This document shows, piece by piece, positions 1 through 64,000 of a DNA stretch of 64,000 nucleotides; position 1 is the first letter of the stretch; every line of letters starts with the position of its first letter. A program made the translations under genes and the position numbers. Source of the DNA: Phaeobacter sp. 11ANDIMAR09 (GTDB lineage Bacteria; Pseudomonadota; Alphaproteobacteria; Rhodobacterales; Rhodobacteraceae). Below the pieces are notes generated by a model. The model ran no database searches. It was not told the origin of the DNA and was given only the letters and a program-made list of their open reading frames with translations. The stretch lies in assembly GCF_001294455.1 (NCBI RefSeq), contig NZ_LIKT01000001.1:186001-250000 (forward strand). The letters are read 5' to 3'.

Positions 1-1152
1 GGTCTCTCCATCATGGGGCAGCACATGGCCAGACTCATCAACAATGCGCAGCTCAACGCCATAGGGCGGACGGCCCTGGCCTTCGCGAATGGCGCCTTTT
101 TCGGTATCAGACAGATCCTGGTGCTTTTGCAGCAAATGGTTCAGCGTCCCCAGCGGACTGGTTTCGGTCATGCCCCAGGCATGGATCAGCTCGACGCCGT
201 ATTTGTCGCGGAAGGCCGGGATCATCACGGTTGGCAGCGCCGAGCCACCCACAACCGTGCGTGTCAGGCTTTCGGCCTTGCTGCCGGTTTTCTCCAGCGC
301 CTGCAGCAGCCCCATCCAGATGGTGGGAACGCCCAGCGCCAATGTCACCTGCTCACCGTCGATCAGACGCACCAGGCTTTCACCGTCCAGATTTGGCCCC
401 GGCAACACCAGCTTGGCGCCGACACCGGCAGCGATATAGGGCACGCCCCAGGCATTGACGTGGAACATCGGGACCACTGCCATGACGGTATCACGCGCCG
501 AAATCGCCAGGCCATCCGGCTGGTTGCCACCCAGCGAATGAAGCACTGTGGTCCGGTGGGTATATTGCACACCCTTTGGATTGCCGGTGGTGCCCGAGGT
601 ATAGCACAGGCTAGAGGGCATATTCTCATCCAGCACGGGCCAGCTATAGTCGTCAGCCTCAGCGCCAATCAGCTCGTCATAGAACAGGATACCCGGCACC
701 GCCTCGGTCGCGGCCTCATCGCGGGGACCCATCAGAACGATATGTTTGATGGTCTTGAAGTGTTCTTTCAACTGGCCCACAGCGGGTACAAAAGTGGCAT
801 CAATGAACAAGACCTGATCTGCAGCATGATTGATGATGTAGATCAGCTGCTCAGGCTTCAGGCGCGGATTGATCGTGTGGCAGATCATGCCTGCCCCTGC
901 GACACCAAAATAGATCTCCAAGTGGCGACGATTGTTCCAGGCAATGGTCCCGCAACGCTCCCCTTGGGCCACACCCAGACGCTCCAGCGCGGCGGCCAGT
1001 TTTCGGGCGTTGGCCTCGATCTCACCCCAGCTGGAATGCACCACCTCACCCGAGGTCTCTACCGACGTCACTGTGGTTTCGCCGTGATAACGACCCGCAT
1101 GTTCAACCAGAGAACTGATTGTCAGCGGCTTGTGCATCATTTTACCAAGCAT
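1..1152 (-). CDS. AMP-dependent acyl-CoA ligase (fatty-acid or DmdB-like), C-terminus cut by window edge
   Basis: This is an ANL-superfamily ligase that would activate a carboxylic acid to an acyl-AMP and then an acyl-CoA. The 384 residues seen start MLGKMMHKPLTISSLVEHA, with a GAGGAG ribosome site just upstream. The phosphate-binding loop YTSGTTGNPKGV is at about 184-195, MFHVNAWG at 229-236 and HAWGMTETSP at 324-333. The HVNAWG element is typical of medium-chain ligases (AlkK) and of methylmercaptopropionyl-CoA ligases (DmdB), so the substrate may be a fatty acid or a DMSP breakdown product; sequence alone does not decide. It follows the GMC oxidoreductase gene by 19 bases and is probably co-transcribed with it. 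The C-terminal lid domain lies outside the window. Confidence 0.9.
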   Translation of the reverse strand, partial: MLGKMMHKPLTISSLVEHAGRYHGETTVTSVETSGEVVHSSWGEIEANARKLAAALERLGVAQGERCGTIAWNNRRHLEIYFGVAGAGMICHTINPRLKPEQLIYIINHAADQVLFIDATFVPAVGQLKEHFKTIKHIVLMGPRDEAATEAVPGILFYDELIGAEADDYSWPVLDENMPSSLCYTSGTTGNPKGVQYTHRTTVLHSLGGNQPDGLAISARDTVMAVVPMFHVNAWGVPYIAAGVGAKLVLPGPNLDGESLVRLIDGEQVTLALGVPTIWMGLLQALEKTGSKAESLTRTVVGGSALPTVMIPAFRDKYGVELIHAWGMTETSPLGTLNHLLQKHQDLSDTEKGAIREGQGRPPYGVELRIVDESGHVLPHDGET

Positions 1153-1171
1153 TTCGCCTGTCTCCTCATAT

Positions 1172-2794
1172 TTATTCTGCAGCCAACGCCGCATGGCCAC
1201 GGATCATATCCGCAGCCTTTTCAGCAATCATAATGGTGGGCGCGTTGGTATTGCCCCCAATCAGCCGTGGCATGACAGAGGCATCGACAACACGCAGCCC
1301 CGCCAGGCCCCGCACCTTCAATTCCGGATCGACAACAGCCATGTCATCCTGCCCCATCTTGCAGGTTCCCACCGGATGATAAATCGTATCCGAGCGCGCC
1401 CGGATGTGCTGCTCCAACGCTGCGTCATCCGGCTCTTCTTTGATAAAGAGTTCTTTATGAATATAACCCGCCAATGGTGCAGTCTGCATCAGCTGCCGCG
1501 TTTTGCGCGCGCCCTTCATCAGCACCGCCAGATCTTCGGGATCCGACAGGAACTGCGGGTCAATGCGTGGCGGTGCCATCGGATCAGCCGAGCTCAGCCC
1601 CACCGAGCCCCGCGATTTTGGTCTGAGCACACAGACATGACAACTGAAGCCATGGCCCATGTGCAGTTTGCGTGCATGATCATCGACAATTGAGATGACA
1701 AAATGCAGCTGGATATCAGCGCGTTCTAGGTGGCTTTCGGTTTTGAGGAAGGCCGCCCCTTCGGCAAAGGGCGTAGAAAGCATACCCGTTCCAGATTTGC
1801 GCCAATCGGCCATATGTTTCAGCAGAGACACACTGCCTGGCAGCGAGATGCCAAAATTGTCGCGATCTTTGCTTTTGTAGGCCAGGGTGAAATCCAAATG
1901 GTCCTGCAGATTCTGGCCAACGCCGGGCAGCTCATGCACCAACGTGATGCCATGGGGCTCGATATCCTCGGCCCGGCCAACACCGGAGAGTTGCAACAAT
2001 TGTGGCGAATTAAATGCTCCGCCACATAGGATCACCTCACGCTTTGCTGTGACCTGCTTCTCCTGGCCGCCCTGGCGATAGGCAACGCCCGTGGCGCGCT
2101 TTCCCTCAAGCAACACGCGGGTTGCATGGGCCTTGGTCAATACGGTCAGATTAGGACGGTCCATCACCGGATGCAGATAGGCCGCCGCCGCCGAGCATCG
2201 CTCACCATTCCTATCCTTGGCGTGGAACTGAGTGACCTGATATTCGCCAATGCCTTCGTTGTCGCCGCTGTTGAAATCCGCAACCTCGCGGATCTGCAAC
2301 GCCTGCCCAGCCTCGACAAAGGCCCGGGTTATAGGGCGTGGGGATTTCTGATTGCTGACCTGTAGCGGACCACTGCCCCCATGGGCATCATCACCGCCGC
2401 GCTCGTTGTTTTCCGCCCGTTTAAAATAGGGCAACACCGCGTCCCAGTTCCAGCCGTCACAGCCCAGATCGGCCCATTCGTCATAGTCCTTGGCGTGGCC
2501 ACGCACATAGAGCATGGCGTTTATGGCACTGGAGCCGCCCAGCGCCTTGCCGCGCGGCTGATAGCCTTTGCGCCCGTTTAACCCCGGTTGCGGCACCGTT
2601 TCAAAAGCCCAGTTGTTGATCTTGGGGCGCCCAGGCAGCATGGCAACAACCGCAGCAGGGGCACGGACCAGAATACTGTCGCCCTTGCCGCCTGCCTCAA
2701 TCAGGCAAACCGTGGTGGCAGAATCCTCGCTCAGACGCGCGGCCAATGTGGACCCCGCTGAGCCGCCTCCGACAATCACATAGTCAAACTGCAT
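1172..2794 (-). CDS. GMC-family FAD oxidoreductase (choline/alcohol dehydrogenase-like)
   Basis: A 540-residue flavoprotein of the glucose-methanol-choline family, which oxidises an alcohol to an aldehyde. The dinucleotide fold GGGSAGS is at residues 9-15. The first GMC signature (RGKALGGSSAINAMLYVRG) follows near residue 80 and the second (GGAFNSPQLLQLSG) near 254. The catalytic pair is visible as His473 in HPVGTCKMG and Asn517 in GNTNAPTIM. The start at 2794 has the purine-rich stretch GGGGGAGAG just upstream; an in-frame extension to 2920 lacks family residues. It resembles BetA, but no betB or betaine genes are adjacent. The neighbour is an acyl-CoA ligase, suggesting catabolism of an alcohol to an acyl-CoA; the substrate is unknown. 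Confidence 0.92.
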   Translation of the reverse strand: MQFDYVIVGGGSAGSTLAARLSEDSATTVCLIEAGGKGDSILVRAPAAVVAMLPGRPKINNWAFETVPQPGLNGRKGYQPRGKALGGSSAINAMLYVRGHAKDYDEWADLGCDGWNWDAVLPYFKRAENNERGGDDAHGGSGPLQVSNQKSPRPITRAFVEAGQALQIREVADFNSGDNEGIGEYQVTQFHAKDRNGERCSAAAAYLHPVMDRPNLTVLTKAHATRVLLEGKRATGVAYRQGGQEKQVTAKREVILCGGAFNSPQLLQLSGVGRAEDIEPHGITLVHELPGVGQNLQDHLDFTLAYKSKDRDNFGISLPGSVSLLKHMADWRKSGTGMLSTPFAEGAAFLKTESHLERADIQLHFVISIVDDHARKLHMGHGFSCHVCVLRPKSRGSVGLSSADPMAPPRIDPQFLSDPEDLAVLMKGARKTRQLMQTAPLAGYIHKELFIKEEPDDAALEQHIRARSDTIYHPVGTCKMGQDDMAVVDPELKVRGLAGLRVVDASVMPRLIGGNTNAPTIMIAEKAADMIRGHAALAAE

Positions 2795-2923
2795 TGCTTC
2801 TCTCCCCCTACAACCCTTTGGGGATGAGCAGAGCCAAGCCGACAGGCTCTGTCCAGACTTACACAGCGTAATTCGGCAGCTGAGCACAGAGGGATGTGCC
2901 AAAAAATGGAGCCGCACCAAAGG

Positions 2924-2964
2924 AAAGGGCCGCAGCGGCTAAGATTTGCCCGCTGCGGCCCTTT
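2924..2964 (-). terminator. hairpin downstream of hemY
   Basis: A perfect 15-bp stem (2924-2938 pairs with 2950-2964) with an 11-base loop lies 13 bases past the hemY stop. The U-tract on the minus strand is weak (TCCTTTGG). It probably ends the hemD-mitofilin-hemY transcript before the GMC gene. Confidence 0.6.
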
Positions 2965-2976
2965 CGCTTAACTCAG

Positions 2977-4476
2977 TTAAGCCTTCGCTTCGCTGCTGTC
3001 TTCTGAACGTGAGCTTTCAGAGGTTGGATCGCTCTCGCTTATGTCATCGAGCTCTTCGGCGTCGATGACATCTTGCACCACCACAGCATCAGAAGCACTC
3101 GACGCGCCAGTAATCAGCGGCAGCATATGCACGCCTGTGGCGCTGGCCACCTCTGGGGTTTCAGGCCGCTGCCAGCTTAGGGTGTCAAAGCTGGTGCAAT
3201 GTTCACAGACTGGCGCCCATTCCGCGTGGATATGGTTGCAATTGGTGCAGAGCCACTGTGGCCCGCGTGGTGCTGTCAGCGCCCGGGCCAGCCAGGCCTG
3301 GGTCACCGCATTATCCGCGCCCTCGCCCTTCTCGATTGCTGCCATCAGGGTCAGCACCCGTGCATCCGGCGCCCGTTCGACCAGATCCCCCAGAACTCGA
3401 CGCGCTTCGGGGAAGTCTTCGGCAACGATATGCAGCTCGGCCATGACCAACCGGGTTTCGTCATCCTGGGGCTTGAGCCGCGCCAGTTGATCAAAACGTT
3501 TCACCCGCTGCGGGGCGGTTTCTTCTGGCTCAACCTCAGCAAAGACATGGGCCAGATCCGGGTGCGGCTGCGCCTCCCAGGCTTTTTTCAGCACCTTGAT
3601 GGCATTGCGTTTCTTGCCCTGCTCCAGATAGGCGCGCGCTGCCATAGCCGCCGCCGGAACCAGATCAGGCGAAAGTCGGTTGGCTTCAATCGCCTGTTCG
3701 CGCTGCTCTATAGTGGCTGCCTCATCTGCAACTTCGCGCGAGGCCGACAGGGCCAGCACCGCATCGCGCCGCTTAAAGACATCGCGCGGCAGTGAGCCGG
3801 ATTTCAGCTTGGCCGACAGGGTCTTGCGCGCACCTGCCCAATCCTCGGCCTGGGCTTGCAGCTGCAACAGGGTGTCCTGAACCTCTTCGTGTTTGGGACG
3901 CAGGGCCAAGGCCTTTTCAGCCAGTTGCAGCGCCGTGTCCTTGTCCCCTTCTGAGAGTTTTTGCTTCATAATGCCACGCACGCCAACAAAGCGGGTGCTC
4001 TGATCGCTCAGCAAGCGTTTGTAGGCCTCGGCAGCTTTATGAGTATCCCCGGCCATCTCTGCGGCCTGGGCGGTCAACAGATCAGTGAGTTGCGGATTAT
4101 CAAGATAGCGCGCCGCTTTTGACGCCTTGGTCAGCGCTAGGCGCCCCTCGCCGGAGGCCAGCGCCATCATGCCGTCAGACAGCGCCTGATAGCCCTTGCG
4201 CTCGCGCCCCTTGTCAAAATAGCGCGACATCGCCGTCTCATCGCCATTGAGGAACTTGAGCGTCGCCACCAGCAGCGTCAGCAGCTTGAGGAAGATCCAG
4301 ACTGACAGCACCAACAGGCCCAGCGCCAGCACCGATTGCAGCGCCCCAAGGGTGTATTCGGTGCCCGCAACGGTGATCTGCACCCCGCCTGCGGTTTCCA
4401 TCAAAATACCCGCCCCAAAGGCGATCAGCGCCACCAGGGCAACAAAAACCAGAATTTTCAACAATGACCAGAGCAT
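2977..4476 (-). CDS. hemY: HemY-type TPR membrane protein of the heme operon
   Basis: A 499-residue inner-membrane protein of the proteobacterial HemY family, which is found with heme genes but is not the oxidase of the same name. Two membrane segments lie at about 5-25 and 45-65 (HemY_N region), followed by a long alanine-rich TPR-like helical region. Near the C-terminus is a zinc-ribbon-like element with Cys410, Cys413, Cys424 and Cys427 (CTNC...CEHC), then an acidic Ser/Glu-rich tail. The gene starts 10 bases after the mitofilin-like gene ends, so hemD, the mitofilin-like gene and hemY form one transcription unit. Its biochemical role is not established; a scaffold for late heme steps has been suggested. 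Confidence 0.88.
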   Translation of the reverse strand: MLWSLLKILVFVALVALIAFGAGILMETAGGVQITVAGTEYTLGALQSVLALGLLVLSVWIFLKLLTLLVATLKFLNGDETAMSRYFDKGRERKGYQALSDGMMALASGEGRLALTKASKAARYLDNPQLTDLLTAQAAEMAGDTHKAAEAYKRLLSDQSTRFVGVRGIMKQKLSEGDKDTALQLAEKALALRPKHEEVQDTLLQLQAQAEDWAGARKTLSAKLKSGSLPRDVFKRRDAVLALSASREVADEAATIEQREQAIEANRLSPDLVPAAAMAARAYLEQGKKRNAIKVLKKAWEAQPHPDLAHVFAEVEPEETAPQRVKRFDQLARLKPQDDETRLVMAELHIVAEDFPEARRVLGDLVERAPDARVLTLMAAIEKGEGADNAVTQAWLARALTAPRGPQWLCTNCNHIHAEWAPVCEHCTSFDTLSWQRPETPEVASATGVHMLPLITGASSASDAVVVQDVIDAEELDDISESDPTSESSRSEDSSEAKA

Positions 4477-4486
4477 GGCGGCTTCC

Positions 4487-5812
4487 TTATTTGGCGTTCA
4501 GGCTTTGGGCCAGGTGATCAACAGCCGCAATGGCTGCCAGACGTGTTTGGGCGGAGGCCTGCCAAGCGGCAAAAGCCGCTTGGGCCGCCTCGGGCAGGGT
4601 CTCTATCTCTGCGAGCGCATCGGCAATTGCGCCAGACTGAACTGCGGCCTCAGCGCGGGACAAAACCGCATCAGCGCCGTCGCCCTCTTGTCGTGTCACC
4701 GAACGGGCGCCAAGGTGACGATTGACATAATCCATCAGACCACCGCTGCCCTTGGTTTCCTGCCGCGCCAGCGCCAATGCCTCACGCGCGAGCGGCGCAT
4801 AGCCGGCTTGCAGGCCAGACAGCGTGGCAACACCAGCCTCGCCACTTCCGGACAGATCCTGAGGAACAACAACCTGCAGGCTGTGCAGCTCCGCCAGAGG
4901 TTCGGCAAAGCTGCCGCCTGTATCCAGAGAGATACGGATTTTTGCCAGTGCCAGTTGGGCTGCAGCGATGCGTGCCGCCTCCAGACTTGCCTTCTCCGTG
5001 AGACGGGCCTCGGCCAGCATCTCTTCAACCTCAGAACGCTGGGTTGCCAAGCTTTGCTGCAACTTGGCCAATTCGCCCTCAAAGGCGGCAACCGCCTCGG
5101 GAGAAGCCGCATCGGTCAGCGGGCGTGCCTCTATCTGTTCCAGCCGGGCATTTAGATCCGTGATCTCGGCAGAGCTTGCAGAACCCGGCGCCGGAGCATC
5201 ACGCAGGGCTGATACGGCAGATTCGAGCACATCAAGACGTGTATTCAAAGGCGCAACATCTGGCAGATCAATACTACCAAGTTGCCCCTGAAGTCCGGCA
5301 ATCTGTTCTTTCAAGGCTGCTTGTTCCTTGGCATTGGCTGCCATATCGGCCTCATAAGCCGCCTGGTCTATGCCGCCAGTGCCCAGAAGGCTGGCAGGCA
5401 TAACCGAGTTGAGGAACCCGCCCTGGCCAACAACAAAACCAAGCACAGCAGCCACGGCGCCGCCGAGCACAGCCGAACCAAACCCACCGCGTTTTTCGAT
5501 GATGCGTTCCACTTCTGGCTGGGGGGCAGGTGGTACTGACGCTTCTTCGACTGCGTCACGCTTTTCAGCAGTCTCAGTCTCAGTCTCAGTCTCAGTCTCA
5601 GTCTCAGTCTCAGTCTCAGTCTCAGTCTCAGTCTCAGAGGGGGCCTCAGCCTCAACCTCTTCTTGGTCAAGCACCTCGGCTTCGATTTGATCCTCGGTCA
5701 GCTCCTCAGTGGCCAAGCTCTCGGTCTCAGAGGATGGCGCATCCTTTGCCCCAAGGTCCTGCGTGTCAGCCTCTGGCTTGATCACATCATCCGCAGTTGT
5801 CTTGTCAGCCAC
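4487..5812 (-). CDS. Mitofilin (Mic60)-like inner-membrane protein with (ET)11 run
   Basis: A 441-residue protein with a long acidic N-terminus (1-108), one glycine/alanine-rich membrane helix at about 111-135, a coiled-coil middle and a C-terminal mitofilin-type domain. This is the alphaproteobacterial COG4223/Mic60 architecture, known between hemD and hemY in this class. In photosynthetic relatives Mic60 shapes intracytoplasmic membranes and in mitochondria it forms crista junctions; a similar envelope role here is inferred. Residues 60-81 are eleven consecutive Glu-Thr pairs encoded by an exact hexanucleotide repeat, just before the membrane helix. The start codon at 5812 lacks a strong ribosome site (GGGGAGGCC lies slightly upstream). 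Confidence 0.85.
   Translation of the reverse strand: MADKTTADDVIKPEADTQDLGAKDAPSSETESLATEELTEDQIEAEVLDQEEVEAEAPSETETETETETETETETETETETAEKRDAVEEASVPPAPQPEVERIIEKRGGFGSAVLGGAVAAVLGFVVGQGGFLNSVMPASLLGTGGIDQAAYEADMAANAKEQAALKEQIAGLQGQLGSIDLPDVAPLNTRLDVLESAVSALRDAPAPGSASSAEITDLNARLEQIEARPLTDAASPEAVAAFEGELAKLQQSLATQRSEVEEMLAEARLTEKASLEAARIAAAQLALAKIRISLDTGGSFAEPLAELHSLQVVVPQDLSGSGEAGVATLSGLQAGYAPLAREALALARQETKGSGGLMDYVNRHLGARSVTRQEGDGADAVLSRAEAAVQSGAIADALAEIETLPEAAQAAFAAWQASAQTRLAAIAAVDHLAQSLNAK
5571..5636. repeat. hexanucleotide microsatellite (GTCTCA)11
   Basis: Eleven perfect head-to-tail copies of GTCTCA (66 bases; TGAGAC on the coding strand) encode Glu-Thr residues 60-81 of the mitofilin-like protein. 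The unit is a multiple of three, so gain or loss of copies would keep the reading frame. Confidence 0.98.
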
Positions 5813-5865
5813 ACTGGCCTCCCCTTGATTCTCAAATCACTTAAACTCAGCACAACGCCCTGACC

Positions 5866-6630
5866 CTACTGCGCCGGATTGCCACCCTCAAGGTGCGCCA
5901 ACCGAACTGCGGCATCACGGACCATCACAGCCATATTGCGAGCATCCGGCATCTTACTTACCTGCAAGTCCTTGTAGTGCAAGCCCTTCACCTCTGTTGC
6001 CACGGCGTGACTTAACGCAATCAAAGTCAAATTGGCTTGATCCAACCCCAGACTGGCAAAATGCCGCGCAGTGCGTGGTGAAAAAAGCGGCGCAATGATC
6101 CTGTCCTGCGCCCGGATTTTTTGCAGGATCTCATCTGTTGGCGTCACAAGCTGCTGCTCATAGATTGCCTGCGCCTCGCAGGGCAGGCCAGCGGCCGCCA
6201 GGTTTCGCGCAATATCGCCACGGGTATGACGCCCGTGCATATGTAACAGGGGTACGGCTGGTCTGGCATCCCTAAGATACGCAATCAGCTCGGCTGCTGT
6301 GGCTCCGCAACATTGCGCGCGCCACCCAGCCTGTTCTGCGGCTCTGGTTGTACGCTGCCCAACACAAAAGGCTGGCAAGGAGGTCGGCGCCTGACCTGCC
6401 GCCAGAACTCCATTGCTGGAAGAGAAAACCACTCCTTTGTGTCCGTCAATAGCAACCGGCACATCAAGCGCCCGTATCCGCATTAAAGGGGCGTAAATCA
6501 CATCCAGCTGTGCTTGCAGTTCAGCCGGCAGCTGCGCCACAAATCCCTGCGATGCTTCGAGTGGTCGTGTCATCAACAGGGCAATCTTGGTGGGTTCAGC
6601 ACGGCGTTCAGAGACCGGGGCGTTGGTCAT
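5866..6630 (-). CDS. hemD: Uroporphyrinogen-III synthase
   Basis: A 254-residue HemD-family protein that closes hydroxymethylbilane to uroporphyrinogen III in the cytoplasm. The family is weakly conserved; the call rests on the start LLMTRPLEASQGF, the SSSNGVLAA segment and FSPRTARHF in the second lobe, and on its position ahead of the mitofilin-like gene and hemY. AGGAG lies nine bases before the ATG at 6630. The gene is divergent from tsaD. In many alphaproteobacteria hemC lies between tsaD and hemD; it is absent here, so hydroxymethylbilane synthase must be encoded elsewhere. Confidence 0.85.
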   Translation of the reverse strand: MTNAPVSERRAEPTKIALLMTRPLEASQGFVAQLPAELQAQLDVIYAPLMRIRALDVPVAIDGHKGVVFSSSNGVLAAGQAPTSLPAFCVGQRTTRAAEQAGWRAQCCGATAAELIAYLRDARPAVPLLHMHGRHTRGDIARNLAAAGLPCEAQAIYEQQLVTPTDEILQKIRAQDRIIAPLFSPRTARHFASLGLDQANLTLIALSHAVATEVKGLHYKDLQVSKMPDARNMAVMVRDAAVRLAHLEGGNPAQ

Positions 6631-6705
6631 GCTTTGGGCTCCTGGGATTGTTTGCCTGCCCTATAGGTGCTAGCTCCACCAGCAATCTGATGCAACGGGT
6701 AGACC

Positions 6706-7803
6706 ATGACACAAAGCCTGACACTTTTGGGGCTGGAAAGCAGCTGTGACGATACTGCCGCCGCCGTGGTGCGGCAAGAGCCAGGCCAGCGCGCCGAGGT
6801 GCTTTCGTCGATCGTCTTTGGCCAGACCGAATTGCACAGCGCCTTTGGCGGTGTCGTTCCGGAAATCGCCGCCCGTGCCCATGCGGAGAAACTCGACCAC
6901 TGCGTTGTGGATGCGCTGGCCGCTGCCGGGGTGACCCTACAGGATCTGGATGCCATTGCAGTCACCGCCGGGCCGGGATTGATTGGCGGGGTAATGTCTG
7001 GGGTGATGTGTGCCAAGGGCATTGCTGCCGCAACCGACCTGCCGCTGGTCGGCGTCAACCATCTGGCGGGTCATGCGCTGACGCCTCGGCTGACCGATGA
7101 TGTGGCCTACCCCTATCTGATGCTGCTGGTCTCTGGTGGTCACTGCCAATATCTGATCGCCCGTGGGCCTGAAGATTTCACCCGCCTGGGCGGCACCATA
7201 GACGACGCCCCGGGCGAGGCCTTTGACAAGACGGCGCGCCTGCTGGGTCTGCCACAGCCTGGCGGACCTTCGGTGCAGAAAGAGGCCGAGAACGGCGATC
7301 CCAAGCGATTCCGCTTTCCCCGACCGTTGATCCAGCGCGCAGATTGCAACCTGTCCTTTTCCGGTCTGAAAACCGCACTGATGCGAATGCGCGATCAGAT
7401 CGTAGATGAAAAATCGGGCCTGACGCGGCAAGACCGCGCCGATCTTTGCGCCGGGTTTCAGGCGGCTGTGGCGGATGTTCTGGCCTCCAAAACCCGCCGC
7501 GCCCTGGCGATCTATCTGGCTGAAACCCCCGCCACACCGACTTTGGCTGTGGCAGGGGGCGTGGCTGCAAATACGGCCATTCGCGCTGCATTAGAGACTG
7601 TTTGTGCAGAATTGGACACTCAGTTTGTGGCCCCACCTTTGGCGCTGTGTACGGATAATGCCGCGATGATTGCCTATGCTGGTCTCGAGCGTTTCAAAGC
7701 AGGTGCCCGCGACGGAATGGATCTAACCGCCCGCCCCCGCTGGCCCCTGGATCAAAGCAGCCCGGCGATGCTGGGATCAGGACGCAAAGGAGCCAAGGCA
7801 TGA
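6706..7803 (+). CDS. tsaD: tRNA N6-adenosine threonylcarbamoyltransferase TsaD
   Basis: A 365-residue TsaD/Kae1/Gcp-family protein that transfers the threonylcarbamoyl group to A37 of ANN-decoding tRNAs, working with TsaB and TsaE. It begins [13 protein letters not shown], the ASKHA ATP fold. The metal ligands are His119 and His123 in VNHLAGHAL, followed by LLVSGGHCQ and a C-terminal [13 protein letters not shown]. Length is close to the family's usual 335-365. It heads an operon in which gpsA overlaps it by four bases (ATGA). Its partner tsaE is also in this window, at 19.6 kb in a different operon. Confidence 0.97.
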
Positions 7804-8762
7804 GCCTCTCTGTGCTTGGTGCCGGCGCCTTTGGCACTGCTCTGGCGATTTCATTGGCCAAACAAGCGCCAGTCACCCTGTGGGCCAGAGACGCCCGGCA
7901 TGCCGCTCAGATGCAGGAAAACCGCTGCAACGCCGCCCGACTACCGGATGTTACCCTGCCGGAAGCTTTGACGCCCACCAGCGATTTCCACCTGGCTGCC
8001 AGTGCCGAGGTGCTGCTGCTGGCGGTGCCCATGCAGAAACTGCGTTCGGTTTTGGAGGCCAACCGCGAAGCATTGGACGGCAAAGTTCTGGTGGCCTGCT
8101 GCAAAGGCATTGAGCTGAAAACCGGGCTGGGCCCAATTGCAGTGATCTCTGAGGTGCTGCCAGATGCCAGATCCGCCCTGCTGACCGGCCCCAGTTTTGC
8201 CGCCGATATTGCCCGTGGCCTGCCCACAGCTCTCACCCTAGCCTGCGCCGATGCGGATCTGTGCCGCCGCTTGCAGGAACAACTGACCACCAAAAACCTG
8301 CGCCTGTATCGCACTACGGATACCTGTGGCGCCGAATTGGGCGGGGCGCTGAAAAATGTCATCGCCATAGCCTGTGGCGCCGTGATTGGCGCCGGACTGG
8401 GCGATAGCGCCCGAGCGGCGCTCATGACGCGTGGCTATGCTGAAATGCAGCGTATGGCGCTGGCCTGTGGGGCAAAGCCAGAAACCCTGGCCGGTCTCTC
8501 CGGCTTTGGCGACCTGACCCTCACCTGCAGCTCAACCCTGTCGCGCAATTACCAATTGGGCCTGTCCATCGGACGTGGTGACGGGTTTGACCCCACGGTC
8601 ACCGTCGAAGGGGCCGCCACTGCGCGTGCCACCGCAGCCAAGGCCAAAACCATGGGCCTGGACATGCCCCTGACCAAGACCGTCGTCGGATTACTGAATG
8701 GTGACTTGACGATTGCTACCGCCAGCGCTCAACTGCTGGCACGCCCTTTGAAAGAGGAATGA
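7800..8762 (+). CDS. gpsA: Glycerol-3-phosphate dehydrogenase [NAD(P)+]
   Basis: A 320-residue GpsA that reduces dihydroxyacetone phosphate to sn-glycerol 3-phosphate for phospholipid synthesis. The Rossmann motif [11 protein letters not shown] is at 5-15. The central KGIE element ([11 protein letters not shown]), the catalytic lysine in [12 protein letters not shown] and [12 protein letters not shown] are all present. The start overlaps the tsaD stop by four bases, as in many alphaproteobacteria. One base separates it from the YciI-like gene downstream, so all are probably on one message. Confidence 0.97.
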
Positions 8763-8763
8763 A

Positions 8764-9036
8764 ATGCTGATTGCCCTGATCGCCCGTGACAAGCCCGGCC
8801 ACCTGCAAACCCGTGTGGACAACCGCGCGGCGCACCTTGCCTATATCGAAGAGACCGGCGTTGTGGCCCAGGCCGGCCCTTTGCTGGATCAGGATGGTGA
8901 GATGGCCGGCTCTTTGGTCATTCTCGACGTCGAAGACATGGCCGCCGGTGAAGCCTGGGCCGCTGCGGACCCCTATAACAAGGCCGGTTTGTTTGAGGCG
9001 GTTGAGCTGATCACCTGGAAGAAGGTTATCGGCTGA
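8764..9036 (+). CDS. YciI-like protein
   Basis: A 90-residue YCII-domain protein (ferredoxin-like fold) that begins MLIALIARDKPGHLQ. The family's His and Asp positions are visible in RAAHLAYI and AAADPYNKAGLF. Members are putative small cytoplasmic enzymes of unknown substrate. It lies one base after gpsA and its stop shares one base with the ATG of the EVE gene (TGATG), implying translational coupling. The gpsA-YciI-EVE arrangement is common in roseobacters as far as I recall. Confidence 0.85.
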   Translation: MLIALIARDKPGHLQTRVDNRAAHLAYIEETGVVAQAGPLLDQDGEMAGSLVILDVEDMAAGEAWAAADPYNKAGLFEAVELITWKKVIG

Positions 9037-9458
9037 TGCGCTACTGGCTGTTCAAATCGGAACCCTCCACCTGGGGATGGCCGGATCAGGTCGCCAAAGG
9101 TGAAACGGGCGAGGAATGGGACGGCGTGCGCAATTATCAGGCGCGCAACTTCATGCGCGAAATGCGCCTTGGCGATCGCGGCTTCTTCTATCACTCGCAA
9201 AAGGAAAAATCGGTGGTGGGTATTGTCGAGGTCTGCGCCGAATCGCATCCCGACAGCACCACCGCGGATGACCGCTGGGACTGTGTGGATATCAAAGCCC
9301 TGCGCGCATTTACCCAGCCAGTAAGCCTAGACCAGATCAAGGCAGATCCCCGGCTGGATGAGATGATCCTAGTGCGGAACTCGCGCCTGTCGGTGCAACC
9401 GGTGACAGAGGCCGAATGGCGTGCGATCTGCGCATTGGGGCAGACAGAGGCGGATTGA
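9036..9458 (+). CDS. EVE-domain protein
   Basis: A 140-residue single-domain EVE protein (PUA-like fold), recognised by the start MRYWLFKSEPSTWGW, the WDGVRNYQARN segment and the GFFYHS element. EVE domains bind modified bases in nucleic acids, and stand-alone bacterial forms have been proposed to sense modified RNA or DNA. Nothing nearby encodes a restriction nuclease, so a defence role is not supported here. Its position behind tsaD, a tRNA-modification gene, is suggestive but could be chance. Confidence 0.9.
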   Translation: MRYWLFKSEPSTWGWPDQVAKGETGEEWDGVRNYQARNFMREMRLGDRGFFYHSQKEKSVVGIVEVCAESHPDSTTADDRWDCVDIKALRAFTQPVSLDQIKADPRLDEMILVRNSRLSVQPVTEAEWRAICALGQTEAD

Positions 9459-9505
9459 TCTGCCAATCTTTTCACCAAACGAATTTGTTTGGGAGGAGAT
9501 GAACC

Positions 9506-9901
9506 TTGGAAATTCTGAACGTTCTGGTGGCCGCTGCAGCAGGTTTTGTCCTGGGCGCGGTCTATTACGGCATCTTGGCAGAGCCCTGGATGGTAGCCGC
9601 CGGGATCAAGCGAGGCACCGATGGCAAGCCGGAGAGCGGCCAGACCCCGATGATCTTTGCCCTTAGCTTTGTGCTGCAATTGGTGGTGGCCGGAATGATG
9701 CGCCACGTCTTCGCCCTGTCGGGGGTCACCACATCGGGTGCTGGCTTGATTGCAGGCCTCGGGGTTGGGTTGTTTTTCATCAGCCCCTGGATTGCGCTCA
9801 ACAACCTATACGCGGGGCGGCCGATCAAACTGACCTTGATTGATGCGGGTTATGCCAGTCTGGCCTGCGCTGCAATGGGATTGGTTTTGTCACTGTTTTA
9901 A
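9506..9901 (+). CDS. DUF1761-type small membrane protein (TTG start)
   Basis: A 131-residue protein with four predicted membrane helices (about 5-25, 48-66, 78-100, 108-130), resembling DUF1761 proteins of unknown function. Translation most likely starts at the TTG at 9506, since GGGAGGAG at 9491-9498 is ideally spaced. The nearby ATG at 9499 is in another frame. A 6-bp hairpin (9475-9480 with 9487-9492) abuts the ribosome site. It is 47 bases behind the EVE gene and is probably the last gene of the tsaD operon. Confidence 0.75.
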   Translation: MEILNVLVAAAAGFVLGAVYYGILAEPWMVAAGIKRGTDGKPESGQTPMIFALSFVLQLVVAGMMRHVFALSGVTTSGAGLIAGLGVGLFFISPWIALNNLYAGRPIKLTLIDAGYASLACAAMGLVLSLF

Positions 9902-9960
9902 CGCCGTGCCTCGGCAGCAATACCAGCGTGAAAAATCGCCTTTAGCTAAGGTCTTGAACG

Positions 9961-9999
9961 AAAAAAGGGAAGATCCTGCCAAACCGGTAGGATCTTCCC
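9961..9999 (-). terminator. rho-independent terminator (minus strand)
   Basis: An 11-bp perfect stem (9967-9977 with 9989-9999), extendable inward by three pairs, is followed on the minus strand by six U residues (9961-9966). The plus strand has no U-tract. The transcript it ends must therefore come from the minus strand, yet the nearest minus-strand gene already has its own hairpin. Confidence 0.7.
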
Positions 10000-10097
10000 T
10001 TCCACCCCGCGTGCTCCACAGTCCACCACACGCGTATGAAAATTCCGTCCTAGCCGTCCTGGCTGGTCCTTTGTAGATAGCCCACTTCTGGTTGTCT
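9961..10097 (-). ncRNA. candidate small RNA of about 135-145 nt
   Basis: A minus-strand promoter-like pair (TTGAAT at 10125-10130 and TATGAT at 10104-10109, 15-bp spacing) sits between the DUF2853 hairpin and the strong terminator at 9961-9999. This predicts a transcript from about 10097 with no convincing reading frame. It would carry two copies of AGGACGG. It does not match SRP RNA, tmRNA, RNase P or the CCUCCUCCC small RNAs that I know. Inference only. Confidence 0.35.
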
Positions 10098-10135
10098 TTG
10101 CAAATCATATGCTTGGACAATACCATTCAAATGCA

Positions 10136-10163
10136 AAACACCTGGCGACCAGGCCAGGTGTTT
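10136..10163 (-). terminator. hairpin downstream of the DUF2853 gene
   Basis: Ten-base arms AAACACCTGG and CCAGGTGTTT pair across an 8-base loop, with a short U-rich tail on the minus strand. It lies 43 bases beyond the stop of the DUF2853 gene. Confidence 0.55.
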
Positions 10164-10205
10164 CACAAAGGCCCAGTACTGGGCTAGATCAGTAACTTTT
10201 TGGAC

Positions 10206-10547
10206 TTAGCCGTAAACAGCTTCTTTGCCAAAATGTTTGGTCAGCATGTAATAGACCACGGCGCGATACTTGTTGCGCTCGGATTTCCCATAGATTTCAA
10301 CAACTTTGTTGATTGCTTCCATCAGTTCCGGCCCATCAGAGAGACCCAGCTTCTTGATCAGGAAGTTCTGTTTCACGGTGTCCAGCTCGCTTTCCTGGCT
10401 GGAGGCCACTGTGGAGGCATCTGCATTGTAGATCGCCGGACCACAACCAATGGTAACCTTGGTCAGCAGGTCCATATCTGCGTCCATGCCGCATTTGTTT
10501 TTCAGATCGTCAGCATATTGCGCGATCAGATCGTCTCTCTTACCCAT
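10206..10547 (-). CDS. DUF2853 family protein
   Basis: A 113-residue cytoplasmic protein starting MGKRDDLIAQYADDLKNKCG and matching the DUF2853 family, small helical proteins of unknown function common in alphaproteobacteria and Bacteroidetes. It has no signal peptide or membrane segment. It contains Cys19 and Cys35 and ends with a conserved-looking YYMLTKHFGKE segment. It is a single-gene unit with a hairpin behind it and a 174-base divergent gap ahead of it. Confidence 0.8.
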   Translation of the reverse strand: MGKRDDLIAQYADDLKNKCGMDADMDLLTKVTIGCGPAIYNADASTVASSQESELDTVKQNFLIKKLGLSDGPELMEAINKVVEIYGKSERNKYRAVVYYMLTKHFGKEAVYG

Positions 10548-10721
10548 AAACGTTCTCCAGCTACTGTGTTGTGGTCGGCCAAAATCAAGAAATTGCAGAG
10601 GCTTAACGAAAGACTAACGCCAGACCGAGAAGAGACAAAGGAAAAGTTTTGCCAGCTTTTCCCCGCTGAAGATATTCTGAGGCTCTTATGATGGGCGGCA
10701 AGGATCGGACGGAGACCAACC

Positions 10722-10991
10722 ATGACAGCAAGCAACAGAGACATCGCAATCTCATATTTGGACATGGAAGCTGCTGAGGATGTCGCTTGGGTAAAACAAC
10801 GCGTTCAAAAAGCGTTGAAAACGAAGAGCAACGCTGAGCTGCCATTTAACACTTTTTCTTTGGAATTAGACTCCAAAAAGCAGACAGTCACCCTCCACCA
10901 AGACTGGTTCGACTGTCAGCCAGAAGTCTTTTCTGCCGACGAGTTTTTCAACCTGGTTAGCACCAGTCGTTCTCGAAGAAAGAATGCATAG
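10722..10991 (+). CDS. small protein of unknown function
   Basis: I do not recognise this 89-residue protein. It is predicted soluble, starting MTASNRDIAISYLDMEAAED, with an amphipathic N-terminal half, a β-rich middle (FSLELDSKKQTVTLHQDW) and a basic tail. A GGAG lies eight bases before the ATG. Its codons look less GC-rich than the surrounding genes. It stands alone between the divergent DUF2853 gene and the convergent ahcY. It could be a lineage-specific gene or a spurious frame. Confidence 0.5.
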   Translation: MTASNRDIAISYLDMEAAEDVAWVKQRVQKALKTKSNAELPFNTFSLELDSKKQTVTLHQDWFDCQPEVFSADEFFNLVSTSRSRRKNA

Positions 10992-11034
10992 AGAGAAGCG
11001 CTTCGGGACAGTGCAAAAGCGCTGAAAACCCAAA

Positions 11035-11062
11035 CGCCACCCAAGGTCTCCCCTGGATGGCG
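11035..11062 (-). terminator. possible ahcY terminator
   Basis: On the minus strand CGCCATCC pairs imperfectly with GGTGGCG and is followed by UUUGGGUUUU, 26 bases past the ahcY stop. One mismatch and a broken U-tract make this tentative. Confidence 0.4.
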
Positions 11063-11087
11063 CCATTTTTCAGATCTGGATCAGATC

Positions 11088-12479
11088 TTAGTAGCGGTAA
11101 TGCTCTGGCTTGAACGGACCTTCTGGGGTCACACCGATATAGGCGGCCTGCTCAGGGGTCAGGCTCGACAGTTTCACGCCGATGCGCTCCAGGTGCAGAC
11201 GAGCCACTTTCTCATCCAGGTGCTTGGGCAGGATGTAGACCTCGTTCTTGTACTCATCGCCGCGCAGCCACAGCTCGATCTGAGCCAGAACCTGGTTGGT
11301 AAACGACGCCGACATCACAAACGACGGGTGACCGGTGGCGTTGCCAAGGTTCAGCAGACGGCCCTCAGAGAGCAGGATCAGACGGTTGCCCGAAGGCATC
11401 TCGATCATGTCGACCTGTTCTTTGATGTTGGTCCATTTGTGGTTCTTCAGGTTTGCGACCTGAATTTCGTTGTCGAAGTGACCGATGTTGCCAACGATGG
11501 CCATGTCCTTCATCTCGCGCATGTGCTCGATGCGGATCACGTCCTTGTTGCCGGTGGTGGTGATGAAGACATCAGCGCTGTCGACAACGTCTTCCAGACG
11601 CACAACTTCAAAACCGTCCATGGCGGCCTGCAGGGCGCAGATCGGATCAACTTCGGTGACTTTGACGCGGGCACCAGCACCGGCCAACGAGGCAGCCGAA
11701 CCTTTGCCGACATCGCCGTAACCACAAACAACGGCAACCTTGCCGGCCATCATGGTGTCGGTGGCGCGGCGAATACCGTCAACCAGCGATTCCTTGCAGC
11801 CGTATTTGTTGTCAAACTTCGACTTGGTGACCGAATCGTTCACGTTGATCGCAGGGAAGGGCAGCTGGCCGTTTTTCTGCAGCTCATACAGGCGGTGCAC
11901 GCCGGTGGTTGTTTCCTCGGACACACCCAGGATGGCTTCGCGGGTCTTGGTGAACCAGCCGGGGCTTGCCGCCATACGCTTTTTGATCTGCGCAAAGATG
12001 GCTTCTTCTTCTTCCGAAGTTGGCACTTCGATCAGATCGGTCTCACCGGCCTCAACACGGGCACCCAGCAACACATAGAGGGTCGCGTCACCACCATCAT
12101 CAAGGATCAGGTTGGCTCCTTCGGGGAACATGAAGGATTTATCCAGGTAATCCCAATGCTCTACCAGGGTCTGGCCCTTGATCGCAAAAACCGGAACGCC
12201 GGCTTCAGCGATGGCAGCGGCGGCGTGGTCTTGGGTCGAGAAGATGTTGCAGGAGGCCCAGCGCACATCCGCGCCCAGCGCGACCAGTGTTTCAATCAGA
12301 ACAGCCGTCTGAATGGTCATGTGCAGCGAGCCAACGATGCGCGCGCCCTTCAGCGGCTTTTCTTCACCGTATTCCGCGCGCAGTGACATCAGGCCCGGCA
12401 TTTCGGTTTCCGCGATGTCCAATTCCTTGCGACCGAATTCAGCCAGCGCAATGTCTTTTACAATGTAGTCCTCGGCCAT
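11088..12479 (-). CDS. ahcY: Adenosylhomocysteinase
   Basis: A 463-residue S-adenosylhomocysteine hydrolase, which splits SAH into adenosine and homocysteine and so clears the inhibitor made by methyltransferases. The NAD motif [18 protein letters not shown], the signature [16 protein letters not shown] and the C-terminal [12 protein letters not shown] are all present, and length is normal. The start at 12479 has GGAG about eight bases upstream. As in Rhodobacter capsulatus it lies near the reg genes. I looked for a SAH riboswitch in the 134-base leader and did not find its conserved core. Confidence 0.98.
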
Positions 12480-12613
12480 AGTCCGCTCCGTTCTGGTTAC
12501 GAGTTATCTTGCTGCCGCAGGTAGCACTGCAATAGTTTATAAGCAACGAAGATGGGCGCATTGCGCAGGCAGAAGCCAACTATGGCCGAGGTAAGCGGCC
12601 AGTTGCCAACGGA

Positions 12614-12928
12614 TCAGCTCGGCAAACCGGGCAAATTGGCCGGGGTGGCCACTTCGAAATAGTGTTCACCGGCGGCAACAATGCAGCTGATTCCCGTTGG
12701 ATGGGTCACCAGCACCGTAAAGCTGCCGGTTTCCGCCGAGGACCAAACCTCTACCACTGTGTTGACCGACTGGGACTGTTGCAATCCCCCTGCGGTGAGG
12801 TTTTCGGAATAGGTCTGTTGCAGCCGTTCCACCACTCCGTCGCGGGGAGCACAGCTGGCAGCAAAGGCCGGCGGGGCTATGGCCGCCATTCCAAAGATCA
12901 ATGCAGACGAGAGAAGACGTTTAAACAT
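12614..12928 (-). CDS. small secreted protein of unknown function
   Basis: A 104-residue protein with a clear Sec signal peptide (MFKRLLSSALIFGMAA...AFA, cut near 23-24). The mature part of about 80 residues has two cysteines (SCAPRDG and ISCIVAAG) that could form a periplasmic disulphide. GGAG eight bases before the ATG at 12928 supports this start over the longer in-frame one. It is close to ahcY and on the same strand, but 134 bases separate them. Similar short proteins occur in other roseobacters as far as I recall; no function is known. Confidence 0.7.
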   Translation of the reverse strand: MFKRLLSSALIFGMAAIAPPAFAASCAPRDGVVERLQQTYSENLTAGGLQQSQSVNTVVEVWSSAETGSFTVLVTHPTGISCIVAAGEHYFEVATPANLPGLPS

Positions 12929-13174
12929 GACAGACTCCTTTTTTGTTGAGCGTCGTCTCATAAAAAGGGCCATGCCAATTGGGCGTCTTGGGCCCCTGAG
13001 GTCATATAAATATTGGGTCTGAGCGCCCTGGTTTCAATCTCACGGCTGTTCAACTTCCCTTGGGCGGTAGGCCCGAGGTAGCAACCGGATCGGTGAAACG
13101 CAGCGCAAAACTGCTTTTGCCCGCAGCTCTGAAGGGCTAGGCAGAAGCAAGTTGAATTCACTGGACCGACCGCA

Positions 13175-13771
13175 ATGCCCACCAAACCCGCCCGCGCCTG
13201 GCAACGTATGCTCTCTGGCCGCCGACTTGATCTATTGGACCCAACGCCGATGGATATTGAAATCAGCGACATCGCCCATGGGCTGGCTTTTGTGGCCCGC
13301 TGGAACGGGCAGACGCGAGGGGAGTTTGCCTATTCGGTGGCTGAGCATTCGCTCTTGGTCGAAGAGCTCTATTCGCGGCTTTACCCCAAGGCTCCGGTGA
13401 AATGGAAATTGGCCGCTCTGCTGCACGATGCGCCGGAATATGTCATTGGTGATATGATCTCCCCGGTGAAAGCCGCCGTGGGGCCGGGCTACGAAGATCT
13501 GGACCAGCGCCTGACGGCCGCCATTCACATCAAGTTTGGCCTGCCCGCTCTGCTGCCCAAGACCATCAAAGCCCAGATCAAACGGGCCGACAAAATCAGC
13601 GCCTGGATGGAGGCGGTACAGATCGCCGGATTTTCCGAAACGGAAGCCAATAAGCTATTTGGGCGGCCAAGAAGCGAAGTGATCGACGGTCTGGCCATTG
13701 ATCTGCGCCCACCTTTGCAGGTGCGTCAGGCCTTTGTGGCGCGTCATGCGGATCTGCTGCAGCGCCTGTAA
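13175..13771 (+). CDS. HD-domain phosphohydrolase (YfbR-like)
   Basis: A 198-residue protein of the HD superfamily. The metal-binding residues are seen in SVAEHSLLVEE (His), LAALLHDAPEYVIGDM (His-Asp) and RADKISAWMEA (Asp). The layout matches YfbR-type 5'-nucleotidases that act on deoxyribonucleoside monophosphates, but substrate is inferred. No membrane segment is present. It has no operon partner: a 246-base gap precedes it and the next gene is convergent. Confidence 0.85.
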   Translation: MPTKPARAWQRMLSGRRLDLLDPTPMDIEISDIAHGLAFVARWNGQTRGEFAYSVAEHSLLVEELYSRLYPKAPVKWKLAALLHDAPEYVIGDMISPVKAAVGPGYEDLDQRLTAAIHIKFGLPALLPKTIKAQIKRADKISAWMEAVQIAGFSETEANKLFGRPRSEVIDGLAIDLRPPLQVRQAFVARHADLLQRL

Positions 13772-13820
13772 CCGTCACTCCAAAGACGCCCCGCGCAGAA
13801 CGCAGTAAAACCCAAACGGT

Positions 13821-14975
13821 TTAGGAAACCATTTTGTTGCGTTTACGCTTTGGCTTGGCTTCGACAAACCCATCCGGGCCGCCCAGACCCTTTTTCTCCA
13901 GGATCACAGCCCGTTCATCCTCGGACAGGGAAATCCAATCGCCGGTGCCTTTGATGAATCCCAGGCTCGACAGGGTTTCGCCGATGATCTGGTGGTTCAA
14001 CTCGCCAAAGCTCAGCCGGTTGGATTTTGCACCCTCTTCCGGCACCCATTCGGCGCGCAGCCCGTCAATCACCACCGGATTGCATTTGCAAAAGCTTTCA
14101 ACGTGTTTGGCCAGCAGGTTGTTGGCACCGGAACTGCGGCGCAGGATCATCGCCACCTCCTGTTCCGGACGGCCCACCATGGCAAAGAGATGCAGCGCCG
14201 AACCATCGGCAGCAATCACGTGTTTGGCCGCTTTGTAGCGGGCCACCTGAACCGTCAGGCTGTGTTCTTGCGGATGGAAAATCTCATAGCCCTCTGCCTC
14301 GAGCAGGGCCTCCATCTTTTCCTCCCCCAACAGACCGCCTTTGCCAAGGCCCAGTTTGGAGCGCGAAATATAGATTTTATCCGGGCCTTCTGGCGCCACA
14401 TGAGTGGCAAAACGGTCGTGCACAGCCTGGCGGAACTTGCGCGTGCCCACGGTGATCTTGCCCAGGCCAAAGCCCTGCCCGGGAATCACCAACTCTTCGA
14501 CGCAGGTGGGCTGATCCACCACCTGAATGGGCAGGTCCGTGCCAAAGAGCGACAGATACTCGCGCTGAAACCCACGCACTTCTTTGCCTACCTTTGGACG
14601 TTTGGGCATGAACAAAACGCCCCTGATGTCCTCTTCTACGTCAGGCAAGGCCCAGAGGCGCGACGAGCTTTCGACCAGGAAATGTCCAAAATGCGCCCAG
14701 AGCACCCCGCCCCAGAGCCAACGACCCTCGAGGGTTTCCACCACCTTTTTGGGCCGTTCCGGTTCGATGGTGATGGGGCGGAATTTGCGCCAGAGCGCCG
14801 CCTCGGGACAATAGCTGCCATCGGCGTAGAACACCCCTGCGGGTTGTACCAAAGCACTGATCCTGGGTGGCACGACGCAGGCATCCCCAAGCGTCAGAAT
14901 TTCTTCGGACCATCCGCCTGTGGGCATAGGCTGATCATCTGGATCAATCTCCAGGCCGCTTGCGTCTTTTGACAT
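13821..14975 (-). CDS. GT61-like (DUF563) glycosyltransferase
   Basis: A 384-residue protein resembling DUF563/GT61 transferases, often annotated as capsular polysaccharide biosynthesis proteins. The support is the segment DKIYISRSKLG, the EIFHPQEHSLTVQVARY region and ADGSALHLFAMVG, which follow the family's conserved order. The C-terminus is lysine/arginine-rich (KPKRKRNKMVS). No polysaccharide gene cluster surrounds it; the upstream neighbour is regA, eight bases away on the same strand, so it may be read through from regA. Acceptor and donor sugars are unknown. Confidence 0.75.
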   Translation of the reverse strand: MSKDASGLEIDPDDQPMPTGGWSEEILTLGDACVVPPRISALVQPAGVFYADGSYCPEAALWRKFRPITIEPERPKKVVETLEGRWLWGGVLWAHFGHFLVESSSRLWALPDVEEDIRGVLFMPKRPKVGKEVRGFQREYLSLFGTDLPIQVVDQPTCVEELVIPGQGFGLGKITVGTRKFRQAVHDRFATHVAPEGPDKIYISRSKLGLGKGGLLGEEKMEALLEAEGYEIFHPQEHSLTVQVARYKAAKHVIAADGSALHLFAMVGRPEQEVAMILRRSSGANNLLAKHVESFCKCNPVVIDGLRAEWVPEEGAKSNRLSFGELNHQIIGETLSSLGFIKGTGDWISLSEDERAVILEKKGLGGPDGFVEAKPKRKRNKMVS

Positions 14976-14983
14976 GACGATCC

Positions 14984-15538
14984 CTACCGAGGACTGCGTT
15001 TCGCCAGAATGCGCTGCAGCGTCCGACGGTGCATATTGAGCCGCCGCGCTGTCTCTGAAACATTGCGGTCACAGAGCTCGTAGATACGCTGGATATGTTC
15101 CCAGCGCACCCGGTCTGCGCTCATTGGATTTTCCGGGGGTGGCGGCAGCTCGTCATCACCGCTCAGCAGTGCATTCATGATATCCGCCGCATCAGCGGGT
15201 TTTGACAGGTAATCGGTTGCGCCAATTTTCACTGCAGCTACGGCGGTGGCAATGGCGCCATAGCCAGTCAACACCACAACCCGGCTGTCGGGACGTTTTT
15301 CGCGCAGGATTTCGACAACATCCAGCCCATTGCCATCCTCGAGCCGCAGATCCACCACCGCAAAGGCTGGGGGACGGGCTGTGGCAATGGCGCTGCCGCC
15401 AGCAACTGAGCCTGCAGTTTCAACTTCAAAACCGCGTTTTTCCATTGCCTTGGCCAGGCGTCGCAGAAAGGGCTCATCATCGTCGACAAGCAAGAGTGAC
15501 TTATCTGGTCCAATTTCCTGCATTGCATTATCGGCCAT
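14984..15538 (-). CDS. regA: Redox response regulator RegA/PrrA
   Basis: A 184-residue two-component regulator (RegA/PrrA/ActR) controlling respiration, CO2 and nitrogen fixation and related redox genes. The receiver domain starts SLLLVDDDEPFLRRL and has the phosphorylated Asp63 (AVVDLRL), matching the numbering of Rhodobacter RegA. The Fis-type helix-turn-helix closes the protein at about 150-182 (NVSETARRLNMHRRTLQRI). Its cognate kinase RegB and the SCO-like SenC are adjacent. The gene order regB-senC-regA is conserved in Rhodobacteraceae, including non-phototrophic roseobacters. Confidence 0.97.
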   Translation of the reverse strand: MADNAMQEIGPDKSLLLVDDDEPFLRRLAKAMEKRGFEVETAGSVAGGSAIATARPPAFAVVDLRLEDGNGLDVVEILREKRPDSRVVVLTGYGAIATAVAAVKIGATDYLSKPADAADIMNALLSGDDELPPPPENPMSADRVRWEHIQRIYELCDRNVSETARRLNMHRRTLQRILAKRSPR

Positions 15539-15648
15539 GCCCGGTCCTCCGCCTGGTTCCGCGTATAGTTATACGCACGTTCTTGAATTTGATACTAGCG
15601 ACCCGACCGGGAAGGTCAAACAGCTCGTCCTTGCTGCATGTTTTCCTA

Positions 15649-16266
15649 TCACATGTTTTCGACAAAACAGCTGACTTTATCTGCAACCTGTTCAGGGGTC
15701 TCATCCCGGCGGAAAAAGTCGACAAAACCGATTTCAGGCAGCACCAGATAGGCAAAGGTCGAATGATCGACCAGATAGTAATCATCATCACCAGGCTGGC
15801 GCTTGAAATAGGTCTTATAGGCCCGGCTCGCCGCCTTGACCTGCTCCAGAGAGCCGGTCAGGCCGATCATCTTTTCATGCATGTTGAAAGCAAAATCGCC
15901 GACAACTTCCGGAGTGTCACGTTCGGGGTCGATCGAAACAAACAGTGGTGTAGCGCTAATGCCGCGCTCAGCCAGAACATCAATCGCTTCTGCATTGCGC
16001 GACACATCCAACGGGCAGACATCCGGGCAGAAGGTATAGCCAAAGTACAGGATCGTCGGTTCGGTAAAGACATCCGCGTCGGTCACGGTTTCACCCTTGC
16101 TGTTTACCAACTCAAACGGGCCGCCAATTGTATCCCCGCCGCTGGCGATCGAACTGCCGCGACACTGGGCGAACTGATCCGCGTCGCCGCCGCGTGTTAA
16201 AAACCAGGTACCACCGGCCAGGGCGGCGACAAAGACGACAGCAAGGATTGAATAGAGGCGAGCCAT
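15649..16266 (-). CDS. senC: SCO1/SenC/PrrC copper chaperone
   Basis: A 205-residue membrane-anchored thioredoxin-fold protein of the SCO family, which delivers copper to the CuA site of cytochrome oxidase and can pass redox signals to RegB. An N-terminal anchor spans about 5-22. The copper ligands are Cys80 and Cys84 (FCPDVCP) and His168 (LVDHSTFAYLV). The start at 16266 is chosen from family length; its ribosome site is weak. It is 110 bases ahead of regA on the same strand and divergent from regB. Confidence 0.94.
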   Translation of the reverse strand: MARLYSILAVVFVAALAGGTWFLTRGGDADQFAQCRGSSIASGGDTIGGPFELVNSKGETVTDADVFTEPTILYFGYTFCPDVCPLDVSRNAEAIDVLAERGISATPLFVSIDPERDTPEVVGDFAFNMHEKMIGLTGSLEQVKAASRAYKTYFKRQPGDDDYYLVDHSTFAYLVLPEIGFVDFFRRDETPEQVADKVSCFVENM

Positions 16267-16408
16267 GTGATCACACTTTATGTTGCAGGAGGAGAGTTGA
16301 TCGTTTTCACCGCCAGACCTATCAAGAAACGCGGGCAATGCAAGCCGACCACATGGTCACAGGCCTGTGAACCGGGCACCACTTACCCCAAGCTCCAGGA
16401 GCTTTAGC

Positions 16409-17800
16409 ATGAGCGACACACAATTTGGTCTGATGCAGGGCGAAGACCGCAGCCATTGGATCCGCCTGCGCACCCTGATTATGTTGCGCTGGGTAGCCAT
16501 CGCGGGCCAATTGGTGGCAATCACCGTGGCGCAGTCGCTGTATAACCTGCAACTGGAGCTCGGTCTGTGTATTCTGGCTGTTGGCGTTTCAGTGATCAGT
16601 AACCTTCTGGCGATTTTTGTTTTCCCGGAAAACAAACGCCTGTCGGAGTTTGAAAACTTCCTGATGGTGCTGTTTGACCTGCTGCAACTTGGGTTCCTGC
16701 TCTATCTGACCGGCGGGCTGCACAACCCCTTTGCCTTGCTGGTGTTGGCCCCGGTGACTATTTCTGCTGCCATGATGGGATTGCGGTCGACCCTGATCAT
16801 TGGCGGCACCGCCATCATCCTGGTCACCTTGATGGCCGAATTCCATATGCCGCTGCGCACAGCACAGGGGTTTATCCTGCGCATTCCGGATGTGTTCATC
16901 TTTGGCAACTGGACCGCCATCGTCATCGCCATCGTGTTTATCGGAGCCAATTCCTTTCGCATTAGCACCGAGATGCGGCGCATGTCCGATGCGGTCTCTG
17001 CCACCCAGCTGGCCCTGTCGCGGGAACAAAAGCTCACCGATCTGGGCGGCGTGGTGGCTGCCGCGGCCCATGAGCTGGGCACCCCGCTGGCAACGATCAA
17101 ATTGGCCAGCGGCGAGCTGATCGACGAATTGGAAGAGCAGCCGGATTTGCGCGAAGACGCTGAACTCATTCGCGAACAGGCCGAACGCTGCCGCCATATC
17201 CTGCGCGACATGGGCCGCGCCGGAAAAGACGACCTGCATCTGCGCCAGGCACCGCTTTCGACCGTCATTCACGAAGCCGCTGAGCCCCATCTCAACCGCG
17301 GCAAGGAAATCCAGTTTGACGAAGGACCGCTGGAAGACGGCAGCTTTCAGCACCCGACCATTTTGCGCAAACCCGAGATCATTCACGGCCTGCGCAATCT
17401 GGTGCAGAATGCCGTCGACTTTTCCCGTTCAACCGTCTGGATCGATGCCGCCTGGAATGATGAACAGATCTGCCTCACCATCTATGATGACGGTCGCGGC
17501 TTCCCGCCACATCTGATCGGGCGCATCGGAGATCCCTTTATGCGTAAACGCCGCAGTGAAAATGATCGCAAGCAACGGCCCGAGTACCAAGGCATGGGTT
17601 TGGGATTGTTCATCGCCAAAACCCTGCTAGAGCGTACTGGCGCCGAGCTGACCTTTACCAATGGCACCGGAAAGCCTCTGCCGCACCCTCAGGAACGGCG
17701 CGGAGCCATCGTTGGGGTGGTCTGGCCCAGAGACCAAATTGACGCATTGGTCGGAGAAAATGCCGTGCCAACCGGGGAAAATAAATGGATAGAAGTTTAA
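16409..17800 (+). CDS. regB: Redox sensor histidine kinase RegB/PrrB
   Basis: A 463-residue membrane kinase with six predicted transmembrane helices (about 25-180), a DHp domain and an ATPase domain. It carries the RegB quinone-site motif GGLHNPF at 102-108, the phosphorylated His221 in AAAHELGTPLATIK and the redox-active Cys261 in ERCRHILRDMG. These correspond to His225 and Cys265 of R. capsulatus RegB. DDGRGFPP and GMGLGLFIAK mark the ATP site. AGGAG precedes the ATG at 16409. A 142-base divergent gap separates it from senC. Confidence 0.97.
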   Translation: MSDTQFGLMQGEDRSHWIRLRTLIMLRWVAIAGQLVAITVAQSLYNLQLELGLCILAVGVSVISNLLAIFVFPENKRLSEFENFLMVLFDLLQLGFLLYLTGGLHNPFALLVLAPVTISAAMMGLRSTLIIGGTAIILVTLMAEFHMPLRTAQGFILRIPDVFIFGNWTAIVIAIVFIGANSFRISTEMRRMSDAVSATQLALSREQKLTDLGGVVAAAAHELGTPLATIKLASGELIDELEEQPDLREDAELIREQAERCRHILRDMGRAGKDDLHLRQAPLSTVIHEAAEPHLNRGKEIQFDEGPLEDGSFQHPTILRKPEIIHGLRNLVQNAVDFSRSTVWIDAAWNDEQICLTIYDDGRGFPPHLIGRIGDPFMRKRRSENDRKQRPEYQGMGLGLFIAKTLLERTGAELTFTNGTGKPLPHPQERRGAIVGVVWPRDQIDALVGENAVPTGENKWIEV

Positions 17801-17822
17801 CTATTCACTTTTAGGTAATTAA

Positions 17823-17837
17823 TTAAACTACAGTTAA
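17823..17837. promoter_or_regulatory. CtrA-type box TTAA-N7-TTAA
   Basis: TTAA at 17823-17826 and TTAA at 17834-17837 are separated by exactly seven bases, and the right half continues as TTAACCAT, matching the CtrA consensus. It lies 53 bases before the start of the PAS-domain gene, a reasonable place for direct control. Binding is inferred. Confidence 0.55.
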
Positions 17838-17889
17838 CCATTTACGCGTCATCATGGGGAAAACAAGGACTGACTAGAGGCAGGACATT

Positions 17890-19446
17890 ATGCAGAATAT
17901 CATCTCGATCGAGTGGTTGATGCTGGCCACACTTTGCTGCGCCACGGCAGCCGTAGCCGTTTGGTGGCTCTCGCCTGAGCAGCGCTCCAAAGGCATGGAA
18001 CAGGATCTTTTGGTTGGCGATGGCCGCACCGATGCGGTGTTTCTGTTTGATGACACCAATCTTATCGGCTGGTCCTCTGGCGCGCGCAAATTCATCGGCG
18101 AACATGCCGAGCATTTCAGCTGGAACATGCTGCGGGACCAATTGGCCCGCAACTACCCCGGCCTGCCGCAAAGCCCCGGTTTTCTCAAAGACGTTGGTCC
18201 ATTGGTTCTGTCCGGCACTGCCTCTGCCGAAAGCCGCGAAGCCCATTGCGAATGGATTGATGGCATCACCCGGGTGCAGCTGCGCCGCAGCACTCTGGAA
18301 GAGCAGAACAAGAGCCTGGATCAGGAGCTCACCACCCTGCGGGCCGCCGTACATCAGGCGCCCTACCCTGTTTGGCTGCAATCGGATGAGGGCGCGGTGA
18401 CCTGGTCGAACCTCGCCTATGATGATCTCAGCCACAAGATCCGCGGACGTGATGCGGAATTCTCTGATCCCCTGTTTGAAAACCTGGACGAGCCAAAATC
18501 CAGCGGCAAGGCCGAGCGGATCTCGATCCCGATGCCCGAAAGCACCAAGCGCCTGTGGTACAATATCTCCACCACTGAGACCGAGGCCGGCTGGCTGTGT
18601 CACGCTGTGGATGTGAATGCGGTGGTTGACGCCGAAGTGGCCCAGCGCAATTTTGTGCAAACCCTGGCCAAGACCTTTGCCCAGCTCTCCATTGGTCTGG
18701 CGATCTTTGACCGCAACCGTCAGCTGGTGCTGTTTAACCCGGTGTTGATTGATCTCACCGCTCTGCCGGCGGGCTTTCTCAGCTCGCGCCCAACCCTGAT
18801 GACCTTTTTCGACCGGTTGCGCGACCAGCGCATGATGCCCGAGCCTAAGAACTATTCCAGCTGGCGTCACCAGATCGAAGACCTGTTGGAGGCCGCAGCC
18901 GAAGGCCGCTATCAGGAAACATGGTCCCTGCCCTCGGGCTCTGTTTACTCAGTCTCGGGTCGTCCCCACCCCGATGGTGCCATTGCCTTTTTGTTCGAGG
19001 ACATCACCGCCGAGGTCACCCTGACCCGTCAATTCCGTTCTGAGCTCGAGATGGGTCAGTCGATCATGGACCAAATGGGCGAAGCCATCGCAGTCTTTGC
19101 CAATGACGGTACCATGACCTTCTCGAACGAGACCTATCATGAGCTGTGGAAAATGGATCCCGATGCCAGCTTTGCCAAGGTTTCCATCATGGACGCCGCC
19201 CGCGTCTGGCAGGATACCTGTAGCGCCACACCAGCCTGGGGTGAGATCCGCGACTTTGTTGCCGGCAGTGAGGGGCGCACCCCCTGGTGGGCACAGGTTC
19301 AACTGCGCGATGGGACGCCGCTGCTGTGCAAGGTCACAGCGATCCAAAGCGGCGCGACCATGGTGAGCTTTCAAACACCAGAACCGGGTCTGCCGCCTCT
19401 GGATCAACAGAAATTCGCCATCACCGATCAAAGCGGCTCTGCCTGA
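17890..19446 (+). CDS. multi-PAS protein without a kinase domain (possible DivL-type regulator)
   Basis: A 518-residue protein with an N-terminal membrane anchor (about 8-27) and a series of PAS-like segments near 48-75, 155-185, 268-345 (PAS_7-like, SIGLAIFDRNRQLVLFNP) and 395-480 (EAIAVFANDGTMTFSNETY). It ends about 40 residues after the last PAS domain, with no His-phosphotransfer or ATPase domain. It precedes tsaE, and a CtrA-type box lies in its promoter region. From memory, the R. capsulatus protein called DivL, which affects CtrA and gene transfer agent output, is a PAS protein from a comparable position; orthology is inferred, not shown. Confidence 0.75.
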   Translation: MQNIISIEWLMLATLCCATAAVAVWWLSPEQRSKGMEQDLLVGDGRTDAVFLFDDTNLIGWSSGARKFIGEHAEHFSWNMLRDQLARNYPGLPQSPGFLKDVGPLVLSGTASAESREAHCEWIDGITRVQLRRSTLEEQNKSLDQELTTLRAAVHQAPYPVWLQSDEGAVTWSNLAYDDLSHKIRGRDAEFSDPLFENLDEPKSSGKAERISIPMPESTKRLWYNISTTETEAGWLCHAVDVNAVVDAEVAQRNFVQTLAKTFAQLSIGLAIFDRNRQLVLFNPVLIDLTALPAGFLSSRPTLMTFFDRLRDQRMMPEPKNYSSWRHQIEDLLEAAAEGRYQETWSLPSGSVYSVSGRPHPDGAIAFLFEDITAEVTLTRQFRSELEMGQSIMDQMGEAIAVFANDGTMTFSNETYHELWKMDPDASFAKVSIMDAARVWQDTCSATPAWGEIRDFVAGSEGRTPWWAQVQLRDGTPLLCKVTAIQSGATMVSFQTPEPGLPPLDQQKFAITDQSGSA

Positions 19447-19569
19447 TCGGCAGAGGCCAATCCTCCCTCACCTTTTGCAAACCAAACGACCCAAAAGGGC
19501 GTGATCATCCAGCCGGGTGACGCGCCCTTCGCGCTTGCAGCCAGCGCAGCCCAGAGGCATTGTGCGGCC

Positions 19570-20103
19570 ATGACCAAACCCAGCGAAACAACCCCCTCTG
19601 CCTCGATCTCTGCACCCATTGCGCCCAGCCCGATACATCTCAGGCTGGACACCCCCGACGCGACGACAGATCTGGCGCAACAGCTTGCCCACCAGCTGAA
19701 CCCCGGTGATTGCCTATTGCTAGAGGGGCCAATTGGCGCTGGAAAAACTCATTTTGCCCGCAGCCTGATCCAATCGCTGATGGTCCAGGCCGAGGATGTG
19801 CCCTCGCCCACTTTTACCTTGGTACAGACCTATGATGTGGCTCAGGGTGAGCTCTGGCATGCAGATCTCTACCGGCTTTCTGCCCTGGAAGAGATCGAGG
19901 AGCTGGGCCTTTTTGAGGCCTTTGACGAAGCCATCTGCCTAATTGAATGGCCCGATCGGTTAGCAGAGCTGACCCCAGCCCATGCCCTGCATCTGCAACT
20001 GGCACTGGACCCGGCAGAAGAAGAATGCCGCCACCTGACCCTCAGCTGGCGAGACGCCAAATGGCAAGACCGTATGGATGTGATCGCAAATGACAAATCG
20101 TGA
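19570..20103 (+). CDS. tsaE: tRNA threonylcarbamoylation ATPase TsaE
   Basis: A 177-residue P-loop protein that drives the TsaB-TsaD complex in making t6A37 in tRNA. Walker A GPIGAGKT is at 53-60, followed by SPTFTLVQTY, HADLYRL and the Walker B-like LIEWPDR. A GTG at 19501 would add 23 residues with no family similarity, so the ATG is preferred, though its ribosome site is weak. The 3' end overlaps the kinase gene by 14 bases, the first of several overlaps in the tsaE-amgK-murU-addB-addA unit. Confidence 0.93.
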   Translation: MTKPSETTPSASISAPIAPSPIHLRLDTPDATTDLAQQLAHQLNPGDCLLLEGPIGAGKTHFARSLIQSLMVQAEDVPSPTFTLVQTYDVAQGELWHADLYRLSALEEIEELGLFEAFDEAICLIEWPDRLAELTPAHALHLQLALDPAEEECRHLTLSWRDAKWQDRMDVIANDKS

Positions 20104-21100
20104 AAGCCAGATTTCGGCCTTTCTGCAGCGTATTGGCCGTGGCGATTGGCGCCGAGCTCCGCTGGCGGGTGACGCTTCGGCGCGGCGCTATGAACGGCTG
20201 AGCAGTCCCGATGGGCGCAGCCTGGTCCTCATGGATGCGCCACCCGCCAGTGGTGAAACCATTCGCCCTTTTGTACGCATCGCCAATTACCTGCGTGCGC
20301 TTGATTTCAGTGCCCCGGCAATCATCGCCGAGGACGCGGACAACGGCTTTTTGCTGACCGAAGACCTCGGCGATCGGCGCTTTTACGAAGTGCTCAATCA
20401 GGATCCGAAACAGGAAAAAGCGCTCTACTCCCTCGCCACCGATTTTCTGGTCCAACTGCACAAGACTGGCAACTCTGTGGCAATGCCCAGTCTCGCGCAT
20501 CTTGGTCCCCGCGTTATGGCCGAAATGTCCTCTTTGGTGATTGACCGCTATCGCGGAGGCATCACCGGTCAGGATGATCCGGATCTGCAAAGCCGCTTTG
20601 AAAACCAGTTCGAAGACATCCTGCGTCAGACGCTCAATGACCAGATGGTCTTTGTGCACCGGGATTTTCACGTGCAGAACCTGATGTATCTGCCGGACCG
20701 TGACGGGGTGGCGCAGGTTGGGGTTATTGATTTCCAAGACGCGCGTCTGGGGCATCCGGCCTATGATCTTGTGTCTTTGTTGCAGGACGCGCGCCGCGAT
20801 GTGCCAGCTGGCATCGAAGCCCGGATGATCAATCGCTACCTGACGGCCACCGACCTGGAGGCCTCTGGCTTTCGCAGCGCCTATGCGGTCATCGGCGTGC
20901 AGCGCAACCTGCGCATTCTGGGCGTTTTTGCCCGGCTCTCGCAGGATTTTGGCAAACCCCAATACATTGATCTGATCCCACGGGTCTGGAGCCATGTCGT
21001 CAATGGCCTGGAACACCCTGCCCTCGCCCCAATGGCCGATTGGTTGTTAAAGGAATTGCCAGCCCCAACCCCTGAAAACCTGGCAAAGCTGCGCGGATGA
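20090..21100 (+). CDS. amgK: N-acetylmuramate/N-acetylglucosamine anomeric kinase AmgK-like
   Basis: A 336-residue aminoglycoside-phosphotransferase-fold kinase. Visible are GDASARRYERL near the N-terminus, the Brenner motif VHRDFHVQNLMYL and the metal-binding VIDFQDARLGHPAYDLVSL. In Pseudomonas and relatives AmgK phosphorylates MurNAc and GlcNAc at C1 for peptidoglycan recycling, and its gene is paired with murU, as here. It overlaps tsaE by 14 bases and murU by four. Annotation as an aminoglycoside resistance enzyme would be misleading. Confidence 0.9.
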   Translation: MTNRESQISAFLQRIGRGDWRRAPLAGDASARRYERLSSPDGRSLVLMDAPPASGETIRPFVRIANYLRALDFSAPAIIAEDADNGFLLTEDLGDRRFYEVLNQDPKQEKALYSLATDFLVQLHKTGNSVAMPSLAHLGPRVMAEMSSLVIDRYRGGITGQDDPDLQSRFENQFEDILRQTLNDQMVFVHRDFHVQNLMYLPDRDGVAQVGVIDFQDARLGHPAYDLVSLLQDARRDVPAGIEARMINRYLTATDLEASGFRSAYAVIGVQRNLRILGVFARLSQDFGKPQYIDLIPRVWSHVVNGLEHPALAPMADWLLKELPAPTPENLAKLRG

Positions 21101-21792
21101 GATCTACCATGCCCCATAGTGTCATGCTCTTTGCTGCCGGTTTTGGCACCCGGATGAAAGCGCTGACCAAGACCTGCCCAAAACCGATGATCCCGGTCGC
21201 TGGTCGGCCGCTGATTGATCACACCCTGGATCTGGCACAAGCAATCCAGCCAGACCGGATCGTCGCTAATCTGCATTATTTGCCACAGGTGCTCGAGGCA
21301 CATCTCACGCCCAAAGACGTGCTGCTCAGCCCTGAAAGCCCGCAGGTTCTGGATACCGGCGGCGGGTTGCGCCAGGCCCTGCCGCTCCTGGGGGATGATC
21401 CGGTTTTCACCGCCAATACCGATGTGATCTGGAAAGGCGAAAACCCCTTTCAAACCGCGCTGAGCGCCTGGGATCCGGGGTGCATGGATGCGCTTTTGGT
21501 CTGTATCCCCATTTCGCGCTGCCGTGGCCGCCAAGGCGCCGGTGATTTCAGCCGCGACAGCGCGGGGCGCATCAACCGGGGCGGTGATCTGGTCTATGGC
21601 GGCGTGCAGATCCTCAAGACCGAGGGGCTACAAGACATTGAAGAAGAGGTGTTTTCCCTCAATCTTCTATGGAACGTGATGGCCCAGAAGGACCGGTTGT
21701 TTGCGGTGGAATACCCCGGCCATTGGTGCGATGTGGGACACCCCGAAGGGATCGCCATAGCCGAGGAACTGATTGCCGATGATGTTGTTTGA
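21097..21792 (+). CDS. murU: N-acetylmuramate-1-phosphate uridylyltransferase MurU-like
   Basis: A 231-residue nucleotidyltransferase with the signature LFAAGFGTRMKALTKTCPKPMIPVAGRP cut short only by the family's usual N-terminus, then NTDVIW and WCDVGHPEG. MurU makes UDP-MurNAc from MurNAc-1-phosphate, completing the recycling route begun by AmgK. The ATG overlaps the amgK stop by four bases (ATGA). An alternative start four codons in (MPHSVML) is possible. Confidence 0.9.
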   Translation: MRSTMPHSVMLFAAGFGTRMKALTKTCPKPMIPVAGRPLIDHTLDLAQAIQPDRIVANLHYLPQVLEAHLTPKDVLLSPESPQVLDTGGGLRQALPLLGDDPVFTANTDVIWKGENPFQTALSAWDPGCMDALLVCIPISRCRGRQGAGDFSRDSAGRINRGGDLVYGGVQILKTEGLQDIEEEVFSLNLLWNVMAQKDRLFAVEYPGHWCDVGHPEGIAIAEELIADDVV

Positions 21793-24736
21793 ACCTCAGG
21801 ACAGCCCCCGTGTCTTTGCCGTTCCAATGGGCGTTGATTTTCCGCGCGCCCTGGCACAGGGGCTTATTCAGCGCGGGCACCCCCTGCCGCCCGAAGATCT
21901 GGCACGGGTCGAAGTGATCCTCAACACCTCGCGGATGATGCGCCGTTGCCGCAGCCTGTTCGAGGAAGGCCCCGCCCTGTTGCTGCCACGCATGCGTCTG
22001 CTCACCGATCTGGCGCAGGAGGCCAGCCTGCAGGGGCTGCCCCCGGCCCTGCCGCCATTGCGCCGCCGGCTGGAACTGTCACAGCTCATCGCCCGGCTGC
22101 TGGATGCCCAGCCTGATCTTGCAGCGCGCTCTTCGCTATATGATCTCTCCGATAGCCTCGCCAATCTGGTCGATGAAATGCAAAGCGAAGGCATCAGTAC
22201 CGATGTGATCCGCAACCTGGATGTCTCTGACATGTCTGGCCACTGGTCGCGGGCGCAGCAATTCATCGGCATCGTGGATCAATTTGTTGATCTGCACAGC
22301 GGCGCCACCGATGTTCAGGCCCGGCAACGCCAAATGGTCGAGAACCTCATCGCCAAATGGCAGGTAGAGCCGCCCCAGCATCCGGTGATCCTGGCCGGCT
22401 CCACGGGTTCGCGCGGGACCACCCATATGCTGATGGAGGCCATCGCCCGCCTGCCTCAGGGCGCCGTGGTACTGCCCGGATATGATTTTGAACAACCCGC
22501 CGAGGTCTGGACCCATCTACGCGATGCGCTCACCTCCGAGGATCACCCGCAGTATCGCTTTGCCAAACTGCTGTCCGACCTCGACATGACTCCCCGCGAG
22601 GTGCAGCGCTGGAGCCCAGATGCGCCGGTCTCGCCTGCCCGCAACCGGTTGATCTCGCTGGCGCTGCGCCCGGCACCTGTTACCCATGCCTGGATGAGCG
22701 AAGGCCCAAAGCTCACCGAGCTGGACCAGGCCTGCGCCGATGTCACCCTGGTCGAAGCAGCAAACCCGCGCGCCGAGGCTCTGGCCATCGCCCTGCGGCT
22801 GCGCCAGGCTGCCGAGGAGGGCAAAACAGCCGCGCTGATCTCGCCCGACCGAATGCTGACTCGGCTGGTGTCCGCGGCGCTGGATCGCTGGGGAATTCTG
22901 CCGGATGATTCCGCCGGCCTGCCGCTGCAGCTGACCCCTCCGGGGCGGTTCCTGCGCCATGTGGCAGAGCTGTTTTGCCGCCCGCTGACGGCAGATGCGC
23001 TGCTCACCCTGCTAAAACACCCGCTGACCCATGATGGCAGCAGTGCCGAGGCGGCCCGTGGGGACCATCTGCGCCATACCCGCGATTTTGAGCTGGACCT
23101 GCGCCGCAATGGGCCTCCCTTTCCCGATGCTGCCAGCTTTGAAGCCTTTGGCACTGAACGCGATTTAACCTCCGGTTGGGTCGACTGGCTGTCGCAGAAC
23201 TTTGCCGACCAACAGGTGACTGCACCGCTCAATCTCATCGATTGGGTGGCGCTACTGCGTGCTCGGGCCGAAGCGATTGCCGCCGGCAGTCAGATACAAA
23301 GCGCAGGCGAAAGTGGCACGCTGTGGGACAAAAAGGCTGGCATTGAGGCGCTCAAGATCTTTTCCAATCTGGAGGCTGAGGCCGAACACGGTGGCGCGAT
23401 GTCAGCCCGCGATTTTGCCGATCTTTTGTCAGCCATCCTGTCTCAGGGCGAGGTGCGCGACCGGGACACCCCCTATGGATCCATCATGATCTGGGGCACG
23501 CTCGAGGCCCGGGTGCAGGGCGCAGATCTGGTGATCCTGGGGGGCCTCAATGAGGGCAGCTGGCCGGAAGCCGCCAAGCCTGACCCTTGGCTGAACCGGC
23601 AATTGCGCCATCAGGCCGGGCTCTTGCTGCCCGAGCGCCGCATTGGCCTATCGGCCCATGATTTCCAGCAGGCCGTGGCCGCGCCCGAGGTTTGGCTCAC
23701 CCGTGCGGCGCGCTCGGATGAGGCTGACACGGTGGCCTCGCGCTGGCTCAATCGCCTGACAAACCTACTCTCCGGCCTGCCCGATCAGGGTGGCAAATCC
23801 GCTTTGGATGCGATGCGGGCACGTGGGCAGGAATGGCTAGACTGGGCCGATGCTCTGGAGCAGCCCAGCGAAATACCCGCAGCTCCGCGTCCCTCTCCGC
23901 GTCCGCCCGTTGCCAGCCGCCCGCGTCGGCTGACCATCACCGAAATCCCGCGCCTGATCCGTGATCCCTATGCGATCTATGCCAAACATGTGCTGCGTCT
24001 GCGGCCGCTGAACCCGCTGGTGCAGGAACCGGATGCATTGCTGCGCGGTACTGTGGTGCATGAGGTCTTTGAGGTTTTTATCCGCGACAGCCTGGAAGAT
24101 CCCAGCCGCCTGACCTCCGATTACCTGATTGAAACCGCCCGTGCCCTGTTGGAACGGGACGTGCCCTGGCCCGTAGCGCGCCTATTGTGGCTCAGCCGTA
24201 TCCAGCGTCTGGCCGGCGATTTCATCCTGGCCGAACAATCCCGGCAGAGCCGCGCCACACCGCTCAAACTGGAGGCTATGGGCGAGGCCCGGCTGGAGCC
24301 GCTGGATTTTGCCATTGCCTGCCGCGCTGACCGTATTGATCAGGACGAACGCGGCTTTCTGCATCTCTATGACTACAAGACCGGCGCGCCGCCCTCAGAA
24401 GCGCAGCAGAAGAAATTTGAAAAACAGCTGCTGATCGAGGCCGCCATGGCAGAGGAGGGCGCGTTCAAGGAAATTGGACCAGCAGAGGTGGCCCGCGCCG
24501 CCTTTATTGGGTTGGGCAGCAATCTGAAGGAAGTGCCAGCCCCGTTGCAGGATCAGCCCCCGGCCAAGATCTGGGAAGAGCTGAAACAGCTGATCGGCGC
24601 CTATTTTGAGCAGGATCAGGGCTATTCCAGCCGCCGCATGGTGCATCGCGATGATATTGCAGGCGACTATGACCACCTCGCCCGCTTTGGCGAATGGGAT
24701 CGCAGCGCCACACCTGAGCCCGAGGATCTGACATGA
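21779..24736 (+). CDS. addB: Double-strand break repair protein AddB (alphaproteobacterial type)
   Basis: A 985-residue partner of AddA in the RecBCD-like end-processing complex that loads RecA at breaks. The N-terminal helicase-like half has AGSTGSRGTT where a Walker A loop would be, lacking GKT/S. The C-terminal half has a PD-(D/E)XK nuclease: GTVVHEVFEVF, then CRADRID and LYDYKTG. The four cysteines that hold an iron-sulphur cluster in Bacillus AddB are missing; the last 200 residues have one Cys. The ATG at 21779 overlaps murU by 14 bases; an upstream TTG is less likely. Confidence 0.95.
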   Translation: MMLFEPQDSPRVFAVPMGVDFPRALAQGLIQRGHPLPPEDLARVEVILNTSRMMRRCRSLFEEGPALLLPRMRLLTDLAQEASLQGLPPALPPLRRRLELSQLIARLLDAQPDLAARSSLYDLSDSLANLVDEMQSEGISTDVIRNLDVSDMSGHWSRAQQFIGIVDQFVDLHSGATDVQARQRQMVENLIAKWQVEPPQHPVILAGSTGSRGTTHMLMEAIARLPQGAVVLPGYDFEQPAEVWTHLRDALTSEDHPQYRFAKLLSDLDMTPREVQRWSPDAPVSPARNRLISLALRPAPVTHAWMSEGPKLTELDQACADVTLVEAANPRAEALAIALRLRQAAEEGKTAALISPDRMLTRLVSAALDRWGILPDDSAGLPLQLTPPGRFLRHVAELFCRPLTADALLTLLKHPLTHDGSSAEAARGDHLRHTRDFELDLRRNGPPFPDAASFEAFGTERDLTSGWVDWLSQNFADQQVTAPLNLIDWVALLRARAEAIAAGSQIQSAGESGTLWDKKAGIEALKIFSNLEAEAEHGGAMSARDFADLLSAILSQGEVRDRDTPYGSIMIWGTLEARVQGADLVILGGLNEGSWPEAAKPDPWLNRQLRHQAGLLLPERRIGLSAHDFQQAVAAPEVWLTRAARSDEADTVASRWLNRLTNLLSGLPDQGGKSALDAMRARGQEWLDWADALEQPSEIPAAPRPSPRPPVASRPRRLTITEIPRLIRDPYAIYAKHVLRLRPLNPLVQEPDALLRGTVVHEVFEVFIRDSLEDPSRLTSDYLIETARALLERDVPWPVARLLWLSRIQRLAGDFILAEQSRQSRATPLKLEAMGEARLEPLDFAIACRADRIDQDERGFLHLYDYKTGAPPSEAQQKKFEKQLLIEAAMAEEGAFKEIGPAEVARAAFIGLGSNLKEVPAPLQDQPPAKIWEELKQLIGAYFEQDQGYSSRRMVHRDDIAGDYDHLARFGEWDRSATPEPEDLT

Positions 24737-27700
24737 GCACCCCCTCTGCAAAACCCCGCGATGACGCCTCTGAGGCGCAGTTCCGTGCCGCGCGCCCTGA
24801 TGCCTCGACCTGGCTCGCGGCCAATGCCGGCTCCGGTAAGACAAAAGTTCTGACCGACCGCGTGGCGCGGTTGTTGCTCAAGGGCGTGCAGCCGCAGCAC
24901 ATTCTGTGCCTCACCTATACCAAGGCCGCCGCCAGCGAGATGCAGAATCGTCTGTTCCAACGTCTGGGCGAATGGGCAATGCTGCGGGACCCCGAGCTGA
25001 CAGCGGCGCTCAGTGAGTTGGGCGAGGTCAACACGCAGGCCGAGGATCTGGCCCAGGCGCGCACGCTCTTTGCCCGCGCCATTGAGACCCCCGGCGGGCT
25101 CAAAATCCAGACCATCCACTCCTTTTGTTCCTCCCTGCTGCGGCGTTTCCCGCTGGAGGCCGGCGTCAGCCCGCAGTTTTCCGAGATGGAAGACCGCGCC
25201 GCATCCCTGTTGCGGGCCGAGATTGTCGAAGACATGGCCAAGGGTGAATTGGCGCATCTGGTGGGACCTCTGGCCCGCCATGTGGGCGGCAGTGATTTTG
25301 AAGATTTGACTTCGGCCCTGTGCCAACGCCGCGCCGAGTTTGAAACTATTCTGGACTGGTCCGCGCTACTGGCCCGCTTTGATCTGCCGGATGGGTTTGA
25401 TCAGGCAGAGCTTGAGGCCATGGTGTTTCTGGGCGGCGAGGCAGAATTGCTGTCGCGCACCCGTGCCATGCTGGAAACCGGCGGTACCACCGATCAACGC
25501 GCCGCTGCCAAACTGGCTGGGATCTCCACGCCGACACTGACCGACCTTGCCACATTGGAAGGCATTTTTCTGACCGGCGCCGGAGCTGCGGATCCTTTCA
25601 CTGCCAAGGTAGGGAAATTCCCCACCAAGAAACTGCGCGAAGCCAATATTGCCCTGATGGACCAGCTGGAGCCTCTGATGCTGCGGGTGGAAGACGCCCG
25701 CGCCAAACGGCTGGCGCTGGTGGCGGCGCGGAAATCCCAGGATCTGCACCAGTTCGCACAGGTCTTTCTACCGGAATATGAAGCCCGCAAGCAGCAACGC
25801 GGCTGGCTCGACTTTGACGATCTGATCCTCAACGCGCGCCATCTGTTGAATGACCCGGCGGTGGCCGCTTGGGTGCTGTACCGTTTGGACGGCGGCATCG
25901 ATCATATTCTGGTGGATGAGGCCCAGGATACCAGCCCGGTGCAATGGAACGTGATCGAAAAACTGGCGCAGGAATTCACTGCTGGGATCGGCGCACGATC
26001 CGATGTCGAGCGCACCATCTTTGTGGTCGGCGACAAGAAACAGTCGATCTATTCCTTTCAGGGTGCCGACCCGGATGCCTTTGATCGCATGCAGGTGGAA
26101 TTCGCCAATCGGCTATCGGAATCTGGATCGGGGCTGCAAAACGCCGCGCTGGAGTTTTCCTTCCGCTCCTCGGCGGCGATCCTGCGGCTGGTGGATCTGG
26201 TGTTTAAGGATAGCCCGCGCGCCGGCTTTCACAGCGATGCCCTGCACCGCGCCTTTAAATCCGACCTGCCCGGGCGGGTGGACCTGTGGCCTGCAGTGGA
26301 CAAGAGCGACGAGGACGAAGAGAGCGACTGGACCGATCCGGTGGATCGCCCCGGCAAGCGTCACCACACTGTCATTCTGGCCGAACGCATTGCCCGCCAG
26401 ATCAAAGACATGATCGACCACAAAGTCACAATTCCCGAGGATGGCCCAACGCGCGGCACATTTCAGCGCCGCCCCGTGCATGCGGGCGATTTCCTGATTC
26501 TGGTGCAGCGCCGCTCGGAACTGTTTTCAGAAATCATCCGCGCCTGTAAAAACGCCGACCTCCCCATTGCCGGGGCTGATCGGCTCAAGGTTGGGGCGGA
26601 GCTAGCAGTCAAGGACATCGCCTCGCTGCTGTCCTTTCTGGGTACGCCCGAGGATTCGCTGGCCCTGGCCGAGGTGCTGAAATCGCCCCTGTTTGGCTGG
26701 TCCGAGCAGATGCTGTTTGATCTCGCCCATCACCGCAGCAGCAAACACCTGTGGCCGGCGCTGCGCGAGCGTCGCGATGACTTCCCCGAGACCATGGCGG
26801 TGCTGGATGATCTGCGCGATCAGACCGATTTTCTGCGTCCCTTTGATCTAATCGAGCGCATCCTGACCCGCCATCAGGGGCGGCAAAAACTGCTGGGCCG
26901 ACTGGGACCTGAAGCTGAGGATGGCATCAATGCGCTACTGTCGCAGGCCTTGGCCTATGAGCGCTCTGACATTCCCAGCCTCACCGGATTTCTGGTCTGG
27001 ATGCAGACCGATGATCTGGAGATTAAGCGACAGATGGGGGCCTCGGGGGATATGATCCGGGTGATGTCAGTCCATGGCTCCAAAGGTTTGGAAGCGCCGA
27101 TTGTGATCCTGCCAGATACCGCCAAACGCAACGCCCCCAGTGATGCGGAGATCATGGTGGCGGAGGGCACACCTCTGTGGAAACTGCCCAAGGATCAGAT
27201 GCCGGATCTGCTGGCCAATGCCCGCGAGGCGGCGCAGGAGAAACAGCAAAACGAACGCCTGCGCCTGCTTTATGTGGCGCTGACCCGGGCCGAAAAATGG
27301 CTGATCGTCGCCACAGCCGGGCAGTTGTCGAAAGAGGGGGACAGCTGGTATCAGCGGGTTGAGGCGGCCCTGCAGGAGAGCGGCGCCACAGCCTGCGATC
27401 TGCCGGGTGGGGAAGGCTTGCGTCTGGCGCATGGCGATTGGGAGGGCTTGGAGCTGGTCTCGCGTGAGATCCAGGACAAAACCCTGCCCAGCCTACCCGC
27501 AGTCTTTACCCAGCCCGCGCCTGCCTATCTGGCCCCGGAACCTGCGCTAAAGCCTTCGGATTTGGGGGGAGCCAAAGCCCTGCCCGGGGAACAGGGTCTG
27601 AACGAAGCGCAGGCAATGGCCCGCGGCAGTCGACTGCATCTCTTGCTGGAACATCTGCCGGCAAGGCCCCACGCTCAATGGGGGGACCTGACGGATCGGT

Positions 27701-28101
27701 TGTTGCTAGATGCTGCGGATCGCGCCGAACTTCTGGCCGAGGCCGAAGCGGTGTTGACCAATCCAGACCTGTCCCACGTCTTTTCTCCTGATGCCCTGGC
27801 CGAGGTTCCGGTCACGGCCTGGCTGGGTCATCGGCGAATCTACGGCATCATCGACCGGCTGGTCGTGACTCCGCGGCGGGTGCTGGCAGTGGATTTCAAA
27901 TCCAATGCCGAAGTGCCGCAAAGCCTGCAGAACTGCCCCAGGGGTCTGCTGCGCCAGATGGGCGCCTATGGTCATGCCCTGCGCCAGATCTACCCGGACC
28001 GTCAGATTGATTGCGCGCTGCTATGGACCCGGAACGCCAGCCTGATGATGTTACCGCACGATCTTGTGACAGATGCGTTCAAGGAGGTGTTGGAACCTTG
28101 A
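24733..28101 (+). CDS. addA: Double-strand break repair helicase-nuclease AddA
   Basis: A 1122-residue UvrD-type helicase fused to a C-terminal nuclease. Walker A AANAGSGKT is at about 29-37, CLTYTKAAASEMQNR is motif Ia, LVDEAQDTSPVQW is motif II, VVGDKKQSIYSFQGADP motif III, MSVHGSKGLEAPIV motif V and RLLYVALTRAEKWL motif VI. The C-terminal nuclease has GIIDRLVV and LAVDFKSNAEVP. The start overlaps addB by four bases. Both subunits being expressed from overlapping genes fits their obligate complex. Confidence 0.97.
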   Translation: MSTPSAKPRDDASEAQFRAARPDASTWLAANAGSGKTKVLTDRVARLLLKGVQPQHILCLTYTKAAASEMQNRLFQRLGEWAMLRDPELTAALSELGEVNTQAEDLAQARTLFARAIETPGGLKIQTIHSFCSSLLRRFPLEAGVSPQFSEMEDRAASLLRAEIVEDMAKGELAHLVGPLARHVGGSDFEDLTSALCQRRAEFETILDWSALLARFDLPDGFDQAELEAMVFLGGEAELLSRTRAMLETGGTTDQRAAAKLAGISTPTLTDLATLEGIFLTGAGAADPFTAKVGKFPTKKLREANIALMDQLEPLMLRVEDARAKRLALVAARKSQDLHQFAQVFLPEYEARKQQRGWLDFDDLILNARHLLNDPAVAAWVLYRLDGGIDHILVDEAQDTSPVQWNVIEKLAQEFTAGIGARSDVERTIFVVGDKKQSIYSFQGADPDAFDRMQVEFANRLSESGSGLQNAALEFSFRSSAAILRLVDLVFKDSPRAGFHSDALHRAFKSDLPGRVDLWPAVDKSDEDEESDWTDPVDRPGKRHHTVILAERIARQIKDMIDHKVTIPEDGPTRGTFQRRPVHAGDFLILVQRRSELFSEIIRACKNADLPIAGADRLKVGAELAVKDIASLLSFLGTPEDSLALAEVLKSPLFGWSEQMLFDLAHHRSSKHLWPALRERRDDFPETMAVLDDLRDQTDFLRPFDLIERILTRHQGRQKLLGRLGPEAEDGINALLSQALAYERSDIPSLTGFLVWMQTDDLEIKRQMGASGDMIRVMSVHGSKGLEAPIVILPDTAKRNAPSDAEIMVAEGTPLWKLPKDQMPDLLANAREAAQEKQQNERLRLLYVALTRAEKWLIVATAGQLSKEGDSWYQRVEAALQESGATACDLPGGEGLRLAHGDWEGLELVSREIQDKTLPSLPAVFTQPAPAYLAPEPALKPSDLGGAKALPGEQGLNEAQAMARGSRLHLLLEHLPARPHAQWGDLTDRLLLDAADRAELLAEAEAVLTNPDLSHVFSPDALAEVPVTAWLGHRRIYGIIDRLVVTPRRVLAVDFKSNAEVPQSLQNCPRGLLRQMGAYGHALRQIYPDRQIDCALLWTRNASLMMLPHDLVTDAFKEVLEP

Positions 28102-28126
28102 CGATCTGTTACGCTCTACCTAGGTT
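28098..28126 (+). promoter_or_regulatory. possible trxA promoter
   Basis: TTGACG at 28098-28103 and TAGGTT at 28121-28126, 17 bases apart, lie at the end of addA and 38 bases before the trxA ATG. The -35 is good and the -10 poor, so trxA may have its own promoter in addition to read-through. Confidence 0.35.
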
Positions 28127-28163
28127 CCCAGTCCAGTTGCCATAGATCTCAGGAGACATTCCC

Positions 28164-28484
28164 ATGTCCACCGTAGCCGTCACCGACGAAACATTTGACG
28201 CCGAAGTCAAGAACTCCTCTGTCCCCGTTGTGGTGGATTTCTGGGCCGAATGGTGTGGTCCCTGCAAACAGATCGGCCCCGCTCTGGAAGAGCTGGCGGC
28301 CGAATATGGCGACAAGGTAAAGGTTGTTAAGGTTGATGTTGACAGCAACCCGAACTCTGCCGCTGCCATGGGCGTGCGTGGCATTCCGGCGCTGTTCATC
28401 TTCAAAGACGGTCAGGTTGTTTCCAACCGCGCCGGCGCAGCCCCAAAGGCCGCGCTGCAGAGCTGGATCAACGAATCGATCTGA
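28164..28484 (+). CDS. trxA: Thioredoxin
   Basis: A 106-residue cytoplasmic thioredoxin, the general dithiol reductant. The active site WCGPC is at 30-34 in [14 protein letters not shown], and the cis-proline is in [18 protein letters not shown] lies upstream of the ATG. It follows addA by 62 bases and is closed by a strong terminator. The addA-trxA adjacency is frequent in alphaproteobacteria. Confidence 0.98.
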
Positions 28485-28511
28485 TAGATCAAAGCTCAGA
28501 ATTCTTTAAAG

Positions 28512-28537
28512 GCGCCCTCGATTGAGGGCGCTTTTTT
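28512..28537 (+). terminator. rho-independent terminator of trxA
   Basis: GCGCCCTC (28512-28519) pairs perfectly with GAGGGCGC (28524-28531) across GATT and is followed by six T residues. A textbook terminator 27 bases past the trxA stop. Confidence 0.92.
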
Positions 28538-28555
28538 ATTTCAAGGACTCCCTTT

Positions 28556-28774
28556 ATGACCCCAGTATTTCGCCAAAAAGCTATTGCCATCTGTAGTGAC
28601 AAGATTGACAAAAAAGGCGAGGGCGTCGGCCTATCCTTTTATGCCTTTTTCAAGAACCAAAATGAGGATCCTGAACTGCTTATGCAGGTTGCGACCTGGT
28701 GGATCCAGACCCATCGGCTGGACCATTTTGAGAAGGCTGTGAAAATCCGGGAGATGCTGCGGTCCGATCTGTAG
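28556..28774 (+). CDS. small conserved protein (DUF6500-like)
   Basis: A 72-residue soluble protein with the segment GVGLSFYAFFKNQNEDPELLMQVATWWIQTHRLDHFEKA, which I believe matches the DUF6500 family of short proteins; the family number is from memory. Function unknown. It begins just after the trxA terminator and is followed by a copy of the intergenic repeat, so it is probably a single-gene unit. The ATG at 28556 has AAGGA about ten bases upstream. Confidence 0.7.
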   Translation: MTPVFRQKAIAICSDKIDKKGEGVGLSFYAFFKNQNEDPELLMQVATWWIQTHRLDHFEKAVKIREMLRSDL

Positions 28775-28818
28775 CCCGATCGGAGAGAGGCCCATCTGAT
28801 GTTTCAATCGGGATCTAA

Positions 28819-28882
28819 GGGGGCGCTGCCCCCATCGGCCCTGGCGGGCCTCTTCCCCCGGGATATTTTAGGCCAAATGAAG
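28819..28882 (+). repeat. intergenic repeat, copy A
   Basis: Two hairpins (GGGGGC-GCT-GCCCCC, then GGCC...GGCC) followed by CCCCCGGGATATTTTAGGCCAAATGAA. The same order of parts recurs at 59321-59385 (inverted), 61864-61920 and, degenerate, 53295-53346. It lies between two genes read in the same direction. Confidence 0.8.
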
Positions 28883-28946
28883 AATGGGGGTTTTCTTTTG
28901 GCCCTGGGCGCGGAGAGTGGCGGAGCGGAGAAACAAGGGGGCTGGC

Positions 28947-29297
28947 ATGGCCAAGACACGGGTATTGGTGGAGTTTGGAATGGGCAGCTCGCTGCGGCGG
29001 CAGGATTATACCGAGGCCGCAATACGCGCAATCAAAGATGCGCTCTGGCATAATTCGGTCAATATGGCGGAGCTGTTTGATTTTCCAAAGGAAGCGATGA
29101 TCATCGATGCCGAGATTGGCGTGGCCCAGCCGGATCAGGTGGATGTGGCGGCGCTGAAGGCGATCTTTCCCTATGGGCAGCCCAGCGTCACGGTGCGTGA
29201 AGGCGGGCTGGATGTGGCAAAGCCCCAGGGTGGGGGCGTCACGGTGATGGCCAATGCCGCCGTCATTGTCTCCTTTGATATGGAGCAGGTGTCATGA
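28947..29297 (+). CDS. Lin0512-family protein, first of a tandem pair
   Basis: A 116-residue protein starting MAKTRVLVEFGMGSSLRRQDYTEAAIRAI, typical of the Lin0512 family: small α/β proteins with no assigned reaction. It has no signal or membrane segment. A GGGG lies before the ATG at 28947. It overlaps the next gene, a paralogue, by four bases. The pairing suggests a heteromeric complex, which is inference. Confidence 0.78.
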   Translation: MAKTRVLVEFGMGSSLRRQDYTEAAIRAIKDALWHNSVNMAELFDFPKEAMIIDAEIGVAQPDQVDVAALKAIFPYGQPSVTVREGGLDVAKPQGGGVTVMANAAVIVSFDMEQVS

Positions 29298-29659
29298 GCA
29301 AGAAACGGATCATTTTGGAAATGGGCACCGGCAATGATCTCTATGGTCAGGACTATACCAAGGCGGCGCGGCGGGCGGTGCAGGATGCTCTGCATCATTC
29401 CTCGATCACCCTGTTTTCCAAACTGGGGCTAGATCACACTGAAATGCAGGTGGATGTCACCATTGCGGTACAGGACCCCAATCAGGTGGATTGTGATTTG
29501 GTGGCCGAAGATCTGCCGCGCGGGCGGGCCAGGGTGCGGGCGGTCAAGGGGGGGTTGAACGTCACGGATCCGGACTCCGACGCTGTTCATGTGATCGCCA
29601 CCGCTGCGATTGAAGCCTGGGTGCCGGATCAGGCGGGTCGCTACAAGCTCAAGCGCTGA
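29294..29659 (+). CDS. Lin0512-family protein, second of a tandem pair
   Basis: A 121-residue paralogue of the preceding protein. Both share the pattern V/I-L-x-E/F-MG-x-G-x-x-L-x-x-QDYT-x-A-x-R-A-x-x-DAL near the N-terminus and a VREGGLDV/VKGGLNV segment near the C-terminus. The stop-start overlap ATGA implies coupled translation and near-equal amounts. A hairpin terminator follows. Function unknown. Confidence 0.78.
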   Translation: MSKKRIILEMGTGNDLYGQDYTKAARRAVQDALHHSSITLFSKLGLDHTEMQVDVTIAVQDPNQVDCDLVAEDLPRGRARVRAVKGGLNVTDPDSDAVHVIATAAIEAWVPDQAGRYKLKR

Positions 29660-29669
29660 AAAAGACAAA

Positions 29670-29700
29670 GCCGCCCCGGATTGGAGCGGCTTATCTGCTT
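29670..29700 (+). terminator. terminator after the Lin0512 pair
   Basis: GCCGCCCC and GGAGCGGC pair with one mismatch across GGATT, followed by a T-rich stretch. It also sits at the 3' side of the convergent DUF1127 gene and may serve both. Confidence 0.65.
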
Positions 29701-29729
29701 TGGTGCATGCTGCACCTGGTCTACAAAAC

Positions 29730-29921
29730 TTACAGTTTGTCGATATCTGCCCGCGCGAGGCCGATGTCTTCCAGCTGTGCCGCAGTGAGCTGAGACAGCG
29801 CCTTGCGGGTCTGGCGGGATTCATTCCATTCAACCATGTTGGTTTTGAAGTTCATGAGTCCGTCTACCAAACGAAGAACGGAGACTGCGCCCAGCGGCGC
29901 ATGGAGGTTTGCGGTCGTCAT
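29730..29921 (-). CDS. DUF1127 small protein
   Basis: A 63-residue protein whose C-terminal half (TRKALSQLTAAQLEDIGLARADID) matches the DUF1127/YjiS motif. Such arginine-rich mini-proteins bind RNA or tune phosphate and carbon metabolism in Agrobacterium and Rhodobacter; the role here is unknown. It is divergent from hslV across 246 bases and convergent with the Lin0512 pair. Confidence 0.82.
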   Translation of the reverse strand: MTTANLHAPLGAVSVLRLVDGLMNFKTNMVEWNESRQTRKALSQLTAAQLEDIGLARADIDKL

Positions 29922-30112
29922 TGCACTAGTCCTTTAAATTCGTGTGTATTCACGTTGTCTGCTTGTAGGCTTCATGTAGGAGAGCTTGCTGAGTCCTACA
30001 ATTGCCCATTAAACAGCCCCGTTTTGCGCTCTGTGCATAGCGCCTAAGCAGTTGGTTAACGCCCTGCCCGAGTTTGAACGCGGTGGCCAGGGTCTGCAGC
30101 ATCCGGCTGAGC

Positions 30113-30141
30113 CTTGTACCGGATCGGAGATAGATCCATAT
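30113..30141 (+). promoter_or_regulatory. candidate RpoH (heat-shock) promoter of hslV
   Basis: CTTGTA at 30113-30118 and CCATAT at 30136-30141, separated by 17 bases, resemble the alphaproteobacterial sigma-32 consensus (CTTG and CYTAT). They lie 26 bases before the hslV ATG, which has CTGGAGG as its ribosome site. This fits known heat-shock control of hslVU. Confidence 0.55.
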
Positions 30142-30167
30142 AGAAGGCAACAAAACTGGAGGCATAA

Positions 30168-30758
30168 ATGGCAAATGATCAATTCCCAGGCTGGCACGGA
30201 ACCACCATCATTGGTGTCAAAAAGGGTGGTGAAGTGGTCATTGCCGGCGATGGGCAGGTCTCTCTCGGGCAAACGGTGATCAAGGGCACAGCCCGTAAGG
30301 TGCGCCGCCTGTCTCCGGGAGGGTTTGACGTGGTTGTCGGCTTTGCCGGCTCCACCGCCGATGCTTTTACCCTGTTGGAACGCCTGGAAGCCAAGCTGGA
30401 AGCCACCCCAGGTCAATTGGCGCGGGCCAGCGTTGAACTGGCCAAGGATTGGCGAACCGATAAATACCTGCAAAAACTTGAAGCCATGCTGATCGTCACT
30501 GACGGGACCGAGCTCTTGGTGATCACCGGAGCCGGGGATGTGTTGGAGCCCGAACATAATGTGGCGGCGATTGGATCTGGCGGTAATTTTGCGCTGGCGG
30601 CAGCGCGGGGCATGATAGACAGCGACCGCAATGCCGAGGCTGTGGCCCGCGATGCCATGGCGATTGCTGCTGATATCTGTGTCTATACCAATGGCCGTTT
30701 GACCGTCGAAAGCATTGCTGCCGACAGTCGCGCCGCAAACCCCACCTCGGAGAGCTGA
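30168..30758 (+). CDS. hslV: ATP-dependent protease peptidase subunit HslV
   Basis: A 196-residue proteasome-type peptidase that forms the core of the HslUV protease. The propeptide [11 protein letters not shown] is removed to expose Thr12 as N-terminal nucleophile ([10 protein letters not shown]). [15 protein letters not shown] and [14 protein letters not shown] are family hallmarks. The propeptide is longer than that of Escherichia coli (one residue) but usual in alphaproteobacteria. hslU follows, though a membrane-protein gene lies between them. Confidence 0.97.
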
Positions 30759-30759
30759 T

Positions 30760-31830
30760 GTGAGCCAGATCGACCAGGATGACATTCGCGCCGCCGTCGG
30801 CTCTGGCCTGATCAGCGAGGCCCAGGCGGCCTCCTTGCTGGCAATATCTCATAGCCGGCGCGGAGCGCGTGAAGACTTGGCGCCTGGAGATGAACCCTTT
30901 GAGCTGTTCAAAGGGTTCAATGAGATTTTCATCGTCATCGGCATGCTCATTCTGGCCTCAGGCTGGGCTGCCGTCACCGCGGCCTATATCGCAGGCTCTC
31001 TGGGTGGATATATAGACAAGACCATCTATTCTGCGGCCCTGGGGGCTGTGCTGCTCTGGGTCTTTGCCGAATATTTCATTCGCCGTCGCCGGATGATCGC
31101 CCCAGCCATCGCGCTGTCACTGCTTTGGGCTGCCAATGCCGGGACCGGCATGACCGCCTTTTTCTCGGAACCCTTCATGGTGGCACAGAATGATCTGTCC
31201 AGCCTGCCGCTGCCTATGGCGCTGACCACGGCTGCAGTAGCGCTGTTCTGGCTGCGCTTTCGGGTTCCCTTTGCCATGGCTCTGATTGCGCTTGGGGTTT
31301 TTGCCCTTACCCTGATGATGGCCGCGGAACAGGCCGGCCGCCCAGAGGGGATCAGCGATTTCTTCCTGTTTTCTGCCTCTGGCCCCTTTGCCTGGGTGAC
31401 CCTGGTGGTGGGAATCGCCGTCTTTGCTGTTGCGATGATGTTTGACCTCAGCGATCCGCACCGCGTCACCCGGCGCGCGGCGCAGGGGTTCTGGCTGCAT
31501 GTTGTGGCCGCGCCTGCCCTGGTCAATACCATTGCGCTGAGCCTGCTGGACCAGGGCACTTCTGGCGCGCAGCTGACGCTGGTTGCTGTGCTGTTTGCCT
31601 TTGCCCTGGTGGCCATCGTGATTGACCGGCGCTCCTTTCTGATTGCCGCCATCGGGTATAGCGTGACCCTGGCAGGCACTGTGTTTGACGGTGATGGTGC
31701 TGCCATGACCATTCTTTTGCTGGGTTTCTTCCTGGTGATCCTTGGCGCCTTCTGGGCGCGGATCCGGGCCGCCCTGCTTTCTCCTTTGGGTGCTGTGCTG
31801 CCGCTGCACCGCCTTCCTCCTTCTCACTGA
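30760..31830 (+). CDS. multispanning membrane protein between hslV and hslU
   Basis: A 356-residue protein I can only describe as DUF2157-like. A soluble N-terminal stretch of about 50 residues ([21 protein letters not shown]) is followed by about ten hydrophobic helices. The start is the GTG at 30760, one base past the hslV stop, with GGAGAG seven bases upstream. hslU follows 13 bases after the stop, so it is embedded in the heat-shock operon. Function unknown; a membrane-stress role is a guess from context. Confidence 0.7.
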
Positions 31831-31843
31831 AACGAGACATCCC

Positions 31844-33157
31844 ATGACTGACCTGACACCCCGCGAAATCGTTTCTGAACTGGACCGCTTCATCATTGGC
31901 CAGAACGACGCAAAACGCGCCGTAGCTGTGGCCCTGCGCAACCGCTGGCGCCGCAAGCAGCTGCCGGATGATCTGCGCGATGAGGTATACCCCAAGAACA
32001 TCCTGATGATCGGACCTACCGGCGTGGGCAAAACCGAAATCTCGCGCAGGCTGGCCAAACTGGCGCGCGCGCCGTTCATCAAGGTAGAAGCCACCAAATT
32101 CACCGAAGTGGGCTATGTTGGCCGGGACGTAGAGCAGATCATCCGCGATCTGGTGGATAGCGCCATTGTTCAGACCCGCGAATTCATGCGCGAAGACGTC
32201 ACCGCCAAGGCACAAAAGGCCGCCGAGGACCGGGTGATTGACGCGCTGGCAGGCGAGAGCGCCCGGGAAAGCACCCGAGACGTTTTCCGCAAAAAGCTGA
32301 AATCTGGGCAGCTTGACGATGCGCAGATCGAATTGGATGTCGCCGATACCGCAAACCCGATGGGCAATATGTTTGATATTCCTGGCCAGCCCGGCGGCGG
32401 CAACATGGGGGTGCTGAACATCGGCGATCTCTTGGGCAAGGCCATGGGCGGGCGCACGGTACGCAAAAAGATGACCGTGGCCGAAAGCTATGAAGTGCTG
32501 ATCAGTGACGAGGCCGACAAGCTGCTGGATGATGAGGTTGTCACCCGTGCTGCCATTGAATCGGTTGAGCAAAGCGGCATCGTCTTTCTGGATGAGATCG
32601 ACAAGGTCTGCGCCCGTTCGGATGCGCGTGGTGGCGATGTCAGCCGCGAAGGGGTGCAGCGGGATCTGTTGCCCCTGATTGAAGGCACCACCGTCAGCAC
32701 CAAACACGGGCCCATCAAAACAGACCATATCCTGTTCATCGCCTCCGGCGCCTTTCATGTCGCCAAACCGTCGGATCTGTTGCCCGAATTACAGGGCCGC
32801 CTGCCGATCCGGGTCAACCTGCGCTCGCTGAGCGAGGCGGATTTTGTCCGCATCCTGACAGAAACCGACAATGCGCTGACACTGCAGTATACCGCGCTGA
32901 TGAAAACCGAAGAGGTCGAAGTGACCTTTACCGAGGATGGTATCGCCGCGCTTGCCAAGATCGCTGCCGAAGTCAATCACACGGTTGAAAACATCGGCGC
33001 CCGGCGCCTTTACACAGTGATTGAACGGGTGTTCGAAGAGCTTTCCTTTAACGCCCCCGACAAGGGCGGAGAGAAGGTCACCATCAACGCCAGCTTTGTC
33101 GGCAAACATCTGGGTGAATTGGCCAGCAAAAGCGATCTTAGCCGCTATGTACTGTAA
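31844..33157 (+). CDS. hslU: ATP-dependent protease ATPase subunit HslU
   Basis: A 437-residue AAA+ unfoldase that feeds proteins to HslV. It starts [20 protein letters not shown], has Walker [11 protein letters not shown], Walker [11 protein letters not shown], and the sensor/C-terminal region [18 protein letters not shown] ending in the family's RYVL, which docks into HslV. The inserted I-domain (about 110-240) is present. Longer in-frame starts within the upstream gene were rejected for lack of homology. Confidence 0.98.
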
Positions 33158-33267
33158 AACACTGCGACGCGCAAATGCGGCGCGTTGCAGACCGGTTTGC
33201 ATCTGGCTGTGGGCTTGTTAGCCTGCAGCCGGATCATCCGGATTTAGGTCTTCTACAAAGGTTGTTT

Positions 33268-34392
33268 ATGTTTGTCCTCCGTTTGGCTGCCGGGATCAGC
33301 CTCCTTTTGGCCCTCGGCTGCACGGATCGAAGCCTGTCTCCGGTCACCCCCGAAGCCCTGAATGTGGGCACGCCAAAAACCATCTTTGTCGCCACAAACA
33401 GGGCCGAACTGCCCGATGGGTCTTTTGGGCCGGCCCGCAGCGAAGACTACAGCCTGCTGGAGCTAACGGTTTCCATTCCGCCAACCCATACCCCTGGCAA
33501 GCTGGAATTCGGCTACGCAAACCCTGATCCCCAAACTGAATTCACCCTGGCTGCACGCAATCAATTTCAGGATATTGCGGATTTTGATCGCCGTATTAAA
33601 TCCGAGCTGAGCCAATATGCGCCAAATGAGCGGGACGTGCTGGTCTTTGTACATGGCTACAACAGCACCCAGGCCGAAACCGCCTTTCGGGCTGCCCAGC
33701 TGACCCATGATCTGGATACTCCGGGGGCCACGATTGTCTATTCCTGGCCAAGCCTCGGCAGCCCTCTGGGCTATGCCTACGACGGTGACAGCGTCTTGTT
33801 TGCCCGTGATGGATTAGAGCGACTTTTGCGGCATCTAGAAAAGGCCGGTGCCCGGAGAATTGTTCTGGCAGCGCATTCCATGGGATCCGTGCTGGCCATG
33901 GAGGCTCTGCGCCAGATGGAGATCAGATCCCCAAATTGGTCAGACCAGAACCTTGCCGGCGTCATCCTTTTGTCCCCCGATCTGGATCTGGATGTTTTTC
34001 GCAGCCAGATCAGACAGTTCAAAAAGGTGCCGGAACCCTTTGTGGTATTTGTGTCGAGCAAGGACCCGATCCTGGGCATCTCCCGGCGCATCCGGGGAAC
34101 CCACAGCCGCGAACGTCTCGGCAGTCTCAGCTCCATTGATGCGGTCTCTGACCTGCCGATTGAAATTATCGACACCAGCGCCTTTGCCAAAAACGCCGAA
34201 TCCGGTCATTTCATAACCGCAACATCGCCAACGTTTCTTGCCCTGTTGAATGAGGCGCAGGCAACCGAGGATGCTTTTGATGCCCGCCCCCAAGCGGTAG
34301 CAGAATTTACCCAGATCCTGCCAGACGCGGCGGTTGATCATGACATGGTAGGCGAGGCCCTGTTAGTGACCTTTACCGGCGGCGAGCGCTGA
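33268..34392 (+). CDS. DUF900-type alpha/beta-hydrolase lipoprotein
   Basis: A 374-residue protein with a lipoprotein signal (MFVLRLAAGISLLLALGC, lipidated Cys18). The DUF900-type hydrolase domain has the oxyanion segment VLVFVHGYNS, the nucleophile in LAAHSMGSVLAME, an acid near LSPDLDLDVF and a likely catalytic His in AESGHFITA. It should be membrane-anchored outside the cytoplasm; substrate unknown. AAAGG precedes the ATG at 33268, and an in-frame start at 33175 would destroy the signal. It follows hslU by 110 bases and may have its own promoter. Confidence 0.8.
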   Translation: MFVLRLAAGISLLLALGCTDRSLSPVTPEALNVGTPKTIFVATNRAELPDGSFGPARSEDYSLLELTVSIPPTHTPGKLEFGYANPDPQTEFTLAARNQFQDIADFDRRIKSELSQYAPNERDVLVFVHGYNSTQAETAFRAAQLTHDLDTPGATIVYSWPSLGSPLGYAYDGDSVLFARDGLERLLRHLEKAGARRIVLAAHSMGSVLAMEALRQMEIRSPNWSDQNLAGVILLSPDLDLDVFRSQIRQFKKVPEPFVVFVSSKDPILGISRRIRGTHSRERLGSLSSIDAVSDLPIEIIDTSAFAKNAESGHFITATSPTFLALLNEAQATEDAFDARPQAVAEFTQILPDAAVDHDMVGEALLVTFTGGER

Positions 34393-34409
34393 ACGGCTGC
34401 TTTGACCTG

Positions 34410-35009
34410 TTAGCGGGTACGACGCAAATAGACGTAATAGGCCCCTTCGCCACCATGGGTCACATGAGATTGGCTGACCTGCAGCACCGCCTGTGCTAAA
34501 GGCGGCAGCGCCAGCCATTGTGGCACGTGATGGCGCAGAATTCCGCGCGGCACTGGGATGGGCCCAGGTTCATCCCGGTCCTTGCCCTTGCCTGTCACCA
34601 CCAGAACCAAACGCTTGCCCGAGGCCTGCGCCGATAGAATGAACCGGGTCAGCGCTGGATGAGCGCTGTCCACCCGCATACCATGCAGGTCCAGTTTGCC
34701 TTCGGGTTTCAGCTTGCCACGCTTCATCCGGCGAAAGGCCTTTTCGTCCATCTGCAATGGGCTTGCTGCCAGGGCCTTTCCCGGTGTGGGTTTCAATGCA
34801 TGGCGTTGTGGCTTTGGCTTGGCCTTGCTGCCCAGTTCAAAGACCTCCAGCAGGTTTTCCGAGCGAACCTGCGGCTGCTTTGCTGGTTTGGGCTTAGGCA
34901 GGGGCAGGGCGGGCGGCGTGGAATGGCTGCCGGGATGCAGGCGCTCGGCGTGTTCCACCACCTGATGCCAAAGCTCCACCTCTTCAGAAGTCAGTTTGCG
35001 CCTGCTCAT
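34410..35009 (-). CDS. Smr-domain protein
   Basis: A 199-residue protein with a basic, proline-rich N-terminal half and a C-terminal Smr domain: KLDLHGMRVDSAHPALTRFI, then LVLVVTGKG and a closing GGEGAYYVYLRR. Stand-alone Smr proteins are nicking nucleases or RNA-binding factors; in MutS2 the domain cuts DNA or RNA. The ATG overlaps the mltA stop by one base (TGATG), making it the last gene of the timA-mltA-smr operon. Confidence 0.9.
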   Translation of the reverse strand: MSRRKLTSEEVELWHQVVEHAERLHPGSHSTPPALPLPKPKPAKQPQVRSENLLEVFELGSKAKPKPQRHALKPTPGKALAASPLQMDEKAFRRMKRGKLKPEGKLDLHGMRVDSAHPALTRFILSAQASGKRLVLVVTGKGKDRDEPGPIPVPRGILRHHVPQWLALPPLAQAVLQVSQSHVTHGGEGAYYVYLRRTR

Positions 35010-36085
35010 CAGTACTCATCCGGAACCAGCGCAAAGGCGCGTTGAATTGGCAGCAGAACCACCATCCGGCCCGGATCGCGCAGCCGGCCTGCTGCCTGAC
35101 CTGCGCTATCGCCGGTACCATAAAAAACATCAGCGCGCTGCGCGCCTTTGATCGCGGATCCCGTGTCCTGTGCAATCATCAGCCGGCGCATCTGCGTTTC
35201 GCCGTCCTTTTCCATCCAAACAGGGGCGCCCAGGGGCGTAAATTTGGGGTCCACCGCCAATGTGCGCAGGGTTGTCACCGAGCGATTCATGGCGCCAACC
35301 GGGCCTTTTGAGGGGCGGATTTTGCGGATTTCACGAAAGAACACATAGGAGGGGTTGTGCAGCAACAGCTCGCGCCCGGCAACCGGATTGCGCCGCACCC
35401 AGGCCTTGATCACCTGAGCACTGACCTGATGCGCCTTGTAGATGCCACGGCGCACCATTTCCGTACCCACCGAACGATAGGGATGCCCATTGGCGCCGCC
35501 ATATCCAACCCGGAGCATACCACCACCATTCAGACGAATACGGCCCGATCCCTGAATTTGCAGAAAAAACAGCTCGACCGGGTCATCCACCCAGGCAATT
35601 TCCAAGCCACGCCCCTGCATCACCGGCCCCGTCAGGATATCGCGACGGGGCAGCCAGGGATTGGCCTGCTTGGCCTCGGGGGGCATCCGATAGACCGGAT
35701 AGCGAAACCGGGATGTACGATAGCGGGAGCCATCCAGCTCGGGCTCGAAATACCCTGTAAACAGCGCCGGGGTGCCGTCTTCGACCAAAACGGGACGAAA
35801 GAAAAGCTCAAAAAAGCTGCGCGCACCGGCCCTTGCTTCATCCTCTGGCAACGCCTGAGATTGTGACTGTGCCAGCGCGCATAGGTTCTGCCAGTCCTGA
35901 TCCTTAAGATCGGGGCATGTTTCCAAAAATACCTTGAGCGCTGCTGCATGATTGTCCTTCTCCCAGCCGTTCAGCTGAGAGAAGTCCAACATCTTATAGG
36001 TGGTTTCAGCACCTGCTCCCGTAGCCGTCATCGCGGCCCCCATAAGAGCCGCTGCCCGGAAAAGCCTCCCGAGCATTGCACTCAC
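35009..36085 (-). CDS. mltA: Membrane-bound lytic murein transglycosylase A
   Basis: A 358-residue MltA-family enzyme that cleaves peptidoglycan between MurNAc and GlcNAc with formation of the 1,6-anhydro end. A signal peptide covers about 1-26 (ending ATGAGAE, with no lipobox, so it may be soluble). The MltA barrel follows, including FTGYFEPELDGSR, then the 3D domain with LMIAQDTGSAIKGAQRADVF, where the catalytic Asp lies. It overlaps timA by four bases. AmgK and MurU in this window act further down peptidoglycan recycling. Confidence 0.95.
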   Translation of the reverse strand: MSAMLGRLFRAAALMGAAMTATGAGAETTYKMLDFSQLNGWEKDNHAAALKVFLETCPDLKDQDWQNLCALAQSQSQALPEDEARAGARSFFELFFRPVLVEDGTPALFTGYFEPELDGSRYRTSRFRYPVYRMPPEAKQANPWLPRRDILTGPVMQGRGLEIAWVDDPVELFFLQIQGSGRIRLNGGGMLRVGYGGANGHPYRSVGTEMVRRGIYKAHQVSAQVIKAWVRRNPVAGRELLLHNPSYVFFREIRKIRPSKGPVGAMNRSVTTLRTLAVDPKFTPLGAPVWMEKDGETQMRRLMIAQDTGSAIKGAQRADVFYGTGDSAGQAAGRLRDPGRMVVLLPIQRAFALVPDEY

Positions 36086-36738
36086 CCGTCCGTGGCGATC
36101 AACTGCCAGTTTGGATCATCACCACCCATGCTACGGGCAAAAACCCAAACATCTTTTTGACGTTTGATCGCCTTGGCATCACCTTCGACGATTTCGCCTT
36201 CGCGATTGCGCACAACTGAGGTCAGCTCGCCGACAAAACGCATGGTCAGTTCGGCAACGCCGGTGGTTTCATCGAAGATCGCATCCACCACTGCAGTTTC
36301 GCGCACGCCGATGAATTCGGCCTCAATGGTCAGCCCCTGATCTTCACGCTGTGCGACGGCCTCGACAAAGCTGTCAAAGACGTCTTCAGCCAGAAAGCCC
36401 TGAAGATCATCCAACTCGCCGCGCTCAAATCCCATCAGGATCATTTCATAGGCACCGCGGGCACCCTGAACAAATTCCCCGACCTGAAAGGCGGGCTCGA
36501 CCCGCTTCATCGCAGCCAGCGCTTTGGCCTGATCCGATCCTTCTTCGACATAATCGGTGATATCGCGATCTGGCCCGCCCTCGATCACTTCGAGATCGGG
36601 TCCGTTGCTGCGCCTTTGTGCAGGAGCGACAGGAGGTTTTTCAAATCCTTCGCGGGTGCCCAGAACGCTTCTGAGACGCAGGATCAAAAATACCGCAATG
36701 CCGGCCAATACCAAAAGACTAATCAAAGGCGACTCCAT
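36082..36738 (-). CDS. Tim44/TimA-family inner-membrane protein
   Basis: A 218-residue protein with an N-terminal membrane anchor (about 5-22) and a C-terminal Tim44-like domain (about 70-215, from EPAFQVGEFVQGARGAYEMI). It is related to TimA, the bacterial counterpart of the mitochondrial import motor adaptor Tim44. Its partner in bacteria is poorly known. It is first in the timA-mltA-smr operon and divergent from fxsA, the conserved alphaproteobacterial arrangement near secB. Confidence 0.9.
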   Translation of the reverse strand: MESPLISLLVLAGIAVFLILRLRSVLGTREGFEKPPVAPAQRRSNGPDLEVIEGGPDRDITDYVEEGSDQAKALAAMKRVEPAFQVGEFVQGARGAYEMILMGFERGELDDLQGFLAEDVFDSFVEAVAQREDQGLTIEAEFIGVRETAVVDAIFDETTGVAELTMRFVGELTSVVRNREGEIVEGDAKAIKRQKDVWVFARSMGGDDPNWQLIATDG

Positions 36739-36854
36739 AAGAACCTCTCGCTGGATATTCCGTGCCCGGTTTGAAACCTGGGCGTTCTCTCCTTATGTAG
36801 GGGGTCAAGGGTGGCAAGTCTACCGTCCAGCGTATGTTCAGAGGAAACCGCTAA

Positions 36855-37391
36855 ATGTATCTTTTTCTCGCCTTTCTGATGGTGCCTCTTATTGAAATTG
36901 GCCTGTTTATTCAGGTTGGCGGCGCGATCGGCCTCTGGCCGACTTTGGCCATTGTGGTGTTGACTGCTGTGCTGGGCACAACCTTGGTGCGCTCACAGGG
37001 GCGGCTGGCACTGGGACAGATGCGAAATTCGTTTCAGACCCTGTCTGATCCCGCCGAACCCCTGGCACATGGGGCGATGATCCTCTTTGCCGGCGCGCTG
37101 CTGCTGACGCCTGGCTTTTTCACTGATGCCTTTGGCTTTGCCCTGTTGATGCCGCCGGTGCGGATCGCGGTCTATCGCTACATCAGCAAGCGGGTCACGG
37201 TGGCACAGTTCCAGATGGGGTCTGGCACCGTGCATGGATCCGGTATGCCGGGGCAGGGGCAGGGCCAGCCGCGCAGCAGCCACAACGCTCAGCCTCCTCG
37301 TCAGGGCGATATCATTGATGGTGACTTCGAAGAGGTAAGGCCAAGAAAGCCCAATCAAAAGCCTTCTGGTTGGGTCGAAGGTCCAAAATAA
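36855..37391 (+). CDS. fxsA: FxsA family membrane protein
   Basis: A 178-residue FxsA protein with membrane helices at about 2-20, 25-45, 72-92 and 95-110, and a polar Gly/Gln/Pro-rich tail. The start MYLFLAFLMVPLIEIGLFIQVGGAIGLW is characteristic. In E. coli overproduction of FxsA relieves phage T7 exclusion by the F plasmid; its normal role is unknown. secB follows 91 bases later in the same direction. Confidence 0.9.
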   Translation: MYLFLAFLMVPLIEIGLFIQVGGAIGLWPTLAIVVLTAVLGTTLVRSQGRLALGQMRNSFQTLSDPAEPLAHGAMILFAGALLLTPGFFTDAFGFALLMPPVRIAVYRYISKRVTVAQFQMGSGTVHGSGMPGQGQGQPRSSHNAQPPRQGDIIDGDFEEVRPRKPNQKPSGWVEGPK

Positions 37392-37482
37392 CCTGCCGCA
37401 GACTTGCGAGACTTCCTAGCCGTTGAGATACCGGAACCAAGCTGTTAAGCACGGGTCAAACTGATTTTTTAGGAGTATCTCA

Positions 37483-37968
37483 ATGGCCGAAAATGGCGCA
37501 AACGGGGGCGCACAGCAGCCCCAGGTCCAGATGAATATCCTGGGTCAATACATCCGTGACATGTCCTTTGAAAACGTCATGGCCCAAAAAGGCGCCGGTG
37601 GTGAAGTTCAGCCCGACGTCAATGTTTCGGTCAACCTGGATGCCAAGAAACGCTCGGTTGAGAACCAGTATGAGGTCATGACCAAGCTGAACATCGAGTC
37701 CAAAAACAAAGAGGGCGGCGACGTTCTGTTTGTACTGGAACTGGAATATATCGGCGTCTTCAACATCGAAGGTGTTCCAGAAGACCAGCTGCATCCCTTC
37801 TTGCTGATCGAATGCCCACGCATGACCTTCCCCTTCCTGCGTCGCATCGTGTCCGATGTCACCCGTGACGGCGGTTTCCCACCGCTGAACCTCGACAACA
37901 TCGATTTTGTTGCGATCTACCGCAACGAGCTGGCCCGCCGTCAGGCCGAGGCTGTTCCGCAGCAGTAA
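37483..37968 (+). CDS. secB: Protein-export chaperone SecB
   Basis: A 161-residue tetrameric chaperone that keeps preproteins unfolded for SecA. It has the family's core: QYIRDMSFENV, VNLDAKK, FVLELEYIGVFNIEGV and CPRMTFPFLRRIVSDVTRDGGFPPLNLDNIDF. AGGAG precedes the ATG, and a weak promoter pair (TTGAGA at 37423, TAAGCA at 37446) lies upstream. A strong terminator follows. Confidence 0.98.
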   Translation: MAENGANGGAQQPQVQMNILGQYIRDMSFENVMAQKGAGGEVQPDVNVSVNLDAKKRSVENQYEVMTKLNIESKNKEGGDVLFVLELEYIGVFNIEGVPEDQLHPFLLIECPRMTFPFLRRIVSDVTRDGGFPPLNLDNIDFVAIYRNELARRQAEAVPQQ

Positions 37969-37993
37969 TCTGCTCGCGTTTCACAACAAAAGG

Positions 37994-38022
37994 CGCCGCT
38001 GACCTTGGTCGGCGGCGTTTTT
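37994..38022 (+). terminator. terminator of secB
   Basis: An 11-bp stem (37994-38004 with 38007-38017, one G-T pair) and five T residues follow the secB stop by 26 bases. It may also act on the convergent dnaQ transcript. Confidence 0.9.
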
Positions 38023-38044
38023 GTTTGCGGTCATCAGATAGGGT

Positions 38045-38773
38045 TTAGCCCGCTTTGAGGTTCCAGAGCGCCTCTTCGCCCATTTTGGCAACAAAGGCTT
38101 CATGCGCTTCTGCCTCTTGTGCTGTCAGCCGGGACGGCAGCGGGGCAGGACGCGGGGCCGGGCGCCATTCTTCGACAATCTGACCGCCGGAACTGGCGTT
38201 GGTGGAGAGGCCAAAGTCTGGCTGACGCCCGCCAATGAGCTCCAGATAGACATCCGCCAAAATTTCGGAATCGAGCAGAGCGCCGTGCAGGGTCCGATTG
38301 CTGTTGTCGATATGGAACCGACGGCACAGTGCATCCAGCGTCGCGGGCGAGCCGGGAAAGCGCTTGCGCGCCATTGCCAGAGTATCCAGCGCCTGTTCCA
38401 TCGGCAGCGTGCGCAGCCCCATCCGGTCCAGCTCAAAGTTGAGAAACTTCATGTCAAAGCTGGCGTTGTGGATCACCATTCGCGAGTCGCGCACAAAATC
38501 CAGAAAAGCCTGACCAAATTTGGCAAAGACCGGTTTGTCACGCAGGGTGACCTGGCCTTTTTCCGGCTGTTGCGGTGGCTCCAGCAGGTCCGGACCAATC
38601 CCGTGAACGCCAAAAGCCTCCTGCGGCATGCCGCGTTCGGGGTTGATATAGACGTGGAAGGTCTCGCCGGTTGGCATGTGATTGAGCAGCTCAACCGCCC
38701 CGATTTCGACAATGCGGTCGCCCGAAAAGGGATCAAATCCGGTGGTCTCGGTATCGAGAACGATTTCACGCAT
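38045..38773 (-). CDS. dnaQ: DNA polymerase III epsilon subunit (proofreading exonuclease)
   Basis: A 242-residue DEDDh 3'-5' exonuclease. Exo I VLDTETTGFDP, Exo II IHNASFDMKFL and Exo III HGALLDSEILADVYLEL are all present, with a C-terminal tail for polymerase binding. The start at 38773 is set by homology; it overlaps coaE by eight bases and its ribosome site is weak, suggesting coupling. Last gene of the maf-aroE-coaE-dnaQ operon. Confidence 0.96.
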   Translation of the reverse strand: MREIVLDTETTGFDPFSGDRIVEIGAVELLNHMPTGETFHVYINPERGMPQEAFGVHGIGPDLLEPPQQPEKGQVTLRDKPVFAKFGQAFLDFVRDSRMVIHNASFDMKFLNFELDRMGLRTLPMEQALDTLAMARKRFPGSPATLDALCRRFHIDNSNRTLHGALLDSEILADVYLELIGGRQPDFGLSTNASSGGQIVEEWRPAPRPAPLPSRLTAQEAEAHEAFVAKMGEEALWNLKAG

Positions 38774-39359
38774 CTTTTGCTGTCTTTCTGATCTGGTCCA
38801 GGATGGCACGCACCTGAGTTTCTGCGTGGTCCAGAGTATCCGTTTCTATAATGAAATCCGACCGCGCAGATTTTTCGTCGATGGGCATCTGTTTTGCCAG
38901 GATCTGTTCAAACTGCGCTTCACTCATGGTGCCGCGTTCCAGCACCCGGGCGCGCTGGGTCTCGGCATCGACCCGCACGCAGGCCACCGCATCCATTGCC
39001 GCGTCACCACCGGTTTCAAACAACAGCGGAATATCAAAAACCAGAACATCACTTGTCGCCTGATCACGAAAGGCCTGCCTGTCCGCGGCCAGCAAAGGAT
39101 GCACAATTGCTTCGAGCCGGGCAAAGGCGGCGGGATCTTTGGCCAGGATCTGTTTCAGGGCCGCGCGGCTCACCGCGCCGTCAACCACCGCGGTCGGGAA
39201 ATCCTTTTGCATTGGAGCAACTGCTGCGCCACCGACAGCGTACAGCCGGTGCACTGCCGCATCGGCATCCCAGATGGCGCAGCCCATCTGCGCAAACAGG
39301 CCGGCGGTGGTGCTTTTGCCCATGCCAATGGATCCGGTCAGCCCCAGATGAAATGTCAT
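38766..39359 (-). CDS. coaE: Dephospho-CoA kinase
   Basis: A 197-residue P-loop kinase for the last step of coenzyme A synthesis. LTGSIGMGKSTTAGLFA holds Walker A, with WDADAAVH and VFDIPLLFETGG following. It overlaps aroE by four bases and dnaQ by eight. This order next to the origin is conserved across alphaproteobacteria. Confidence 0.96.
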   Translation of the reverse strand: MTFHLGLTGSIGMGKSTTAGLFAQMGCAIWDADAAVHRLYAVGGAAVAPMQKDFPTAVVDGAVSRAALKQILAKDPAAFARLEAIVHPLLAADRQAFRDQATSDVLVFDIPLLFETGGDAAMDAVACVRVDAETQRARVLERGTMSEAQFEQILAKQMPIDEKSARSDFIIETDTLDHAETQVRAILDQIRKTAKDA

Positions 39360-40189
39360 CGCAGCGCAGCCGCGCGTGTTGCGGTATCCACATCGGGGCG
39401 TTGGCCAAACCAGCGTTCAAAACCCGGCACGGCCTGATGCAGCAACATGCCCAACCCATCAACCACGGTGCAGCCAACCTCTTCTGCTGTTTGCAGCAAA
39501 TCCGTCTTGAGCGGTGAATAGATCAGATCGGTGACAACCTTGTCCGGGGTCAGCCCATCCAAAGGCACCCGCAGGCGGGGTTTCCCAACCATGCCAAGTG
39601 AGGTGGTATTGACCACCAGCAAGCCTTCTTCGACGATATTCCCGGCATGGAGCCAGTCCACAACAGTGATGCGCTTGCCAAATTCCTTTTGCAGCTGTTC
39701 AGCTCGGTCGCGGGTCCGGTTGGTCAGCAGGATCTCGGGCACGCCGGCTTCGATCAGTGAGGCTACAACCGCACGGCAGGCGCCACCTGCACCCAGTACA
39801 GCCGCCGGACCATCGCCAGGAACCCAATCCGGCGCGCCCTGTTGCAGATTGGTGATAAACCCATAGCCATCTGTATTGTCTGCCAGAATGGAACCGTCAC
39901 TGCGAAAGATGATGGTATTGGCTGCCCCCATTAGCTTCGCCCGATCAGTCACCTTATCCGCGATCTGCATCACCGCTTCTTTGTGCGGGATGGTGACATT
40001 GACCCCGACGAACCCGGCCTTGGGCAGGGTTCGGATTACGGTCTCCAGGTCGTCAGGTTCCACATGCATGGGGATGTAGTGGCCAGCAATGCCATGGGTC
40101 TTGAGCCAATGCGTTTGCAACTGTGGCGATTTGGAATGCGCGACCGGACAGCCAATCACACCGGCCAGCGGGATTTTCTTGTCACTCAT
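39356..40189 (-). CDS. aroE: Shikimate dehydrogenase (NADP+)
   Basis: A 277-residue AroE that reduces 3-dehydroshikimate in aromatic amino acid synthesis. GCPVAHSKSPQLQ binds substrate, NVTIPHKEAVM holds the catalytic Lys, and GAGGACRAVV and TNRTRDRA form the NADP site. Four-base overlaps on both sides (maf and coaE) show tight operon packing. Confidence 0.97.
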   Translation of the reverse strand: MSDKKIPLAGVIGCPVAHSKSPQLQTHWLKTHGIAGHYIPMHVEPDDLETVIRTLPKAGFVGVNVTIPHKEAVMQIADKVTDRAKLMGAANTIIFRSDGSILADNTDGYGFITNLQQGAPDWVPGDGPAAVLGAGGACRAVVASLIEAGVPEILLTNRTRDRAEQLQKEFGKRITVVDWLHAGNIVEEGLLVVNTTSLGMVGKPRLRVPLDGLTPDKVVTDLIYSPLKTDLLQTAEEVGCTVVDGLGMLLHQAVPGFERWFGQRPDVDTATRAAALR

Positions 40190-40785
40190 TGATCAATTGC
40201 ACCCTGTAGTCCCAAATAGTTGAGCAGTTCCACCAGAGGTAGTCCCAGAACATTAAAGTAACTCCCTTCAATGTTAGAAAACAAGCGCACGCCTTCCTCT
40301 TCCAGCTTATAAGCCCCAACGGCATGTCGAATACTTTGCCAGTTGCGCGTGACATAGGCGGAAAGATAGCCATCCGAGCACTCATGCATCCGCAGCCGCA
40401 CCTGACCGACATGGCGCCAGATCGGCTCGCCGTCACGGTAGATCACTGCGGCGGACAGTAACATGTGTCGTTTTCCGCGCATGGCGCTAAGCTGCGCCAG
40501 AGCTTCCTCTTCGCTTTTTGGCTTGGACAAGAGCCTACCTTCAAAGTCGAGCACTTGATCACAGCCGAGAACCAGCGGCCCTGGGTTTTTCATACTCACT
40601 TTGCGCGCCTTTGCTTCGGCCAGGGCATCAGCGATGTCACGGGGTCCAGCGCCTTCGGCCAGCAAGGCCGCTTTGATCGCCTCTTCATCGACGCGGGCTG
40701 GTTGCACGTCGAAGGGCACGGCGGCCTGACGCAGCAGCTGCGCACGGATTTCGGAACCAGAGGCCAGCAGGATGTGGGCAGACAT
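40186..40785 (-). CDS. maf: Maf-like nucleotide pyrophosphatase
   Basis: A 199-residue Maf-family protein that hydrolyses non-canonical or modified NTPs and is linked to division control. LLASGSEIRAQLL is the N-terminal signature, LGCDQVLDFEGRLLSKP the second. First gene of the maf-aroE-coaE-dnaQ operon, whose promoter must lie in the putative origin region. In many alphaproteobacteria a kinase/phosphorylase regulator gene (RP001 type) sits between the origin and maf; it is absent here. Confidence 0.94.
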   Translation of the reverse strand: MSAHILLASGSEIRAQLLRQAAVPFDVQPARVDEEAIKAALLAEGAGPRDIADALAEAKARKVSMKNPGPLVLGCDQVLDFEGRLLSKPKSEEEALAQLSAMRGKRHMLLSAAVIYRDGEPIWRHVGQVRLRMHECSDGYLSAYVTRNWQSIRHAVGAYKLEEEGVRLFSNIEGSYFNVLGLPLVELLNYLGLQGAIDQ

Positions 40786-40892
40786 GTGGAAAACCCCATG
40801 GAAAAGACGCGCAAGTTTATAGGATGGTTTGTATGGTTTTCAGCGCTTTTGGCAAGTGCACAGGCAAAGTGGAAATTCCAGGAAAGGATCCG

Positions 40893-40960
40893 CTGATTCC
40901 TCCGCCGGGGATTGGGATAACTCGCCAAAGCGGGATATCTGCGATCTCCCTGATTCCTCC
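40893..40960 (+). repeat. 11-bp direct repeat in the putative origin
   Basis: CTGATTCCTCC occurs at 40893-40903 and again at 40950-40960, 57 bases apart start to start. It is not a DnaA or CtrA consensus. Confidence 0.8.
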
Positions 40961-40986
40961 AAAGGATATCCCCAAGGTAATCTAAG

Positions 40987-41001
40987 TTAACAAACCGTTA
41001 A
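40987..41001. promoter_or_regulatory. CtrA-type box in the putative origin
   Basis: TTAACAAACCGTTAA is an exact TTAA-N7-TTAA and also fits the palindromic TTAAC-N5-GTTAA form. An extra half-site TTAACC is at 41023-41028. In Caulobacter CtrA binds such sites to silence the origin. Confidence 0.55.
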
Positions 41002-41197
41002 TTTCCCTTATTTACAAAGGCGTTAACCAAAGTGTCACCAATGTGGCGACTTTGCTGCGGGCTATTCATTCACACTGGGGATAAGCCCGTGAAGGACTGA
41101 ATAATCCACCGAAATTGGCCACACTACAAAAACATCATCCTTTAAATCTTTCTTTATTATTATAAGGGTGAGCCATCGAAGCCTGAGAGAGAGACCG

Positions 41198-41653
41198 ATG
41201 GACCTGACAGACTGGATGTTCACCCTCTACCCATATGCGAAATCGCTGCACATCATGGCTGTGCTCAGTTGGATGGCAGGTTTGTTCTATCTCCCGCGTC
41301 TGTTTGTGTATCACGTGGAGCAGGCAGAGAAGGTTCCTGAAAGCCTCTCGATCTTTGTCACCATGGAATACAAACTGCATCGTTTCATCATGCGTCCTGC
41401 CATGATGGTGAGCTGGGGCGCAGGGCTGTTTATGGTGGCGACGCCTGGTATCGTCGACTGGAGCTATATCTGGCCCTGGACCAAGGGTCTCTCGGTGCTT
41501 GCGATGACATGGTTCCACTACTGGCTCTGGCAGCGTCACAAAGACCTGGAAATGGGTCAGAACCGGCTTAGTGGCAAATACTATCGCATGATGAACGAAG
41601 TCCCGACCCTGCTGATGGTGGTGATCGTGGTCTCGGTGATCTTCAAGTTCTGA
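41198..41653 (+). CDS. hemJ: Protoporphyrinogen IX oxidase HemJ
   Basis: A 151-residue four-helix membrane protein of the HemJ (UPF0093) family, which oxidises protoporphyrinogen IX to protoporphyrin IX. The heme-ligand His is in AKSLHIMAVLSWMAGLFYLPRLF and the conserved Lys in RLSGKYYRMMNEVPTLLM. GAGAGAGA precedes the ATG at 41198; a start ten codons upstream is less likely. It is the first gene right of the putative origin. hemE, often found here in relatives, is missing. Confidence 0.95.
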   Translation: MDLTDWMFTLYPYAKSLHIMAVLSWMAGLFYLPRLFVYHVEQAEKVPESLSIFVTMEYKLHRFIMRPAMMVSWGAGLFMVATPGIVDWSYIWPWTKGLSVLAMTWFHYWLWQRHKDLEMGQNRLSGKYYRMMNEVPTLLMVVIVVSVIFKF

Positions 41654-41718
41654 TGCCTTCGCAACAGCGAGGCCTTGGCTGTGCTTACAGCGCTTCTGAG
41701 AGGGGCAGGAGGGGGTAT

Positions 41719-41747
41719 TTGACTTATCAGGCCTCAGCCCCTATGTA
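41719..41747 (+). promoter_or_regulatory. possible rho promoter
   Basis: TTGACT at 41719-41724 and TATGTA at 41742-41747 with a 17-base spacer, giving a leader of about 85 bases. The -35 is good and the -10 weak. Confidence 0.35.
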
Positions 41748-41840
41748 TGGCGCCCAACAGGCCCGTCCGGGCACTTGTGTTCTCCGAACTTGATAATAGC
41801 AGCACTCCCCAAACCGCCGGGGCAAAAAGGCCATATATTG

Positions 41841-43112
41841 ATGACCGTCGAATCCCTTAATCTTTCTGATCTCAAGGCAAAGAGCCCTAAAAACCTTCTG
41901 GCCATGGCCGAAGAGCTGGAGATCGAAAACGCCTCGACCATGCGTAAGGGCGAGATGATGTTCCAGATCCTGCGTGAACGCGCGGATGAGGGCTGGGAAA
42001 TCGGCGGTGATGGGGTGCTGGAAGTGTTGCAGGATGGATTCGGTTTTCTGCGCTCGCCCGAGGCCAACTATTTGCCTGGCCCGGATGATATCTATGTGTC
42101 GCCTGACATGATCCGCAAACACGCGCTGCGCACCGGTGACACCATCGAAGGCCAGATCAAGGCGCCGCTGGAGGCCGAGCGTTACTTTGCCATGACCAGC
42201 GTCACCAAGATCAACTTTGAAGATCCTGAAAAGGCGCGCCACAAGATTGCCTTTGACAACCTCACGCCGCTCTACCCGGATGAGCGTTTGAAGATGGAAG
42301 TCGAAGATCCAACACTGAAAGACCGCTCTGCCCGGGTTATCGACCTGGTTGCCCCCATCGGCAAAGGTCAGCGTTCGCTGATCGTGGCGCCGCCACGTAC
42401 CGGTAAGACGATGATTTTGCAGAATATTGCAAACTCGATCGAAAAGAATCATCCGGAATGCTACCTGATCGTCCTGCTGATCGACGAACGTCCGGAAGAG
42501 GTCACCGACATGCAACGATCGGTCAAGGGCGAGGTCGTCTCCTCCACCTTTGACGAGCCCGCAACCCGCCACGTTGCCGTGTCCGAAATGGTCATTGAAA
42601 AGGCCAAGCGTTTGGTCGAACATAAGCGAGATGTTGTTATCTTGCTCGATTCGATCACAAGACTTGGTAGAGCCTTCAACACAGTTGTTCCCTCCTCTGG
42701 CAAGGTTCTGACGGGTGGTGTGGATGCAAATGCTCTGCAACGCCCCAAGCGTTTCTTTGGCGCCGCCCGGAATATCGAAGAGGGCGGTTCGCTCACCATT
42801 ATCGCCACCGCACTGATCGATACCGGCAGCCGTATGGATGAGGTTATCTTTGAAGAATTCAAAGGTACCGGTAACTCCGAACTGGTTCTGGATCGCAAAA
42901 TTGCCGACAAACGGGTCTATCCTGCCATTGACATCCTCAAATCCGGCACCCGGAAGGAGGAGCTCTTGGTCGATAAGGGCGATCTGGCCAAGACCTTTGT
43001 GCTGCGCCGTATCCTCAACCCGATGGGCACCACGGATGCTGTTGAATTCCTGCTGGGCAAGTTGAAACAAACCAAATCCAACTCGGATTTCTTTGATTCG
43101 ATGAACACCTAA
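41841..43112 (+). CDS. rho: Transcription termination factor Rho
   Basis: A 423-residue hexameric RNA helicase. The N-terminal domain ([22 protein letters not shown]) and RNA-binding cold-shock fold ([23 protein letters not shown]) lead to the ATPase with Walker [30 protein letters not shown], and the secondary RNA-binding loop. The ATG at 41841 gives the usual length. A 187-base gap after hemJ holds a possible own promoter. Confidence 0.98.
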
Positions 43113-43144
43113 CCGCCAAGGGCCAATAAAAGAGGACGGCCAAG

Positions 43145-44431
43145 ATGGACACGATCTTTGCATTGGCCTCCGCACAGGGGAAGGCTGGGGTTTCAGTCAT
43201 CCGTATTTCCGGCCCGCTGGCCCTGGATGCAGCCAATCAGATCTGTGACCGGCCCTTGCCCGCAAAGGGACGGGGGCTGCGCTGCCTGTTGGATCTAGAT
43301 GGTGGGCATCTGGATGAAGCCCTGGTTCTTACCTTTGCCGCGCCGGCCAGCTTCACAGGCGAGGACAGTGTTGAGTTTCAAGTTCACGGCAGTACCGCTG
43401 TTGTGTCCGCTGTTCTGGGCCGTTTGACCAAATCACCTGACTTGCGTCTGGCAGAACCAGGAGAGTTCACCCGTCGTGCGTTGGAAAACGGCAAACTGGA
43501 TTTGGCACAGGTCGAAGCCCTGGCAGACCTGATTGATGCCGAGACAGAAGCCCAGCGTAAGCAGGCCCAGGTGGTTCTTGCCGGCGCATTGGGGGACCTG
43601 GCGGAAAGATGGCGGGCTGATCTGATCCGTGCCGCCTCTTTGATCGAGGTGACGATTGACTTCGCAGACGAAGATGTTCCGGTTGATGTCACACCCGAGG
43701 TCACATCGCTGCTAGACAATGTTGCCAGAGATCTGAAGGCGGAAACAGAGGGTGTCAAAATCGCCGAGCGCATTCGCGATGGGTTTGAAGTCGCCATCAT
43801 TGGCGCGCCAAATGTTGGAAAATCTACTCTTCTCAATATGTTATCTGGTCGTGAGGCGGCAATTACCTCCGAATTCGCCGGCACAACCCGCGATGTGATC
43901 GAAGTCCGAATGGATCTCGCCGGCCTGCCTGTGACCCTGTTGGATACCGCTGGTCTGCGAGAGACCGACGATCATGTCGAAGGGATCGGCATCGAGTTAG
44001 CGCGCAAACGGGCAGAACAGGCCGATCTGCGTGTTTTCCTGGTTGAACCCGATGAGGTCCTTGAACTGGAGATGAAGCCCGGGGATATTCGCCTGCGTCC
44101 CAAAGCTGACAGGCGTGAGGATGATACCGGTAGTATTTCTGGAAAAACCGGGCAGGGGATTGATCATCTGGTCTCTCACATCTCGGATGTCTTGAAAGAC
44201 CGCTCGACCCAGGTCGGCATTGCCACGCGCACCCGTCATCGCGAAATGATGCTATCCGCGCTGATTAGCCTGAACGAAGCGCAGACTGTTTTGCAGCGGG
44301 GCGCCGAATTCTACGAAATTGCGGCCGAAGATATTCGCTCTGCCGTCAGGTCTCTGGAAATGCTTGTAGGCCGTGTCGGTGTTGAAAACCTGCTTGATGA
44401 GATCTTCTCAAGTTTTTGTCTTGGAAAATAG
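43145..44431 (+). CDS. mnmE: tRNA modification GTPase MnmE
   Basis: A 428-residue GTPase that with MnmG makes the cmnm5 group on U34 of tRNAs. It starts [23 protein letters not shown], has G1 [13 protein letters not shown]3 DTAGLRE and the C-terminal CLGK that activates formyl-tetrahydrofolate. The G4 base-recognition motif, usually NKAD, reads PKAD here (IRLRPKADR). It lies 32 bases after rho and four before mnmG's first possible start. Confidence 0.96.
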
Positions 44432-44435
44432 GGAG

Positions 44436-44451
44436 TGTTTCACGTGAAACA
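44436..44451. promoter_or_regulatory. parS site 1
   Basis: TGTTTCACGTGAAACA is a perfect 16-bp palindrome identical to the parS consensus bound by ParB. It spans the start region of mnmG, 3.3 kb upstream of parB and about 3.2 kb from the putative origin. Confidence 0.95.
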
Positions 44452-46318
44452 TTCAGACTTTGATGTTGTTGTCATTGGCGGCGGCCACGCTGGCACCGAA
44501 GCTGCACATGCTGCAGCCCGCATGGGGGCGCGCACGGCTCTGATCACTCTCACCCGCGACGGTATCGGTGTCATGTCTTGCAACCCGGCCATTGGTGGCT
44601 TGGGGAAGGGTCATCTCGTCCGTGAGATTGACGCGATGGATGGGGTCATGGGCCGGGTTGCGGACCTTGCCGGTATTCAATTCCGTTTGCTAAATCGCCG
44701 CAAGGGACCCGCAGTACAGGGGCCGCGGGCTCAGTCGGATCGCGGCATCTATCGGAATGAAATGCTCAAGCTGACAGAAAACCAGCCGAATCTGGAGATT
44801 ATCGAAGGCGAGGCAACCGACTTCCTGATGGAGGGTGACCGGGTTTGTGGGGTTGTTCTGGCTGATGGCAGCGAGATCCATAGCAAACAGGTCATCCTGA
44901 CCACTGGAACCTTCCTGCGTGGGGTGATCCACATCGGTGATGTTTCCAAGCCGGGCGGAAGGATGGGAGATCGTCCCTCCGTCAAATTGGCAGAACGGTT
45001 GGATAGTTTTGCCCTTCCTATGGGACGCCTCAAGACAGGTACACCGCCTCGCTTGGATGGGCGCTCGATCAACTGGGATATCCTCGAGGGTCAGCCCGGC
45101 GATGAGGAACCAACCTTCTTCTCTTTCATGACGACCAAATTGTCGGCTAAGCAGGTTGTCTGTGGAATCACTCACACAAACGAACAAACCCACGAGATCA
45201 TTCGGGAGAACCTCTCCCGATCAGCGATGTATGGTGGGCATATTGACGGTGTGGGGCCCCGCTATTGCCCGTCAATCGAAGACAAGATTGTACGGTTTGC
45301 GGATAAGGCATCACATCAGATTTTTCTGGAGCCAGAAGGGGCTTCGGATCATACGGTCTATCCAAATGGAATTTCGACCAGTCTGCCTGTCGATGTTCAA
45401 CTGGATTACGTCCGTTCCATTGTTGGGCTGGAGACGGCCGAAATCCTTCAGCCCGGATATGCGATTGAATATGATTACATTGATCCCAGAGCGTTGTCTC
45501 TGGATTTGTCGCTAAAGGATGTCCCCGGACTATTTCTAGCAGGCCAGATCAACGGGACCACAGGATATGAGGAAGCCGCCGCGCAGGGGATGGTTGCGGG
45601 GCTAAGCGCAGCTGCCAAGTGCAGGGGGCAAGAGCCGATCCTGTTTGGCCGCTCAAACAGCTATATTGGCGTCATGGTTGACGATCTTACGACCCATGGT
45701 GTGACAGAGCCTTATCGCATGTTCACATCGCGCGCTGAGTTCCGTCTGTCCCTACGCGCGGACAACGCGGACCAAAGATTGACGCCATTGGCTCTGGAAG
45801 CTGGCTGTGTCTCCGCTGAGCGGAAACATGCTTTTGAGGGTAAGATGGAGCGCTTGGTGACGACAAAATCCACATTGGAATCGGCTGTTTTTACACCAAA
45901 GCAAATCTCTGGATCAGGAATCTACGTTAACCAGGATGGAAACAAGAGAACAGGTTTTGAAGTACTGGCCTTTCCGGATGTTACCTTTGATGATCTGATT
46001 CCACTTATCCCCGAATGTTCCGAGGCTGATGAGGTGACAAAACGGCAGCTAGAGCGGGATGCGCTTTACGTCCACTACATTGCTCGTCAAGAAAAGGAAA
46101 TCGCCGCAGTCAAACGCGACGAAGGATATGTGATTCCCGAAGGATTTGACTATGGTTCGATCGAAGGCTTGTCGGCTGAGCTGCAGCAAAAGCTTTCTGC
46201 AGCCCGTCCAGAAACCCTCGCCAAAGCTGGTCGGATCAACGGGATGACTCCTGCCGGCCTGGCTTTGGTTTTGGCAAGACTTCGGAAAAATATGCGTTCA
46301 CAGGAGAAAACCGGATGA
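44444..46318 (+). CDS. mnmG: tRNA uridine-5-carboxymethylaminomethyl synthesis enzyme MnmG (GidA)
   Basis: A flavoprotein of about 624 residues, partner of MnmE in U34 modification. FAD motif [35 protein letters not shown] and [21 protein letters not shown] are diagnostic. Two GTG starts are possible. The one at 44444 has AGGGAG (44430-44435) at ideal spacing; the one at 44435 adds three residues (FHV) but would overlap that site. Either way the start lies in or at the edge of a perfect parS site. The rsmG start overlaps its stop by four bases. Confidence 0.96.
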
Positions 46319-46935
46319 ATGGACGTGGCTTGCTCGATCAAATGAATGTTTCACGTGAAACAATATCGAGATTGGAGCGGTTTGAGGAGATTCTGCTGAA
46401 GTGGAATCCCAAGATCAATCTGGTTTCCAAGGCCAGCCTCGAAAACCTTTGGCACCGACATATTGTTGATTCGGTGCAGGTCTTTACCTCTGTTAAAGAT
46501 CCTGGCGACTCTTGGGTTGATATCGGCAGCGGTGGCGGGTTTCCTGGGATTGTGGTTGCAATCATGGCAGCTGAGTATTTTCCCAAAACTAAAGTCACCT
46601 TGATCGAAAGTGACCAACGCAAGTCGGCTTTCCTACGTACAGCCGCACGGGAATGTGGAGTTCCCGTCACTGTTCTGAGCCAGAGGATTGAACAGGCCAC
46701 GCCACAGAACGCACATATCCTGTCGGCACGGGCGCTGGCAGAGCTCGATACGCTTCTAGAATTTTCAGAACAACACTTGGCCAAGGATGGCCTGGCTGTG
46801 TTCCCAAAGGGTGCGAATTGGAAAAAAGAAGTGGATAAAGCTGCAGAGCGATGGAGTTTCGATGTTGAACCGATTACAAGTTTGACTGAGACTGAAGCAG
46901 TTATTCTTAAGATCAAGGGAGTCGTTCGTGTCTGA
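46315..46935 (+). CDS. rsmG: 16S rRNA (guanine-527-N7) methyltransferase RsmG (GidB)
   Basis: A 206-residue SAM-dependent methyltransferase of 16S rRNA G527. The SAM loop is [25 protein letters not shown] and [10 protein letters not shown] follow. Codons 12-16 (VSRET in NVSRETIS) are written by the second parS site. An alternative start at 46342 would put the parS directly after the ATG. The last eight bases overlap parA. Confidence 0.96.
46347..46362. promoter_or_regulatory. parS site 2
   Basis: A second exact TGTTTCACGTGAAACA, 1911 bases from the first and inside the rsmG coding sequence. It is about 580 bases before parA. No third copy was seen in the window. Confidence 0.95.
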
Positions 46936-47737
46936 TTTATCCCGCCCAGAGGGGCCTCGAATTATCGCGGTTGCAAATCAAAAGGGCGGAGTAGGTAAGA
47001 CAACGACAGCCATAAATCTGGCTGCGGCTTTGGTAGAGACCGGGCTACGGGTTTTGGTCGTTGATCTCGACCCTCAGGGAAATGCTTCTACCGGGCTTGG
47101 GATTGAAAGCGCGGATCGCGAATCTACCACATATGACCTTTTGGTCGATGATGCCCCGCTAGATGAGGTGATTCGAACTACAGAAATCGAAGATCTCTGC
47201 GTGATTCCGGCTACCGTTGATCTGAGCTCGGCCGATATTGAACTCTTCGCCAATGAAAAGCGTAGCTTCCTGTTGCATGACGCGCTGCGGCAGACTGCGA
47301 TGGATGAATATGATTGGGACTATGTCCTGATTGATTGTCCACCTTCTCTTAACCTTTTGACAGTGAACGCCATGGTTGCAGCGCATTCTGTCCTGATCCC
47401 ATTGCAAAGTGAGTTCTTTGCTCTGGAAGGGGTGTCGCAATTGTTGCTAACCATTCGGGAGGTTCGTCAGTCGGCCAATCCAAATTTGCGGATCGAAGGC
47501 GTGGTGTTGACCATGTTTGATCGCCGCAACAACCTGTCCCAGCAGGTCGAACAGGATGCACGGGACAATCTGGGCGAACTGGTATTTGAAACCAAGATTC
47601 CGCGGAATGTGAGAGTCAGTGAAGCGCCGTCCTATGCTTTGCCTGTCCTCAGCTATGATGGCAACTCTTTGGGTGCGCAGGCCTATCGCGCCTTGGCAGA
47701 AGAGTTGATCTCTAACAACCAAACAGTCGCGGCGTGA
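46928..47737 (+). CDS. parA: Chromosome partitioning ATPase ParA
   Basis: A 269-residue Walker-type ATPase that moves ParB-parS complexes at cell division. The deviant Walker A is KGGVGKTTT near residue 20, followed by VVDLDPQGNASTGLG and the Walker B DYVLIDCPPSLN. Translation starts at a GTG (46928) that overlaps rsmG by eight bases. This is the chromosomal type: no replication initiator gene is nearby. Confidence 0.97.
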   Translation: MSDLSRPEGPRIIAVANQKGGVGKTTTAINLAAALVETGLRVLVVDLDPQGNASTGLGIESADRESTTYDLLVDDAPLDEVIRTTEIEDLCVIPATVDLSSADIELFANEKRSFLLHDALRQTAMDEYDWDYVLIDCPPSLNLLTVNAMVAAHSVLIPLQSEFFALEGVSQLLLTIREVRQSANPNLRIEGVVLTMFDRRNNLSQQVEQDARDNLGELVFETKIPRNVRVSEAPSYALPVLSYDGNSLGAQAYRALAEELISNNQTVAA

Positions 47738-47751
47738 GAGCGGAGTAGAAA

Positions 47752-48645
47752 ATGTCTGAAAAAAGAAACAAACCCCGTGGATTGGGTCGTGGTCTGTCTG
47801 CCCTGATGGCGGATGTTAATCCCGAGCCCGTCAGCACCGAGGTGCAATCGCCGCGCAATGCAGAGATCCTGGTCCCGATCGAAAAGGTCGTAGCCAATCC
47901 AGATCAGCCCCGTCGCCAGTTTCTGCAGGAAGATTTGGATGATCTAACGGCCTCGATCAAGGAAAAGGGCGTTCTGCAGCCCCTGATCGTGCGACCTCGG
48001 GAGGGGGGCAACTACGAGATCGTGGCGGGTGAACGCCGTTGGCGTGCGGCCCAGGCGGCACAATTGCACGAGGTCCCGGTGCTCGTTCGGGACTATTCGG
48101 ATGTTGAGATGATGGAAGTGGCCATCATTGAAAACATCCAGCGCTCGGACCTGAATGCAATGGAAGAAGCGCATAGCTACAAACAGCTGATGGAACGGTT
48201 CGGCCATACCCAGGAGCGCATGGCAGAGGCCCTGGGAAAGAGCCGTAGCCACATCGCCAATCTGGTGCGTCTGTTGCATCTTCCAGAGGACGTGAGAGCG
48301 CTGGTTCATGAGCGTAAACTATCTGCCGGACATGCGCGGGCTTTGATCACCTCTGACAACGCTTCGGACCTGGCCAGCAAGATTGTAAAAGGCGGGTTGT
48401 CGGTCCGCGCCACCGAAGCGTTGGTCAAAAAAGATGCGGCCGGGCTGCAGGCTGCGGCGCCACGTAAATCGCGCCCGGCAGCAGATAAGGATGCAGACAC
48501 TAAGGCGCTGGAGGGCGATCTGTCGGCAATGCTTCGGATGAAGGTTTCGATTGATCACAAGGCGGGAGGCGAATCTGGGTCTGTCACCATCAGCTACGAG
48601 ACGCTGGATCAGCTGGATGAACTTTGCAACATCCTGAGCAAGTGA
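47752..48645 (+). CDS. parB: Chromosome partitioning protein ParB (Spo0J family)
   Basis: A 297-residue CTP-dependent DNA clamp that loads at parS. The N-terminal domain has VVANPDQPRRQF, the CTP-binding GERRWRAAQ and a middle HTH (MAEALGKSRSHIANLVRLLHLP); the C-terminal dimerisation segment ends the protein. The two parS sites in mnmG and rsmG are its expected targets. It lies 14 bases after parA. Its stop abuts the stop of the convergent DUF454 gene with no base between. Confidence 0.97.
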   Translation: MSEKRNKPRGLGRGLSALMADVNPEPVSTEVQSPRNAEILVPIEKVVANPDQPRRQFLQEDLDDLTASIKEKGVLQPLIVRPREGGNYEIVAGERRWRAAQAAQLHEVPVLVRDYSDVEMMEVAIIENIQRSDLNAMEEAHSYKQLMERFGHTQERMAEALGKSRSHIANLVRLLHLPEDVRALVHERKLSAGHARALITSDNASDLASKIVKGGLSVRATEALVKKDAAGLQAAAPRKSRPAADKDADTKALEGDLSAMLRMKVSIDHKAGGESGSVTISYETLDQLDELCNILSK

Positions 48646-48999
48646 TCAGATGCTGGGGCGGGTCCAGATAAAGGTCAGGACTGCTGTCAGAACGACGATT
48701 TGAATCAGGATGACATGGGAGGGAGCTCCCAAGACCAGCGAGAGCAATAGAACGGCGGCAATCGATACGGTTGCCGCCTTTTTTGCGGCTGGTCGTATGG
48801 CGCCGCGTTCGTTCCAATCTAAAATCATTGGCCCAAAGATCCGATGGCTGATCAGCCAGGAATGTAGGCGTTCGGAGGAATTGGCAAAGAAGAAGGCGGC
48901 GAGCAGAAGGAAGGGAACGGTTGGCAATAGCGGGAGAACAATTCCGATGACGCCAAAAGCCAGAGAGAGTATTCCGAGCCCGGCATAGAGAAATCTCAT
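48646..48999 (-). CDS. YbaN/DUF454 family membrane protein
   Basis: A 117-residue inner-membrane protein with helices at about 2-22, 25-42, 76-92 and 94-112. The signature GVIGIVLPLLPTVPFLLLAAFFFANSS marks the DUF454 family; function unknown. The stop codon directly touches that of parB on the other strand. On the same strand hemW ends 24 bases before its stop region begins, so it may belong to the rph-rdgB-hemW unit's downstream side or have its own promoter. Confidence 0.88.
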   Translation of the reverse strand: MRFLYAGLGILSLAFGVIGIVLPLLPTVPFLLLAAFFFANSSERLHSWLISHRIFGPMILDWNERGAIRPAAKKAATVSIAAVLLLSLVLGAPSHVILIQIVVLTAVLTFIWTRPSI

Positions 49000-49023
49000 C
49001 TGTTCAATCCAACTCTAAATGGG

Positions 49024-50178
49024 TCAATCAACCAATAGCTCACGCAGCACCGCGTTCAGGACTGCACGGCCTTGATCCGTCGCGCGAATTACCTGATCCG
49101 ATGTAGTCACCATGCCGAGATTAACAAGGTCCTTAACCCGGTCTTGCGGCAGTTCTTGACCTGATAGGGCAGTATAGCGTGGGATGTTCATGCCCTCGGC
49201 CAGGCGCATCGACATCATCATGTATTCAATCGCTGTGTCTTCTCGCGGCAGGGCCTGACACAGGCTTTCGCCTGAGCCCTCTGACACCGCTTTGAGCCAA
49301 GCACCCGGGGCACGATGGGTCTCCGTGGCATAGCGTTGACCCCGGTGTGTCACACGGCCATGGGCCCCGGGTCCGATGCCGAGGTAATCGCCATAGCGCC
49401 AGTAGATCTGGTTGTGCCGTGAGGCTTCACCGGGGCGGGCGTGGTTGGAGATTTCATAGGCTGGCATGCCATGGGCAGCGCAGATCTCTTGGGTGGCCTG
49501 ATACATATCAGCGGCGCTGTCATCCGTGGGAAGATCACGCAGTTTGCCACGGGCATAGCGATCGCCAAAGGCGGTGCCTTCTTCAATGGTCAGCTGATAG
49601 AGAGACAGATGATCAATCGCCATGTTCAGCGCTTCAGTGAGTTCGCTTTTCCAATGGGTCAGGTCCTGACCTTGGCGGGCATAGATCAGATCAAAGCTGA
49701 CCCGGTCAAAACAATTGCGTGCAATGTCGAAGGCCGCGCGGGCCTCCGCGACGGAATGAATACGGCCCAAGAAACGCAGATCTACGTCGTTCAGCGCCTG
49801 GACGCCCATGGAGATCCGATTGACGCCGGCATCGCGGTAGCCTGCAAAACGGCCAGCCTCGACCGATCCGGGGTTTGCCTCAAGGGTGATTTCGATGTCA
49901 TTGGCAAAGGGCCAGATTTCACGTGCGCCTTCGATCACCGCTGCGACGGTTTCTGGCATCATCAGTGACGGTGTGCCGCCGCCAAAGAAAACCGAGTTCA
50001 AAACCCGGCCTTCCATTCCTTGAGAGACTCTTTTGAGTTCACTCAAGTAGGCTCTGACCCAGGCCTTTTGATCTATTTTTGCGGTGACGTGACTGTTGAA
50101 GTCGCAATAGGGGCATTTGGCCTGACAGAAGGGCCAGTGAACGTATAGGCCAAAGCCCCCATGACGCCAATCATCCAC
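49024..50178 (-). CDS. hemW: Radical SAM heme chaperone HemW
   Basis: A 384-residue radical-SAM protein once annotated as coproporphyrinogen III oxidase. The iron-sulphur motif is CQAKCPYC in GFGLYVHWPFCQAKCPYCDF; FFGGGTPSLM and NRISMGVQALND follow. HemW binds heme and hands it to haem proteins. I place the start at the GTG 50178 ([12 protein letters not shown]), which overlaps the rdgB stop by eight bases with AAGG upstream; an ATG at 50211 would overlap more. Confidence 0.93.
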   Translation of the reverse strand: MDDWRHGGFGLYVHWPFCQAKCPYCDFNSHVTAKIDQKAWVRAYLSELKRVSQGMEGRVLNSVFFGGGTPSLMMPETVAAVIEGAREIWPFANDIEITLEANPGSVEAGRFAGYRDAGVNRISMGVQALNDVDLRFLGRIHSVAEARAAFDIARNCFDRVSFDLIYARQGQDLTHWKSELTEALNMAIDHLSLYQLTIEEGTAFGDRYARGKLRDLPTDDSAADMYQATQEICAAHGMPAYEISNHARPGEASRHNQIYWRYGDYLGIGPGAHGRVTHRGQRYATETHRAPGAWLKAVSEGSGESLCQALPREDTAIEYMMMSMRLAEGMNIPRYTALSGQELPQDRVKDLVNLGMVTTSDQVIRATDQGRAVLNAVLRELLVD

Positions 50179-50785
50179 TGAAGCAGCCTTTGACAAAGGC
50201 GCTGACCGCATGGCCACGGTGGCTGATGCGGTTCTTCTCTGCTTTGTCCATCTGGGCACAGGTCACGTCATAGCCTTCGGGCATGAACATCGGGTCATAG
50301 CCAAAGCCGCCTTCGCCACGAATGGGCCAAACCAGCTCGCCGGCCATGACGCCTTCAAAAACCTCGTCATGGCCATCGGGCCAGGCCAGAACCAGAGTGC
50401 AGCGAAACTGTGCAGAGCGTGGGGCATCGGGGCCTTTTGCGGTGATTTCATCATTGGCACGGGTCATCGCCATCATAAAGTCGCGACCATTCCCGGTCTC
50501 TGCCCAGTCGGCAGTATTGACACCGGGCGCGCCATCCAATGCATCAATGGTGATGCCGCTGTCGTCAGACAGGGCAGGGAGGCCAGTGGCCTTGGCGGCT
50601 GCATGGGCCTTGATGCGGGCATTGCCGACAAATGTGTCTTCGGTCTCTTCGGGTTCCGGCAGGTTCATTTCTGCGGCGCCCACAACCTTGACGCCAAAGC
50701 GCGCCAGGATTTCGGTGATTTCTTGCAGCTTTCCTGCGTTGTGAGTGGCGACCAGAATCTGGTCGCCTTCAAACTTGCGGGTCAT
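50171..50785 (-). CDS. rdgB: Non-canonical purine NTP pyrophosphatase RdgB
   Basis: A 204-residue Ham1/RdgB protein that removes dITP and [22 protein letters not shown] and [13 protein letters not shown] are the family motifs. It overlaps rph by four bases and hemW by eight; rph-rdgB-hemW is a conserved alphaproteobacterial order. Confidence 0.97.
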
Positions 50786-51495
50786 GCGCAGGCCGCCTTT
50801 TGCAATTCGGCCAGCTCCTGGGTGCCTTTTTCGGCCAGGTCCATCAGCTGGTTCATCTGATCGCGCGAAAAGACAGAACCCTCGGCGGACATCTGCACTT
50901 CGATCAATTTGCCAGAACCGGTCATGATGAAGTTGCCATCAACGCCGGCCTCAGAGTCTTCGGGGTAGTCCAGATCCAGAACAGGCTGACCCGCGTAGAT
51001 GCCACAAGAGATGGCCGAGACCGGATCCATCAGCGGGTCGATTTTGACCTCGCCGGCTTTCATCAGCTTGTTTACCGCTAGACGCAGAGCCACCCAGCCA
51101 CCGGTGATTGCGGCACAACGGGTGCCACCATCGGCTTGCAGCACGTCACAGTCGATGGTGATCTGGCGCTCGCCTAGAGCGACGCGATCAACGCCAGCGC
51201 GCAGGGCACGGCCGATCAGGCGCTGAATTTCCACGGTGCGGCCACCCTGTTTGCCGGCCGCGGCTTCACGGCGCATCCGGGTATTGGTGGCGCGGGGCAG
51301 CATGCCATATTCGGCAGTGACCCAGCCGAGGCCGGACCCCTTGATGAAAGAGGGCACCCGGGGCTCCAGGCTGGCAGTGCACAGCACATGGGTTTCCCCT
51401 ATTTTGATCAGGCAGGAGCCTTCGGCATGTTTGGTGAAACCGGTCTCAATCGAGACGGGGCGCATTTCGTTCAGTTCTCTATTGGAGGGGCGCAT
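50782..51495 (-). CDS. rph: Ribonuclease PH
   Basis: A 237-residue phosphorolytic 3'-5' exoribonuclease that trims tRNA 3' ends. It has [25 protein letters not shown] and [18 protein letters not shown]. First gene of the rph-rdgB-hemW operon; divergent from hrcA across 143 bases, the usual arrangement. Confidence 0.97.
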
Positions 51496-51638
51496 GGGTT
51501 CTTCCTTTTTTGCTGCTTCCCCGATAGCCGCCGGGACAGCGGAGATGCAAGCATGATTGACCTTTTCCCTTGTGGCTCTTTAATGCAAATTGAGCCTTGA
51601 GCTTTCTCAAAGTAACGCGCTTGACCGTAGAATTGCAG

Positions 51639-52706
51639 ATGACCGACGCCAAAGAAATTCTGAGTGACATGAATGACCGCTCCCGCGAGGTGTTCCGGAC
51701 GGTTGTCGAAAGCTATCTGGAAAGCGGCGAGCCGGTGGGAAGCCGGACCCTGACGCGATCCTTGAACGAAAAGGTCAGCGCGGCGACGGTGCGCAATGTG
51801 ATGCAGGATCTGGAATTTCTAGGCTTGCTGGACAGCCCCCATGTCAGCGCCGGTCGCATCCCAACCCAGCGGGGATTGCGGATGTTTGTTGATGGGTTGC
51901 TGGAGGTCGAAGATCTGAAATCTCAGGACCGGGAGAAAATTGACGCGACCCTCGGCAAAAACGCGGGCGATGTTGGTGGTATGCTGGACCGGGTCGGTTC
52001 AGCCCTGTCTGGGGTCACCCAGGGGGCGTCTTTGGTGCTGACGCCAAAGCAGGAAAGCGAAATCCGCCATATCGAGTTTGTCTCGCTGGCGCAGGATCGC
52101 GCGCTGGTGGTTTTGGTGTTCTCCGACGGTCATGTAGAAAACCGCCTGTTCACCCCACCGCCCGGTCAGACCCCCAGTTCGATGCGCGAGGCGGCCAATT
52201 TCCTCAACGCGCTGATCGAGGGACGCACGCTGAGCGGGGTGCGGCGTGACATGCAACAAGAGATTGATGCCCGTCGCCAGGAGATCGACGTGCTGGCGCA
52301 GGACATGATTGAAAGCGGGTTGGCGGCTTGGGAAGACGACGACAGCGAAAAGGCGCGGCTGATCGTGCGGGGTCGGGCGAATCTGTTGGGCGAGGGCGGT
52401 GGTGAGCCGGCGGAGCTGGACCTCATTCGCAGCCTGTTTGATGACCTGGAGCGCAAGCAGGATATCGCAGAATTCCTGGAACTGACCGAAGATGGCGAGG
52501 GTGTGCGCATTTTTATCGGTTCAGAGAACAAACTTTTCTCACTTTCGGGTTCCTCTTTGGTGGTCTCTCCCTATATGAACTCGGATCGAAAGATCATTGG
52601 CGCGGTTGGGGTGATTGGCCCGACTCGCCTGAATTACGGACGGATTGTGCCGATTGTGGATTACACGGCGCAACTGGTTGGGAAGTTGCTTTCTGACCGG
52701 AGCTAG
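51639..52706 (+). CDS. hrcA: Heat-inducible transcription repressor HrcA
   Basis: A 355-residue repressor that binds CIRCE operators upstream of groESL. The winged-helix N-terminus has FRTVVESYLESGEPVGSRTL and SAATVRNVMQDLE, followed by HVSAGRIPTQRGLRMFVD. The ATG at 51639 is chosen by homology. No CIRCE element lies in its own 143-base upstream gap. A short inverted repeat TTGAG-CTTT-CTCAA is at 51595-51608. grpE follows 11 bases later. Confidence 0.96.
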   Translation: MTDAKEILSDMNDRSREVFRTVVESYLESGEPVGSRTLTRSLNEKVSAATVRNVMQDLEFLGLLDSPHVSAGRIPTQRGLRMFVDGLLEVEDLKSQDREKIDATLGKNAGDVGGMLDRVGSALSGVTQGASLVLTPKQESEIRHIEFVSLAQDRALVVLVFSDGHVENRLFTPPPGQTPSSMREAANFLNALIEGRTLSGVRRDMQQEIDARRQEIDVLAQDMIESGLAAWEDDDSEKARLIVRGRANLLGEGGGEPAELDLIRSLFDDLERKQDIAEFLELTEDGEGVRIFIGSENKLFSLSGSSLVVSPYMNSDRKIIGAVGVIGPTRLNYGRIVPIVDYTAQLVGKLLSDRS

Positions 52707-52717
52707 AGGTTGAAAAA

Positions 52718-53278
52718 ATGGCAGAGCCCAGAAACGACGATTTTTTGGACGACATCGAAAATGTCGAGGCGGAAGAGCTGGCGGCGGAAATGGCTGAAAT
52801 GGACGATGCTGCGATTGAGCTGGATGAGCTGCGGGCTGAGCGGGATGAATACAAAGACCGCTTTATGCGCGCCCTGGCCGATGCTGAGAATTCTCGCAAA
52901 CGTGGCGACAAGGCCCGTCGCGAAGCCGAGCAATACGGCGGCTCAAAACTGTCGCGCGATATTCTGCCGGTCTTTGACAACCTGAAACGTGCGGTCGAAT
53001 CGGCCACCGATGAGCAAAAGGAAGTTTCCGCCGCTCTGATCGAGGGTGTTGAGTTGACCATGCGCGCACTTTTGGGTGTGTTTGAAAAACACGGCGTGCG
53101 CATTGTGTCGCCACAGGTTGGCGATCGCTTTGACCCGCAGGTGCATGAGGCGATGTTTGAAGCTCCGGTGCCCGGAACCAAGGCTGGCGATATCATTCAG
53201 GTCTCGGCTGAGGGCTTTATGTTGCATGACAGGCTGCTGCGTCCGGCGCAGGTTGGTGTGTCCTCGACCCCTGCCTAA
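52718..53278 (+). CDS. grpE: Nucleotide exchange factor GrpE
   Basis: A 186-residue co-chaperone that releases ADP from DnaK. An acidic N-terminus and long coiled coil (about 15-90, ELRAERDEYKDRFMRALADAENSRKR) lead to the β-domain with VGDRFDPQVHEAMF and GFMLHDRLLRPAQVGVS. It is co-directional with hrcA; dnaK is not in this window. Confidence 0.97.
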   Translation: MAEPRNDDFLDDIENVEAEELAAEMAEMDDAAIELDELRAERDEYKDRFMRALADAENSRKRGDKARREAEQYGGSKLSRDILPVFDNLKRAVESATDEQKEVSAALIEGVELTMRALLGVFEKHGVRIVSPQVGDRFDPQVHEAMFEAPVPGTKAGDIIQVSAEGFMLHDRLLRPAQVGVSSTPA

Positions 53279-53294
53279 AACGGCAGCCAGGGAG

Positions 53295-53346
53295 AACGGG
53301 CCCAAGGGCCCGTTGCCTGCGGCGCGAATATTTTTGGAAAGATGAT
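53295..53346 (+). repeat. intergenic repeat, degenerate copy D
   Basis: A hairpin AACGGGCCC-AA-GGGCCCGTT then GCGCGAATATTTTTGGAAAGATGA, echoing the hairpin plus GATATTTNNGGCCAAATGA layout of the other copies. It lies between convergent grpE and mutS. Confidence 0.45.
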
Positions 53347-53376
53347 GAGCGGCGCCAGGTGGCAGCCGCTCATTTC
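53347..53376. terminator. hairpin between grpE and mutS
   Basis: GAGCGGC (53347-53353) pairs with GCCGCTC (53365-53371), followed by ATTTCTATTT on the plus strand. It probably serves grpE and perhaps mutS. Confidence 0.5.
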
Positions 53377-56054
53377 TATTTGCCGGCCTCTTTCAGGCGG
53401 TAGAGCGCCTCCAGGGCTTCACGTGGGGAGAGCTCATCCGGGTGTAGGTCCTTCAGCAGCTCATCCACTGGGGAAGGCGCGGTCTTGGCCTTGGGCTGTG
53501 GCGGCGGGGCTGCGGCAAAGAGGGGGAGGTCGTCGATCTGGATCTTGGCGCCCGCACCTTCGCGACTGCCCTGTTCCAGTAGATCGAGCACGTCGCGGGC
53601 GCGGGCAACTACAGAGGCAGGCAGGCCGGCCAGCTGCGCCACCTGCACCCCGTAAGAGCGATCCGCCGCGCCCTTTTTGACCTCATGCAAAAAGATCACC
53701 TCGCCCTCCCATTCCTTGACCGAAACGGTTGCATTGTCGACGCCGGTCAGCTTGTTCGAGAGCTGGGTCAATTCGTGGTAATGGGTGGCAAAGAGAGCGC
53801 GCGACTGGTTGACCTCGTGCAGATGTTCCAGCGTGGCCCAGGCGATGGAAAGCCCATCATAGGTGGCGGTGCCGCGGCCGATTTCATCCAGGATAACCAG
53901 GGCGCGATCATCGGCCTGATTGAGGATGGCGGCGGTCTCCACCATTTCGACCATGAAGGTTGAGCGCCCCCGGGCCAGATCATCCGAGGCGCCGACACGG
54001 CTGAACAGCTGGCTGACCAGACCGATGTGGGCGGATTCGGCTGGCACATAGCTGCCCATTTGGGCCAGCAGAGCGATCAGCGCATTCTGCCGCAGGAAGG
54101 TGGATTTACCGGCCATATTGGGACCGGTCAAAAGCCAGATGGCGGCACCGTTGCTGGCGGAGAGGTCACAGTCATTGGCGACAAATCTATCCCCACCCTG
54201 TTGCCGCAGGGCCCGTTCCACAACTGGGTGTCGCCCGCCGGTGATGGCAAAGGCGCGGGAGGCATCCACATGGGGGCGGGCCCAGGCTTCGCCGCGCGCC
54301 AGATCGGCCAGCGCGGTCAGAAGATCCAGCTCAGCCAGTCCACGCGCCGCAGCGTTCAACCGCGCAGCCTGGTCCATGATCGCCCCAGAAAGGGCTGAAT
54401 AGAGCCGCTTTTCGATCTCAAGCGCGCGATTGCCGGAGTTCAGAATCCGGGTCTCAATCTCGCTGAGCTCTACCGTGGTGAAACGCACCTGGTTTGCGGT
54501 AGTTTGACGATGGATGTATTTTTCCGACAGCGGAGGCGAGAGCATTTTATCCGCATGGGTGGCGGTGGTTTCGATGAAGTATCCCAGCACATTGTTGTGT
54601 TTGATCTTCAACGAGGTGATGCCGGTATGGGCGGCATAGTCCTGTTGCATGCCCGCAATGACCGTTCGACCTTCGTCGCGCAGGGTGCGGGCCTCGTCGA
54701 GTTCCTCGTCATAGCCCGAGGCGATGAAACCACCATCGCGGGCCAGGAGTGGTGGTTCTGCGACCAGGGCGGCATCCAACAGATCCAGCAGCGCATCAAA
54801 CCCGGTGAGATCAGCGGTGGCCGCAGCAATCAGCGGCGGCAGATCCTCATGTGCGTTGCGTTCTGCGATGGCGGCGGCCTGGGCCAGCCCATTGCGGATT
54901 GCGGCAAGGTCACGCGGACCGCCGCGATCCAGCGCCAGGCGCGACAAGGCCCGATCGAGATCCGGGGTTTTGCGCAGGGCGTCGCGCAGTTCTTCACAAA
55001 GCTGATCGCGTTCGACCACAAAATCCAGGGCCGCTAGCCGGGCATTGATCACATCGAGGTTGCGCGAGGGGCTGGACAGGCGTTGCTCCAGCAGACGGGC
55101 CCCACCGGGAGTGACGGTGCGGTCTATCACTGAGAGCAGCGAGCCGGCGCGTGCGCCAGAGAGCGACCGGGTAAGTTCCAGACTGGCGCGGGTAGAGGCA
55201 TCGATCTGCACCACCCGGTCTTCCGCTTCCTGAACGGGCTGTTGCAGAAGCGGCAGTTTGCCTTTCTGGGTGATCTCCAGATAGTCGATCAAGGCGCCCA
55301 TGGCCGAGATTTCAGCCCGAGTGAAGCTGCCAAAACCATCCAGAGCGCTGACACCAAAGAGCGAACAGATGCGTTTTTCCGCGGCGGTGCTGTCAAAGCT
55401 GGCCTTGCCCAGTGGGGTCAGCGGAATTTTATACTCTTCGGCCAGGGGAGAGGTTGCCTCATAGGTGGCCCCATCTGCCACGATCAGCTCGGATGGGGCA
55501 AGCCGTGCCAGTTCGGGCGAGAGCCGTACCTGGCTGATGGGCATCACATGAAAGGCTCCGGTCGAAATATCGGCCCAGGCCAGGGCGGAGTCTTCGCGCA
55601 GTTCGGAATAGGAAACAAGGAAGTTGTGACGGCGGGCTTCGAGCAGGGAGTCCTCGGTCAGGGTGCCGGGGGTGACCAGCCGTACCACGTCGCGTTTGAC
55701 TACCGATTTGCCACCGCGTTTCTTGGCTTCGGCGGGGGTTTCCAGCTGTTCGCCAACGGCCACGCGAAAGCCCTTGCGGATCAGGGTCAGCAGGTAGCCT
55801 TCGGCGGCATGAAAGGGCACGCCGCACATCGGGATGTCTTCGTCATTGTGCTTGCCGCGTTTGGTCAGGGCGATGTCCAGGGCCTCGGCGGCATTGACGG
55901 CATCGTCAAAGAACAGCTCGTAGAAATCTCCCATCCGGTAAAACAGCAGGGCATCTGGATACTGTGCCTTGATGTCGAGATATTGCGCCATCATCGGCGT
56001 GACTTTGGACAAGAGGGATCTCCGCGCATTCGGTATTTTTATCGTCGCGACCAT
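53376..56054 (-). CDS. mutS: DNA mismatch repair protein MutS
   Basis: A MutS ATPase of about 892 residues. The mismatch-binding wedge is in YRMGDFYELF near the N-terminus; the ATPase has Walker A TGPNMAGKSTFLRQ, then ASDDLARGRSTFMVEM and ILDEIGRGTATYDGLSIAWA, and a C-terminal helix-turn-helix. The start is uncertain: ATG 56054 has little ribosome site, while a TTG at 56012 (giving SKVTPMMAQYLDIK) has GGAG seven bases upstream and gives an N-terminus closer to relatives. The gene is divergent from maeB. Confidence 0.96.
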   Translation of the reverse strand: MVATIKIPNARRSLLSKVTPMMAQYLDIKAQYPDALLFYRMGDFYELFFDDAVNAAEALDIALTKRGKHNDEDIPMCGVPFHAAEGYLLTLIRKGFRVAVGEQLETPAEAKKRGGKSVVKRDVVRLVTPGTLTEDSLLEARRHNFLVSYSELREDSALAWADISTGAFHVMPISQVRLSPELARLAPSELIVADGATYEATSPLAEEYKIPLTPLGKASFDSTAAEKRICSLFGVSALDGFGSFTRAEISAMGALIDYLEITQKGKLPLLQQPVQEAEDRVVQIDASTRASLELTRSLSGARAGSLLSVIDRTVTPGGARLLEQRLSSPSRNLDVINARLAALDFVVERDQLCEELRDALRKTPDLDRALSRLALDRGGPRDLAAIRNGLAQAAAIAERNAHEDLPPLIAAATADLTGFDALLDLLDAALVAEPPLLARDGGFIASGYDEELDEARTLRDEGRTVIAGMQQDYAAHTGITSLKIKHNNVLGYFIETTATHADKMLSPPLSEKYIHRQTTANQVRFTTVELSEIETRILNSGNRALEIEKRLYSALSGAIMDQAARLNAAARGLAELDLLTALADLARGEAWARPHVDASRAFAITGGRHPVVERALRQQGGDRFVANDCDLSASNGAAIWLLTGPNMAGKSTFLRQNALIALLAQMGSYVPAESAHIGLVSQLFSRVGASDDLARGRSTFMVEMVETAAILNQADDRALVILDEIGRGTATYDGLSIAWATLEHLHEVNQSRALFATHYHELTQLSNKLTGVDNATVSVKEWEGEVIFLHEVKKGAADRSYGVQVAQLAGLPASVVARARDVLDLLEQGSREGAGAKIQIDDLPLFAAAPPPQPKAKTAPSPVDELLKDLHPDELSPREALEALYRLKEAGK

Positions 56055-56170
56055 ACAAACCGGCGACCTGCGGCGAAAGGTGAAAACGTATAGTCGTTGT
56101 GGCAGCTGGATGGCTGAGCTATTAAGTTCCAGCCCGCCTAGAAACGCCCCATGGAAAAGAACGCAAAACG

Positions 56171-58426
56171 ATGCCCAAAGCAAAGATCACCGACGAAGAA
56201 GCTCTCGCCTTTCACCTGGACCCGACGCCCGGAAAATGGGAGATCAATGCAACCGTCCCGATGACGACGCAGCGGGATCTGTCGCTGGCCTATTCGCCCG
56301 GTGTTGCAGTGCCCTGCGAAGCGATCGCGGCCAATCCCGAAACCGCCTATGACTATACCAACAAGGGCAACCTTGTTGCGGTGATCTCCAACGGGACTGC
56401 GGTTCTGGGTCTGGGCAATTTGGGCGCTCTGGGCTCCAAACCGGTGATGGAGGGGAAATCCGTTCTCTTCAAACGCTTTGCCGATGTGAACTCGATCGAC
56501 ATCGAGCTGGACACCGAAGACCCGGACAAATTCATCGAGGCGGTGAAGCTGATGGGGCCAACCTTTGGCGGTATCAACCTCGAAGATATTAAGGCGCCGG
56601 AATGTTTCATCATTGAGCAGAAGCTCAAGGAAGAGATGGATATCCCGGTTTTCCACGACGACCAGCACGGCACGGCGGTGATCTGTGCGGCCGGGTTGAT
56701 CAATGCGCTGCATATCTCGGGTAAAAAGATTGAAGACGTAAAGATCGTTCTCAACGGTGCCGGGGCGGCGGGCATTGCCTGCATCGAGCTGTTGAAACGC
56801 ATGGGCGCGCGGCATGAAAATTGCATCGTCTGTGACACCAAAGGCGTGATCTATCAGGGCCGGACCGAGGGCATGAACCAGTGGAAATCGGCCCATGCCG
56901 TCACCACTGAGCTGCGCACTCTGGAAGAGGCCATGGATGGGGCGGATGTGTTCCTGGGGGTGTCTGTCAAAGGCGCTGTGACTCAGGAGATGGTTGCCAA
57001 AATGGCCGACAATCCGGTGATCTTTGCCATGGCGAACCCCGATCCGGAAATCACCCCGGAAGAGGCCCATGAAGTTCGCGTTGATGCCATCGTTGCCACG
57101 GGTCGTTCCGACTATCCAAACCAGGTCAATAACGTCCTTGGTTTCCCTTATCTCTTCCGCGGTGCGCTGGATATTCATGCCCGCGCCATCAATGACGAGA
57201 TGAAAATCGCTTGCGCCCACGCCTTGGCGGCTCTGGCGCGCGAAGACGTACCGGATGAGGTGGCTCTGGCCTATGGAAAGTCACTGACCTTTGGCCGCGA
57301 CTATATCATCCCGACGCCGTTTGATCCGCGCCTGATCTACCGTATTCCGCCTGCCGTGGCCAAGGCCGGCATGGATACAGGGGCGGCGCGTCGTCCGATC
57401 ATTGATATGGAGGCCTATGAGATTGGTCTCAAAGGTCGGATGGATCCAACCGCCTCGATCCTGCGTGGCTTGAATGCGCGGGCCCGTTCGGCGCAAAGCC
57501 GGATGATCTTTGCCGAAGGCGATGATCCGCGGGTTCTGCGGGCCGCTGTCAATTATCAGCGCTCCGGCTTTGGCAAGGCCCTGGTTGTTGGTCGCGCCGA
57601 TGATGTAAAAGCAAAACTCGAAGCCGCAGGTATGGGCGATGCAGTCCGCGAACTTGAAATCGTCAACGCCGCCAATACCACCCATCTGTCGAGCTACAAG
57701 CAGTTCCTCTACAAGCGTTTGCAGCGCAAAGGTTTTGACCGTCACGACATTCACCGGATGGCGGCCCGCGACCGGCATGTCTTTGGAGCCTTGATGCTGG
57801 CCCATGGTCATGGCGATGGGCTGGTGACGGGGGCCACCCGTAAATCCGCCCATGTGATGGATCGCATCAATCACGTCTTTGACGCCGACCAGCAACACGG
57901 CGTTGCTGGGGTAACCGCGCTGCTGCACAAGGGCCGCATCGTTCTGATGGGCGACACATTGGTACATGAATGGCCGGACGAAAATGATCTGGCCAATATC
58001 GCTGAGCGTGCCGCTGGGGTGGCCCGCCACATGGGGCTTGAACCCCGCGTGGCCTTTGTCAGCTTCTCCACCTTTGGCTATCCGGTCTCGGAACGGGCGG
58101 AAAAGATGCATATCGCGCCCTCGGTCCTGGATGCCCGCGGCGTTGATTTTGAATATGAGGGCGAGATGACCGTGGATGTGGCGCTGAATGCCACCTCACA
58201 AGAGGCCTATCCCTTCCAGCGCCTCACCGGTCCGGCTAATATCTTGATCGTGCCTGCCCGGCACTCGGCCTCGATATCGACCAAACTGATGCAGGAAATG
58301 GGCGGCGCCACCGTGATTGGTCCGATCCTTTCGGGCGTGCCAGAGCCGATCCAGATCTGCTCCACCACCTCGACCGCCAATGATATCCTGAACATGGCGG
58401 TGCTGGCCGCCTGCAACATCGGATAA
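56171..58426 (+). CDS. maeB: NADP-dependent malic enzyme with phosphotransacetylase-like domain
   Basis: A 751-residue MaeB-type enzyme that decarboxylates malate to pyruvate with NADP. The malic domain (about 1-430) has LAYSPGVAVPCEAI, FHDDQHGTAVI and the NADP fold VLNGAGAAGIACIEL. The C-terminal part (about 430-751) is phosphate acetyltransferase-like and usually regulatory. It supplies NADPH and pyruvate during growth on C4 acids. rbsK-like follows after five bases. Confidence 0.97.
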   Translation: MPKAKITDEEALAFHLDPTPGKWEINATVPMTTQRDLSLAYSPGVAVPCEAIAANPETAYDYTNKGNLVAVISNGTAVLGLGNLGALGSKPVMEGKSVLFKRFADVNSIDIELDTEDPDKFIEAVKLMGPTFGGINLEDIKAPECFIIEQKLKEEMDIPVFHDDQHGTAVICAAGLINALHISGKKIEDVKIVLNGAGAAGIACIELLKRMGARHENCIVCDTKGVIYQGRTEGMNQWKSAHAVTTELRTLEEAMDGADVFLGVSVKGAVTQEMVAKMADNPVIFAMANPDPEITPEEAHEVRVDAIVATGRSDYPNQVNNVLGFPYLFRGALDIHARAINDEMKIACAHALAALAREDVPDEVALAYGKSLTFGRDYIIPTPFDPRLIYRIPPAVAKAGMDTGAARRPIIDMEAYEIGLKGRMDPTASILRGLNARARSAQSRMIFAEGDDPRVLRAAVNYQRSGFGKALVVGRADDVKAKLEAAGMGDAVRELEIVNAANTTHLSSYKQFLYKRLQRKGFDRHDIHRMAARDRHVFGALMLAHGHGDGLVTGATRKSAHVMDRINHVFDADQQHGVAGVTALLHKGRIVLMGDTLVHEWPDENDLANIAERAAGVARHMGLEPRVAFVSFSTFGYPVSERAEKMHIAPSVLDARGVDFEYEGEMTVDVALNATSQEAYPFQRLTGPANILIVPARHSASISTKLMQEMGGATVIGPILSGVPEPIQICSTTSTANDILNMAVLAACNIG

Positions 58427-58431
58427 CAGCT

Positions 58432-59304
58432 ATGGCAATTTGGAATCTGGGCTCAATCAATGCGGATATGGTTTATGCCATGCCGCATCTGCCGGTGGCG
58501 GGTGAAACCCTGGCGGCCACAGGATTGGACCAGTTCCTGGGCGGTAAGGGAGCCAATATGTCGGTCGCTGCCGCCCGCGCCGGCTCCACGGTGCATCACA
58601 TCGGCGCGGTTGGGCCTGAAGGTGGCTGGGCAGTGAGCCGTTTGATGGAATATGGCGTCGACACCCGCCATATTGCGACACAGGATCTACCCACCGGACA
58701 TGCCATAATCTCTGTGGACCCGTCCGGCGAAAACCAGATCATCCTGTTTCCGGGTGCCAATCATGCAATCTCAACGGGTCAGATCGGTCAGGCGCTCAGT
58801 GCCGCTCATGCCGGGGATCTTCTGATCTTGCAGAACGAGACCAACCTGCAGGCCGAGGCCTCCAAGATGGCGCGGGATCTTGGGCTCAAAGTGGCCTATG
58901 CCGCTGCCCCCTTCGAGGCCAGCGCAGTTCAGGCGGTTCTGCCTTTCCTGGATCTCCTATTCCTCAACGCGGTTGAAGCAGAGCAGTTACAGCAGGCAAT
59001 CGGCAAGGCGCCACAGGATCTTGGTGTTGCGGATGTCATCGTTACTCTGGGTGCCAAGGGTGCGCGTCACTTTAACGGGGCCACGGGGAACACCAGGGAT
59101 GTTCCCGCCCTGCCGGTCACTCCAGTTGATACTACAGGGGCTGGCGATACTTTCACCGGCTATGTGCTCTCCGGGCTCGACCGGGGTCTGCCCATGCCCC
59201 AGGCCATGGCCCAGGCGGCCCGCGCTGGGGCTCTGATGGTCACGCGCCACGGCACTGCTGATGTAATCCCCGACCTGAAAGAGGTGCAAGAGGCTCGCTT
59301 CTAA
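58432..59304 (+). CDS. rbsK: PfkB-family sugar kinase (ribokinase-like)
   Basis: A 290-residue PfkB kinase with GGKGANMSVAAARAG near residue 40 and the anion-hole/base motif DTTGAGDTFTGYVLSGL. Ribokinase is the nearest match, phosphorylating ribose at O5, but no ribose transport gene is near, so the sugar is unproven. It is five bases after maeB and probably co-transcribed. A repeat copy follows. Confidence 0.85.
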   Translation: MAIWNLGSINADMVYAMPHLPVAGETLAATGLDQFLGGKGANMSVAAARAGSTVHHIGAVGPEGGWAVSRLMEYGVDTRHIATQDLPTGHAIISVDPSGENQIILFPGANHAISTGQIGQALSAAHAGDLLILQNETNLQAEASKMARDLGLKVAYAAAPFEASAVQAVLPFLDLLFLNAVEAEQLQQAIGKAPQDLGVADVIVTLGAKGARHFNGATGNTRDVPALPVTPVDTTGAGDTFTGYVLSGLDRGLPMPQAMAQAARAGALMVTRHGTADVIPDLKEVQEARF

Positions 59305-59320
59305 AGCGCCGCTTACCCTT

Positions 59321-59385
59321 TTCATTTGGCCTGAAATATCCCGGGGGTGAATTGCGCCGTGGCGCAAGAGGGGGCTGGCCCCCTC
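59321..59385 (-). repeat. intergenic repeat, copy B (inverted)
   Basis: Read on the minus strand: GAGGGGGCCAGCCCCCTC hairpin, GCGCCACGGCGC hairpin, then CCCCCGGGATATTTCAGGCC and AAATGAA. It lies between convergent rbsK-like and msrA, where it may end both transcripts. Confidence 0.8.
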
Positions 59386-59404
59386 ATTCTGATGCCTAGA
59401 GAGT

Positions 59405-60070
59405 TTAATAGGCCTTGGCAAAGGGCGCTGCATCGCCCCAGAGCTGGATGACACGACTGTCCCGGCCGCAGGCCTGGCGATACCGCTTGTAAGCGGCCGC
59501 CTGGCGCTTGGGACCAAAACGTGTCAGCACCAGTTTGCTGCCCTTATAGTAATCCTGGTGGTAGTCTTCTGCGTGATAAAACGTTGCACTCTCCAGAATA
59601 GGTGTGACGATTTGTTGTCCCAGCGCGGAGGCTGCTTCGGCCAATACCGTCTTTGCCAGAGCCTTTTCTTTTGGGTTAGAGACAAAAATTGCCGTGCTAT
59701 AGACATAGCCACGATCGCAGAATTGTCCATCTGCATCGGTGGGGTCGACGGATCTGATGAACAGTTCCAGCAGATGTTTGCGACTGACACGCGCGGGGTC
59801 AAAATGGATCTCAACAGCCTCGAGATGCCCGGTATTGCCCTTTCCAACTTGACCATATGTTGGGTTTTTTGTGGTGCCGCCCGTATAGCCGGAAATGGCT
59901 TCGATCACGCCGGGCACCGATTCAAAATCGCTTTCAACACACCAGAAACATCCCCCCGCAACGATGAGCTTTTCCTGGGTTTGGGCCTCGGCCTCATGCC
60001 CTCGCAGCACCATGGCGAGCAGCATAAAAACGGTGAGGGCAATGGGTTTCAAGGTTTTGAAAATCTGCAT
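59405..60070 (-). CDS. msrA: Peptide-methionine (S)-S-oxide reductase MsrA, exported
   Basis: A 221-residue MsrA with the active-site GGCFWCVESDFE and YHAEDYHQDYY. An N-terminal signal (MQIFKTLKPIALTVFMLLAMVL...AEAQT) indicates a periplasmic form that repairs oxidised methionine in the envelope. GGAGG seven bases before the ATG at 60070 supports this start. A resolving Cys is in RQACGRD. Divergent from the aminotransferase gene. Confidence 0.95.
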   Translation of the reverse strand: MQIFKTLKPIALTVFMLLAMVLRGHEAEAQTQEKLIVAGGCFWCVESDFESVPGVIEAISGYTGGTTKNPTYGQVGKGNTGHLEAVEIHFDPARVSRKHLLELFIRSVDPTDADGQFCDRGYVYSTAIFVSNPKEKALAKTVLAEAASALGQQIVTPILESATFYHAEDYHQDYYKGSKLVLTRFGPKRQAAAYKRYRQACGRDSRVIQLWGDAAPFAKAY

Positions 60071-60233
60071 GGGTGACCTCCGGTATTGCACCCTGTTCGG
60101 GGCGATATCTGCACCCTGACGGGAGGGCTGCTTTGGCTCAACCCTGTGTCATCAAATGTCACGCGGAGGTGAGCGCAAGTTACCGCTTGGAAGTTGTATC
60201 CAATCCTTTTAGCGTGCCGCCAAGGAGGACCCG

Positions 60234-61142
60234 ATGACCAAAAAAATGAGCACCCATCAGGCAGCGGAAGATCAGCGCAACGAAGAGATTCTGATTTATC
60301 TGAATGGCAAGATCGTGCCCAAGGCAGAGGCAACCGTCAGCGTCTATGACAGCGGCTTCATGCTGGGAGATGGTGTCTGGGAGGGGCTGCGCCTTTACAA
60401 TGATACCTGGGCCTTCATGGATGCGCATATTGGTCGACTGTTCGAGGCGGCAAAAGCGATTGATCTGGACATTGGTTTAGATCCGGAAGGCGTCAAGAAT
60501 GCTTTGTTAGAGACGCAAAAGGCCAATCAGATGACATCGGATGCCCATGCGCGGCTGATGGTGACACGGGGGCCCAAGACACGGCCATTTCAGCATCCGT
60601 CGCTGTCGCAGCAGGGACCAACCATGGTGATCATCATGGAACATTCCACGCCCAATCTGCCGCGGCCTATTCGGTTGGCAACGGTGCCGCATCTGCGGGG
60701 GCTGCCGATGACTCAGGATCCCAAGCTCAATTCCCACTCCAAGCTCAATTGCATCCTGGCCTGTATCGCCGCTGAAAAGGCTGGCGCGGATGAGGGGCTG
60801 ATGTTGGATGTGAACGGCTTTGTGAACACCACCAATGCCTGCAACTTTTTTATTGTGCGCAACGGCGCGGTTTGGACCTCGACCGGGGATTACTGCATGA
60901 ATGGCATTACTCGGCAAAAGGTCATCGACCTGTGCCGTGCCAATGACATCCCCGTTTTTGAGCGCAATTATTCACTGGTTGATACCTATGGCGCCGATGA
61001 GGCCTTTCTTACCGGCACCTTTGGCGCTCAGACCCCGGTTGGCGAGATCGACGGGCGCCAGATCGGTACCGGCGAGATGGGGCCGATGACCAAGCGCATT
61101 CGATCCCTGTACAAGGCCCTGATCGATGCGGAATGCGCCTGA
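60234..61142 (+). CDS. Class IV (branched-chain/D-amino-acid type) aminotransferase
   Basis: A 302-residue fold-type IV PLP enzyme. VYDSGFMLGDGVWEGLRLY is the N-terminal signature; the Schiff-base Lys is in NSHSKLNCILA; NTTNACNFFIV and FLTGTFGAQTPVGEIDGR bind cofactor phosphate. It resembles IlvE and D-amino-acid aminotransferases; the motifs do not settle which. CAAGGAGG precedes the ATG. The stop shares one base with the start of the sulfotransferase gene, so they are probably one message. Confidence 0.88.
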   Translation: MTKKMSTHQAAEDQRNEEILIYLNGKIVPKAEATVSVYDSGFMLGDGVWEGLRLYNDTWAFMDAHIGRLFEAAKAIDLDIGLDPEGVKNALLETQKANQMTSDAHARLMVTRGPKTRPFQHPSLSQQGPTMVIIMEHSTPNLPRPIRLATVPHLRGLPMTQDPKLNSHSKLNCILACIAAEKAGADEGLMLDVNGFVNTTNACNFFIVRNGAVWTSTGDYCMNGITRQKVIDLCRANDIPVFERNYSLVDTYGADEAFLTGTFGAQTPVGEIDGRQIGTGEMGPMTKRIRSLYKALIDAECA

Positions 61143-61855
61143 TGCGGATTGCCATGTGGTCGGGGCCGCGCAACCTGTCGACGGCGATGATGTATGCCTT
61201 TGGCAACCGCAGTGACTGCGCTGTTGTGGATGAGCCCTTTTACGCCGCCTATTTGGCCCTGACCGGCCTGCAGCATCCGATGCGCGAAGAGATCCTGGAC
61301 AGCCAGTCTCAGGATGCAGGTGACGTTGCCCAGGCGCTGCTGGGGCCGGTGCCGGCTGCCAAACCCTATTTTTATCAGAAACACATGACCCAGCACATGA
61401 TCGCGGGGGTGCCACGCGATTGGATGCGGGAGGTGACGAATGTTTTCCTGATCCGTCACCCGGCACGGGTGATTGCCTCTTATGCCCAGAAGCGGGAAAA
61501 CCCGACACTGGAGGATATCGGCTTTCGCCAGCAGGCGGAGCTGTTTGATTTGTGCCGCAGCTGGGGGCAGACGCCGGTTGTTGTCGACAGCCATGACATT
61601 CGCGCCGATCCCGCAGGCAAACTGGAGCAGCTCTGCGAGGCCATTGATCTGCCGCCATCGCCAAGGATGCTGAGCTGGCCCAAAGGTGGCCATTCCGAGG
61701 ATGGCGTCTGGGCACCGGTCTGGTACGGGGCAGTGTGGAATTCCAGCGGCTTTTCTGGGCCGGAGGGTGATCTGCCAACGGTGCCAGAGCAACTGCAGCC
61801 TGTGCTGGCAACAGCCATGCCCTATTATGAAGCAATGAAAGCGCAAAAAATCTGA
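61142..61855 (+). CDS. sulfotransferase-family protein
   Basis: A 237-residue P-loop protein with the N-terminal loop SGPRNLSTAMMYAF, where sulfotransferases bind the 5'-phosphosulfate of PAPS, and the 3'-phosphate segment VFLIRHPARVIASYAQKR. The acceptor is unknown. Roseobacter proteins of this type often sit by class IV aminotransferase genes, as here. The start at 61142 overlaps the previous stop by one base (TGATG); a start three codons earlier is possible. Confidence 0.8.
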   Translation: MRIAMWSGPRNLSTAMMYAFGNRSDCAVVDEPFYAAYLALTGLQHPMREEILDSQSQDAGDVAQALLGPVPAAKPYFYQKHMTQHMIAGVPRDWMREVTNVFLIRHPARVIASYAQKRENPTLEDIGFRQQAELFDLCRSWGQTPVVVDSHDIRADPAGKLEQLCEAIDLPPSPRMLSWPKGGHSEDGVWAPVWYGAVWNSSGFSGPEGDLPTVPEQLQPVLATAMPYYEAMKAQKI

Positions 61856-61863
61856 GGAGCGGA

Positions 61864-61920
61864 GGGGGCTTTGCCCCCGCGCCACAGGCGCTCCCCCAGG
61901 ATATTTGCAGCCAAATGAAA
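61864..61920 (+). repeat. intergenic repeat, copy C
   Basis: GGGGGC-TTT-GCCCCC hairpin, GCGCCACAGGCGC hairpin, then CCCCCAGGATATTTGCAGCC and AAATGAA. It lies between the convergent sulfotransferase and SCP2 genes. Confidence 0.8.
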
Positions 61921-61944
61921 GGCCTGAATGCGGCGTTCGGGAGG

Positions 61945-62229
61945 CTATCCGATCAGCTTGCCCAGCTTTAAGGCTGTGGCCATATCGCCAGAGATTTTTA
62001 GTTTACCCATCATCACCCCGGTCATCGGGTTCAGCTTGCCCTTGAGCAGTTTGAGCAGATTGTCCTGACTGAGGGCAATGGTGCAATCTGTCTCGCGGTC
62101 CTCCGTCGAAGCGCCGCCCTCGGCCAGAATGATGACACCATCGGCGCCGCAGTCAAACTTCAGCGAGCCCTCAAAGCTCTTGCCTTGAAGGGCCTCAGAT
62201 ATGCCCTGTGCAATGTCAGCTAGCGCCAT
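61945..62229 (-). CDS. SCP2 sterol-binding domain protein
   Basis: A 94-residue stand-alone SCP2 domain. DCTIALSQDNLLKLLKGKLNPMTGVMMGKLKISGDMATALKLGKLI is typical of the lipid-binding core. Such proteins bind fatty acids, acyl-CoAs or other lipids in the cytoplasm. AAGGGG precedes the ATG at 62229. No operon partner is evident. Confidence 0.9.
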   Translation of the reverse strand: MALADIAQGISEALQGKSFEGSLKFDCGADGVIILAEGGASTEDRETDCTIALSQDNLLKLLKGKLNPMTGVMMGKLKISGDMATALKLGKLIG

Positions 62230-62357
62230 TGGATTGCCCCTTTGAAACATTTCCGCGTTTGAAACACGGTCAATGGGGTAGGCAAGCGCTGGGCAGCTGG
62301 CAAGCCTGACGGGGCGGCAAGCACCAGCCTAAGGGGCGCAAGACTGCAGGCGGCGCC

Positions 62358-62810
62358 TTAAGAAATGGCTTCTACTGTCACATCGCAGGGCGTGGCTGCA
62401 AAAAACGTGGCGAGCACCTCGGCAAAGATGTCTGGTGCGCCTGGAACGGCGGCAAAGAGGGTCATAGAGGAGCAGAGTTTCTTTGCATCTGTCGCGCCCA
62501 GGATTGCTGCGGGGTCTTGCCCCTGATGGGTCAACATCAATTCGGAGACCTCGATCAGGCGGGCGCGCAGCACCTCATGGCCCAGATAGGCACTGGCCTC
62601 GGAGAGGTCTTCGATTCCATAAAGCTGCGCCATATGGGATTGGCCAAGTTCTGCCAGCTGGGGAAAGACAAACCACATCCAATGGCCGGTCTTTTTGCCG
62701 GCTTTCAACTCGGCCAGCACGTCAGCCCAGACGGTGTCCTGAGCTTCGATAAACATTTCCAGCTCTTCCGCGAAATCATCTTCAAAGAGGTCATCCTCTT
62801 GATCAGTCAT
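62358..62810 (-). CDS. DUF1810 family protein
   Basis: A 150-residue protein. After an acidic N-terminus (MTDQEDDLFEDDFAEE) it shows the DUF1810 pattern FIEAQDTVWADVLAELKAGKKTGHWMWFVFPQL and YGIEDLSEASAYLGHEVL. The family (calpastatin-like label, unknown function) is widespread and may be linked to ADP-ribose biology; that is not established. GGAG six bases before the ATG at 62810 fixes the start. Confidence 0.88.
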   Translation of the reverse strand: MTDQEDDLFEDDFAEELEMFIEAQDTVWADVLAELKAGKKTGHWMWFVFPQLAELGQSHMAQLYGIEDLSEASAYLGHEVLRARLIEVSELMLTHQGQDPAAILGATDAKKLCSSMTLFAAVPGAPDIFAEVLATFFAATPCDVTVEAIS

Positions 62811-62975
62811 CCTAAACTCCGTCTGCGGCGATATCTGGCAGACCCTAGCGGATGCGGAACTACTGCGCCAGACGCTCTTTGAAACTGTCGATGTGTCTGA
62901 GCCAGTTGCGAGGGAGCGGAGGGGCAAATTTGACAGAGATGCCTTTGGTCGCCGTCAAAACACATTGAAGGGGAC

Positions 62976-63005
62976 AAAAAAGGGCCGCTCCCAGTGGTGC
63001 GGCCC
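62976..63005 (-). terminator. rho-independent terminator of argG
   Basis: GGGCCGC (62999-63005 as seen on the minus strand) pairs with GCGGCCC (62982-62988), followed by six U residues at 62976-62981. It begins 30 bases past the argG stop. Confidence 0.9.
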
Positions 63006-63034
63006 CTCGTGCAAATCTCTGATGTTCCAGAGTG

Positions 63035-64000
63035 TTACTTTTTCAGGCGACGCTCGCGCGCAGCCAGCAGCTTCAGACGCAGGGCGTTGAGCTGGATAAA
63101 GCCCGCCGCATCGGTCTGGTCATAGGCGCCGGCATCTTCTTCGAAGGTCACATGGGCCTCGGAGTAGAGCGTGTGATCCGACCAGCGGCCAACGCAGGTG
63201 GCGGAGCCTTTGTAGAGCTTCAGACGCACGGTGCCGGTGACATGGGTCTGGCTGGCGTCGATGGCGGCCTGCAGCATTTCGCGCTCGGGGGAATACCAGA
63301 AGCCATTGTAGATCAGCTCGGCATATTTTGGCATCAGCTCATCTTTGAGGTGCATCGCGCCCCGGTCCATGGTGATGGACTCGATGCCGCGGTGCGCTTC
63401 CAGCAGCAGGGTGCCGCCGGGGGTCTCGTAGATGCCGCGCGATTTCATGCCAACAAAGCGACCTTCAACCAGGTCGAGACGACCGCAGCCGTGCTTGCCA
63501 CCGTATTCATTCAGCTTGGTCAGGATGGTGGCGGGCGACATGGCCTCACCATTGATCGAGACCGCATCGCCCTTTTCAAAGCCGATTTCGATGAATTCGG
63601 GCTCGTTGGGGGCATCCTCGGGGTGGACTGTACGCTGGTAGACGTAATCCGGTGCCTCGACGGCGGGATCTTCCAGAACCTTGCCCTCAGAGGAGGTGTG
63701 CAACAGGTTTGCGTCCACCGAGAAAGGCGCTTCGCCACGTTTGTCCTTGGCAACTGGGATCTGGTTTTGCTCAGCGAACTCCAGCAGCCGGGTGCGCGAG
63801 GTCAGATCCCATTCACGCCAGGGCGCGATCACCTTGATGTCGGGGTTCAGCGCATAGGCGGCCAGTTCAAAACGAACCTGATCGTTGCCCTTGCCGGTGG
63901 CGCCATGGGCCACGGCATCAGCGCCGGTGGCTTCGGCGATCTCGACCAGACGTTTGGAGATCAGCGGACGTGCGATCGAGGTGCCCAGCAGATACAGGCC
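63035..64000 (-). CDS. argG: Argininosuccinate synthase, N-terminus cut by window edge
   Basis: The C-terminal 321 residues of ArgG, which joins citrulline and aspartate with ATP in arginine synthesis. [16 protein letters not shown] and [18 protein letters not shown] are the conserved early segments, with the family's [20 protein letters not shown] next. The missing ATP-binding start lies beyond 64000. It ends in a strong terminator and has no visible operon partner downstream. Confidence 0.98.

Follow-up and report, generated by a model that had tools for sequence, protein, structure and literature searches.

The intergenic gap between maf and hemJ as the very probable chromosomal origin of a Pseudophaeobacter-like Rhodobacteraceae bacterium

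In Phaeobacter sp. 11ANDIMAR09, 412 bases (40786-41197) separate maf on the left from hemJ on the right, and the question raised by this gap is whether replication of the chromosome starts there, although neither hemE nor RP001, between which the alphaproteobacterial hemE-RP001 origin lies, is on its flanks. Direct flanking by these two genes is taken here as customary, rather than defining, for a Cori-type origin. Coordinates are those of the window, the whole stretch of 64,000 bases that was analysed (G000:C1:186001-250000), unless given for contig C1, which at 312,582 bases makes up 6.6% of the draft genome (4.7 Mb, 101 contigs). A sequence-only reading of the window had named the gap as a likely origin, and this is supported by the skew minimum at which it lies, by its conserved boxes and block, by a profile of the gap, and by homology to the element found beside RP001 in other families. 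On these sequence grounds the whole intergenic gap is very probably the oriC of this Pseudophaeobacter-like bacterium, for which a mechanism and a derivation of the flanks are proposed below.

Both neighbours are transcribed away from the gap: maf (40186-40785) is on the minus strand (Pfam PF02545, E 3.8e-44), and hemJ (41198-41653, with its ATG at 41198) is on the plus strand (PF03653, E 8.8e-55). The gene names of the locus were verified with family models, where Maf and HemJ exceed the Pfam cut-offs and fall under those of NCBIfam (HemJ reaches 123 of 138 bits for TIGR00701), and ParA is below the cut-offs of every family model that it matched. The outward transcription that had been read from the open reading frames extends on both sides, with maf, aroE, coaE and dnaQ on the minus strand to the left and hemJ, rho, trmE, gidA, gidB, parA and parB on the plus strand to the right. 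The gene order had also been likened to that around other alphaproteobacterial origins, and it does match the neighbourhood of RP001 in other alphaproteobacteria, where the stretches fetched have, to the extent of their length, secB, dnaQ, coaE, aroE and maf to the left and rho, trmE, gidA, gidB and parAB to the right. The parS and parAB that were thought to be nearby are present as two exact 16-mers on the plus strand, at the start of gidA (44436-44451) and close to the start of gidB (46347-46362), 3.2 and 5.1 kb from the gap, and as parA and parB (46928-48645, plus strand, by family models), which start at 46928 and 47752. Closeness to parAB is one of the criteria for oriC described in PMC6699656. 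By HemJ, at 85% identity, the nearest named relatives are Phaeobacter sp. CECT 5382, Pseudophaeobacter sp. EL27 and Roseobacter sp. MED193, and the bacterium is for this reason regarded as Pseudophaeobacter-like.

The arrangement recurs in relatives: of 91 hemJ loci that were examined, 89 have maf and hemJ diverging from a gap (77 distinct gaps). The spacing there is 344-453 bases counted with the hemJ ATG, by which measure the window has 415 rather than the 412 used here. These 91 loci are the best-scoring matches from several searches, one of which gave 30 of its listed matches; they are biased to near relatives, include some genomes twice, and include nine that were fetched by likeness to the gap itself. 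At two of them, L048 and L188, there is no match to maf, and L188, from another family, has RP001 and hemE diverging from the gap instead. The 77 distinct gaps comprise 12 of the genus and 65 others, the latter reduced through shared 8-mers to 49 diverse gaps. As a DNA query the raw gap finds matches in only 10 of 120 family genomes, its own included, and gaps were therefore located mainly through the neighbouring gene. One record with this locus, L157 (JAHVJD010000003.1, 1-10447), is titled Nocardioides marinus; it has the Rhodobacteraceae gap between maf and hemJ, the same gene order and a HemJ that is 79% identical, which would suggest that it is probably mislabelled.

Over the whole 312,582-base contig the cumulative GC skew has its minimum at C1:226,689 (window 40,689), 97 bases to the left of the gap, with a precision limited by parts of the window at 23-27 kb that come within 25 units of it. 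Every one of the 21 ten-kb bins from 1 to 210,000 of the contig has negative skew and every one of the nine bins from 230,001 onwards has positive skew, the two bins between them being mixed (+0.028 and -0.021). A two-slope fit places the turn at window 26,500. Inside the negative arm, window 27000-34000 has mostly positive skew, and plus-strand genes for HslV-like (Pfam Proteasome) and HslU-like (AAA) proteins lie there. This stretch broadens the minimum into a plateau at about 23-41 kb, and skew alone was rejected as a locator of the origin, being too coarse where 23-27 kb nearly ties.

The contig also carries dnaA, near which the sequence-only reading had allowed for a competing minimum; no such minimum occurs. 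The gene is at C1:96,262, 130 kb from the gap and within a negative-skew arm that continues for more than 110 kb, and the DnaA-box matches near it are scattered, with eight of at least 7 bits over 5.5 kb. An origin beside dnaA, as in many bacteria, is thus strongly disfavoured and has next to no probability, even though dnaA is often the marker of an origin and here shares a contig with the gap. In two other genomes, G013 and G075, there are 15 extra matches each to PF00308 (DnaA-type), nearly all in open frames that repeat one or two lengths (247, 269 or 286 amino acids). These proteins are probably the helper ATPases of insertion sequences, which we take to be IstB of IS21-type elements.

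Since the contig is only 6.6% of the genome, two chromosomes of the same genus, G123 and G120, were sampled for skew in 20 stretches of 20 kb each. In G123, where hemJ is at 2,285,936, the sampled skew stays negative from 412 to 2,286 kb and is positive from 2,472 kb onwards. G120 has hemJ at 3,732,466 and its sampled turn at 3,590-3,780 kb; in both, the opposite turn is roughly half a chromosome away from the turn at hemJ. Two genomes of other genera fit less well: G055 has hemJ at 123 kb and its sampled turn at 230-420 kb, and the turn of G003 falls at 380-540 kb, a distance of 0.46-0.62 Mb from hemJ round the circle. These two count as evidence against a simple skew rule.

The near tie at 23-27 kb, and the two-slope turn at 26.5 kb, would agree with a different account of the gap, in which it is only a regulatory region shared by maf and hemJ, whose promoters are probably within it, and in which replication starts elsewhere, for example on the 23-27 kb plateau. 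DnaA and CtrA also act as transcription factors, and sites for them would then serve transcription. This account is nevertheless very improbable given the number of DnaA sites in the gap, its homology to the element beside RP001 and its length next to different neighbours. By a DnaA-box matrix made from relatives outside the genus, the gap has seven sites of at least 8 bits where 0.30 would be expected per 415 bases, a number attained nowhere else on the contig; with the threshold at 6 or 7 bits, one other place equals the gap's count.

That several DnaA-box-like 9-mers are present, as had been noticed from the letters, is therefore upheld by the relatives' matrix and weak by the strict E. coli consensus, with which only two one-mismatch sites touch the gap, at 40785 and 41076, and 14 are found in the whole window against 7.2 expected. 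The strict consensus was dropped as the means of deciding because it gives too few sites in this species, and the matrix from the relatives was used instead. The boxes of the window are somewhat degenerate (ATATCCCCA, TTATCCCCA and TAATCCACC) and for this reason largely escape searches by the strict consensus.

From left to right, the 9-mer TTTTCCACA (40785-40793, minus strand), with one mismatch to TTATCCACA, overlaps the start of maf by one base, and its positions 40786-40793 are invariant in all 12 genus members. It is followed by TTATCCCAA (40912-40920, minus strand; 10.5 bits by the relatives' matrix) and by a plus-strand box position, 40966-40974, which reads ATATCCCCA here and TTATCCACA in the family consensus and recurs at a similar offset in relatives. 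Further to the right is the minus-strand box TTATCCCCA (41076-41084; 11.4 bits), again unchanged across all 12 genus members, and finally, beside the putative unwinding block, a plus-strand box at 41102-41110, identified by the relatives' matrix and the alignments, that is TAATCCACC here and TAATCCACA in the family consensus. Among the 77 distinct gaps, boxes recur at about -232 (plus strand), -123 (minus) and -97 (plus) from hemJ, and three of the gaps are without any DnaA site within one mismatch. Box positions are also conserved in the aligned 49 diverse gaps outside the genus. Within the genus, invariant columns among the 12 members make up 51% of the whole gap, compared with 80% of the AT-rich block and 78-100% of each of the six main box positions.

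This block, the proposed DNA unwinding element, is at 41125-41164, beginning 14 bases past the box at 41102-41110, and at 82.5% AT it bears out the very AT-rich block that had been reported in the gap. Such a composition is attained by 6 of the 312,543 40-mers of the contig, two of them here. The other four, at C1:114,638 (L014 14638-14680, that is C1:114638-114680), are the only other 40-mers of the contig as AT-rich as the block. In the 49 diverse gaps the last box is directly followed by a block, CTACAAAAnCATCATCCTTT, and then by an AT-rich run, although the exact core of the block is absent from nine of them. In the window this family-wide conserved block is CTACAAAAACATCATCCTTT (41124-41143, plus strand), placed by the alignments.

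The basal unwinding system described in PMC8287927 consists of a DnaA box, a spacer of 0-16 and at least three DnaA-trios, and the gap is like it in its order of box and then AT block. In the window, the box-like TTGGCCACA (two mismatches) is followed after 10 bases by three triplets that fit the published trio grammar. The fit is loose, however: TTGGCCACA is poorly kept within the genus, with 3 of 9 positions invariant, and the grammar is found at the matching place in 14 of the 49 relatives (against 1.5 in shuffles), so that most relatives do not fit. The DnaA-trio grammar was accordingly set aside as proof of an origin.

Between the boxes at 40966 and 41076 lies a CtrA-type box, TTAACAAACCGTTAA (40987-41001, plus strand), an exact match to TTAA-N7-TTAA that is 12 bases from the DnaA box at 40966-40974. 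The window holds two exact matches against 0.11 expected, the second being outside the gap at 17823-17837. A full box is at a constant place in all 12 genus members (1.0 per gap, against 0.02 in shuffles), but in only 4 of the 49 diverse relatives outside the genus, at other offsets, the nearest being in L050. The sequence-only reading was therefore right that the gap has a CtrA-type box, of which one is exact, but the box is not a general mark of the Rhodobacteraceae origin, and it was rejected as a family-wide feature. Among the 12 genus members the half-sites are invariant at 8 of 8 positions and the spacer at 1 of 7, a pattern as would be expected of a bound site.

It can thus be suggested tentatively, as an addition to the reading of the gap as an origin, that the box puts initiation under the control of CtrA as in Caulobacter, the invariant half-sites, the excess over shuffles and the closeness to a DnaA box all being in keeping with this. 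The single full box compares, by description, with five footprinted in Caulobacter crescentus Cori (PMC1914354), and this, together with the scarcity of the box outside the genus, makes such control rather unlikely. The number of TTAA-N7-TTAA boxes is reported to vary among alphaproteobacterial origins, with zero in some (PMC1914354). That a CtrA site was kept or gained between these two boxes in one genus, where it would gate initiation, is likewise a doubtful possibility for the present.

Two GANTC-type (CcrM-like) sites, both GATTC, are in the gap, at 40895-40899 and 40952-40956, with GANTC at the matching offsets in 12 of 12 and 11 of 12 genus members. Outside the genus GANTC is modestly enriched, at 2.4 against 1.7 per gap. 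In the 49 diverse gaps the sites cluster near -310 (-330 to -291) and near -105 (-110 to -91) from hemJ, a hint that methylation sites may be conserved at the origin. An IHF site, WATCAN5WTR, is reported for all of the bacteria considered in PMC1914354, and the published alphaproteobacterial origins described there differ in this from the gap of the window, in which the consensus is absent, as it is from all 12 genus members; 14 of the 49 others have one. The IHF site is not taken here as defining for a Cori-type origin.

The specificity of the element was assessed with a profile of the gap built without the genus and run on the contig and on 80 sampled stretches of relatives. Its single match on the contig is the gap (E 3.6e-57), and it also finds the same gap in G123, the next match having an E of 0.26. 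A second, box-plus-block model, R1, covers 90 positions of the right part of the gap, including the conserved block, and was made from 30 sequences outside the genus: 9 of the 49 diverse gaps had no anchor, and 10 of the 40 anchored gaps were removed by hand, chiefly for an anchor on a shifted repeat or a poor anchor. In the whole genome of 4.7 Mb, R1 finds a single match, at window 41082-41168 (E 9.4e-18; 150 of 387 first-look candidates scored).

When 190 class genomes were searched, R1 had matches at an E of 0.01 or better in 43 of them, 3 in the family and 40 outside it. Half of the latter (20) also have RP001, and in 16 of these 20 the match is 0.26-1.05 kb upstream of RP001 in divergent orientation, with one more at 3.6 kb and three elsewhere. 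In the 20 outside-family genomes without an RP001 match, most R1 matches are near the threshold and may be due to chance. There is nothing for R1 in 98 of the 118 class genomes that have RP001, so that the model is not sensitive outside the family. The 16 RP001-adjacent loci and the one at 3.6 kb were fetched, a set chosen for its R1 matches. In these 17, maf is to the left of RP001 in 15, the next gene tested to the right is hemE in 14 and rho in three, and in 13 the gap profile has a match within the interval that separates RP001 from hemE or rho. The origin of C. crescentus was mapped to the hemE-RP001 gap (PMC1914354), and by description this origin likewise has DnaA boxes and an AT-rich block. 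The matches beside RP001, taken together with the mapping of the Caulobacter origin to that place, suggest that the element of the window is homologous to it in both place and sequence, which is not what would be expected of a region serving only maf and hemJ.

How the flanks came to lack hemE and RP001 can be followed within the family. Their absence, pointed out from the letters, holds for the genome at large in the case of RP001 (PF03618), which has no match anywhere in it, while hemE is on another contig, at C4:44887. RP001 is kept in 7 of 149 family genomes, in all seven beside the gap, three of them having the order RP001-gap-hemE-hemJ and four RP001-gap-hemJ. Six further family loci were considered: G003 and G010 have maf-gap-hemJ, G017 has maf-gap-hemE-hemJ, and the arrangement in G059 and G008 is unclear. 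The sixth, L238 (G083), has hemE-hemJ with no match to maf or RP001 leftward in the fetched stretch, and L237 (G059) has an altered left side, also with no match to maf or RP001 in the fetched stretch. Gap lengths in the seven RP001 genomes and G017 are about 408-481 bases, measured approximately between the ends of protein matches, and 412 in the window. The length is thus similar whether hemJ or hemE is to the right, and maf or RP001 to the left, and such constancy despite changed neighbours is not explained by the promoter of one gene, as the regulatory account of the gap would need. The gap profile matches all four of the RP001-gap-hemJ genomes but finds nothing in G017 or in the three family members with both genes, although one to three boxes occur there at up to one mismatch.

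A tree of Rho, HemJ and Maf, made by FastTree from 46 of 47 chosen loci and rooted by hand, has the 27 genomes with neither hemE nor RP001 as one group (support 1.0), and these 27 and the four RP001-only genomes as a group (0.995); L232 and L239, labelled as belonging to the family, group with the outgroup. From the intermediate arrangements and the tree it follows that the absence of both genes from the window's flanks is derived. The simplest reading is that in the line of the window hemE left the right side once and that RP001 then left the left side once. The placement of G017, and perhaps of G083, in other parts of the tree suggests that RP001 was also lost separately. This suggests that hemE and RP001 would be neighbours of the alphaproteobacterial origin, not parts of it. 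Replacement of a neighbour has a parallel in the proposed Wolbachia ori, in which a CBS-domain gene replaces RP001 (PMC1914354).

The location of the origin as such is in print. A 2016 genome paper on Ketogulonicigenium vulgare states, from DoriC, that an oriC adjoining maf is conserved in the Rhodobacteraceae (PMC4793288), which is the same location and the same family, with nothing essential that differs from the gap described here. Presenting the location as unreported was rejected on this account; it is already known for the Rhodobacteraceae, and the window is a sound instance of it. The concern that an automatic caller could miss an origin without RP001 and hemE beside it needs correcting, since such callers do find it, given the statement drawn from DoriC (PMC4793288) and the 101 Rhodobacteraceae chromosomes in which oriC was placed by Ori-Finder with manual curation, eight having failed (PMC6699656). 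The passages of PMC4793288 that concern oriC name neither hemJ, hemE nor RP001, nor an order of loss. The order in which hemE and RP001 were lost is a newer point, and the restriction of the CtrA box largely to one genus is also among the newer points; for neither this order nor a CtrA box at a roseobacter origin was a description found in the part of the literature that is in open-licence PubMed Central.

Following what is established of DnaA, initiation at the gap would proceed by DnaA binding to the conserved boxes. The box at 41102-41110 would guide a filament of DnaA onto the neighbouring block (41124-41164), which is conserved and rich in AT, and this block would open and receive the helicase. 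We infer these steps, helicase loading and the action of ParB included. Two forks would then depart, one to each side and co-directional with the genes transcribed outward, and the new origins would be segregated by ParAB together with the parS sites that lie 3-5 kb to the right. The flanks would have reached their present state through the loss of hemE first, on the right, and of RP001 second, on the left, with a similar length of gap throughout.

If this is so, the start point of the chromosome is fixed to a few hundred bases, as is needed for work on gene dosage, skew and replication timing in the roseobacters. The departure of hemE and RP001 would have left the origin in place and with much of its length, and the surviving intermediates argue for finding origins by their own sequence, box and block, besides hemE and RP001. 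With a CtrA box restricted to the genus there is also a contrast in the control of initiation that can be tested, and, should the box prove to gate initiation, the family would hold natural CtrA-gated and ungated versions of one origin.
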